Origin: a virus
IMG/VR virus record: IMGVR_UViG_3300032116_016245
Coordinates: 1-32,706 of that record
Length of the DNA: 32,706 nt
Direction: 5' to 3' (one strand)
Part shown: positions 1-32,706 of the stretch, in pieces
Layout: each line of letters starts with the position of its first letter
Position numbering within the stretch: position 1 is the stretch's first letter
Notes under the pieces: model-generated
Seen by the model: only the letters and a program-made list of their open reading frames with translations
Told to the model about the DNA's origin: nothing
The model's database searches: none
Made by a program: the position numbers and the translations under genes

Positions 1-116
1 ATGACCTGCGCTTCCTGGACCCGGAGAATGTCGTGGTGGGTCTCACGGCGAACGGCAAGGCGGTGGATGATGCCACGGGGTTCACCGTGTACACCCAGAT
101 CCGACGGGCTGCCTGA
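1..116 (+). CDS. C-terminal end of an unknown protein (partial)
   Basis: The only open frame leading into the TGA at 114-116 starts at base 3 and gives 37 residues ending in TVYTQIRRAA. The start lies outside the window. I recognise no domain. The DNA here is clearly richer in G and C than the region after about 700. The fragment runs in the same direction as the zinc-finger gene that follows 66 bases later, so they may share a transcript. The call rests on the open frame and its continuity with the window edge only. Confidence 0.45.
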   Translation, partial: DLRFLDPENVVVGLTANGKAVDDATGFTVYTQIRRAA

Positions 117-182
117 GGGGGTACGTCCCCCGGGTACGTCTATACACTAGTACGTCAGCATATACACTCTAGGAGCTACAGC

Positions 183-398
183 ATGCGATATTGTTTTCGG
201 TGTAAATCAGAAATCCCAGCAGAACGGTTGGCAGTATTGCCTGAGACGCAGACCTGCGTGGCATGTAGTGGTGTGCAGCAGTATGTGGGTGCCATGGTGT
301 TTGACCATAAGACCGCGCCGCGCCTAGTATATGTGCGTCCAGAGAACAAGGAAGCCGTCCGTCAGCTCGCACGTTTCGCCACCCGAGCCAGGAACTAA
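183..398 (+). CDS. Small C4 zinc-finger protein, DksA/TraR-like
   Basis: This 71-residue protein has CFRCKSEIP near the N-terminus and TCVACSG about 20 residues later, giving a CxxC-CxxC zinc site. The spacing and the IPAERL wording match the C-terminal finger of the DksA/TraR family, seen alone in many small phage proteins. DksA and TraR bind RNA polymerase in the secondary channel, but a stand-alone finger without the coiled coil cannot be assumed to do so. An AGGAG lies at 171-175, seven bases before the ATG at 183. The stop at 396-398 sits one base before the next ATG at 400, so the two genes are probably coupled. The zinc site is clear; the biological role is not. Confidence 0.7.
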   Translation: MRYCFRCKSEIPAERLAVLPETQTCVACSGVQQYVGAMVFDHKTAPRLVYVRPENKEAVRQLARFATRARN

Positions 399-399
399 T

Positions 400-510
400 A
401 TGACCTACATGCATGAGCTTTCGCAGTTTTTCGTTTTATCCGGCATCCTATTCTGGGGCCTTGTAGCAGGCCGGGCGATGATTTGGCTGCTCGAGCGATG
501 GGACAGGTAA
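400..510 (+). CDS. Tiny single-pass membrane protein
   Basis: A 36-residue reading frame starts with ATG one base after the stop of the zinc-finger gene and ends with TAA at 508-510. It has a short polar N-terminus (MTYMHELSQ), one hydrophobic stretch of about 17 residues (FFVLSGILFWGLVAG) and a charged tail (LLERWDR). That layout fits a small inner-membrane protein of the kind phages often encode. The coupling to the gene before it and the clean hydrophobic profile are the evidence. I do not recognise a family. It could be a chance frame, although the hydrophobic segment argues against that. Confidence 0.5.
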   Translation: MTYMHELSQFFVLSGILFWGLVAGRAMIWLLERWDR

Positions 511-765
511 CCCCCTGAGGATCGCGCGAGGGGACACGTAGGGGTTGCAGCAACCCGGGTATGGAAATCTCTAGTCATTTTGGTTGCAGAGGACGGGGAT
601 AAACCCCATATACATGTACCGCTCTTTCTCCACCCGACCATGGAAAACTCCCATCTTTTCCAAACCATTTCCATGAAAAATTTTTCTGCGCACATCTTGA
701 CTTGCTACACTTTTTCTGTTATATTTTACTATCATCTATAACATCCACTTTTTCACGAGGTTTCC
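511..765 (+). other. Non-coding leader region with short inverted repeats
   Basis: I see no convincing gene in these 255 bases. There are two small perfect inverted repeats: GGGTTG-CAG-CAACCC at 542-556 and GGGG-ATAAA-CCCC at 595-607. Neither is followed by a run of T, so neither looks like a standard terminator. The second half turns AT-rich and holds a strong promoter (separate entry). The composition change from GC-rich to AT-rich occurs inside this stretch. Confidence 0.5.
697..725 (+). promoter_or_regulatory. sigma70-like promoter, TTGACT-N17-TATATT
   Basis: TTGACT at 697-702 and TATATT at 720-725 are separated by exactly 17 bases, the ideal bacterial spacing. They lie about 40 bases before the lipoprotein start at 766. 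The same TATATT -10 box recurs at four other intergenic promoters in the window, which supports it as a real phage early-type promoter. Confidence 0.7.
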
Positions 766-1122
766 ATGGTGCGTTTCACGAAAAACATTCTGGTAACTCT
801 GTCTCTTCTCTTCATATCGGGATGTTATCCCTATCTTATTGTGTCACCCAACATGTCAGGATACATTGTGAGAGTTGAAGCTGACACAGAATATGATGTC
901 TACATCACTGATGCTTCGGGGGGCCATGCTCATACGGGCTGGGCTGATGTCGGGATTCGTGTCCATCCCCCGGCATGCTGGACAGTGAGAAAGCGGAGAA
1001 TCGGGGGCATGATTCGAGCGTTTGGAACATATAGTGATTATCATCGAGGGAGTAATATGCATCCGCGCTGGGATGACCAAGCCACCACTTCTGCCTATGG
1101 CACCGTTCGGGGGTGTATGTGA
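766..1122 (+). CDS. Putative small lipoprotein
   Basis: The 118-residue product begins with a basic N-region (MVRFTK), a hydrophobic core (ILVTLSLLFI) and the lipobox-like ISGC, so cleavage before Cys20 and lipid attachment are likely. The remainder, about 98 residues, would sit on the periplasmic side of a membrane. It is rich in Gly, His and aromatic residues and has three further cysteines, but I recognise no domain. Phage lipoproteins often act in superinfection exclusion; that is a possibility only. GAGG at 757-760 is a plausible ribosome site. The stop TGA overlaps the next gene's ATG by one base, so the pair should be co-translated. It lies directly behind the promoter at 697-725, consistent with early expression. 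Confidence 0.6.
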   Translation: MVRFTKNILVTLSLLFISGCYPYLIVSPNMSGYIVRVEADTEYDVYITDASGGHAHTGWADVGIRVHPPACWTVRKRRIGGMIRAFGTYSDYHRGSNMHPRWDDQATTSAYGTVRGCM

Positions 1123-1301
1123 TGCGACCACAACGGAAAAGCTATGTTTACACCGCCTATACTCAGAATTACCAATTTTCCACCATAGTGGTAGCCCCGA
1201 GTTTGAAACAGGCGAGAATGGCGGGATATCGTGAGGCGAAGTTGGTGATGGGATCTCATGCCAGAATTGCTCGGGATGATGTGCGAGAGGAGAATAAATA
1301 G
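1122..1301 (+). CDS. Small hypothetical protein coupled to the lipoprotein gene
   Basis: The frame starts at the ATG inside the TGATG junction with the lipoprotein gene and gives 59 residues. An in-frame ATG at 1113 is also possible but would overlap more. The middle, STIVVAPSLKQARMAGYREAK, reads as a strand followed by a basic helix, and the ends are charged. No family is recognised. The tight overlap with the upstream gene is the main reason to call it. The reverse strand here is also open but has no start signal and is most likely a shadow. Confidence 0.4.
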   Translation: MRPQRKSYVYTAYTQNYQFSTIVVAPSLKQARMAGYREAKLVMGSHARIARDDVREENK

Positions 1302-1325
1302 TAGGAACCTCTTGCCCCACCTGCC

Positions 1326-2390
1326 ATGAAAGCTCTCTCATTAGTGGAATTGAAGAAACGAAACAACTTGGACACGTTTCTAGAGAAATGGAAAGCGGGC
1401 GAGAAGTTCACATTCCTAGCGGGATCTGAGAAAGCATTACCGAAATATACTGCCGCGTTTGCTAAATTGTTACGAGATGCCGTGGCAGGGGATGCCGCAG
1501 CAAAAAAAGCCTTAGGTACAGAACAAGGAAGAAAAATCATTCCCTTGACATCGTTGGCAAAAACAGCCGAGTTTGGCGGCAGTGGTGGCGGCAAGCAAGT
1601 CACGGGGAGTGTGAAATATGGACGATTATCCGCCTTGAAGTTGTCAGAGTTTGACACTTCCGCCTTTCTCACCATCTCGACACCATTTGCGTCAGGCAAG
1701 TTGGTGACCACTATTAAAGAAGCCTCGGATGTGAAAGCCGTGTCTGATTTCAACATGGCGTTGGATAAAATTTTAGATGATCCAGATGGGATGAATTTAA
1801 CTGTGGCAGGATTTCGTTTCACCAACATCATTGGATGCATTCCTGTCACGAACGGAGAACCCAAGGCGGATTTGGTGCTTGTGAAAATTGATAACAAAAA
1901 GCATCGCTTGATCCCTGCCGCCTTTATTTCGTATAAAATGGGGACCAACGCCAAAGGCTTTCAGAACTATTCGGGATTGTCGGACAAAAGCTCACCTGAA
2001 ATTTTCAAACATAAAGAAACAAAACAATTCTATAAAACATTGGAATCCAACAATAAAAGAAACGTCACCACGGATGCCTATCAAGTGATTAAAGATAAAA
2101 TGATTATTGGAAAATCTGTCTGGGGTATGGATTACGGCAGTGCTGAATATCATGTGGATAATGTACATTTTCTGGCTCAAGGCGAAGTGTCCATTTCTGG
2201 CGGTCGAGTCACCTATTCACATGTTCATAAAAATGGTGATTTCAATTTCTCCAAGGAATATCAACCCGTGTTTGGTGCACGGAGAACCACAGGCAGAAAC
2301 AATCATGGCCCGGATGGCATCTATGTCACAGGATATCGCATTGGTATATTCCCCAGAGCCTATCGGACTTCATGGTTATCTGACACTTGA
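1326..2390 (+). CDS. Conserved phage protein with candidate PD-(D/E)xK nuclease core
   Basis: This 354-residue protein has a glycine-rich segment at residues 84-89 (GGSGGG) and then EPKADLVLV at 178-186, followed about 20 residues later by FISYKMG (200-206) and GFQNYSGLSD. An acidic residue on a strand (D182), then a strand ending in S/E-x-K (K204), is the core pattern of PD-(D/E)xK nuclease folds. I have the impression that similar 'KAD ... IS-K-G ... FQ-GGLS' proteins are widespread hypothetical proteins in T4-like phages. The second acidic position is a serine here, so activity is uncertain. The ribosome site is weak. The stop TGA lies inside the TTGACA of the next promoter. The gene call is firm; the nuclease fold is an inference. 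Confidence 0.65.
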   Translation: MKALSLVELKKRNNLDTFLEKWKAGEKFTFLAGSEKALPKYTAAFAKLLRDAVAGDAAAKKALGTEQGRKIIPLTSLAKTAEFGGSGGGKQVTGSVKYGRLSALKLSEFDTSAFLTISTPFASGKLVTTIKEASDVKAVSDFNMALDKILDDPDGMNLTVAGFRFTNIIGCIPVTNGEPKADLVLVKIDNKKHRLIPAAFISYKMGTNAKGFQNYSGLSDKSSPEIFKHKETKQFYKTLESNNKRNVTTDAYQVIKDKMIIGKSVWGMDYGSAEYHVDNVHFLAQGEVSISGGRVTYSHVHKNGDFNFSKEYQPVFGARRTTGRNNHGPDGIYVTGYRIGIFPRAYRTSWLSDT

Positions 2391-2414
2391 CATTTTTTCA
2401 ACACCGTATATATT
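2387..2414 (+). promoter_or_regulatory. sigma70-like promoter, TTGACA-N16-TATATT
   Basis: TTGACA at 2387-2392 and TATATT at 2409-2414 are 16 bases apart and end 17 bases before the ATG of the Fe-S carrier gene. A perfect AGGAGG at 2421-2426 follows, so the transcript would have a very short leader. The -35 box includes the stop codon of the gene before. It probably drives the block beginning with the Fe-S carrier and purA. Confidence 0.7.
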
Positions 2415-2431
2415 TGTTATAGGAGGATAAC

Positions 2432-2752
2432 ATGAACATCATTATAACAGAACCAGCTCTCATAGAATTGCGCGCGAACAAAGAACAAGAAATACAATAT
2501 TTTCGTATTGGTGTCCTGCCTGGCGGCTGTTCAGGCTTCAAGTATAGTTTATCCTTGGAGTCCGAGGCTGCTGAAGATGACATTATTATAGATACAGCCG
2601 ATGATGTGAAAATCATCGTGGATCCATTTTCAGGACAATATCTTGATGGGGTGGAGTTGGGATTTATGAAAACATTAACAGAAGCAGGATTCACATTCAA
2701 AAACCCGAATGCCACTGGCAAGTGCGGGTGTGGGACCAGTTTTAGCGCCTAA
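2432..2752 (+). CDS. A-type iron-sulfur cluster carrier (IscA/ErpA/HesB family)
   Basis: The 106-residue protein has the full family length and all three cluster-binding cysteines: C33 in PGGCSGFKY, and C98 and C100 in KCGCGTSFS. A-type carriers accept Fe-S clusters from the scaffold and pass them to target enzymes in the cytosol. The gene follows a good promoter and AGGAGG, so high expression is likely. Carriers of this type have been reported in marine phages. In this window there are two radical SAM enzymes that need [4Fe-4S] clusters, which makes a supply role attractive, though that link is inferred. purA follows 12 bases downstream. Which of IscA, ErpA or HesB it is closest to cannot be decided by eye. 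Confidence 0.9.
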   Translation: MNIIITEPALIELRANKEQEIQYFRIGVLPGGCSGFKYSLSLESEAAEDDIIIDTADDVKIIVDPFSGQYLDGVELGFMKTLTEAGFTFKNPNATGKCGCGTSFSA

Positions 2753-2764
2753 CCAGGAAATATT

Positions 2765-3805
2765 ATGCTTCGACATGCAGATGTAGTGATTGATTTACAA
2801 GCCGGTGATACAGGAAAAGGAAAAGTAGCACATCACTTGGCACGAGAGAATAAATATGGTGCTGTGATTCGCTATAATGGAGGCGCTAATGCCGGCCATA
2901 CCATTTATCATGAGGGCAAGAAAATTGTCACTCATCAAGTTCCGGTGGGAGCGTTTTATAACATTCCTTGTATCATCGGGCCTGGGTGTGTGGTGAACTT
3001 GATACAACTTCATAATGAAATGACCATGTTGAGGGAACATGGGTTCACAGTACGGTTATATATTGATAAACGTTGTCATGTCACCACTGAAGAGCATTTA
3101 TCTGAAGATGGTAAGGACATGAAGATTGGCACCACCCGCCAAGGCATTGGCCCTACCTATCGTGACAAGTATGCTCGTACAGGAATGCGTATAGGAGATT
3201 TGGTGAAATATGCTGATCCCAGTCTCCCGTATGAATTAATTGACATTTATCAATTTCTATATGGAAATCCCGTAAGCAATCTTGATGTATTGCTTGAAGG
3301 CGCCCAGGGATTTCAAATTGATATTGATTGGGGGGATTACCCGTATGTTACTTCCAGTCATTGTACTGTAGGAAGCGTGGCGTTAAACGGCGTGGCACCC
3401 AGATACTGGAGAAATGTGTATGGTGTCATGAAGGCATATGAAACATATTCTGGATTCAAGACATTTAATAATGGTCATGAAAACGCGCGCGCACAAATCA
3501 TCTTGGATAAAATTCAAGAGTTAGGACAAGAATTTGGAGCCACAACAGGAAGAAAGCGACAAGTTCGCTGGTTGGATCTTGACGGCGTAATTCAAGCCAT
3601 GTATATTAACAACATCACGGATGTTATCATTAACAAAGTGGATGTGTTGGACATGGTGGGCACGTATGGAGTTTTTGCACGTGGAAAATTTCATGAGTTT
3701 AAAACCCCTAATGGATTCCGTGGTTTTGTTGAAGACCATCTTAGCACCTATTATAAACCTGTGTTGAATAGCATCACATGGTCCACTTCACCGGAGAAAA
3801 TATGA
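2765..3805 (+). CDS. purA: Short-form adenylosuccinate synthetase (PurA/PurZ family)
   Basis: The enzyme family joins IMP and aspartate using GTP to form adenylosuccinate, the first step from IMP to AMP. Visible landmarks are GDTGKGK at 14-20 with the catalytic Asp15, NAGHT with His45 at 42-46, GIGPTYRDK at 127-135, LLEGAQG at 176-182, YPYVTSS at 192-198, the aspartate-loop-like TTGRKR at 260-265 and the base-recognition NKVD at 290-293. At 346 residues it is about 80 shorter than bacterial PurA and similar to archaeal PurA and phage PurZ. PurZ makes the diaminopurine precursor from dGMP and, as I recall, alters the catalytic Asp; here it is kept, favouring PurA. The usual TRVGxGPFPTE segment is degenerate (YSGFKTF). 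The stop overlaps the next start as ATGA. The guaC gene in the same window supports an IMP-using role. Confidence 0.85.
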   Translation: MLRHADVVIDLQAGDTGKGKVAHHLARENKYGAVIRYNGGANAGHTIYHEGKKIVTHQVPVGAFYNIPCIIGPGCVVNLIQLHNEMTMLREHGFTVRLYIDKRCHVTTEEHLSEDGKDMKIGTTRQGIGPTYRDKYARTGMRIGDLVKYADPSLPYELIDIYQFLYGNPVSNLDVLLEGAQGFQIDIDWGDYPYVTSSHCTVGSVALNGVAPRYWRNVYGVMKAYETYSGFKTFNNGHENARAQIILDKIQELGQEFGATTGRKRQVRWLDLDGVIQAMYINNITDVIINKVDVLDMVGTYGVFARGKFHEFKTPNGFRGFVEDHLSTYYKPVLNSITWSTSPEKI

Positions 3806-4584
3806 GAATTTTAGTTATGGGATTGCCGGGGTCTGGGAAAACTACCCTGGCCAAGGTATTAGCAGAAAAGTTGAATGCCGTGTATTTCAATGCCGACGAA
3901 ATCCGTAAGCAGTATAATGATTGGGATTTCAGTGCTGAGGGTCGTCTCCGCCAAGCGGAACGAATGAATAATTTAGCTTGGATAGCCGAGGATTATGAGA
4001 AGTGGTCAGTTGCAGATTTCGTATGTCCTACTGAGGATACACGAAGAAAGTTTGATGCAGAATTCACTGTATTCATGAACACCATTTCTGCCGGAAGATT
4101 TGAGGATACCAACAAGGTGTTTGTTCCCCCTGCATGCCCGGATTTTGAAATCACAGAATTTGGAGATGTAGATAAACAAACGGATGATATTATTGCTCGC
4201 ATAAACTCTGGTCCTGAGTTCACAAGCAACCGTCCTACGGGTTTGATGATTGGACGGTTCCAACCTTTCCATGATGGACACAAAAAGTTGTTTGAAACCA
4301 TTCTAGAAAAAGAAGGACAAGTATTAATTGCTGTTCGTGATACTCATGGGTTAGATGAAAAGAACCCATTTAGTTTCAGTAAGGTGGCACGCGGCATTCA
4401 TGCTGCTTTACGGGAATATCAAAATAAATATCAGATAATTCAAATCCCAAACATTACAGGAGTATATTATGGGCGAGATGTGGGGTATAAGGTGGAACAA
4501 ATTCATCTCGGTGCGGAGATTGAGAGCATTTCTGCGACTGATATTAGGAAGAAGATGGCTGAGCAATCGGACACTACTAGTTAA
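3802..4584 (+). CDS. Fused P-loop kinase and nucleotidyltransferase
   Basis: The start at 3802 overlaps the purA stop as ATGA; an earlier in-frame ATG at 3778 is less likely. The 260-residue product has two parts. Residues 1-135 resemble APS-kinase-like P-loop kinases: Walker A GLPGSGKT at 7-14, FNADEIR at 29-35 and CPTEDTRRKF at 75-84. Residues 146-260 are a nucleotidyltransferase with GRFQPFHDGH at 151-160 and ISATDIR at 243-249, the two hallmarks of the NMN-adenylyltransferase and cytidylyltransferase superfamily. GRFQPFH is especially like NadM and NadR. NadR also joins an adenylyltransferase to a kinase but in the opposite order. The substrate is unknown; NAD salvage or CDP-alcohol synthesis are both possible. 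Confidence 0.8.
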   Translation: MRILVMGLPGSGKTTLAKVLAEKLNAVYFNADEIRKQYNDWDFSAEGRLRQAERMNNLAWIAEDYEKWSVADFVCPTEDTRRKFDAEFTVFMNTISAGRFEDTNKVFVPPACPDFEITEFGDVDKQTDDIIARINSGPEFTSNRPTGLMIGRFQPFHDGHKKLFETILEKEGQVLIAVRDTHGLDEKNPFSFSKVARGIHAALREYQNKYQIIQIPNITGVYYGRDVGYKVEQIHLGAEIESISATDIRKKMAEQSDTTS

Positions 4585-4753
4585 GGCTGTCATTTATCGT
4601 TTCTTTTCCGTTACAGTAACATTTTTAATTACGTTTGCTGTTACTGGTAGTTTTGATATTAGTTTAAATATTTCCATACTTGACTTTATAGGAAAGACTG
4701 TATTATATTACATCTTTGATATAAGCTGGAATAATTTTATAAGGAAATTATGA
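4469..4753 (+). CDS. DUF2061-like small membrane protein, overlapping the gene before it
   Basis: The C-terminal two thirds match the DUF2061 pattern: LLVKAVIYRF, a hydrophobic segment FLITFAVTG, then GKTVLYYIFDISWN. This is the 'K-x-x-x-x-R ... TG ... K-x-x-L-Y-Y ... W' signature of small predicted membrane proteins with two helices. The ATG at 4469 has AGGAG six bases before it (4458-4462), so I prefer that start, giving 94 residues. It then overlaps the kinase-nucleotidyltransferase gene by 116 bases in another frame, which is unusual for this genome. A later non-ATG start near 4555 would remove the overlap. Function is unknown. The stop overlaps the next ATG at 4750. Confidence 0.6.
   Translation: MGEMWGIRWNKFISVRRLRAFLRLILGRRWLSNRTLLVKAVIYRFFSVTVTFLITFAVTGSFDISLNISILDFIGKTVLYYIFDISWNNFIRKL
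4680..4709 (+). promoter_or_regulatory. Possible promoter, TTGACT-N18-TATATT, inside the DUF2061 gene
   Basis: TTGACT at 4680-4685 and TATATT at 4704-4709 are 18 bases apart, 40 bases before the QueC-like gene start. The boxes match the other promoters of the window, but the site lies within an AT-rich coding sequence where such matches arise easily. Confidence 0.35.
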
Positions 4754-5265
4754 AGCCTACCGGATTATTTTTTACTGGGGGTGTTGAAAGTACACTGCTC
4801 CTGTATCAATTATCTAAAACTATAAGTAAAATAAATTTATATACGATAACTAACCCGTACATAAATTTAAATAGAATAGAAACCATAATAAATTATGTAA
4901 ATGGAATATGTTTTGTGAAGAATGTAACTCCATTTTTAATACCTTGGAAAGAAAGTACCGGAGAACGCACATTCATTAGATGGGCTCAGCATTTAGCATC
5001 AGTTGAATTAAATGCATTATATATAGGTAGTAATGAACACATGGATCATTTACCTAAAAGGCAGTATGTTGAACATAAAAAAATCGTAATACCTTTTAGA
5101 GATTTAAAAAAAGATGAGATAGTAAAAATGTATATAGAAAATAATTTGTTAGACTTGTTATTTTTAACTCATAGTTGTTTTTCTGATAAAAATCTCCATT
5201 GTAATACTTGTGGGGGTTGTGTAGAAAGACGGTGGGCGTTTGAAAGGAATAATTTATATGAGTAA
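4750..5265 (+). CDS. QueC-like PP-loop ATPase (copy 1)
   Basis: The 171-residue protein begins with the PP-loop FTGGVESTLL at 8-17, a variant of SGGxDS in which the Asp is Glu. It ends with C143-x7-C151-x2-C154-x2-C157 followed by ERRWAF, which is the zinc site of QueC (7-cyano-7-deazaguanine synthase). QueC turns carboxy-deazaguanine into preQ0 with ATP and ammonia. At 171 residues it is shorter than usual QueC (about 220-230) and the middle is diverged, so the substrate may differ. The other preQ0 genes (folE, queD, queE) and a DNA transglycosylase are not in the window. A second QueC-like gene at 25762 has the same cysteine spacing. The ATG overlaps the previous stop. Confidence 0.7.
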   Translation: MKPTGLFFTGGVESTLLLYQLSKTISKINLYTITNPYINLNRIETIINYVNGICFVKNVTPFLIPWKESTGERTFIRWAQHLASVELNALYIGSNEHMDHLPKRQYVEHKKIVIPFRDLKKDEIVKMYIENNLLDLLFLTHSCFSDKNLHCNTCGGCVERRWAFERNNLYE

Positions 5266-5494
5266 TGGAAAAGGAGATAGCCCAAGACCGTTAAGTGTTG
5301 ATAGCGAAACATTTGCCAATAATTGGGAAAGAATTTTTAAAACTGAACAACTGAAGGCTTTAGCTGAATTAACTCGTATACAAGAGGAGTTAGGATTATA
5401 TGAACTTGACGCATTCGAACGAAGTAAGAATAACGCAGGAGAACATCCAAGAATTGATGAAGATGGCAACCGAATTGAGCAAGAACCATGTTGA
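5258..5494 (+). CDS. Small conserved phage protein with NGKGD-SPRP motif
   Basis: From the ATG at 5258, which overlaps the QueC-like stop by eight bases, the product is 78 residues. Its start, NGKGDSPRPLSVDSETFANN followed by WERIF, is a motif I associate with short phage proteins of unknown function. The rest is helical and charged. AAAGGA at 5243-5248 is a plausible ribosome site for this start rather than for the ATG at 5240. No biochemical role can be given. Confidence 0.65.
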   Translation: MSNGKGDSPRPLSVDSETFANNWERIFKTEQLKALAELTRIQEELGLYELDAFERSKNNAGEHPRIDEDGNRIEQEPC

Positions 5495-5532
5495 AGCATT
5501 AAAGGAACAATGTAACCGTCAGGGAGTAAATT

Positions 5533-5622
5533 ATGCCACATCCACATAAGAATCGACCACGAACTGGTCGTAGAAAGATTGGTAGCAAGAAGCGTAAGGC
5601 TCGCCGTAATAGGAAGAAGTAG
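5533..5622 (+). CDS. 29-residue highly basic peptide
   Basis: The frame gives MPHPHKNRPRTGRRKIGSKK and then RKARRNRKK. More than half the residues are Lys, Arg or His. AGGGAG at 5521-5526 lies six bases before the ATG, a strong ribosome site, and the stop TAG abuts the next promoter. Short basic peptides of this kind are plausible nucleic-acid binders. Its composition is unlike a random frame in this AT-rich region. Function is unknown. Confidence 0.55.
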   Translation: MPHPHKNRPRTGRRKIGSKKRKARRNRKK

Positions 5623-5651
5623 TTGACAAAAGTGGTATATATGATTATATT
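5623..5651 (+). promoter_or_regulatory. sigma70-like promoter, TTGACA-N17-TATATT
   Basis: TTGACA at 5623-5628 and TATATT at 5646-5651 have the ideal 17-base spacer and sit 27 bases before uvdE. The -35 box follows the preceding stop codon directly. A GAGG lies at 5670-5673 ahead of the ATG at 5678. It should drive the uvdE-PspC-amidase-dsbA-guaC run, which has no later promoter that I can see. Confidence 0.75.
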
Positions 5652-5677
5652 ATATTATGACTAACCAGTGAGGATAT

Positions 5678-6574
5678 ATGCCACATCGTGTCGGTTACTG
5701 TTGTATCAATAACACACTAAGTAAGCAAAAAGTTACCACCGGGCGGACTTTGCGCCAAGCCTCATTTCTTCAAGATAATGGTTTGGTGCGAACGTCCGCC
5801 CTAACTTTGCTAAACACACAGGATCTTATCACCATATTGAAGTGGAATGCAGAAAATGGTGTGGAAGTGTTCCGTATTGGTAGTAATATTTTTCCTTGGA
5901 ACTCAGAATATCACATTCTTCAATTACCCGATTTTGAGGTAATTAATGAGTTGTTGTTTCAGGCAGGTGAGATTATCAAGGAAACAAAAATGCGGGTGAG
6001 TTTTCATCCGGATCATTTTGTGAAGTTGGCTTCTTCGAAGCCTGAGGTGGTTCGTAGGAGTATTCATGATTTGAATCATCATGATGACATTTTCACTATG
6101 ATGGGCATTCCTGCCAATCATTACTATCCACTTAACATTCATGTGGGTATGAATTACTCAAAAACCATCATTGATAACTTTTGTGAACAATTTGATAAGT
6201 TGAATGATACAACAAAAAAGCGTCTGGTAGTGGAAAATGACGACAAAGCCAACTCATTTTCTGTGCGACAACTTCATGAGGAGATTTATGCGCGGATTCA
6301 TACGCCTATTACCTTTGATTATTTTCACCATACTTTTCACCCTGATGGTTACTCGTCCCAGGAAGCCGCAGAAATAGCAGCCTCTACCTGGGATTGTACT
6401 CCATTGTTTCATTATAGTGAAAGTAAGAATCTAAATGAAAATGTTGATGGTAACCCGCGCGCACATTCAGATTATGCATTTAACAAGATTGACGATTACG
6501 GGCTAAATATAGATATAGACCTCGAAACAAAGGCAAAGGAATTATCATGGAAAAAATATCAGGAACTCGTGTAA
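5678..6574 (+). CDS. uvdE: UV damage endonuclease UvdE
   Basis: UVDE enzymes nick DNA 5' to UV photoproducts using metal ions in a TIM barrel. The 298-residue protein shows the family landmarks in order: RVGYCCIN at the start, LRQASFLQDN, FRIGSNIFPW, MRVSFHPDHFVKL, LNIHVG, RLVVENDD, ITFDYFHH and a late SESKN. The His, Glu and Asp residues in these motifs are the usual metal ligands. Length is normal. T4 uses the unrelated DenV glycosylase for the same job, and other marine phages have been reported with UvdE. It is the first gene after the promoter at 5623-5651, and its end overlaps the next gene by 28 bases. Confidence 0.9.
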   Translation: MPHRVGYCCINNTLSKQKVTTGRTLRQASFLQDNGLVRTSALTLLNTQDLITILKWNAENGVEVFRIGSNIFPWNSEYHILQLPDFEVINELLFQAGEIIKETKMRVSFHPDHFVKLASSKPEVVRRSIHDLNHHDDIFTMMGIPANHYYPLNIHVGMNYSKTIIDNFCEQFDKLNDTTKKRLVVENDDKANSFSVRQLHEEIYARIHTPITFDYFHHTFHPDGYSSQEAAEIAASTWDCTPLFHYSESKNLNENVDGNPRAHSDYAFNKIDDYGLNIDIDLETKAKELSWKKYQELV

Positions 6575-6828
6575 CGTGGTATCGTGATACCACAAATAAA
6601 AAAATCGGCGGCATATGCAGTGGGTTGAGCGATATATTAGATATTGATGTAACAATTGTTAGATTTGTATTTTTCATGTTGTGGTTCACTCCAGTTCCTA
6701 TCATCACTGCCTATCTTGTTGCTTGGTTTATAGTCCCCAAGAAAGGAGATGTATATGTTGGAACTATTACTAATGCTACAACTACTAACACCCCCAGTAG
6801 TAAAGAACTTCTTACCGAGCGCAGGTAA
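6547..6828 (+). CDS. PspC-domain membrane protein
   Basis: Residues 14-67 match the PspC domain: TTNKKIGGICSGLSDILDID followed by VTIVRFVFFMLWFTPV and ITAYLVAWFIVPKK. PspC proteins are small inner-membrane proteins linked to the phage-shock response in bacteria. One or two membrane segments lie between residues 38 and 65. The tail after residue 70 is Thr-rich and overlaps the amidase gene in another frame. AAAGGA at 6535-6540 precedes the ATG. Its place just before an amidase endolysin suggests a possible role in envelope stress or lysis timing, but this is only contextual. Confidence 0.75.
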   Translation: MEKISGTRVTWYRDTTNKKIGGICSGLSDILDIDVTIVRFVFFMLWFTPVPIITAYLVAWFIVPKKGDVYVGTITNATTTNTPSSKELLTERR

Positions 6829-7270
6829 GCGGGACACTACACAAAATTATATTGTAATTCATAACGATGGTGGAAATTTTGGTGCTTCGTTTACGCGCCG
6901 AGTGTTACGAATCCGTGGTTTAGCATATCACTATTTTATTTCTCGTGATGGCACCATACATCAATTCATGGATTTAAAAAATATTGCCGAACATGCGGGA
7001 ACATCAAGATGGAATGGCTTGACTGGCTGGAATAAGTTTAGTATAGGAATATGCTTGCAAGGTCGTGATAATATGACTTATACCAATCAGCAGTATGAGA
7101 GCTTGAAAAAATTAGTGACTTATATTAATATAAGATATCCGGATAGCAAAGAAAAACCTATCCTCACACATGCTACTATTGCATATCCACGGTTCAGAAA
7201 ATCTGATCCTGGAATCAACTTTGAATTATGGAGAATACATCATGACACTACCTACATCCCCGGAAGATAA
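6755..7270 (+). CDS. N-acetylmuramoyl-L-alanine amidase (Amidase_2), endolysin
   Basis: The enzyme cuts the bond between muramic acid and the first peptide residue of peptidoglycan. Zinc ligands are visible as His36 in YIVIHNDGG, His139 in LTHATIA and Asp151 in FRKSDPG. GWNKFSIGICLQG (91-103) is the usual core strand. AGGAG at 6744-6748 is six bases before the ATG at 6755, so I choose this over the ATG at 6749, which touches the ribosome site. The product is 171 residues. The first 12 are hydrophobic (LELLLMLQLL) and could be a weak export or anchor signal. A separate SleB-like hydrolase is encoded at 28569. Confidence 0.85.
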   Translation: MLELLLMLQLLTPPVVKNFLPSAGKRDTTQNYIVIHNDGGNFGASFTRRVLRIRGLAYHYFISRDGTIHQFMDLKNIAEHAGTSRWNGLTGWNKFSIGICLQGRDNMTYTNQQYESLKKLVTYINIRYPDSKEKPILTHATIAYPRFRKSDPGINFELWRIHHDTTYIPGR

Positions 7271-7502
7271 GCTCAAACTCCTTGGAGCATTAAAGGACAT
7301 TTCAGCATCCATGGCAAGAATGGAAGCAGAACGAGACATGTTGAAGGAAATCAAGAAGGATATTTGTGATGATTTGCAGCTAAATAGAAAAGTACTAAAT
7401 AAGTTGGCAAGAACTTATCATAAGGGTAACTTTAGTGAAGAGCAGGAACTTCACAAAAACTTTGAAGATTTGTATGAAACTGTGACCAAGAAGGTTGGGT
7501 GA
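7242..7502 (+). CDS. dsbA: DsbA-like double-stranded DNA-binding protein
   Basis: From the ATG at 7242 the product has 86 residues, close to the 89 of T4 DsbA. The helical segment DLQLNRKVLNKLARTYHKGN and the ending FEDLYETV resemble the T4 protein, which binds double-stranded DNA near late promoters. It contains no cysteine and is unrelated to the bacterial disulfide enzyme of the same name. An earlier ATG at 7170 lies inside the amidase gene and lacks a ribosome site. In T4, dsbA is next to genes 33, 59 and 32; here that block sits about 22 kb away. The stop forms a TGATG with guaC. Confidence 0.65.
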   Translation: MTLPTSPEDKLKLLGALKDISASMARMEAERDMLKEIKKDICDDLQLNRKVLNKLARTYHKGNFSEEQELHKNFEDLYETVTKKVG

Positions 7503-8542
7503 TGGATATAAAATTAGATTTTGATGATGTCTTAATTGTTCCACAATTTTCTGACATCACTTCCCGTAGTCAAGTAGATTTAGTTACTACAATTGAGGGT
7601 AAATGGGGGTCCAGTATTACTGGAGTTCCTATTGTTGCTGCTAACATGGACGGTGTCGGTACATTTTCTATGTGTGCCGCATTAGCTAAACATCAAGTAT
7701 TTACTGCTATCACAAAACATCATAGTGTTGAACGTTGGGATTATGCCATGAGGTCGGGGAATCCTGGTGTAAAGGATTTCGCTTTCATCACTATTGGCAT
7801 GTCGGATGAAGATTTACACAAGGCAAAAGTTATTTCTGAACTAATGCAACATTATTATGGTGATGTTACTGTCAAGGTAGTTATTGATGTGGCTAATGGT
7901 TATATGAATCCTTTTTATGATTTTATTAGAAAAACAAGAATTGTTTTACCGAAAGCCTTTATTATGGCAGGAACAGTCACAACTGCTGAAGCAACTAAGC
8001 GAGTTATCAAGTCCGGTGCTGATTTAGCACGTGTAGGCATTGGTACAGGAGCTGTGTGTACTACTCGGCGAATGGCAGGAGTGGGATTTCCCCTGTTTTC
8101 CGCACTGGCCGAGTGCGCCGAGGCCGCAGATGAAGTGTCTGGAAGTGTGCAAAGTGATGGCGGCTGTGTTTTTCCTGGCGATTTTTCAAAAGCATTTGGG
8201 GTTGGAGCCCAAATGGTGATGGCCGGTAGTATTTTTGCTGGTCATGACGAGTCAGAACAAGAAATACACGATGGAAAAGTCACTTTTTACGGGATGAGTA
8301 GCCATGCAGCCCAGAAAAAACACAACCAAGTGAAAAATTATCGTGCTTCCGAGGGCAGAATTGTTCAAATTCCCTATCGTGGACCTGTGGAAAACACAAT
8401 TTCCGACATTTTAGGGGGCATTCGTTCAACATGTGCCTATGTAGGTGCAAAAACCATTGAAGAATTACCTAAAAAAACACAATTTGTTCGTGTTAACAAT
8501 CAAATTAATCATTCACTAGAAAAATATACTATAAAAACATGA
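7502..8542 (+). CDS. guaC: GMP reductase
   Basis: GMP reductase converts GMP to IMP and ammonia with NADPH. The 346-residue protein has the catalytic Cys186 in GAVCTTRR with Thr188, and the glutamate partner Glu284 in RASEGR. IMP dehydrogenase uses a different dyad, so GMP reductase is favoured. Other landmarks are LDFDDVLIVP at 5-14, VQSDGGC, GSIFAGHDESE, YGMSSHAA and DILGGIRSTCAYVGA. There is no CBS domain, as expected. I take the ATG at 7502 in the TGATG junction rather than GTG at 7499. Together with purA it would move guanine nucleotides toward adenine nucleotides. The stop overlaps the next start as ATGA. Confidence 0.92.
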   Translation: MDIKLDFDDVLIVPQFSDITSRSQVDLVTTIEGKWGSSITGVPIVAANMDGVGTFSMCAALAKHQVFTAITKHHSVERWDYAMRSGNPGVKDFAFITIGMSDEDLHKAKVISELMQHYYGDVTVKVVIDVANGYMNPFYDFIRKTRIVLPKAFIMAGTVTTAEATKRVIKSGADLARVGIGTGAVCTTRRMAGVGFPLFSALAECAEAADEVSGSVQSDGGCVFPGDFSKAFGVGAQMVMAGSIFAGHDESEQEIHDGKVTFYGMSSHAAQKKHNQVKNYRASEGRIVQIPYRGPVENTISDILGGIRSTCAYVGAKTIEELPKKTQFVRVNNQINHSLEKYTIKT

Positions 8543-9135
8543 TTATTTACTTCGAAAAAGAAAAAAATCACATGATTGTAGCTCCTTATAAGTGCGGCAG
8601 TCAATATTTAAACATGAATAAAGAAGCTTTTAATCTGGAAATTTATACTATGCCAGACATTGTAGATTTTTCCGCATATCTTGATGAAGATAATGCGTTT
8701 AATACAATGCGTAAAAAAGTTCTCAGAAAAACCTATCTATTTAAATCTTCAATTGAAAGATATTTGTCTTTCATTAATACGTTAGTGGTCACCGCAGAAA
8801 CAAGAGATGCATATTTTTGGGAAGTGGCGTATAAGTACGCCACGGAAAATTTAAATGTGTATTCAGATTGGCATATTATACCGCATAATTTTTATTTTGA
8901 TACTAGCAAAGAAAACATGGATGAGTACGATTTTATTGATTCTGCAAAAGATTATTCAAAGTGGATATATTTAACTTTTGGTGTAAAAACTCCTTCATAT
9001 CAAAATATGATGCGTATTGTTCCTGTGCAAGGGTTAAATTTTTATTATGCTATGAAAACCTTTCAAATTTTAGAAGAAACTTATTCATGCGAAAAAATAT
9101 TCCAAAACAAAATTTTACATTTGAACCCATTATGA
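8539..9135 (+). CDS. Sulfotransferase-like protein (copy 1)
   Basis: The 198-residue protein has IVAPYKCGSQYL near the N-terminus (13-24), like the 'hhxPKxGSTxL' phosphosulfate-binding loop of sulfotransferases. FKSSIERYLSFIN (68-80) resembles the 'R-x-P-x-x-R-x-h-S-x-h' PAPS 3'-phosphate motif. The first match lacks the typical proline before lysine, so activity is doubtful. It opens the AT-rich cassette that runs to 20043 and overlaps guaC by ATGA and the next small gene by ATGA. A better sulfotransferase-like match is at 27898. The acceptor, if any, is unknown. Confidence 0.45.
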   Translation: MIIYFEKEKNHMIVAPYKCGSQYLNMNKEAFNLEIYTMPDIVDFSAYLDEDNAFNTMRKKVLRKTYLFKSSIERYLSFINTLVVTAETRDAYFWEVAYKYATENLNVYSDWHIIPHNFYFDTSKENMDEYDFIDSAKDYSKWIYLTFGVKTPSYQNMMRIVPVQGLNFYYAMKTFQILEETYSCEKIFQNKILHLNPL

Positions 9136-9242
9136 AATACCTAGACATTTTAGTAGATTATCTTTATAGCATTTTAATGAAATACAAAGTCAAAAGGAAT
9201 TTTAAAAAAATGAAGGAGCGAGATCCTTTCATATATCCCTAA
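9132..9242 (+). CDS. Small conserved phage protein ending in DPFIY
   Basis: A 36-residue frame starts in the ATGA junction with the previous gene and ends with TAA three bases before the methyltransferase start. It is Lys-rich and helical, finishing with KKMKERDPFIYP. Short proteins ending in DPFIY are a pattern I recall from marine phages, usually beside sugar or surface-modification genes. Its fit between its neighbours supports it. Function is unknown. Confidence 0.55.
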   Translation: MKYLDILVDYLYSILMKYKVKRNFKKMKERDPFIYP

Positions 9243-9244
9243 TT

Positions 9245-9850
9245 ATGCTTAATCCAAATAGGTTTATACAATGGATAAATGTAATACGAGAGGAAAAAGG
9301 ATACTCACAATACCGTATTCTAGAAAATTTTTGGGCTAGCCAAATTAATAGTAAATATTGGTTATTAGAAAATTTAAAAAACCATTGTAGAATCGGGAAA
9401 AAGTCCTCCATTTATATTTTTGGGGGTTGGTTCGGTATATTAGCACAACTTATCCGTGATAATTATCCTCAAACAACCATTTATAGTATAGATTTAGATG
9501 AAGAGTGTGTTTATTATGGGAATCGGTTGTCATTAAAAAATGACCGTATAAATTTCATTGTTGACAATATGGAAAATTTTAATGATTTTTCTAAAAAAAC
9601 TTCTTTAATAATAAATACATCTACGGAACATATAACGCAAAAAACTTTTGATACATGGTTGTCTAAAGTTCCCACGAATGTCCCTATAATTTTGCAAGGA
9701 AACAATTTTTATGATTGTGAAGAGCATATTAGATGCTCTTCGTCTTTAGAAAATTTTTTAGAAATGAATAAAATGGATCAAATAGTATTTAAAGGTTTAT
9801 TGAATTGTACAGAATTTAACAGATATATGACTATAGGTTATAAAACATGA
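9245..9850 (+). CDS. Class I SAM-dependent methyltransferase-like protein
   Basis: The 201-residue protein has IYIFGGWFGILAQLI at 57-70 as motif I (SAM glycine loop) and IYSIDLDEECV at 79-89 as motif II, with INFIVDNMENF after that for motif III. LIINTSTEHI at 121-130 would be the motif IV strand. The GGW-G-LA and INTS-EH wording is typical of a methyltransferase-like family common in marine phages, whose substrate is not known to me. The stop overlaps the first radical SAM gene by ATGA, so the two are co-translated. Confidence 0.7.
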   Translation: MLNPNRFIQWINVIREEKGYSQYRILENFWASQINSKYWLLENLKNHCRIGKKSSIYIFGGWFGILAQLIRDNYPQTTIYSIDLDEECVYYGNRLSLKNDRINFIVDNMENFNDFSKKTSLIINTSTEHITQKTFDTWLSKVPTNVPIILQGNNFYDCEEHIRCSSSLENFLEMNKMDQIVFKGLLNCTEFNRYMTIGYKT

Positions 9851-11268
9851 GTGATTTAGAAAGAATAAAAAATACTTTACCTGTAATTAATTCCATTAGC
9901 CCAACATTCTGTTTAGCTAAATGGCATCACTCGCAAATTTATCTTCAAACAGGACATACACATAGTTGTTATCATCCACCGCCACATAAAATTCCATTAG
10001 AGGGTCTAGACTCTAATCCTTCATTATTACATAATACTCCTATTAAAAAACAAGAAAGATTGTCAATGTTAAAAGGAGAAAAACCTTCTGGGTGTCAATA
10101 TTGTTGGAACGTAGAAAAACTCGGAGAGGATTATGTGTCTGATAGGCATATAAGAAATTCATCTATTTACACCAAAGAAAGATTGGATGATATTCTTTTG
10201 CATGGTGCGGATTACAATATTAATCCAGAATACATAGAACTTTCTTTTTCCAATCAATGCAATTTTAAATGCGGTTATTGTCATCCTACTGCAAGTTCTA
10301 GATTCAATGCTGAAATACGTGAATTTGGTCCGTATGATTCTGTAAAAAATCATCGGTTAGAGCCTACTGGATATACAGTTTTTGAAAATGAGGATGAAAA
10401 TCCTTATGTAAAGGCTTGGTGGGATTGGTGGGACAAAATGAAGCATACTCTTAATATATTACGTATTACAGGCGGCGAGCCTTTGATGCATAAAAGCACC
10501 TGGAATCTTTTAGATTCTTTGGATTCTGAGCCATTGCCACACCTAGAATTAAATATGAATAGTAATCTAGGTGGTAAAAATGAGTGGGTAGAAAGGCTAG
10601 GAACCACAGTGTCACGTTTAATAAAACAGAAAAAAATTAAACAGTTTAAATTATGGACTAGTATAGATACATGGGGACCAAGAGCGGAGTATATTAGAAC
10701 TGGGTTAGACCTGGCGGTTTGGGAACAAAATCTAGATACTTACATTAAAACTACTAAGTCTCCTATCACATTTATGTGCACATTTAATATTTTATCTGTG
10801 ACCACATTTCCGTTACTCCTAGAAAAAATCCTAGAATGGAGAGCAAAATATGATGAATTTATACCTGTTATTAATACATTAGACCCTACAGAAAGAAAAA
10901 TAAGATTTGATACTCCTTATTTGAAAGAGCCACTACAGTATGATATGAATATTCTTCCTTTAGAAGATTATCTACCGTATATGGATAAAACCTTAGAATT
11001 TTTGAAAAATAATATGGATGATAGTGATGTAACAAAATTCTCTAGCTTAGAATATGAGAAATTCAGAAGAGTAAGAGATTATATGGCATCTTCATCTGCT
11101 AATGAAAATTATTCAATTACTAAAATAAAGGAAGGTAGAGCAGATTTTTATAATTGGTTCTGTGAGTTTGATTATCGAAGAAATACAAATTTTCTAGAAA
11201 CTTTTCCAGAAATGATAAATTTTTGGAAGATGTGTGAACAAGAATCTTTGCTTAGAAAAATAGGTTAA
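9847..11268 (+). CDS. Radical SAM enzyme with N-terminal cysteine cluster, twitch-type (copy 1)
   Basis: The 473-residue protein carries the radical SAM motif CNFKCGYC at 138-145, where three cysteines hold a [4Fe-4S] cluster, and GGEP at 209-212 for SAM binding. Before the core are C22, C41, C83 and C86 in a CLAKW ... CYHPP ... CQYCW pattern, which would suit an auxiliary Fe-S cluster. This resembles the 'twitch domain' radical SAM proteins often seen in marine phages. Such enzymes often modify peptides or sugars, but no substrate is known for this type. A paralogue at 14343 keeps the N-terminal motifs and matches the three core cysteines at identical residue numbers. The Fe-S carrier at 2432 could help mature both. 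Confidence 0.85.
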   Translation: MSDLERIKNTLPVINSISPTFCLAKWHHSQIYLQTGHTHSCYHPPPHKIPLEGLDSNPSLLHNTPIKKQERLSMLKGEKPSGCQYCWNVEKLGEDYVSDRHIRNSSIYTKERLDDILLHGADYNINPEYIELSFSNQCNFKCGYCHPTASSRFNAEIREFGPYDSVKNHRLEPTGYTVFENEDENPYVKAWWDWWDKMKHTLNILRITGGEPLMHKSTWNLLDSLDSEPLPHLELNMNSNLGGKNEWVERLGTTVSRLIKQKKIKQFKLWTSIDTWGPRAEYIRTGLDLAVWEQNLDTYIKTTKSPITFMCTFNILSVTTFPLLLEKILEWRAKYDEFIPVINTLDPTERKIRFDTPYLKEPLQYDMNILPLEDYLPYMDKTLEFLKNNMDDSDVTKFSSLEYEKFRRVRDYMASSSANENYSITKIKEGRADFYNWFCEFDYRRNTNFLETFPEMINFWKMCEQESLLRKIG

Positions 11269-11291
11269 CACTCACTCTTCTAAAAGATAAA

Positions 11292-12587
11292 ATGATTATA
11301 AATCTTTGTTACGAAAGTTACGAAACTAATAGTAATCTGTTAGGGTTTTCTGAAAAAACTCCTTCAGGAAACCCTATAACTCACGCATCTCCATTAGTTA
11401 CTTTAATGCAGGCAATTTCAGATTTGAAAGGATATAATAATTATTATCATCCTAGAGAAATTATTTTTAATAAAATTACACCTGAAAATACGGATTCAGT
11501 AGATAAGTATATAATACCTATCGGTGTTTCTCATGGTCCTGATGATTGGGCTAAACCTGAGTTATTTTCTAACTTACCAGAAGTTTATTTGAAGGACCTT
11601 CGAAATAAAAAAGCTATGCTAGTTATAGACCAAAGTTTAGAAGGATATCATCAAGATTATATTTGGGAATTTTTTCACAGTCAGTGTAGTTTATATGAAT
11701 TAAATCCGCGGTGTATTTTTTATGTGACAGGTAATATGATGACAGGATTACACTATCATGTGTGGTGTGATTCTAGAAATATTAGTTATGATAGTAGAAT
11801 AAGAGCTATAGGTTATCCACATTTTGAGCATGTAGTTTATTATGATTCTATTAAAAGAAATCAAAGTGATACTCCTCTTCCTACTTTTGAAAAACATGTG
11901 TCTTATAAAAAAGAGCACGTTGAAAATATCAAAACCTTTGCGTGTTTAAACAAAAGACAAAGACAGCATAGAGTATGGATGTTTGTAAGATTGCTCGAAG
12001 AACAACTATTGGATTCTGGTTTAGTTAGTATGAATGATTATGGAAGACATGTTCGCTCATGGGAAGGAAAAGAATTAACCAGAGAACAGATTGAAAAATC
12101 CAGTGAAATTCTTCCAAAATTGGTTTATGAAAAATCAAATAATGAATTAAACGATTTACACTATATTCATAGATTTAATGATGATGTTTGTTTGGATACA
12201 TTCTTTTCTATAGTTCCAGAAGCTGCATGTGGAGATAAAGAAAAATCTGTTTTTTTGAGTGAAAAAACCTTTAAGCCTATATGTTGTTCTACTCCATTCG
12301 CAATATGGGGCGGAAAATATTCTTTAAAGGAATTAAAAAAATTAGGTTATAAAACTTTTCATCCTTTTATTGATGAGAGTTATGATACTATGGACACATG
12401 GGATCGTTTAGAAGCTTTAATAAAAAATACTAAAAAAATTGATTCCATAAAAAATAAATTTGAATGGTTTGAAGGTATGCAAGATATTCTAGAGCATAAT
12501 TTAAAGCAAATTGAAATAAATACAATAAGAAAAGAGCCGCCGGCCTTTTTAGAACTTGAACGTTATTACATACAATATTTTGGGTGA
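11292..12587 (+). CDS. Conserved protein, possibly glycosyltransferase-like
   Basis: I recognise this 431-residue protein only as a type found in large marine phages. Near the middle is KTFACLNKRQRQHRVWM, and the C-terminal half has SIVPEAAC, FLSEKTFKPI, TPFAIWGGKYSLKELKKLGY and FIDESYD. A 'SEKTxKPI ... PF ... G' run is reminiscent of the donor-binding half of GT-B glycosyltransferases such as the GT10 fucosyltransferases, but I cannot confirm catalytic residues. No signal or membrane segment is evident. It sits between a radical SAM gene and an SGNH gene, 23 bases after the former and three bases before the latter. Confidence 0.55.
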   Translation: MIINLCYESYETNSNLLGFSEKTPSGNPITHASPLVTLMQAISDLKGYNNYYHPREIIFNKITPENTDSVDKYIIPIGVSHGPDDWAKPELFSNLPEVYLKDLRNKKAMLVIDQSLEGYHQDYIWEFFHSQCSLYELNPRCIFYVTGNMMTGLHYHVWCDSRNISYDSRIRAIGYPHFEHVVYYDSIKRNQSDTPLPTFEKHVSYKKEHVENIKTFACLNKRQRQHRVWMFVRLLEEQLLDSGLVSMNDYGRHVRSWEGKELTREQIEKSSEILPKLVYEKSNNELNDLHYIHRFNDDVCLDTFFSIVPEAACGDKEKSVFLSEKTFKPICCSTPFAIWGGKYSLKELKKLGYKTFHPFIDESYDTMDTWDRLEALIKNTKKIDSIKNKFEWFEGMQDILEHNLKQIEINTIRKEPPAFLELERYYIQYFG

Positions 12588-12590
12588 ATT

Positions 12591-13490
12591 ATGTGGAGAA
12601 AAAGTTATCCTGTTATTACAGAAGATTCAAAAATTGTTATAGGTCTTGGTGATAGTTTTACCCAAGGTCAAGGAGCAGTTCCCTGGAATATATGGGAACA
12701 CTATGAATGGGACTTGACTGGTAATCACCATAAAGATTATTCTATTAATGTATATGAGTTGGAATATGAAGGTTCTTGGGTAAATCAACTATGTAAGAAT
12801 CATATGCCTGGATGGACCCCGGTTAATTTAGGTCAACGAGGTTGTGGTAATAGAGCGGCAGTTAGAGATTTATATTATCATCCAGATTTAGGTTTAGAGA
12901 AGGCCAAAGAAAAAATAGTAATTTTTATGTTGAGCAGTATCAACCGGTTTGATTTTATATCTAAAGCTTTTAATGACCATCATCATTTTTATGCGATGTG
13001 GCCACATCCCTGGGACAAAAATGCTACTATGCCGTCTCTTTGGCAAGCATATCATGACCACGTATGGTCAGATTCTTTTGGAATTTTAGAATGTATTGGT
13101 AATATAAAGGAAGCAATGACCTGGTGTAAAGCTCATAATGCTAAATTTGCATTTGTAAATGCATTTGATATGTATATTACATATGAAGCATTTATACAAG
13201 GCTTTGCTCCTCATATAACAGATAGAAAGCAGCAAGAACAGTTCGTGAAATTAGTTGACTCTATACCTTGGGACAATTATATTATATTAGGAGATAAAAT
13301 TAGTGTTATTGATTATCTGTTCGATTTAGAAGGTGAAAACGCTCGCTCTTTGAATTGGATGGAATGGTGTAATCAACATAAAGGAACTCCGCGCGGTATG
13401 TTAACACCATGCGGCCATCCCTCGGTATTAGGTCATAAAATCATTGCAGAACAAATGTATAAAAATTTACAAGCTTTTAACTTCATCTAA
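12591..13490 (+). CDS. SGNH/GDSL-type hydrolase-like protein (copy 1)
   Basis: The 299-residue protein has VIGLGDSFTQGQG (16-28) near its start, the block I GDS motif with the catalytic serine, and CGHPSVLGHKII near its end, which fits block V with the catalytic histidine. NLGQRGCGNRAAV would be block II and MLSSINRFDF a block III-like stretch. Such enzymes act as esterases or acyl transferases, often on sugars or cell-wall polymers. No signal peptide is seen, so it should act in the cytoplasm or on a virion component. It is one of three SGNH-type proteins in the cassette, and only about four bases separate it from its neighbours. Confidence 0.75.
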   Translation: MWRKSYPVITEDSKIVIGLGDSFTQGQGAVPWNIWEHYEWDLTGNHHKDYSINVYELEYEGSWVNQLCKNHMPGWTPVNLGQRGCGNRAAVRDLYYHPDLGLEKAKEKIVIFMLSSINRFDFISKAFNDHHHFYAMWPHPWDKNATMPSLWQAYHDHVWSDSFGILECIGNIKEAMTWCKAHNAKFAFVNAFDMYITYEAFIQGFAPHITDRKQQEQFVKLVDSIPWDNYIILGDKISVIDYLFDLEGENARSLNWMEWCNQHKGTPRGMLTPCGHPSVLGHKIIAEQMYKNLQAFNFI

Positions 13491-13491
13491 T

Positions 13492-14346
13492 ATGAATATT
13501 ATCAATGGTGAAACTGTAAATAAAAAATTTCATTGGTTTCATCCAAAAAGTATTCTAGATAAAATTACTCCTAGATATAAAAATAAATTATTGCCTGGTT
13601 GGGTTGCAAAGTACTCTACAAAGCATTTTTTAAATAAAAGAGAAGAAGATGAATACATTTTTAATTTAAGTACACAACCAGAAGATTGGCACTACAGAAC
13701 TAAAAAAGTAATTTACAATATTAATAGTGATGGTTATAGAACAGGAGAACTTTCTACACTAACACCAGAAATAATAAAAAATTCTATAATATTATTTGGT
13801 TGTTCTTTGACTTTTGGTTCCTCAGTTGCTGAAGATGAAACCATAGGTCATCATTTAAAAATGTTGACCGGTAAAAATGTAATAAATTTAGGAGTTCCTT
13901 CTAGTTCAATTTATTTTAATACAGTAAATTCTTTTTTGTTTTATAAATTATTTGGTATACCTTATAGTATTGTTTATATATGGACAACATTAGACCGTGA
14001 TTTAATTTTTAACAAAACAAGTGTAGCGCATGTTGGACCTTGGAATTGCAGTGAGGTATCTACAAAATATACAGTAGATCCTATACAAACTAATTATTTT
14101 GATTCTTTTAATTATGATGAAATAAATGCTAATGCTAGAGGTATGTTTAATTCTATGATGGCTAAAAGCTTTTGGGAAGACAAATGTAAATTAGTTATGG
14201 GATCTTTTTTTGAACAGACAGCACATTTCACTAATTCCAATTTAGTTTTCTCTAATGATAAAAAGGCCAGAGACTTATTACATTCTGGTAGTGGTAGTAA
14301 TTATAATGCTGCTGAAAAAATTGCAAAGTTTATGGGTGAGATATGA
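13492..14346 (+). CDS. SGNH-like protein (copy 2)
   Basis: From the ATG at 13492, one base after the preceding stop, the product has 284 residues. An earlier in-frame ATG at 13444 lies within the previous gene and is unlikely. IILFGCSLTFGSSV (99-112) is a GDS-like block I with Cys before Ser105, NLGVPSSSIY fits block II, and DLLHSGSGSNYNAAEKIA near the end fits block V (DxxH). The first 90 residues precede the fold and are unassigned. The gene overlaps the second radical SAM gene by ATGA. The substrate is unknown, but acyl or acetyl removal or transfer on a glycan would fit the family. Confidence 0.65.
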   Translation: MNIINGETVNKKFHWFHPKSILDKITPRYKNKLLPGWVAKYSTKHFLNKREEDEYIFNLSTQPEDWHYRTKKVIYNINSDGYRTGELSTLTPEIIKNSIILFGCSLTFGSSVAEDETIGHHLKMLTGKNVINLGVPSSSIYFNTVNSFLFYKLFGIPYSIVYIWTTLDRDLIFNKTSVAHVGPWNCSEVSTKYTVDPIQTNYFDSFNYDEINANARGMFNSMMAKSFWEDKCKLVMGSFFEQTAHFTNSNLVFSNDKKARDLLHSGSGSNYNAAEKIAKFMGEI

Positions 14347-15851
14347 AAAGTTTTTATGATAGTAATGCCGATAAGGCAGAAAAACAGTTATCTGTAATTT
14401 CTAATAGCATGTGTTATGCTAAATGGGCACAAGTTTCTTTACACTTAACTAATGGAAGAACACACAGTTGTTATCATCCTCCCACGCATCCAATACCATT
14501 AGAATTATTGAAGGAAGATCCTTCAATATTGCATAATACACCACATAAAAAGGAAGAAAGAAAACTAATGTTGGCCGGCGAGCGCCCAGCCGGTTGTGAA
14601 TATTGCTGGAGGATAGAAGATGTTGGGGGAAGAAGTGACAGAATTTATAGAAGTGGTGAGCCCTGGGCTCAAAATTCTGTTAAAGAAATACAAAAAGTTG
14701 GTGCCGAAGATAATATAGAACCAAGATATGTGGAAGTAAATTTTAATCAAGCATGTAATTTTAAATGCAGCTATTGTAGCCCCCATCTAAGTTCTACGTG
14801 GGAGGAAGAAATAAAACAACATGGTTCTTATAAAATACATGAGGGCGAACACAACAATATTTTTTATTTAAAACGTGATGGACTCATGCCATTAAAAGTA
14901 TCTAATAGGGATAATCCATATGTAGAGGCTTTTTGGGAATGGTGGCCTAAACTATATAAAAATCTTGAAGTTTTTAGAATGACTGGCGGAGAACCATTAA
15001 TGGATCATAATACTTTTAAAGTGTTAGATTACATCAATGAAAATCCAAATTCAGATTTAGAACTGAGCATTACTTCTAATTTATGTCCCCCGAACCAAGA
15101 ATTATTACATAAATTTGTAGAAAAAATAAAAAAAATCGAAGAAATACATATTTGGAAAGATGATGAAAAATTTAATCCGAGTTCTGGTAATCATTGGTAC
15201 GTTCAGCCTGCGTGTAAAAACGTAACCGTTTTTGTGAGTTTAGATTCGTATGGACAACACGCTGAATATATACGTCATGGTATGAATTTTAAACAATTGC
15301 AAAAAAATATTGAATATATTTTAAAAGAAACTAATCAAGTTAACATTACTTTTATTAATACTTTTAACATTTTAAGTTTACCTAAGTTTGATAAATTTTT
15401 ACAGTACATATTAAAGCTACGAGAAAAATATTCTAGAGAAAAACAAGGAATTAAAAAAATTCCTATAATTGATCCTTGGTATAAACACCCAGATTTTATT
15501 TTAAATCCTAGACAGCGTATAGGATTTGATATTCCACTGTTACGATATCCTTTATGGCAGTGTATACAAATACTACCGCCTAAATATCATAAATATCTGG
15601 AAAAATCCATAAAGTTCATGAAAGAGAATAGGTCAGATGAAGTTAAACAAGATTTCCGAGGATTTAGAGACTTTGAAATTGATAAAGCTGAAAGAAATCT
15701 ACAATGGATGAAGGAAGGTGCTAATATGAAACCTTCAGAAAAAGAAATTGCTTTAAAAAATTTAAAATTATTTTTTAAACAACATGATGAGCGCAGAAAA
15801 ACTAATTTCACACAGACTTTTCCGGAATTAAAAGAACTTTTAGAGGATTAA
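14343..15851 (+). CDS. Radical SAM enzyme with N-terminal cysteine cluster, twitch-type (copy 2)
   Basis: The 502-residue protein is a paralogue of the one at 9847. It has CNFKCSYC at 138-145 and GGEP at 215-218, preceded by C24, C43, C85 and C88 in a CYAKW ... CYHPP ... CEYCW pattern. Long N-terminal phrases are shared, for example HSCYHPP, the LHNTP block and NPYVEAFWEWW against NPYVKAWWDWW. The C-terminal 150 residues differ more, with an insertion around IIDPWYKHPDFILNPRQR. The two probably act on related substrates or sequential sites. The start is coupled to the SGNH gene upstream, and the next SGNH gene starts on the base after its stop. Confidence 0.85.
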   Translation: MKSFYDSNADKAEKQLSVISNSMCYAKWAQVSLHLTNGRTHSCYHPPTHPIPLELLKEDPSILHNTPHKKEERKLMLAGERPAGCEYCWRIEDVGGRSDRIYRSGEPWAQNSVKEIQKVGAEDNIEPRYVEVNFNQACNFKCSYCSPHLSSTWEEEIKQHGSYKIHEGEHNNIFYLKRDGLMPLKVSNRDNPYVEAFWEWWPKLYKNLEVFRMTGGEPLMDHNTFKVLDYINENPNSDLELSITSNLCPPNQELLHKFVEKIKKIEEIHIWKDDEKFNPSSGNHWYVQPACKNVTVFVSLDSYGQHAEYIRHGMNFKQLQKNIEYILKETNQVNITFINTFNILSLPKFDKFLQYILKLREKYSREKQGIKKIPIIDPWYKHPDFILNPRQRIGFDIPLLRYPLWQCIQILPPKYHKYLEKSIKFMKENRSDEVKQDFRGFRDFEIDKAERNLQWMKEGANMKPSEKEIALKNLKLFFKQHDERRKTNFTQTFPELKELLED

Positions 15852-16700
15852 ATGAAAAAAAAACTACTAATTACATTGGGGTGTAGTTACACAGAGGGTG
15901 TGGGGGCGTATTCTGATGATATAGAAAAACCTTTAACTAAAAAAGAAAGAAAAAATGACCTTATACCACAAAGCATTTATCAATTGCATCGTCCAAATTT
16001 TCATAAAGAAGGATGGCCGATAAAATTACAAAAACTATTAGGGTATGATTATTGTATTAATAAAGGGCTTGGAGGATCTTCTACTTCCGGCCAAGCTAAA
16101 AGATTTATAGAAAAATTAGAGGATTATAAAAATTTACAAACTGAGTATGATATTTTTATTTTTTGGTTAATGACTTTTCCGTCTAGAATAAGTTTTTATA
16201 CTGGAGGAAGAGTTACTGATTTATTATTAGGTGCAAATACCAATACTAAGTTTCAAACACATCCGTTAATGATGGAATATTTTACTTTCATAGAAAATCC
16301 AGACTTAGACATGTGCCTAGAACAAATTTTTTATGTCAAGGTGATAAATGAAATTTGTGAAAAATATGGTATGAATTTTCTTTATGGGGGTTTTAATAAT
16401 TTTATAACTACTAATATACAACTGCTTGCGCCCGAGTTAAAAGATAAAGCTATTGATTCAGAATGGGATAGTTTATCTAAAAATTTAAAACCAGAACATT
16501 TGTCGGAAATTTGTGACCATCCTAATGCTAAAGGATACACTGTTATGGCTGAAAATATCTTTGAGAGAATAAAATCTCTTCATCCACACTTAGTAAATAG
16601 TGTGCCTGCTACAGATTCTTCTTGGATTTGGGATGGCAATGGAAAAGTTTATACAGCTCCTGACGAACTTTATACCAATAATAGGCCTCGCGTAAAATGA
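15852..16700 (+). CDS. SGNH-like protein (copy 3)
   Basis: The 282-residue protein opens with LLITLGCSYTEGVGA (5-19), a block I motif with the serine at 12, and has LGGSSTSGQAKRF as block II and ICDHPNAKGYTVMAENI near the end as block V. The catalytic set therefore looks complete. No export signal is present. The start abuts the radical SAM stop with no gap, and the end overlaps the carbamoyltransferase start by ATGA. A radical SAM gene followed by an SGNH gene occurs twice in the cassette, with one extra gene between them in the first case. Confidence 0.7.
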   Translation: MKKKLLITLGCSYTEGVGAYSDDIEKPLTKKERKNDLIPQSIYQLHRPNFHKEGWPIKLQKLLGYDYCINKGLGGSSTSGQAKRFIEKLEDYKNLQTEYDIFIFWLMTFPSRISFYTGGRVTDLLLGANTNTKFQTHPLMMEYFTFIENPDLDMCLEQIFYVKVINEICEKYGMNFLYGGFNNFITTNIQLLAPELKDKAIDSEWDSLSKNLKPEHLSEICDHPNAKGYTVMAENIFERIKSLHPHLVNSVPATDSSWIWDGNGKVYTAPDELYTNNRPRVK

Positions 16701-18157
16701 GTAATTTAATTTGGGGAGTTTCCGCTCCCGGTCATGATGCATCTATAACGGTTATAAAAGATAACGAAATATTATTTGCATCACAAAGCGAAAGATATTC
16801 TGGGTTAAAAAATGATCCTAATATAAACCTAGGCATAGTCAAAGACGCATTAAAATATGGTAATCCTGATTTAGTTATATGGCATGAAAATCCTTATTTA
16901 AAGTGTCTACGTGGTTTATATGCCGGGCAAGGATTGCAATTTCATAATCCGAAAAAATATCTAAGAAAATATGGTATTAATGCACCCGTTGAGTTCGTTG
17001 GTCACCATCACAGCCATGCGGCTGGGGGATATTACACATCTCCATTTAGAGAAGCAGCCGTTCTTGTAATAGATGCTATAGGTGAGTTTGATACTACTAC
17101 TATATGGCATGGAAAGGGGACTAGACTACAGAAAAAAATGTCTCTCAAGTATCCGCATAGTTTGGGGTTATGGTATTCAGCTATGACACATCGAATTGGA
17201 TTAAAACCTAACGAAGAAGAATATATATTGATGGGTATGGCAGCATACGGCGATCCATTAAAATATACTTCTATAATATTAGAAGATTTTTTTGATAGTA
17301 AAAAATTATTAAAGCTAAATCACAATCTTCATAGAGGATGTTCCTGGTGGAGACCAGAATTAAACACTGAACAAGACAAGTATGATATTGCAGCTGCAAC
17401 ACAATTCATATATGAACTTCATTTGCACGATTTATTAGATAAAACAAAAAAAATAACAAATTCTGATAATGTAGTATTAAGCGGAGGCTGTGCATTAAAT
17501 TGTGTGGCGAATGAAATAGCTTTTAAGTATTTTAAAAATGTTTGGATTATGCCAAACCCAGGGGACGCTGGAAATAGTTTAGGTTGTGTTGCTGCTTTTC
17601 AGGAAGAATTTTTAAATTGGAAGAATCCATATCTGGGCCATGATATCGGTAATAGATACCCAAATGAAGTATTGATAGATACATTGTTAGAAAACAAAAT
17701 TGCTGGTGTAGCTGCCGGCCGGTCTGAATTTGGACCAAGAGCTTTAGGTCATAGAAGTTTATTAGCAGATCCACGTGGAAATAATATAAAAGATATGGTA
17801 AATGTTATTAAACAACGACAAAAATTTCGCCCTTTCGCCCCTGCTATTTTGGCTGAACATGCTCATAAGTATTTTCATTTACCATGTAAAGACTCTCCCT
17901 ACATGCAATTTACAGCAACATGTAAACATCCTTTAGAATTTCCTGCCATCGTTCATGTAGACGGAACATCTAGAGTTCAAACTGTCTCTGAAAAAGATTC
18001 ACCAGACTTTTATAAATTTTTAAAATGCTGGTATGAAGAAACAGGTTGTCCAATGATTTTAAACACTAGTTTAAATATAAAAGGAAAACCCATGGTTAAT
18101 ACTCAAACAGATGCCATGGATTTTGAAAACATGTATAACATACCGGTATTATTTTAA
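16697..18157 (+). CDS. NodU/CmcH-family carbamoyltransferase
   Basis: These enzymes transfer a carbamoyl group from carbamoyl phosphate, through an adenylate, to a hydroxyl on a small molecule, sugar or base. The 486-residue protein has the N-terminal ASKHA-like part with GVSAPGHDASI at 7-17, GHHHSHAAG at 102-110, VIDAIGEFDTTTIW, MGMAAYGDP, VVLSGGCALNCVANE and NPGDAGNSLG. The C-terminal YrdC-like part shows SEFGPRALGHRSLLADPR, FRPFAPAIL and LNTSLNIKGKPMV. It is somewhat shorter than typical members. Phage homologues acting on 5-hydroxymethylcytosine have been reported, and antibiotic or sugar carbamoylation is the other known role. In this cassette a glycan or nucleotide target is possible. 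Confidence 0.88.
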   Translation: MSNLIWGVSAPGHDASITVIKDNEILFASQSERYSGLKNDPNINLGIVKDALKYGNPDLVIWHENPYLKCLRGLYAGQGLQFHNPKKYLRKYGINAPVEFVGHHHSHAAGGYYTSPFREAAVLVIDAIGEFDTTTIWHGKGTRLQKKMSLKYPHSLGLWYSAMTHRIGLKPNEEEYILMGMAAYGDPLKYTSIILEDFFDSKKLLKLNHNLHRGCSWWRPELNTEQDKYDIAAATQFIYELHLHDLLDKTKKITNSDNVVLSGGCALNCVANEIAFKYFKNVWIMPNPGDAGNSLGCVAAFQEEFLNWKNPYLGHDIGNRYPNEVLIDTLLENKIAGVAAGRSEFGPRALGHRSLLADPRGNNIKDMVNVIKQRQKFRPFAPAILAEHAHKYFHLPCKDSPYMQFTATCKHPLEFPAIVHVDGTSRVQTVSEKDSPDFYKFLKCWYEETGCPMILNTSLNIKGKPMVNTQTDAMDFENMYNIPVLF

Positions 18158-18158
18158 T

Positions 18159-19088
18159 ATGAATAAAGTTGCGTTTATTGCGTGTGGTCTTTTACGAGAA
18201 TTTTCATCCTGTTATCCTTCTTGGAACATTTTTGATTCCCAAGATAATTATGTTTTCACATGGGATTTAGATTATAAAAAATCTTGCCTTGAAAAGCCTA
18301 TACCATCTATAACTAAAATTGAAGACCTTATAGAAGCTAAAGATAAAAAAATTATATTAGACTACCAGGTGTATAAAGATAATGGCAATATTAACCCTAC
18401 TTTAAAGAGTCCTTTTCTATGGTCTTATGTGGAAGATAATATCTCATATGATTATGATTATGTTTTATTGACTAGACCAGACATGTATTTCTATAAGCGA
18501 AGATTTCCTACTTTAATACACCCGGGAGAAAATGAAATACAAGTTTTTTGTATAGATGGTCCTTTAATGGGAGATTATGTTTTTTTTATGCGAAGAAGCA
18601 CATATAGTGTGTTTGTTAAGTATTTTTCAGACTATATCACAAAAAATGAACACATGCATATGATTCATCATCAATTAACAGATTTTTTTGATAAACATAA
18701 AAATTTCATTATAAATGATAATCTAAAAAAATTTTTCATGTGTGATATACGACGGCCTTCAGTGATTTTGTCAGCTATTGGTGAAGAATCTTTTATGTGT
18801 AATTTATCTGAGGAATTCAAAATTAGTTTTGATAGATGCAGGCCACCAGAAAGAATAGGTGTTCCTTACGAAATAGCATTATTATTAATTAATCCAACAA
18901 TACTAACACCAAAAGAAAGAGACCTAGCATTACATAAACTAAATACACCAATCATTAATTATTCTCATAAGATTTTTGAAGCTGAATCCTTAGAAATAGG
19001 TTTGGACAAAATTAAAACTTATACTTATTTAACTGGGCGTACTTTTAAAGATATATTAACTGTTAATATGGAAGAATTAAATGTCTAA
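18159..19088 (+). CDS. Putative glycosyltransferase-like protein, tandem duplicate A
   Basis: The ATG at 18159 is one base after the carbamoyltransferase stop; an in-frame ATG at 18111 would overlap that gene. The 309-residue product begins VAFIACGLLREFSSCYPSWN and has DNYVFTWDLDY and then YDYDYVLLTRPDM. The 'LR-F--C-PSW ... D-hh-TW ... RPD' pattern is found in uncharacterised viral and bacterial proteins that I associate with sugar transfer. No catalytic assignment is possible. The next gene is a tandem copy with near-identical DNA over the first 114 bases of the shared part. The two genes overlap by eight bases. Confidence 0.55.
   Translation: MNKVAFIACGLLREFSSCYPSWNIFDSQDNYVFTWDLDYKKSCLEKPIPSITKIEDLIEAKDKKIILDYQVYKDNGNINPTLKSPFLWSYVEDNISYDYDYVLLTRPDMYFYKRRFPTLIHPGENEIQVFCIDGPLMGDYVFFMRRSTYSVFVKYFSDYITKNEHMHMIHHQLTDFFDKHKNFIINDNLKKFFMCDIRRPSVILSAIGEESFMCNLSEEFKISFDRCRPPERIGVPYEIALLLINPTILTPKERDLALHKLNTPIINYSHKIFEAESLEIGLDKIKTYTYLTGRTFKDILTVNMEELNV
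18168..18281 (+). repeat. Direct repeat unit, first copy (second at 19093-19206)
   Basis: Bases 18168-18281 and 19093-19206 are aligned at a constant offset of 925 and differ only at 18269/19194 (A against G), so 113 of 114 bases match. A second identical stretch of 40 bases occurs at 18447-18486 and 19378-19417. Sequence between and after these is clearly different, so the repeats lie in the 5' parts of two paralogous genes. Confidence 0.9.
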
Positions 19089-20043
19089 ACGAGTTGCGTT
19101 TATTGCGTGTGGTCTTTTACGAGAATTTTCATCCTGTTATCCTTCTTGGAACATTTTTGATTCCCAAGATAATTATGTTTTCACATGGGATTTGGATTAT
19201 AAAAAAACAGGTATTGATACTCGTTTAGAGTTATCGTCTAATGTAAAAACACAAGAATTATATAAAGCAAAAAAAGAAAAAGGAATTATTAATTACGAAA
19301 TTTATAAGGATGAAAACAAATTATTATATAACCACAAAAATTCTTTTTTGTGGTCTTATGTAGAGGATAGAATCTCTTATGATTATGATTATGTTTTATT
19401 GACTAGACCAGACATGTTTATAAAGGTATTAGATGGTCACAGTTTTTCCTTTCCAAAGGAAAATGAGATACAAACTAATCATCTAAATTTAGAAGCAAGA
19501 ATGGTCAGTGACACTATATTTTTTATGAGAAGAACTACCTATGCTTTATTTGCAAAAAAAATATTTACCTTTATAAGTTCTTATGGACCTGGTAGCATAC
19601 ATCATATTCTTACAGATTTTTTTAATAAAAATGCAGAATTTATTGTAAATAACAATTTACAAAAAAGTTTATTTTGTGAGATATATCGGCCATCTTTAGT
19701 AAATCAATCTTATACTCCAGCATTATTCCCATATCATATAGTAGAAACTACTAAACTATACTGGGATAAATTTCATAGGCCTGACCAACATGTGCATTAT
19801 GACTTTGCAATTGTGTTGCTTAATAATACTATAGCTACACCTGATGAAAGATTTAATTTCTTGAATAGTATACAAAACCAATTAAACAAACATTACAATT
19901 TCAATTTCAATTATAAAATATTTGAGTCTAGCTCCAAAGAACTAGGAATAGATAAAGTTCTTAAATACACAGAAATATCGGATAAAAAAATCAATAAAAT
20001 AGTGGTGTGTAATATGCAAACTGGTGAAATTGAAATGGTTTAA
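19081..20043 (+). CDS. Putative glycosyltransferase-like protein, tandem duplicate B
   Basis: The 320-residue product shares the opening VAFIACGLLREFSSCYPSWN, the NYVFTWDLDYKK block and YDYDYVLLTRPDM with its upstream neighbour, but the rest has diverged. Shared weaker phrases include FLWSYVED, FFMRR-TY and the ending region KIFE. Identity concentrated at the N-terminus suggests either a recent duplication with fast divergence elsewhere or gene conversion. It is the last gene of the AT-rich cassette; a hairpin and then the ligase promoter follow. Function is unassigned. Confidence 0.55.
   Translation: MSKRVAFIACGLLREFSSCYPSWNIFDSQDNYVFTWDLDYKKTGIDTRLELSSNVKTQELYKAKKEKGIINYEIYKDENKLLYNHKNSFLWSYVEDRISYDYDYVLLTRPDMFIKVLDGHSFSFPKENEIQTNHLNLEARMVSDTIFFMRRTTYALFAKKIFTFISSYGPGSIHHILTDFFNKNAEFIVNNNLQKSLFCEIYRPSLVNQSYTPALFPYHIVETTKLYWDKFHRPDQHVHYDFAIVLLNNTIATPDERFNFLNSIQNQLNKHYNFNFNYKIFESSSKELGIDKVLKYTEISDKKINKIVVCNMQTGEIEMV
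19093..19206 (+). repeat. Direct repeat unit, second copy (first at 18168-18281)
   Basis: This is the partner of the unit at 18168-18281, with 113 of 114 bases the same. It encodes the N-terminal block of duplicate B. Confidence 0.9.
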
Positions 20044-20079
20044 TTAACCATTGACATCACCATTCTTGTACATTATATT
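20034..20079 (+). promoter_or_regulatory. Hairpin followed by sigma70-like promoter, TTGACA-N17-TATATT
   Basis: A perfect inverted repeat AATGGTT-TAATT-AACCATT spans 20034-20052, across the end of the upstream gene. It has no T-run, so it is a weak terminator at best, or an operator. It runs into TTGACA at 20051-20056, and TATATT follows at 20074-20079 with a 17-base spacer. AGGAGG at 20093-20098 then precedes the ligase ATG at 20103. The promoter restarts transcription after the AT-rich cassette. Confidence 0.7.
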
Positions 20080-20102
20080 TCATAGTAACTCAAGGAGGAA
20101 CT

Positions 20103-21416
20103 ATGGAATATATTTTTCGTGCCCTGGCTGGAACTACCAGTCGGTTAGAAAAGGAAGCCATTTTAAAGAAGCACGCTGATGAACCTAATCTCAAGCGAGC
20201 ATTATTTCTTGCTTTAGATCCATATACGCAATTTTTCATTCGTCGCATTCCGCCTTACAAGACCGGCGTAATTAAGAGTAAACTTACACTTGAACAGGCA
20301 CTCACTGAGCTTGAGAAACTTTCTTCTCGCCAGCTTACAGGCAATGCTGCATTTCAGCATCTACAATGGATTTTGGAATCATTACCTGCTGAAGATGCTT
20401 ATGTTATTGAACGCATCATTGAGAAGGATTTGCGTTGTGGTGTTTCAGATGCCACTGTTAATAAAATTTTTCCCGGGTTGATTCCTACATATCCTGTCAT
20501 GTTAGCATCAGGATATGAAGAACGACTCATGGATGCCATGAAATATCCCGCCATGGCGCAGTTGAAGTTGGATGGCATGCGTTTCAATGCTATTGTGGAA
20601 AACGGGAAGGTGACATTCCGTTCTCGTAATGGAAAAATTATTGATTTACTTGGTAACTTAGAAGAGGACTTTCAAAAGCTAGCTAGAGAAATTTCTAGTA
20701 CCACCAAAACACCCAATGTTGTATTTGATGGTGAATTGATTGTGAAGGATAATTCTGGAATCATGAATCGTCAAAAAGGTAATGGTATTCTGAACAAGGC
20801 TGTAAAGGGGACTATCAAGGATGCAGAGGCAGCACTTGTTCACGCCACCATCTGGGATGTAATTCCGCTTGAAAGTTTCAAGATTGGTTTTTATAACAAG
20901 TATTACAAGGAACGTTTTGAGATGTTGGTGGCATTAGATTGGTATTTCATTGAAAAAATTTCTTTAATTACTACACAAATTGTGCAAAGTAAAGAAGAAG
21001 CACAGCAAGTATTTCAAGAATATTTTTCACGTGGAGAAGAAGGTATCATTCTAAAGGATTCCTGGGGATTGTGGGAGGACAAGCGTACCAAATCACAAAT
21101 CAAGTTTAAAGGTGAGTTGGAATGTGATTTGTTGTGTGTTGATTGGCAAGAAGGTACAGGAAAGAATGTTGGCAAATTGGGTGCTCTTGTATTGGAATCC
21201 TCTGATAGTTTGGTGAAAGTAAATGTGGGATCTGGATTTACCGACGAACAGCGTGATAAATACACTAGAGAGAACACAGTAGGGAAGATTGTTGCTGTGA
21301 AGTATAATGCTCGTATTCAGGACAAAAAGACATTACAACACAGTTTATTTCTTCCAGTCTTTCTTGAACTTCGTGAGGATAAGGATCATGCCGATTCTGC
21401 ATCTTCTATCAAGTAG
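20103..21416 (+). CDS. 30: ATP-dependent DNA ligase, T4 gp30-like
   Basis: The 437-residue enzyme seals nicks in DNA, using an AMP-lysine intermediate. Lys155 in KLDGMR (155-160) is the adenylated residue of motif I. FDGELIVK is motif III, EEGIILKD is motif IV and KSQIKFKGE is motif V. The N-terminal 130 residues, with RRIPPYKTG and LRCGVSDATVNKIFPGLIPTYPVMLA, form the DNA-binding domain seen in T4 ligase. The length is slightly below the 487 of T4. It follows its own promoter and a strong AGGAGG. Its DNA is less AT-rich than the cassette before it, as expected of a core phage gene. Confidence 0.92.
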   Translation: MEYIFRALAGTTSRLEKEAILKKHADEPNLKRALFLALDPYTQFFIRRIPPYKTGVIKSKLTLEQALTELEKLSSRQLTGNAAFQHLQWILESLPAEDAYVIERIIEKDLRCGVSDATVNKIFPGLIPTYPVMLASGYEERLMDAMKYPAMAQLKLDGMRFNAIVENGKVTFRSRNGKIIDLLGNLEEDFQKLAREISSTTKTPNVVFDGELIVKDNSGIMNRQKGNGILNKAVKGTIKDAEAALVHATIWDVIPLESFKIGFYNKYYKERFEMLVALDWYFIEKISLITTQIVQSKEEAQQVFQEYFSRGEEGIILKDSWGLWEDKRTKSQIKFKGELECDLLCVDWQEGTGKNVGKLGALVLESSDSLVKVNVGSGFTDEQRDKYTRENTVGKIVAVKYNARIQDKKTLQHSLFLPVFLELREDKDHADSASSIK

Positions 21417-21424
21417 GGGGATAT

Positions 21425-21604
21425 ATGGAGAAACATGAAGAATACTATGAAGAGTTGGAACGCCGCCTTCAATATTTTCGTACAGATATTGAAGAAGAAT
21501 TAGACAATATTGAACGATTAGTATCAGGAAATGAATCTGCTGTGTTGTTGTTAAGTTGGGTTCGTGATGCTATTGCTCGTGTTGCAGAAAACTATGAAAC
21601 ATAA
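21425..21604 (+). CDS. Small charged helical protein
   Basis: The 59-residue product starts MEKHEEYYEELERRLQYFRT, rich in Glu and Arg, and ends WVRDAIARVAENYET. It looks wholly helical, likely a short coiled coil in its first 35 residues. GGGGGATAT just before the ATG is an acceptable ribosome site, and only eight bases separate it from the ligase stop. No family is recognised. The composition and position support a real gene. Confidence 0.55.
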   Translation: MEKHEEYYEELERRLQYFRTDIEEELDNIERLVSGNESAVLLLSWVRDAIARVAENYET

Positions 21605-21612
21605 ATAAAAAT

Positions 21613-21879
21613 ATGCCGACTTATGAATATCTCTGTGAAAAATGTGAGCATTATTTCACACAATTTCGTAGTATCTCAACCATGAATCTACCAGAGGAGG
21701 AACCTTGTCCGAACTGTAGTGAGGTAGCCGTCAAGAAAGTGATGTTGACTGCACCTGCTATAGGTGATGCTGTTCGACTCCGTATTCGACGACCCGATGG
21801 TGGATTCAAAGAGGTACTACAAAAGATTCATGAAAAAACTCCAGGTTCAACTATCAAAAATAATAGCAGTTTCATTTGA
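21613..21879 (+). CDS. FmdB-type zinc ribbon protein
   Basis: The 88-residue protein starts MPTYEYLCEKCEHYFTQFRS and continues to PCPNCSE, giving the CxxC-CxxC zinc ribbon of the FmdB/putative regulatory family. MPTYEY at the extreme N-terminus is diagnostic. Phages of this group sometimes carry such ribbons; their function is not known, though regulatory roles have been proposed. No good ribosome site is visible before the ATG. CATAAATA at 21600-21607 resembles the T4 late promoter but lies so close to the ATG that a transcript would be almost leaderless. A clear terminator follows. Confidence 0.8.
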   Translation: MPTYEYLCEKCEHYFTQFRSISTMNLPEEEPCPNCSEVAVKKVMLTAPAIGDAVRLRIRRPDGGFKEVLQKIHEKTPGSTIKNNSSFI

Positions 21880-21897
21880 TGAAATCTGTTTGGCTGT

Positions 21898-21933
21898 ACT
21901 CCGGTGGGGCTCGCGCCTCCCCGGAGTTTTTTT
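21898..21933 (+). terminator. Rho-independent terminator
   Basis: ACTCCGG at 21898-21904 pairs with CCGGAGT at 21921-21927. Inside, GGGGC pairs with GCCTC (one G-U wobble) around a TCGC loop, separated from the outer stem by one T-C mismatch. Seven T residues lie at 21927-21933. The GC-rich stem stands out against the AT-rich surroundings. It ends the ligase to FmdB unit before phoH. Confidence 0.85.
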
Positions 21934-21956
21934 ACCTTTAACCCAACGAGAGTTGT

Positions 21957-22715
21957 ATGTCAAGAAAGAAACGCCTCAAGCTAGTCTCGTCCGAAACGTA
22001 CATTGTCCAAGAAGAACAAGAATCAAAGTATAAAGTACGATTAGCTGACCTCAAAGACATTTATCCCCTCACCTATAACCAAGAGACATTCTTCAATTAT
22101 TATCGAAAAGGAAACAAAGCACTTCTCCTGCATGGCGTTGCAGGAACAGGAAAAACATACATTGCCATGTATAATGCCTTTCGTGAAATTTTAGAAAATT
22201 CAGAATATAAAAAACTCGTTGTTGTTCGTTCTGCTGTACCATCCCGAGATATTGGATTTCTACCAGGTTCAGAAAAAGAAAAAGTAGAAGTGTATTCATT
22301 ACCATATCAAGAAATTTGTTCCGATTTATTTCCTCGTTTTGGAGACAAGGCCTATATCAAGCTCAAGGAACAAAGTCTCATCAATTTCATGGTGACATCT
22401 TATGTGCGTGGATTAACTTTAGATAATTGTATCGTGATTGTCGATGAGGCACAAAATATGACGGATATGGAATTGAATAGTATCATGACTCGTGTTGGTC
22501 AAAATACAAAAATCATTTTCTGTGGAGATTTCCGGCAAACAGATTTAAATAAGCGTCATGACATGTCAGGATTAAAGCAATTCATGGCAATTGCCAACCA
22601 TATGCCGTCATTTCGTCATGTGGAATTTGATGTGGAAGACATTGTTCGTGGACCATTAGTCAAGGAATATATTATTGCCCGATTGGCATGTGAGGATTTA
22701 ATGGTAGCATCTTGA
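21957..22715 (+). CDS. phoH: PhoH-like ATPase
   Basis: The 252-residue protein has Walker A GVAGTGKT at 60-67, VVRSAVPSRDIGFLPGS at 89-105 and Walker B VDEAQNMT at 162-169, with FCGDFRQTD after it. These are hallmarks of the PhoH family, very common in marine phages and thought to be RNA-linked ATPases or helicase-like factors; the exact phage role is unsettled. The KH or PIN domains found in some cellular relatives are absent, so this is the short phage form. It follows the terminator at 21898-21933. Its stop TGA lies inside the TTGACA of the next promoter. Confidence 0.9.
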   Translation: MSRKKRLKLVSSETYIVQEEQESKYKVRLADLKDIYPLTYNQETFFNYYRKGNKALLLHGVAGTGKTYIAMYNAFREILENSEYKKLVVVRSAVPSRDIGFLPGSEKEKVEVYSLPYQEICSDLFPRFGDKAYIKLKEQSLINFMVTSYVRGLTLDNCIVIVDEAQNMTDMELNSIMTRVGQNTKIIFCGDFRQTDLNKRHDMSGLKQFMAIANHMPSFRHVEFDVEDIVRGPLVKEYIIARLACEDLMVAS

Positions 22716-22739
22716 CATAGAACATATACCGTGTATATT
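22712..22739 (+). promoter_or_regulatory. sigma70-like promoter, TTGACA-N16-TATATT
   Basis: TTGACA at 22712-22717 and TATATT at 22734-22739 with a 16-base spacer lie 36 bases before the TonB receptor start. The layout, including the stop codon inside the -35 box and the sequence around the -10 box, closely matches the promoter at 2387-2414. This ties the receptor gene to the phage promoter set. Confidence 0.7.
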
Positions 22740-22774
22740 TCCAATAAATAGTTATTAACCTTAAAAAGAAATAT

Positions 22775-25465
22775 ATGCGAAAATTTTTAATACTTCTTCT
22801 TTTTGCCCCGTTTTCGTCGGTATTTGCCCAAACGGGGCAAATTGTTGGTAGAGTACTTGATGAAGCAACTGGTCAAGGATTAACCAGTGTCGGTATTCAA
22901 GTTGTTGGTACCACGACGGGTGTGATGTCTGGTGTGGATGGACGATATCGGTTACAAACGGTTGCAGGTACGACTACCATTCAAGTCCGTCGTATTGGAT
23001 ATACGCCAAAGACGATTACGGGTATCGTGGTTCCAGCAAATGGTGTTGTGGAACAAGACATTGTAATGAAAGTAGCTAACGTACAATTATCTACCGTCAG
23101 TGTCACCGCAGTAAAAGAAAACGGTAGTATCAATTCCGCCTTGAATGCACAGAAGAACGCGACCAATGTGACGAATGCAGTGACCGCAGAACAAATCTCT
23201 CGTTCACCCGATGGAGATGCAGCACAAGCAGCACAACGTATCAGTGGGGTAACGGTACAAGATGGTAAGTATCTTCAAGTACGAGGATTGAGTGAACGTT
23301 ATACTACAGCAAACTTGAATGGTGTACGACTTCCAAGTCCAGAACCCGAACGGAAAGTCGTACCATTAGATTTGTTCCCATCCAGTTTGTTACAAGAAGT
23401 CAGTACTAGTAAGACGTTCACTCCAGACCAACCCGGTGATTTTGCTGGAGCCACAGTCAACATCAAGACGAAAGAGTTCCCTGCACGAAAGCAAATGAAT
23501 TATACGATGAGTGTGGGAGCAAACAGTCGGGTATTGTCTAACACCTTACCATTTGCTCCTCGTGCGGGTGGTGAGTTGATTGCTGTCACTGGTACCTCTC
23601 GTAACATGCCAACGGATTTAGCAACGGCAAACTTCTTGGGATCGGTCACACAAGAACAGATGAATAACATCATTCGTTCCCAACGGAATGTCTGGTCACC
23701 TTATTATCGTAACGGTCGTGGGAACAGTTCGTTGGGGATGTCAGCAGGTGGCAATAAAGTATTGGGAAAGAACATTGGGTATGTATTCAGTGGAAACTAT
23801 GGATACAGTGAAGAAGTGCGAAGTAACGAACAGTTTGCCGTAGGTAATCAAGGACCAAACAATACCGTGGTACCCTTGACCACATTGAATGGACAAACTG
23901 CTCGTGTGGGTGTACAGTGGGGTGGTATTGCGAATTTCTCCACGATGATTGGGCAAATGTCTCGTGTCTCATTGAACAGTACCTTTACCCGAAACGCTGA
24001 CAATGAAGCCCGAGTAGATGCAGGATACGATGAAAACCTTGCTGATAGTATTCGTCGCACCACCTTACGATACGTGGAACGGGGTGTCGTATCCATCACG
24101 GGACAAGGTGACCATCAACTCTCTACCAACAATAAAACCTCGTGGTCACTGACGACAGCACACACCAGCCGTAGAGAACCTGACCGTTCTGATGTGGTGT
24201 ATGCACGAAACCCATCTGTTGGGTATTCGCTGTTGAGTTCATTGGACGGGGCTCGTCGGTTGTATTTTGATTTACAAGAACAGAACCTTGTCGGGCAATT
24301 GGATCACACACTGACCATTGGTAATAAACATACTGTGAAGGTGGGAACCTATTATCGTAATACCGAACGAAATACGCAAGCACCGATTTACGCATTCATT
24401 ACTCGTGCAAATGAAACGGTAACGACACAACCTGCTGATGTAATCTTCAGTAAAAATCAAGCATGTCCAACGTGTAACACCATCAATGTTCAACCGATTG
24501 GGCAAGCAGGTTCGTACACGGCAACAGATGTGAATACCGCAGGATATGTCATGACGGAAGTTCAGTTCGCAGACCATATCAAAATGATTGTGGGTGGTCG
24601 GGCAGAATATGCAGACATCAATGTGAATACTGCAACACAAGGTGGATTTACGGTAGCATCTAATTTGCGTAACTTTGATGTGTTACCGGCGTTTCTTCTT
24701 AACACACGATTTAGTGATAACACCAATCTTCGGTTCGCAGTATCTCGTACCGTCACTCGTCCAGAATATCGTGAGTTGGCACCTGTCACCTTCCGTGATG
24801 TATTAGGTGGTGTGAGTGTAACGGGTAATAATAAATTGCGTCGGGGATTAATTAATAATATAGATATGCGTTATGAACACTTCCCAAACCCAAATGAAAT
24901 TTTGAGTATTGGATTATTTGCAAAACAATTTATTGATCCCATTGAACGAGTAGAACAAGCAACCTCTGGTGCCTATCAAGCCAATTTCCAGAATGCATTA
25001 ATGGCTGATAATATTGGAATTGAATTGGAAGGACGAAAGCAGGTCTTGACTTTTCTCTCAATCTTTAGTAATATTACGGTGATGAGTTCAACGGTACAAC
25101 TGGATACGACCAGAGGATTAACGGTGACGGATAGTAAACGGTCATTAGTTGGTCAAGCACCATATGTTGTTAATTTAGGTTTAACGTACTCGTCAATGAG
25201 TGGTCGGGCCAACGCAACCATATTGTATAACACGGTAGGTGACAGAATATTTGCCGCTGGTGTTCTTCCACTTCCAAACATTGTCGAGAAGGCTCGTCAT
25301 ATGTTAGATGTCACGGTAAAAGCACCAATAGGTCAACGGGCAAATGTGAAACTGGATGTTCGTAATCTGTTGGATGCACGGTATCGGTTTATGCAAGGCA
25401 CCTTGGAACGAGAAGGATATAATGTGGGACGTATGATTTCACTTGGTATATCTTTAAACAATTGA
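22775..25465 (+). CDS. TonB-dependent outer-membrane receptor
   Basis: The 896-residue protein starts with a Sec signal (MRKFLILLLF, cleavage likely after VFA, 16-18). Residues 20-105 are a carboxypeptidase-regulatory-like domain (GQIVGRVLDEATGQGL, SGVDGRYRL, VRRIGYTPK). STVSVTA at 107-112 may be the TonB box. The plug lies near 125-235, with RISGVTVQDGKYLQVRGLSE, LNGVRLPSPEPERKVVPLD and DFAGATVNIKTKEFP. The rest is a beta-barrel with repeated aromatic and Thr-rich strands, ending MISLGISLNN rather than in the usual aromatic residue. Such receptors import siderophores, vitamins or glycans across the outer membrane. It is intact and less AT-rich than the cassette genes. Regulatory-domain wording resembles Gemmatimonadota and Bacteroidota receptors. 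A host origin with later fixation in the phage is likely. Confidence 0.92.
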   Translation: MRKFLILLLFAPFSSVFAQTGQIVGRVLDEATGQGLTSVGIQVVGTTTGVMSGVDGRYRLQTVAGTTTIQVRRIGYTPKTITGIVVPANGVVEQDIVMKVANVQLSTVSVTAVKENGSINSALNAQKNATNVTNAVTAEQISRSPDGDAAQAAQRISGVTVQDGKYLQVRGLSERYTTANLNGVRLPSPEPERKVVPLDLFPSSLLQEVSTSKTFTPDQPGDFAGATVNIKTKEFPARKQMNYTMSVGANSRVLSNTLPFAPRAGGELIAVTGTSRNMPTDLATANFLGSVTQEQMNNIIRSQRNVWSPYYRNGRGNSSLGMSAGGNKVLGKNIGYVFSGNYGYSEEVRSNEQFAVGNQGPNNTVVPLTTLNGQTARVGVQWGGIANFSTMIGQMSRVSLNSTFTRNADNEARVDAGYDENLADSIRRTTLRYVERGVVSITGQGDHQLSTNNKTSWSLTTAHTSRREPDRSDVVYARNPSVGYSLLSSLDGARRLYFDLQEQNLVGQLDHTLTIGNKHTVKVGTYYRNTERNTQAPIYAFITRANETVTTQPADVIFSKNQACPTCNTINVQPIGQAGSYTATDVNTAGYVMTEVQFADHIKMIVGGRAEYADINVNTATQGGFTVASNLRNFDVLPAFLLNTRFSDNTNLRFAVSRTVTRPEYRELAPVTFRDVLGGVSVTGNNKLRRGLINNIDMRYEHFPNPNEILSIGLFAKQFIDPIERVEQATSGAYQANFQNALMADNIGIELEGRKQVLTFLSIFSNITVMSSTVQLDTTRGLTVTDSKRSLVGQAPYVVNLGLTYSSMSGRANATILYNTVGDRIFAAGVLPLPNIVEKARHMLDVTVKAPIGQRANVKLDVRNLLDARYRFMQGTLEREGYNVGRMISLGISLNN

Positions 25466-25469
25466 TAAA

Positions 25470-25755
25470 TAATAATGTAGGATGGTAGTAGATTGCTCAA
25501 ATCGAACTTATTCTTGGACAGGGGTTCGACTCCCCTCACCTCCACTTAGCAGTGTTTTAGTAGTACTTAAGAAGTTACGGGGGTGCCTGGTTTCGACAAG
25601 GATGAAAGTACAAGAGAGAGCTACCCGAGAGGCGACTGCCGCAAGCAGAGCAAAAAACTATAACTGGCACATTTAATTCGCCACTTGCATTAGCTGCTTA
25701 ATTAAGTAGCATGCCGGGTTTGGGGTTACCCTGGGAACAGAAAACCCCCCACATT
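25470..25755 (+). ncRNA. ssrA: Circularly permuted (two-piece) tmRNA gene
   Basis: tmRNA rescues stalled ribosomes and tags the unfinished protein. Here the 3' half comes first. T stem-loop AGGGG-TTCGACT-CCCCT is at 25520-25536 and acceptor strand CACCTCC plus discriminator A at 25537-25544. After 34 bases comes the 5' half: GGGGGTG at 25579-25585, then the D-like CCTGGTTTCGAC. The acceptor strands pair over seven positions with G3-U70, the alanine identity pair. CAAGGATGA (25597-25605) pairs with TTATTCTTG (25508-25516) as helix P2. A GCTGCTT/AAGTAGC hairpin at 25693-25710 holds the tag stop. A pseudoknot follows: CCGGGT/ACCCTGG (25714-25719, 25728-25734) with GGGGTT/AACCCC (25722-25727, 25743-25748). 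CCA is not encoded. The outer ends are approximate. The intervening segment ends in a small hairpin (25563-25578) beside the mature 5' end. Confidence 0.88.
25666..25701 (+). other. tmRNA tag reading frame
   Basis: After TAACT, the resume codon GGC opens a frame of 11 residues, GTFNSPLALAA, with TAA at 25699-25701. LALAA is the classic degradation signal seen by ClpXP and related proteases. The TAACT-GGC context is as in Bacillus tmRNA, so the full tag would be (A)GTFNSPLALAA. The resume codon is assigned by analogy. Confidence 0.75.
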
Positions 25756-25761
25756 AATATT

Positions 25762-26337
25762 ATGCATATACATATTCCAGAAAATATTGAAAATATAAAC
25801 ATTTTGATGTCTGGGGGTGCGGATAGCACCCTTTTAACATTTTTGCTATCTAAACAAACCGATAAAAAAATTATCTGTCATGTTTTACATGCCAATACGC
25901 AAACCCAACAAATAATAGAAAATATCATAAAATATTTGACTGTTAATTTTAACGACAGATATGTATTAAATTATTTTAAAAATAAAAAATTTTTAATAAG
26001 AGAAGCAGTAGAAAATATACTTATGATATATCCTGGCGTAGTATACACGGGGTGTAACAAAGTAGTATACCATATACAACCTACAGTGTATATACCAGGC
26101 GACACTCCTCCCGTCCGCGGCCCAGTGGCCAATGAATATCATATCCGTCCTTTTATAGATTTAGATAAAACTGAAATAATAAAAATATATAAAGACGAAG
26201 GTTTACTGGATTTATTGTCCATAACTAAATCTTGCGGCTTACCTGGCTACGAGCGGTGCGGAGGATGTTATTTTTGTATGGAAAGGGCATGGGCTATTGA
26301 AAGTAACGATATAATCGACATAAATAAACTATTATAA
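25762..26337 (+). CDS. QueC-like PP-loop ATPase (copy 2)
   Basis: I place the start at the ATG at 25762, because an in-frame ATG at 25711 lies inside the tmRNA. The 191-residue product has the PP-loop MSGGADSTLL at 16-25, with the full SGGxDS form, and IRPFIDLDKTEIIKIYKDEG at 128-147. Zinc-type cysteines follow at C158-x7-C166-x2-C169-x2-C172, then ERAWAI. This is closer to true QueC than the copy at 4750. QueC makes preQ0, used for queuosine and in some phages for 7-deazaguanine DNA. No transglycosylase is visible. It begins the second AT-rich patch, next to a subtilase and a sulfotransferase-like gene. Confidence 0.75.
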   Translation: MHIHIPENIENINILMSGGADSTLLTFLLSKQTDKKIICHVLHANTQTQQIIENIIKYLTVNFNDRYVLNYFKNKKFLIREAVENILMIYPGVVYTGCNKVVYHIQPTVYIPGDTPPVRGPVANEYHIRPFIDLDKTEIIKIYKDEGLLDLLSITKSCGLPGYERCGGCYFCMERAWAIESNDIIDINKLL

Positions 26338-26355
26338 CTTCAACTAGGTTACTAT

Positions 26356-27894
26356 ATGAGACTGGTTAATATTTCTTATACGAAAGAAACTGCTTTAGAA
26401 GCTTTAAAAATTATTCTTTCTAATTTTGGTGATATAGTCTACGAACTACCAAATATGTGTGTTTTAGGGATTTCATTACCAACCGAATTTGATTTGTCTG
26501 TTCTTGACAATATAGATGGAATAACCTCTTTTGAAGAAGAGAGCAATCTTACATTAAATGTGGAAGCAGCAACTTGGCCTTGGCATTTGCTACGTCTAGT
26601 GACTACATCTTTACCTCTTAAAATTAATTATAACCCGATAAATCACGGTGATGATGTTGTCATATACTTGGTAGATTCTGGTATTAAAAAGGATCATCTT
26701 GCTTTAAATCAAAGCCGTATTGAAGATTTATATACTTTCAATGAAGATTTCAATGATTCTATCGGACATGGCACGGGATTAGCTCATTTAATCAGTGGAA
26801 AAACTTCAGGCGTTTCAAAGAATTGTATTATTAAAAATGTTAAGATTCCTGTAGGTGCGGTCACTGTTTCTAAATTATTAGAGGCTTTTGAAGCTGTTTT
26901 AACAGACCATCTCCTAACACCTGAAAAAGTTAAAGTAGTTAATTGTTCTTGGACAGTAGATAAAAGTCAATTAGTTGATGCTAAAATAATGGAACTACAA
27001 AAAGCGGGACTCGTGGTCGTGGCGGCCGCCGGAAATGATGGAGTTGCAGCTGATACTCGTTCTCCTGTTGGTCTTAACACAGTTATAGGAGTTGGTGCTA
27101 CTGATGTTTATGATAGAGTAATAAGATGGAATTTCACTAAAAGTACTAATTTTGGTCCAGAAGTAGACTTATTTGCACCAGGAATAAATATTATGATAGC
27201 TAATTTAGATAATGAAAATTTTGGTTTTGCTTCAGGCACTTCATTGAGTGCTGCCATAGTATCTGGTGTAGTTGCCCAATATATAAATCTTTACAAGGAT
27301 TTTACTGCACAACAAATACAAAATATAGTAATAGATAATGCAGTTCAGGATATGCTGTTTAGAAATGAAGCTATATATGGAACAACTCCAAATCGTTTAA
27401 TCTCAGCTCCTTATTTAAACTCAAGAAGTATTTGGAGTGAACCTTTTAATCGTTTATTTTTAGCTAAAAAAGGTGAAATAACTAAAATTTTACTGAAAAA
27501 TAAAGTACCTATAAATAGTGCTATTTATGACGAAGCTGTTGTTTATGATGGAACAAATTTATCAGGTGTAAATTTTTTAAGAAAGAAATTGCCCTGGATA
27601 AATTCTACTTTTTCAGAAGAAGGTTTAGAATTAATTATAAATCCAGATATGGATATAGAAAATGGAAAATACGCAATTTTCATAACTTCTCTTGATGTAG
27701 AAGGGGTAGCTTATTACACTAGATATACTATAGGGGTGTATGAACAAAATGAAAGTGAAATAGATTTGATTGAAACAGAAAAATATCTTACAGAAAATAA
27801 TGGCGAAACTATTTTATTAGTCACTCCAGAGTTTTGTTATACGCATGGTGATTGCGGAAAGGGCGGATTTTGTTGTTTTCCGTATTGTTGCTAA
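26356..27894 (+). CDS. Subtilisin-like serine protease (S8) with cysteine-rich tail
   Basis: The 512-residue protein has the full S8 set: Asp107 in YLVDSGI, His138 in GHGTG, Asn227 in AAAGND (oxyanion hole) and Ser296 in SGTSLSAA. Residues 1-70 look like an inhibitor-I9-type propeptide. No signal peptide is seen. The last 60 residues end in CYTHGDCGKGGFCCFPYCC, with six cysteines in the final 19, suggesting a metal- or disulfide-bound knob. Such proteases are sometimes found as structural or maturation enzymes in phages. Intracellular targets would need self-processing of the propeptide. The gene is AT-rich like its neighbours and stops just before the sulfotransferase-like gene. Confidence 0.85.
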   Translation: MRLVNISYTKETALEALKIILSNFGDIVYELPNMCVLGISLPTEFDLSVLDNIDGITSFEEESNLTLNVEAATWPWHLLRLVTTSLPLKINYNPINHGDDVVIYLVDSGIKKDHLALNQSRIEDLYTFNEDFNDSIGHGTGLAHLISGKTSGVSKNCIIKNVKIPVGAVTVSKLLEAFEAVLTDHLLTPEKVKVVNCSWTVDKSQLVDAKIMELQKAGLVVVAAAGNDGVAADTRSPVGLNTVIGVGATDVYDRVIRWNFTKSTNFGPEVDLFAPGINIMIANLDNENFGFASGTSLSAAIVSGVVAQYINLYKDFTAQQIQNIVIDNAVQDMLFRNEAIYGTTPNRLISAPYLNSRSIWSEPFNRLFLAKKGEITKILLKNKVPINSAIYDEAVVYDGTNLSGVNFLRKKLPWINSTFSEEGLELIINPDMDIENGKYAIFITSLDVEGVAYYTRYTIGVYEQNESEIDLIETEKYLTENNGETILLVTPEFCYTHGDCGKGGFCCFPYCC

Positions 27895-27897
27895 TTT

Positions 27898-28572
27898 ATG
27901 TTAATTCAATCTAAAAAATATGATGAAAAGTTTATTTGGATAAAAGTTCCAAAAACTGGAACTAGAGCATATTCACAATTATTCCATCCTAATGGAGATG
28001 AGTTTTTTGTTGGTAATAAAAAACTCTATCACATTCATAAACCATTTTCAGTGTTATATACACAACACGAAAAAAAATATTCTGGGTTTACTGTTCTTCG
28101 TGATCCAAGAACAAGGTTTATTTCGGCTCTAAAACATTTAGCAGATTTAAATCAACAGTGTGATACGAACAATTGTATAAATCATCCTGGTAAAATGCCA
28201 TTGAATAACATGGATGATTTAGTTAATTTTTTGTATGACAATTTTGAAAGAAATTGTATTCCTAAAAACAATAAAGATTTTAAAGAAATTTTTGGTGTAG
28301 AATTTATTAATTACTATGATTCTTTTTTTAAAACTCAAACTTTTTGGGCATATCATCCAAAAGTAAAATACTTTAAATACGAAAAAATTGAAGAATTTAA
28401 TGATTGGTTATATAATAGTTTAGGTATAGACGTTGCCAAATTACAAAAAGTGGGAACAATTAAAACTAATCATTTAGAACATTTAAATTTTGAGGATGTG
28501 CTATTTAAACAAGTAGTTCGTCATCTATTTTATGATGATTATCAAGTATTCGACTATCAGGAGGAGATATGA
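27898..28572 (+). CDS. Sulfotransferase-family protein (copy 2)
   Basis: The 224-residue product shows IWIKVPKTGTRAYSQLF (14-30), a good fit to the 5'-phosphosulfate loop, and FTVLRDPRTRFISAL (79-93), the 3'-phosphate motif with Arg and Ser. These are the two PAPS-binding signatures. It would move a sulfo group to a hydroxyl, probably of a glycan. It is a stronger match than the copy at 8539. The gene starts three bases after the subtilase stop, and the stop overlaps the SleB-like gene start by ATGA, so an AT-rich accessory gene is coupled to a lysis-type gene. Confidence 0.75.
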   Translation: MLIQSKKYDEKFIWIKVPKTGTRAYSQLFHPNGDEFFVGNKKLYHIHKPFSVLYTQHEKKYSGFTVLRDPRTRFISALKHLADLNQQCDTNNCINHPGKMPLNNMDDLVNFLYDNFERNCIPKNNKDFKEIFGVEFINYYDSFFKTQTFWAYHPKVKYFKYEKIEEFNDWLYNSLGIDVAKLQKVGTIKTNHLEHLNFEDVLFKQVVRHLFYDDYQVFDYQEEI

Positions 28573-29090
28573 TTAAACAGATTTTGTTCACTGGGATGTT
28601 ACTAACAATAGGTGTAAAAACTTTCCCACATAATCCGGTGCCGCTTATTAAAAAGCCAGTACCTATCACGAAAAGAATATCACAATCTGAACTAACCTGT
28701 TTGGCAAAAAACATTTATTACGAGGCCGGTAACGAATCATATGACGGTAAGTTGGCAGTCGCCACTGTCACCATGAATCGAGTTCGTCATCCTAGGTTTC
28801 CAAAAACCATATGTGGTGTAGTTTACCAACGTAATATCCGTGGGTGTCAATTTTCTTGGACTTGCGCTCCCAAAAAGTCATTAAACTCTTCGTTATATCA
28901 GAGAGCCAAACATGTGGCCACTGAAGTCTTGACAAAGAACGTCCGTGTTGTTAGTTTAAAGAATGCACTGTATTTTCATAATACGAGCATCACACCAGGA
29001 TGGACATTTGCTCGTCCAATAAAGCAAATTGGCAATCACATTTTTTATGCAGCTAACACTTATGGCAAAAAAGAAAGAAACGGATCCTAA
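28569..29090 (+). CDS. SleB-like cell-wall hydrolase
   Basis: The 173-residue protein has a hydrophobic start (MIKQILFTGMLLTIGV), likely a signal or anchor, then the Hydrolase_2 (SleB/CwlJ) domain from about residue 38: LTCLAKNIYYEAGNESYDGK, VATVTMNRV, CGVVYQRN, QFSWTC and ALYFHNTSI. The glutamate in YYEAG is the expected catalytic residue. These enzymes are lytic transglycosylases that cut glycan strands. A strong AGGAGG lies at 28559-28564, just before the ATG. With the amidase at 6755, the phage has two different wall-cutting activities far apart on the genome. The end overlaps gp33 by 29 bases. Confidence 0.85.
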   Translation: MIKQILFTGMLLTIGVKTFPHNPVPLIKKPVPITKRISQSELTCLAKNIYYEAGNESYDGKLAVATVTMNRVRHPRFPKTICGVVYQRNIRGCQFSWTCAPKKSLNSSLYQRAKHVATEVLTKNVRVVSLKNALYFHNTSITPGWTFARPIKQIGNHIFYAANTYGKKERNGS

Positions 29091-29337
29091 TCAAATATCA
29101 GTCGAATATCTGATAACAAAAGAATTCACAAACACCCAAGATTTTTCAATGTTTATTGAACGAGAAGCCATTCGTAGAAAAATTGGTTATATGGAAGCAC
29201 TTTTAGAATATTGTGCTGACAAGGACATTGAACCGGTGGCCATTGCATCCATGATTTCTTCATCGTTGAAAGAAAAAATTCAAGCCGAAGCTGAAGAAAT
29301 GAATTTGTTAAAGAAAACTGGCAAACTACCTGTATGA
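29062..29337 (+). CDS. 33: Late-transcription co-activator, T4 gp33-like
   Basis: From the ATG at 29062 the protein has 91 residues (MAKKKETDP...). The helix-rich part IGYMEALLEYCADKDIEP, SSLKEKIQAEAEEMNLL and TGKLPV matches T4 gp33, where SYLEATTAFLEENSIPE and EKIQSEAIDENLL are the counterparts. In T4, gp33 binds the RNA polymerase flap and links it to the sliding clamp for late transcription. The gene is followed by gp59 and gp32, in the T4 order 33-59-32. An ATG at 29029 would overlap the previous gene more deeply. The end overlaps gp59 by ATGA. Confidence 0.82.
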   Translation: MAKKKETDPNQISVEYLITKEFTNTQDFSMFIEREAIRRKIGYMEALLEYCADKDIEPVAIASMISSSLKEKIQAEAEEMNLLKKTGKLPV

Positions 29338-29915
29338 ATGTAAATGATGCTTATAAAATATACACTGCTCTGCGCCTTCATTTCACAACTGATAACTATG
29401 ATATTCGCAGTGGCATAGCTCCTCGAAAGCCAAAAGCTGGAGTAAAGCCTAGTTTCAAAAAGAAGTTGGAAGTGTTGATGAAGCAATATAATTATGATGA
29501 AGAAGAATTCATCAATTATTTGGTTGCCAATTTTCTTTGTGGTAATGATTGGGGTATTTTTGAAAACACCGGACCAGAAATTTTCACACAATGGAAACGT
29601 GTTCAGGAAAGTTTAACCTACACGTATAAACAGGACATGGAATATCTAGCCACACAATCTATGTTAATTGAAGATACGTGGGTTTGTAGGAATGGTCATC
29701 CTGCCATTTTAAAAGCCTATTGTGGTAAAAAATGTTCCCTAGAAACACTTGTAATTCTAAATAAACTATATAGATTTAGTAATGAAGTAGATGATAATCT
29801 TGTGATGGATCCTGTGTGGACATCTACTTCAAGACTGATTCACAAATATTCACCCTTCATCAAAATAGACAAGGACAAGTTTTTCATGATTACACAGAAG
29901 GCATTCTATGAGTAG
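29334..29915 (+). CDS. 59: Replicative helicase loader, T4 gp59-like
   Basis: The 193-residue protein resembles T4 gp59 (217 residues), which loads the gp41 helicase on gp32-coated forks. Similar phrases are DAYKIYTALRLHFTTDNYDI against VYKLYLMIKQHMNGKYDV, LVANFLCGNDWGI against LVANQDAWIGD, and WKRVQESLTYTYKQDMEYL against YIGRLKQIKFKFEEDI. It lies between gp33 and gp32 as in T4, except for one small gene before gp32. The ATGA start overlaps gp33, and the stop overlaps the next gene by eight bases. Confidence 0.82.
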   Translation: MNVNDAYKIYTALRLHFTTDNYDIRSGIAPRKPKAGVKPSFKKKLEVLMKQYNYDEEEFINYLVANFLCGNDWGIFENTGPEIFTQWKRVQESLTYTYKQDMEYLATQSMLIEDTWVCRNGHPAILKAYCGKKCSLETLVILNKLYRFSNEVDDNLVMDPVWTSTSRLIHKYSPFIKIDKDKFFMITQKAFYE

Positions 29916-30096
29916 AAATCGTGATTGGGATTACGAAGAAGATTATCGTGATTTCAAAAAGCCCAAGAAAATTGAAAAAGATAAATTCAGCAAGCATCGG
30001 AAGGCAATCTATGATATGATTGACGACGATGAATTTGATGAAGATTATTTTGACGAAGCCTATTCACATGATGATGAAGATGAGTATGAGCGGTAA
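29908..30096 (+). CDS. Small highly charged, acidic-tailed protein between 59 and 32
   Basis: The 62-residue protein begins MSRNRDWDYEEDYRDFKKPK, has a Lys-rich middle (KIEKDKFSKHRKAIYDMI) and ends in an almost wholly Asp/Glu tail. I recall similar short proteins between genes 59 and 32 in cyanophages. The acidic tail resembles the gp32 C-terminus and may engage replication proteins, which is inference. The start overlaps the gp59 stop by eight bases. Confidence 0.65.
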   Translation: MSRNRDWDYEEDYRDFKKPKKIEKDKFSKHRKAIYDMIDDDEFDEDYFDEAYSHDDEDEYER

Positions 30097-30121
30097 CAAT
30101 ATCATGGTAGGACCACACAGC

Positions 30122-30155
30122 GTTATACACATTTCATACACCGTTATACAAGGAG
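30122..30155 (+). promoter_or_regulatory. Direct repeat and ribosome site before gp32
   Basis: GTTATACA occurs at 30122-30129 and again at 30143-30150, 21 bases apart, just ahead of AGGAG at 30151-30155 and the gp32 ATG at 30162. T4 gp32 represses its own translation by binding the leader of its mRNA, so an unstructured repeated leader could be the operator. The repeats may instead be part of a promoter; I see no matching -35 box. Confidence 0.35.
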
Positions 30156-30161
30156 ATACAC

Positions 30162-31082
30162 ATGTCGTTCACAAGTTTATCAGATTTACGTAAGAATCGT
30201 GGCAACTTCGATAACCTCATGAAAGAGGTTGAAAAGATTGCAAAGCCAGCGAGCGGAGAGCGTCGTGATGATGACCGTTTCTGGAGTCCGGCTGTAGATA
30301 AGGCAGGTAATGGGTACGCCGTTATTCGCTTTCTTCCGCCGCCGAAGGGAGAGGAACTTCCCTGGGTACGTGTTTGGAATCATGGATTTCAAGGTCCATC
30401 AGGTCGCTGGTATATTGAGAACAGCTTGACCACATTGAATCTCCCTGATCCTGTATCTGAATTGAATTCAGAACTTTGGAATTCAGGTGTCGAGAGTAAC
30501 AAGGAAATTGCTCGTAAGCAAAAGCGTAAGCTCACATACATCTCTAACATTCTTGTTGTCAAGGATTCAGCTAATCCTCAGAACGAGGGCAAGGTGTTCC
30601 TCTACAAGTTTGGCAAGAAGATTTTCGATAAGATTAAGGATGTGATGCAGCCTCAGTTTGAAGATGAGGATCCGACGAATCCGTTTGATTTCTGGAAGGG
30701 TGCTAACTTCAAGCTGAAGATTCGCAATGTTGAAGGATATCGGAACTATGATAAGTCCGAGTTTGATACAGTTTCATCAATTGCTGAGGATGACAGTGAA
30801 ATTGAAGCCATCTGGAATCAGCAGCATTCTCTTCAAGAATTCCTGGATCCTAAGAACTTCAAGAGTTATGAAGATTTGAAGAAGAAGTTGGAATTGGTAT
30901 TAAAGGGTAGCCCAGGTGCAGGTGTGACTGCCGATAAGTTGTCTGAAAGCCGAATGGAACATGAGCCAGTGGCAGAGGCTCCGGCTCCGCGGGTTGCACG
31001 GGCGCCCCAAGTTAAGTCATCTATTCCAGATGAGGATGATGATGATACTCTCAGCTACTTTTCAAAGTTAGCTGAAGATTAA
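30162..31082 (+). CDS. 32: Single-stranded DNA-binding protein, T4 gp32-like
   Basis: The 306-residue protein coats single-stranded DNA in replication and repair. It starts MSFTSLSDLRKNRGNFDNLM, with the basic self-association region expected of gp32, then the OB-fold core with AVIRFLPPPKGEELPWVRVW, GRWYIENSLTTLNLPDPVSE, YISNILVVKD, VFLYKFGKKIFDKI and NPFDFWKGANFKLKI. The tail EDDDDTLSYFSKLAED is the acidic partner-binding arm. T4 gp32 holds zinc with one His and three Cys; this protein appears to contain no Cys, so the zinc site is lost. An AGGAG precedes the ATG. The stop overlaps the convergent gene's stop by two bases. Confidence 0.93.
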   Translation: MSFTSLSDLRKNRGNFDNLMKEVEKIAKPASGERRDDDRFWSPAVDKAGNGYAVIRFLPPPKGEELPWVRVWNHGFQGPSGRWYIENSLTTLNLPDPVSELNSELWNSGVESNKEIARKQKRKLTYISNILVVKDSANPQNEGKVFLYKFGKKIFDKIKDVMQPQFEDEDPTNPFDFWKGANFKLKIRNVEGYRNYDKSEFDTVSSIAEDDSEIEAIWNQQHSLQEFLDPKNFKSYEDLKKKLELVLKGSPGAGVTADKLSESRMEHEPVAEAPAPRVARAPQVKSSIPDEDDDDTLSYFSKLAED

Positions 31083-32706
31083 GCCACCCGAGATACACGT
31101 TTATCTTGGAAACGGATGAAACTGTTTTCAGTGTGACGTAAAGATGCTGGTGCAGCATTAGTTGTTGGGCCAGCACCACCGGGTGACGAAATATTGTTAG
31201 TAACAGAAGCTGGTATCACAGGCGCTGGAGGAGCAGATGGAGGAGCAGCACTCTCTGTCATTCCCTCCAGCGCCTGTCCTGTATTTGCTGCTGCTTCAAC
31301 ACCAGGAGTAGCTGAGGCATCCCGTACTGCTAATCCCGCATCAATTGCTGCACTAGCAGCAGTTCCAATACCCGGAATAGTTCCGGCTGCACCAGATGCC
31401 ACTTCTCCTAGAGCACCTTTCCAATCACCGCTCATTAAACGAGAAGCTCCGAAGCCTAATCCCGCAACTAAACCAATACCTGGGATTTTCTTTAATAATG
31501 ATTTGCCGGCGCCTTTCATTAATCCTTTACCTAGTCCCTTGGATAATAATCCTTTACTCATGCCAAGACCTTTAGATAACATGCCGCCGGCGCCACCTAG
31601 AAGTTTTTTCCCAATACCAGCTATTCCTTTGCCGGCTTTACCAGGCATTTTTCCGGGTATACTAGGTGCTGATACAGGAGATCCGCCAACATCATCTACT
31701 AATCCTCCAACAGTTGCGTCGTCACCGGAACCCATCATACCTCCGGTCATGCCAGGTAACATTGTTCCTGCTAATCCGGCTACGGTCCCTAAACCTCCCA
31801 GTTTTCCAACTTTTCCAAGACCTTTAAATAGCATACCACCCATTTTTCCTAACTTTCCGCCTTTTACCAAGCCGCCGAGTTTTCTAGATAGGAATTTTTT
31901 AGCTAGACCACCAATCATACTACCTACTCCGCCTCCACTTTCTCCCCCCGGTGTATTCGACGTACTAGTAGTATCGGCAGATTCTAATTTTGCTTCTACA
32001 GGTGTTGCAGATGCAATTTTTTCAGGGATTACACTTTCAGTCTTAGCTGTGGCAACTCCTTCTTCTTTAGCAGAATCATAGGCTTGTTCTCGGTCAGCTT
32101 CTGCATCTCGTTCTTTTTCTATGTTTGTTTGAGTTTCCAACAATTCGGTCTGTGACTCAAACATGTCTAATTGCTTTTCTTCTGTAGTTTTACTACCAAT
32201 CAAAGTATCAGCAATAGTGCGAAGAATTTCCACTTGTTCTTCTATTTTTGCTTGTATTGTACCAGGTTCTCCAGTTTCTGGTGAAACCATTTCTAATTTT
32301 CCTTCTGCTACTGTATTATCCAATATACTAGACAATTTAGTAGTGGAAAACATATCCATTTGATTTTTATCTGTTATCTGCTGAATGTTGCTTATATCAC
32401 TTTGTAAATTGGTGTTAACACTAGTTGTGTCAATTCCTGGTTGAAATAAACTTAATTGACCTTCACCTGCGGCAGACGATTTCGATTTCTTTTCTCGTTC
32501 TATTTTAGCTATGGTGGCTTCATCAAATCCGAGATTTTTAGATAGATGTTCTTTTTCAGCAGGTGTTAATCCTTCTGACGGTGTGTCGGCTGTACCTACC
32601 GTTGGTTCCACTGTAGCTGCTTCACCTGGGGTAGATTCTGCGGTTAAATCTCGAATTCTTGCTCCTTGTTTCTGACTTTCAACCATTTGGTCAAAAGTAG
32701 CTTCTG
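31079..32706 (-). CDS. Gly- and Ala-rich virion/tail-type protein (partial, N-terminus outside)
   Basis: The reverse-strand frame is open to the right edge. A Met lies at 32686, but six more codons (EATFDQ) precede it without a stop, so the true start is probably outside. The visible part has over 530 residues. The first half is polar, with coiled-coil-like stretches (KIEEQVEILRTIADTLI, QTELLETQTNIEKERDAEAD). The second half is very rich in Gly, Leu, Lys and Met (KGGKLGKMGGMLFKGLGKVG) and contains LMSGDWKGALGEVASGAAG and TIPGIGTAASAAIDAGL, phrases common in phage tail or baseplate proteins. I infer a structural, late-expressed role. It is the only reverse-strand gene and converges on gp32 with no room for a terminator. 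Confidence 0.65.
   Translation of the reverse strand, partial: EATFDQMVESQKQGARIRDLTAESTPGEAATVEPTVGTADTPSEGLTPAEKEHLSKNLGFDEATIAKIEREKKSKSSAAGEGQLSLFQPGIDTTSVNTNLQSDISNIQQITDKNQMDMFSTTKLSSILDNTVAEGKLEMVSPETGEPGTIQAKIEEQVEILRTIADTLIGSKTTEEKQLDMFESQTELLETQTNIEKERDAEADREQAYDSAKEEGVATAKTESVIPEKIASATPVEAKLESADTTSTSNTPGGESGGGVGSMIGGLAKKFLSRKLGGLVKGGKLGKMGGMLFKGLGKVGKLGGLGTVAGLAGTMLPGMTGGMMGSGDDATVGGLVDDVGGSPVSAPSIPGKMPGKAGKGIAGIGKKLLGGAGGMLSKGLGMSKGLLSKGLGKGLMKGAGKSLLKKIPGIGLVAGLGFGASRLMSGDWKGALGEVASGAAGTIPGIGTAASAAIDAGLAVRDASATPGVEAAANTGQALEGMTESAAPPSAPPAPVIPASVTNNISSPGGAGPTTNAAPASLRHTENSFIRFQDKRVSRVA

Follow-up and report, generated by a model that had tools for sequence, protein, structure and literature searches.

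The 32.7 kb stretch of DNA analysed here (record IMGVR_UViG_3300032116_016245, hereafter the window) is assigned to a T4-like freshwater phage and carries the T4-like markers gp32 (PF08804), PhoH and an ATP-dependent DNA ligase, as well as a gp59 helicase loader (29334–29915, phrog_269). On its plus strand, at 25477–25752, lies a complete permuted tmRNA gene, in which the 3' half of the tRNA-like domain precedes the 5' half; it has a 7-bp acceptor stem, a discriminator A, and a tag frame with a stop codon, preceded by PK1. The RF04321 model (tmRNA_permuted) is matched in full at 25484–25701 with 107.3 bits, against a gathering threshold of 47 (E 3.1e-20), RF01850 (beta_tmRNA) is matched over its full length at 25439–25756 with 91.9 bits against a threshold of 84, and ARAGORN calls a permuted tmRNA with the tag GTFNSPLALAA. 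A preliminary description of this DNA had proposed a circularly permuted tmRNA in a T4-like phage; the model matches on which it had staked that claim were obtained with both families, the gene lies where it was placed with the anatomy described, and it is close to certain that 25477–25752 is a permuted tmRNA gene. Its assignment to the beta subtype is weak, since the close relative L137, unlike the window gene, scores as alpha-type (70.7 bits).

All parts of the gene are on the plus strand. The acceptor piece, which is the 3' half of the tRNA-like domain, runs from 25477 to the discriminator A25544 (RF04321, RF01850 and ARAGORN); its 5' end is placed from the promoter discussed below, so the gene probably starts near 25477. 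Within it, the 3' strand of a distal P2 helix (25484–25488) pairs with 25621–25625 over 5 bp (98.1% of cells paired; one pair changed from GC to AU in two relatives), and the 3' strand of the proximal P2 (25508–25516) pairs with 25597–25605, which is the 9-bp P2 already recognized in the preliminary description (91% of cells paired; 7 of the 9 pairs changed on both sides). The T arm (25520–25536), with a 5-bp stem and the loop TTCGACT, is paired in 100% of cells and has two compensatory pairs. It is followed by the 3' strand of the acceptor stem, CACCTCC (25537–25543), whose U70 (25541) faces G3 (25581) of the 5' strand GGGGGTG (25579–25585), as had been noted for this wobble. The intervening segment (25545–25578), whose removal in processing is expected, is conserved only in L137 (90% identity, at most 45% to others), and its length varies from 3 to 151 bases among relatives.

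The coding piece (25579–25752), delimited by the models, ARAGORN and the alignment, with its 3' end taken from the end of the pseudoknot, comprises the 5' half of the tRNA-like domain, the PK1 region (25626–25655, core GGCGACTGCCGCAAGCAGAGC), the tag and a second pseudoknot. ARAGORN reads the tag frame, GGC...TAA (GTFNSPLALAA*), at 25666–25701. As described earlier, the tag stop (TAA, 25699–25701) falls inside a hairpin (25693–25710, GCUGCUU-AAUU-AAGUAGC), in which a UA/CG exchange keeps the pairing in relatives of the GTYN and GAYN types; DN-type relatives lack a stop hairpin of this form. The pseudoknot after the tag is of the H type (25714–25748), with S1 (25714–25718/25730–25734) paired in 97% of cells and S2 (25722–25727/25743–25748) in 81%, the latter with four pairs changed on both sides among 21 relatives.

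To evaluate the fold, 21 phage relatives were aligned and scored against the structure of the window gene. Paired cells amounted to 90.2%, against 82.5% in column shuffles, the covariation score was 0.223 versus 0.094, with none of 500 shuffles reaching the observed value, and 16 of the 44 pairs had changes on both sides. When the partner strand was slid by 1–3 columns, pairing dropped to 41–64% (at most 63.5%), a control that somewhat favours the structure, since this was drawn from the window sequence. Some pairing failures are misalignments: in L154 and L155 one additional base follows the acceptor, and extracting the two strands directly gives 7/7 acceptor pairs. In a larger set of 95 distinct phage permuted tmRNAs, all seven acceptor pairs were formed in 94, and pair 3 was G-U in all 94. 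These loci had been found by a tmRNA pattern that fixes pairs 1–4 and 7, leaving pairs 5 and 6 free to test, and each of these occurs in four standard types or more (pair 5: G-C 58, A-T 30, T-A 3, C-G 2, G-T 1; pair 6: T-A 79, C-G 12, A-T 2, G-C 1). G3-U70 is also invariant in loci fetched through phoH instead of the tmRNA pattern. The compensatory changes in acceptor and P2 helices of related phages, to which the preliminary description had looked, are therefore present, and a chance or tRNA-like artefact was rejected on the covariance-model scores and the covariation. The folding energy of the single window sequence is not above that of shuffles (z = 0.23) and is uninformative as evidence.

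A T4-type late-promoter-like box, GATAAATA (T4 consensus TATAAATA), stands at 25464–25471 on the plus strand. The core of such promoters in T4, ATAAATA, opens the alignment and is invariant in the 21 relatives; most rows read TATAAATA where the window reads GATAAATA, and the bases right after the box vary. The distance from box to T loop is 54–62 bases in every locus scored, the near clade spanning 59–62 and the distant clade having 54; in the cultured phage Melnitz, TATAAATA at L224:21001–21008 is followed by the T loop from 21055, again 54 bases by hand count. T4 late transcripts start about 6 bases beyond the end of the box, and from this spacing the predicted +1 would be the invariant G25477, just before the first helix strand. 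A conserved box at a fixed spacing points to late expression of the gene from its own promoter. ATAAATA is not enriched in the window (14 occurrences versus 18.8 expected), so it is by its position that the box argues for a late promoter. A sigma-70 promoter was considered and rejected, as none was found on the plus strand upstream of the gene (25300–25480), and no intrinsic terminator was found near the gene on the relevant strand. In Melnitz, Buchholz et al. assigned the tmRNA gene to an early promoter (PMC9004378); the box found there suggests late expression instead of, or besides, early expression. The anatomy given by the preliminary description stands, although at this upstream edge it had overlooked both the helix strand at 25484–25488 and the box.

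To follow the position of the gene without relying on the tmRNA, loci were collected through PhoH. Their order is constant: ligase, phoH, a variable cassette, tmRNA, a QueC-like and S8 protease cassette that some loci have and others lack, cell wall hydrolase, gp59 and gp32. ARAGORN calls a tmRNA at most 4.2 kb downstream of phoH in 64 of the 70 phage loci with enough downstream sequence. In four of the six others a TATAAATA box is followed by the T-arm/acceptor motif, with an RF04321 match of 111 bits on one of these contigs, and a fifth has the motif; the motif is missing in one of the 70 testable loci. By position and kind, the window gene is a homologue of the published phage gene. The view that a permuted tmRNA in a T4-like phage is unusual, put forward before, is not supported, given this synteny across a large phage group, Melnitz (PMC9004378) and ARAGORN permuted calls in cyanophages. 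The 402 phage genomes with a tmRNA that Buchholz et al. (2022) surveyed yielded 53 of the two-piece form, 50 being marine or aquatic (PMC9004378), and the tmRNA database holds 79 phage sequences (PMC11915505). As for other genes of the window, a cluster at 9245–20043 (radical SAM, SGNH-hydrolase-like, Nol-like carbamoyltransferase and glycan-related genes), which varies among relatives, sits between nucleotide metabolism genes and the DNA ligase, and two QueC-like PP-loop genes (4750–5265 and 25762–26337) are about 30% alike.

The TonB-dependent receptor upstream (22775–25465, 896 aa, plug domain and beta-barrel by Pfam) had been pointed out before and is indeed present, its gene reaching into the putative promoter box of the tmRNA gene, but it does not belong to a tmRNA unit: L137, whose PhoH is identical, has no receptor, with only 23 bases from the PhoH match to the ARAGORN start, and the receptor was not found in 13 tmRNA-bearing phage records in a search run without a positive control. 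Given L137, we read the receptor as an insertion or loss in the phoH–tmRNA interval. At 90–98% identity it occurs in three other T4-like contigs (L134:8001–10688, L135:8001–10685, L136:8001–9230), next to sliding clamp, clamp loader, ClpP-like and dCMP deaminase-like genes, and thus at two different genomic places, the phoH–tmRNA interval in the window and the clamp region in these contigs. A chimeric assembly of receptor and phage was rejected, because the contig L121 agrees across the junction at 99.95% (possibly from a related sample) and the receptor recurs elsewhere. Nor does the receptor assign a host, as an exact-pattern search of the genome collection gave no relative and its plasmid matches are 23–28% identical and scattered over Bacteroidota and Proteobacteria. 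The phage TonB receptors found in a literature search are from megaphages, with none from T4-like phages (PMC9723777). A AATAAATA box lies about 33 bases before the receptor start.

The window gene does not encode CCA, the acceptor being followed by ACTT (A25544 and CTT). In near-clade genes the discriminator or acceptor is followed by CTT, CTC, TTC or the like, whereas those of the distant clade and Melnitz encode CCA. As ACCA is encoded in 51 of the 94 phage permuted tmRNAs scored, both states are common, and its absence is compatible with membership in the permuted tmRNAs; CCA may be added post-transcriptionally, and near-clade RNAs would need the CCA-adding enzyme of the host. A search for SmpB in the window and 14 related records, mostly fragments but several of 100–178 kb, gave no match, although the control genomes were matched; with no smpB in these largely partial records, host SmpB would be needed too. 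Relatives also carry ClpP-like proteases, with strong matches in G001–G003 and weak ones in G008–G013, some of which may be other phage proteases; these enzymes are possibly relevant to the turnover of tagged proteins.

Comparison along its length indicates that the gene has more than one source. From the promoter to P2 it is 90–98% identical to L137 (90% in the spacer), which shares the same phoH protein, but in the tag region identity falls to 57%, versus 78% to L122 and L147, and in the stop hairpin and pseudoknot to 76% versus 88%. Downstream, the QueC/S8 genes are common to the window and L122 and absent in L137. The window gene thus seems to be a mosaic whose tRNA-like half resembles L137 and whose tag and pseudoknot half resembles L122, a cross-over near PK1, at about 25650, being the simplest reading of the identities. 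Tags are diverse in the phage set as a whole, with 58 different ones in the 95 distinct sequences, most ending in AA.

With Y at one base, the 21-base PK1 core recurs in 60 viral stretches and six species genomes; five of the latter matches lie inside betaproteobacterial permuted tmRNAs (Roseateles, Variovorax, Caldimonas) and the sixth, in Bradyrhizobium, lies outside any ARAGORN tmRNA. Across the tRNA-like domain and PK1, identity is at most 70% to the beta genes sampled and at most 60% to the alpha genes. A tree built from 76 sequences has only phage genes in the near clade (88/99) and sets the alpha genes apart in a clade of their own (100/99); the tree, of 180 columns and with bootstrap not settled, does not place the near clade relative to the beta genes. 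On this comparative evidence the window gene is beta-like in part and a long resident of phages. The suggestion that tag or gene could reveal the host is not supported, and host assignment by tag or tree was rejected, in view of these identities, the phage-only branch outside the alpha genes and the recombinant tag half. In the Roseateles and Variovorax genomes G016–G020 (L276–L280, L335–L338) a standard ssrA, with the tag ANDSTFALAA or ANDERFALAA, is accompanied by an additional permuted tmRNA whose tag ends in YLKQA, an unusual degradation end; G019 has a second permuted tmRNA with the tag ANESNFRLAA.

We propose that the window carries a functional phage-borne permuted ssrA, an account in which, taken as a whole, we have good confidence because of the covariation, the synteny and the intact tag frames. 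Late in infection, host RNA polymerase modified by the phage would start at about G25477 from the ATAAATA box, as its spacing suggests. The precursor would fold through the acceptor and P2 helices, which join both halves and are supported by covariation. Following the processing scheme for permuted tmRNAs of Keiler et al. (2000), as cited in PMC9004378, host RNase P would cut before G25579, the segment 25545–25578 would be removed, and the host CCA-adding enzyme would complete the end after A25544. The RNA would then be charged by host AlaRS through G3-U70, act with host SmpB, enter stalled ribosomes and resume translation at GGC, adding (A)GTFNSPLALAA, whose LALAA end should direct the products to ClpXP-type proteases. 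We infer two-piece processing, charging, tagging and degradation from the family to which the gene belongs. Presumably the phage would gain from the recycling of ribosomes at a late stage of infection, when broken mRNA abounds.

The gene might instead compete with the host tmRNA, taking host SmpB and stalled ribosomes so that the phage tag replaces that of the host and the phage controls degradation. Phage tags are very different from one another and from those of hosts, recombination brings together tag and tRNA-like halves of different origin, and mycobacteriophage DS6A has a tmRNA-like RNA without a tag that, in E. coli, acts as an inhibitor of the endogenous tmRNA (PMC11915505); an intact tag frame with a normal LALAA end would still rescue, however, and, although the data do not separate the two readings, we consider competition unlikely. 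Far less probable is that the gene is kept mainly as a homology anchor for the exchange of flanking cassettes between phages: the flanks do vary (TonB receptor and QueC/S8 genes present or absent) and the gene itself is mosaic, but an anchor needs sequence identity, not base pairs that covary while the sequence changes, nor an open tag frame. That a host ssrA was caught by chance, through imprecise excision or transduction, and is now a passenger is the least credible reading, for although the PK1 core is of betaproteobacterial type, the beta_tmRNA model is over threshold and Buchholz et al. suggest prophage exchange as the source of the Melnitz gene (PMC9004378), the wide phage synteny, the compensatory changes and the phage-only clade disfavour it.

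Within the preferred reading, a functional phage ssrA, we put forward more tentatively, as a possibility that we hold at somewhat below even, that in a large group of T4-like phages the permuted tmRNA belongs to the near-core genes and is transcribed late, from a late promoter of its own at a fixed spacing, and that its tag half is exchanged between phages as a module. If so, phages change the action of the tag without changing the tRNA-like half. These abundant phages would then supply their own ribosome rescue late in infection, as opposed to having captured a host gene by accident. Permuted tmRNAs had been described before in related cultured phages, to which the window gene adds a further case; what is new here is the fixed position behind a putative late promoter and a tag half seemingly swapped between phages. 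Late rather than early expression, the exact precursor ends, the dependence on host CCA-adding enzyme and SmpB, and modular tags are proposals that go beyond the searchable literature.

Among known systems, the ssrA of the Methylophilales phage Melnitz EXVC044M (MZ577097.1, 45984–46436; PMC9004378) is, like the window gene, a permuted tmRNA in a T4-like phage, here a cultured one, and the order is also alike, with phoH (ending at 44575), tmRNA, helicase loader and gp32 (at 48753). The Melnitz gene differs in being alpha-type by Rfam (RF01849, 106.7 bits), in its tag (ANDNYVPVDYALAA versus GTFNSPLALAA), in its encoded CCA and in a glutamine riboswitch directly behind it (L224:21399–21447), whereas none was found behind the window gene. 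Betaproteobacterial permuted tmRNAs (RF01850; Variovorax, Roseateles, Caldimonas) share with the window the gene order and, save one variable base, the PK1 core, but they encode CCA where checked, have tags beginning with AN and fall outside the phage clade in the tree. Permuted tmRNAs are likewise called by ARAGORN in the cyanophages S-CAM1, S-CBWM1 and S-SSM7, and in AG-345-P14; those of the first three have ANNIVAFSR-like tags, form a separate clade and stand beside neighbours other than those of the window gene.
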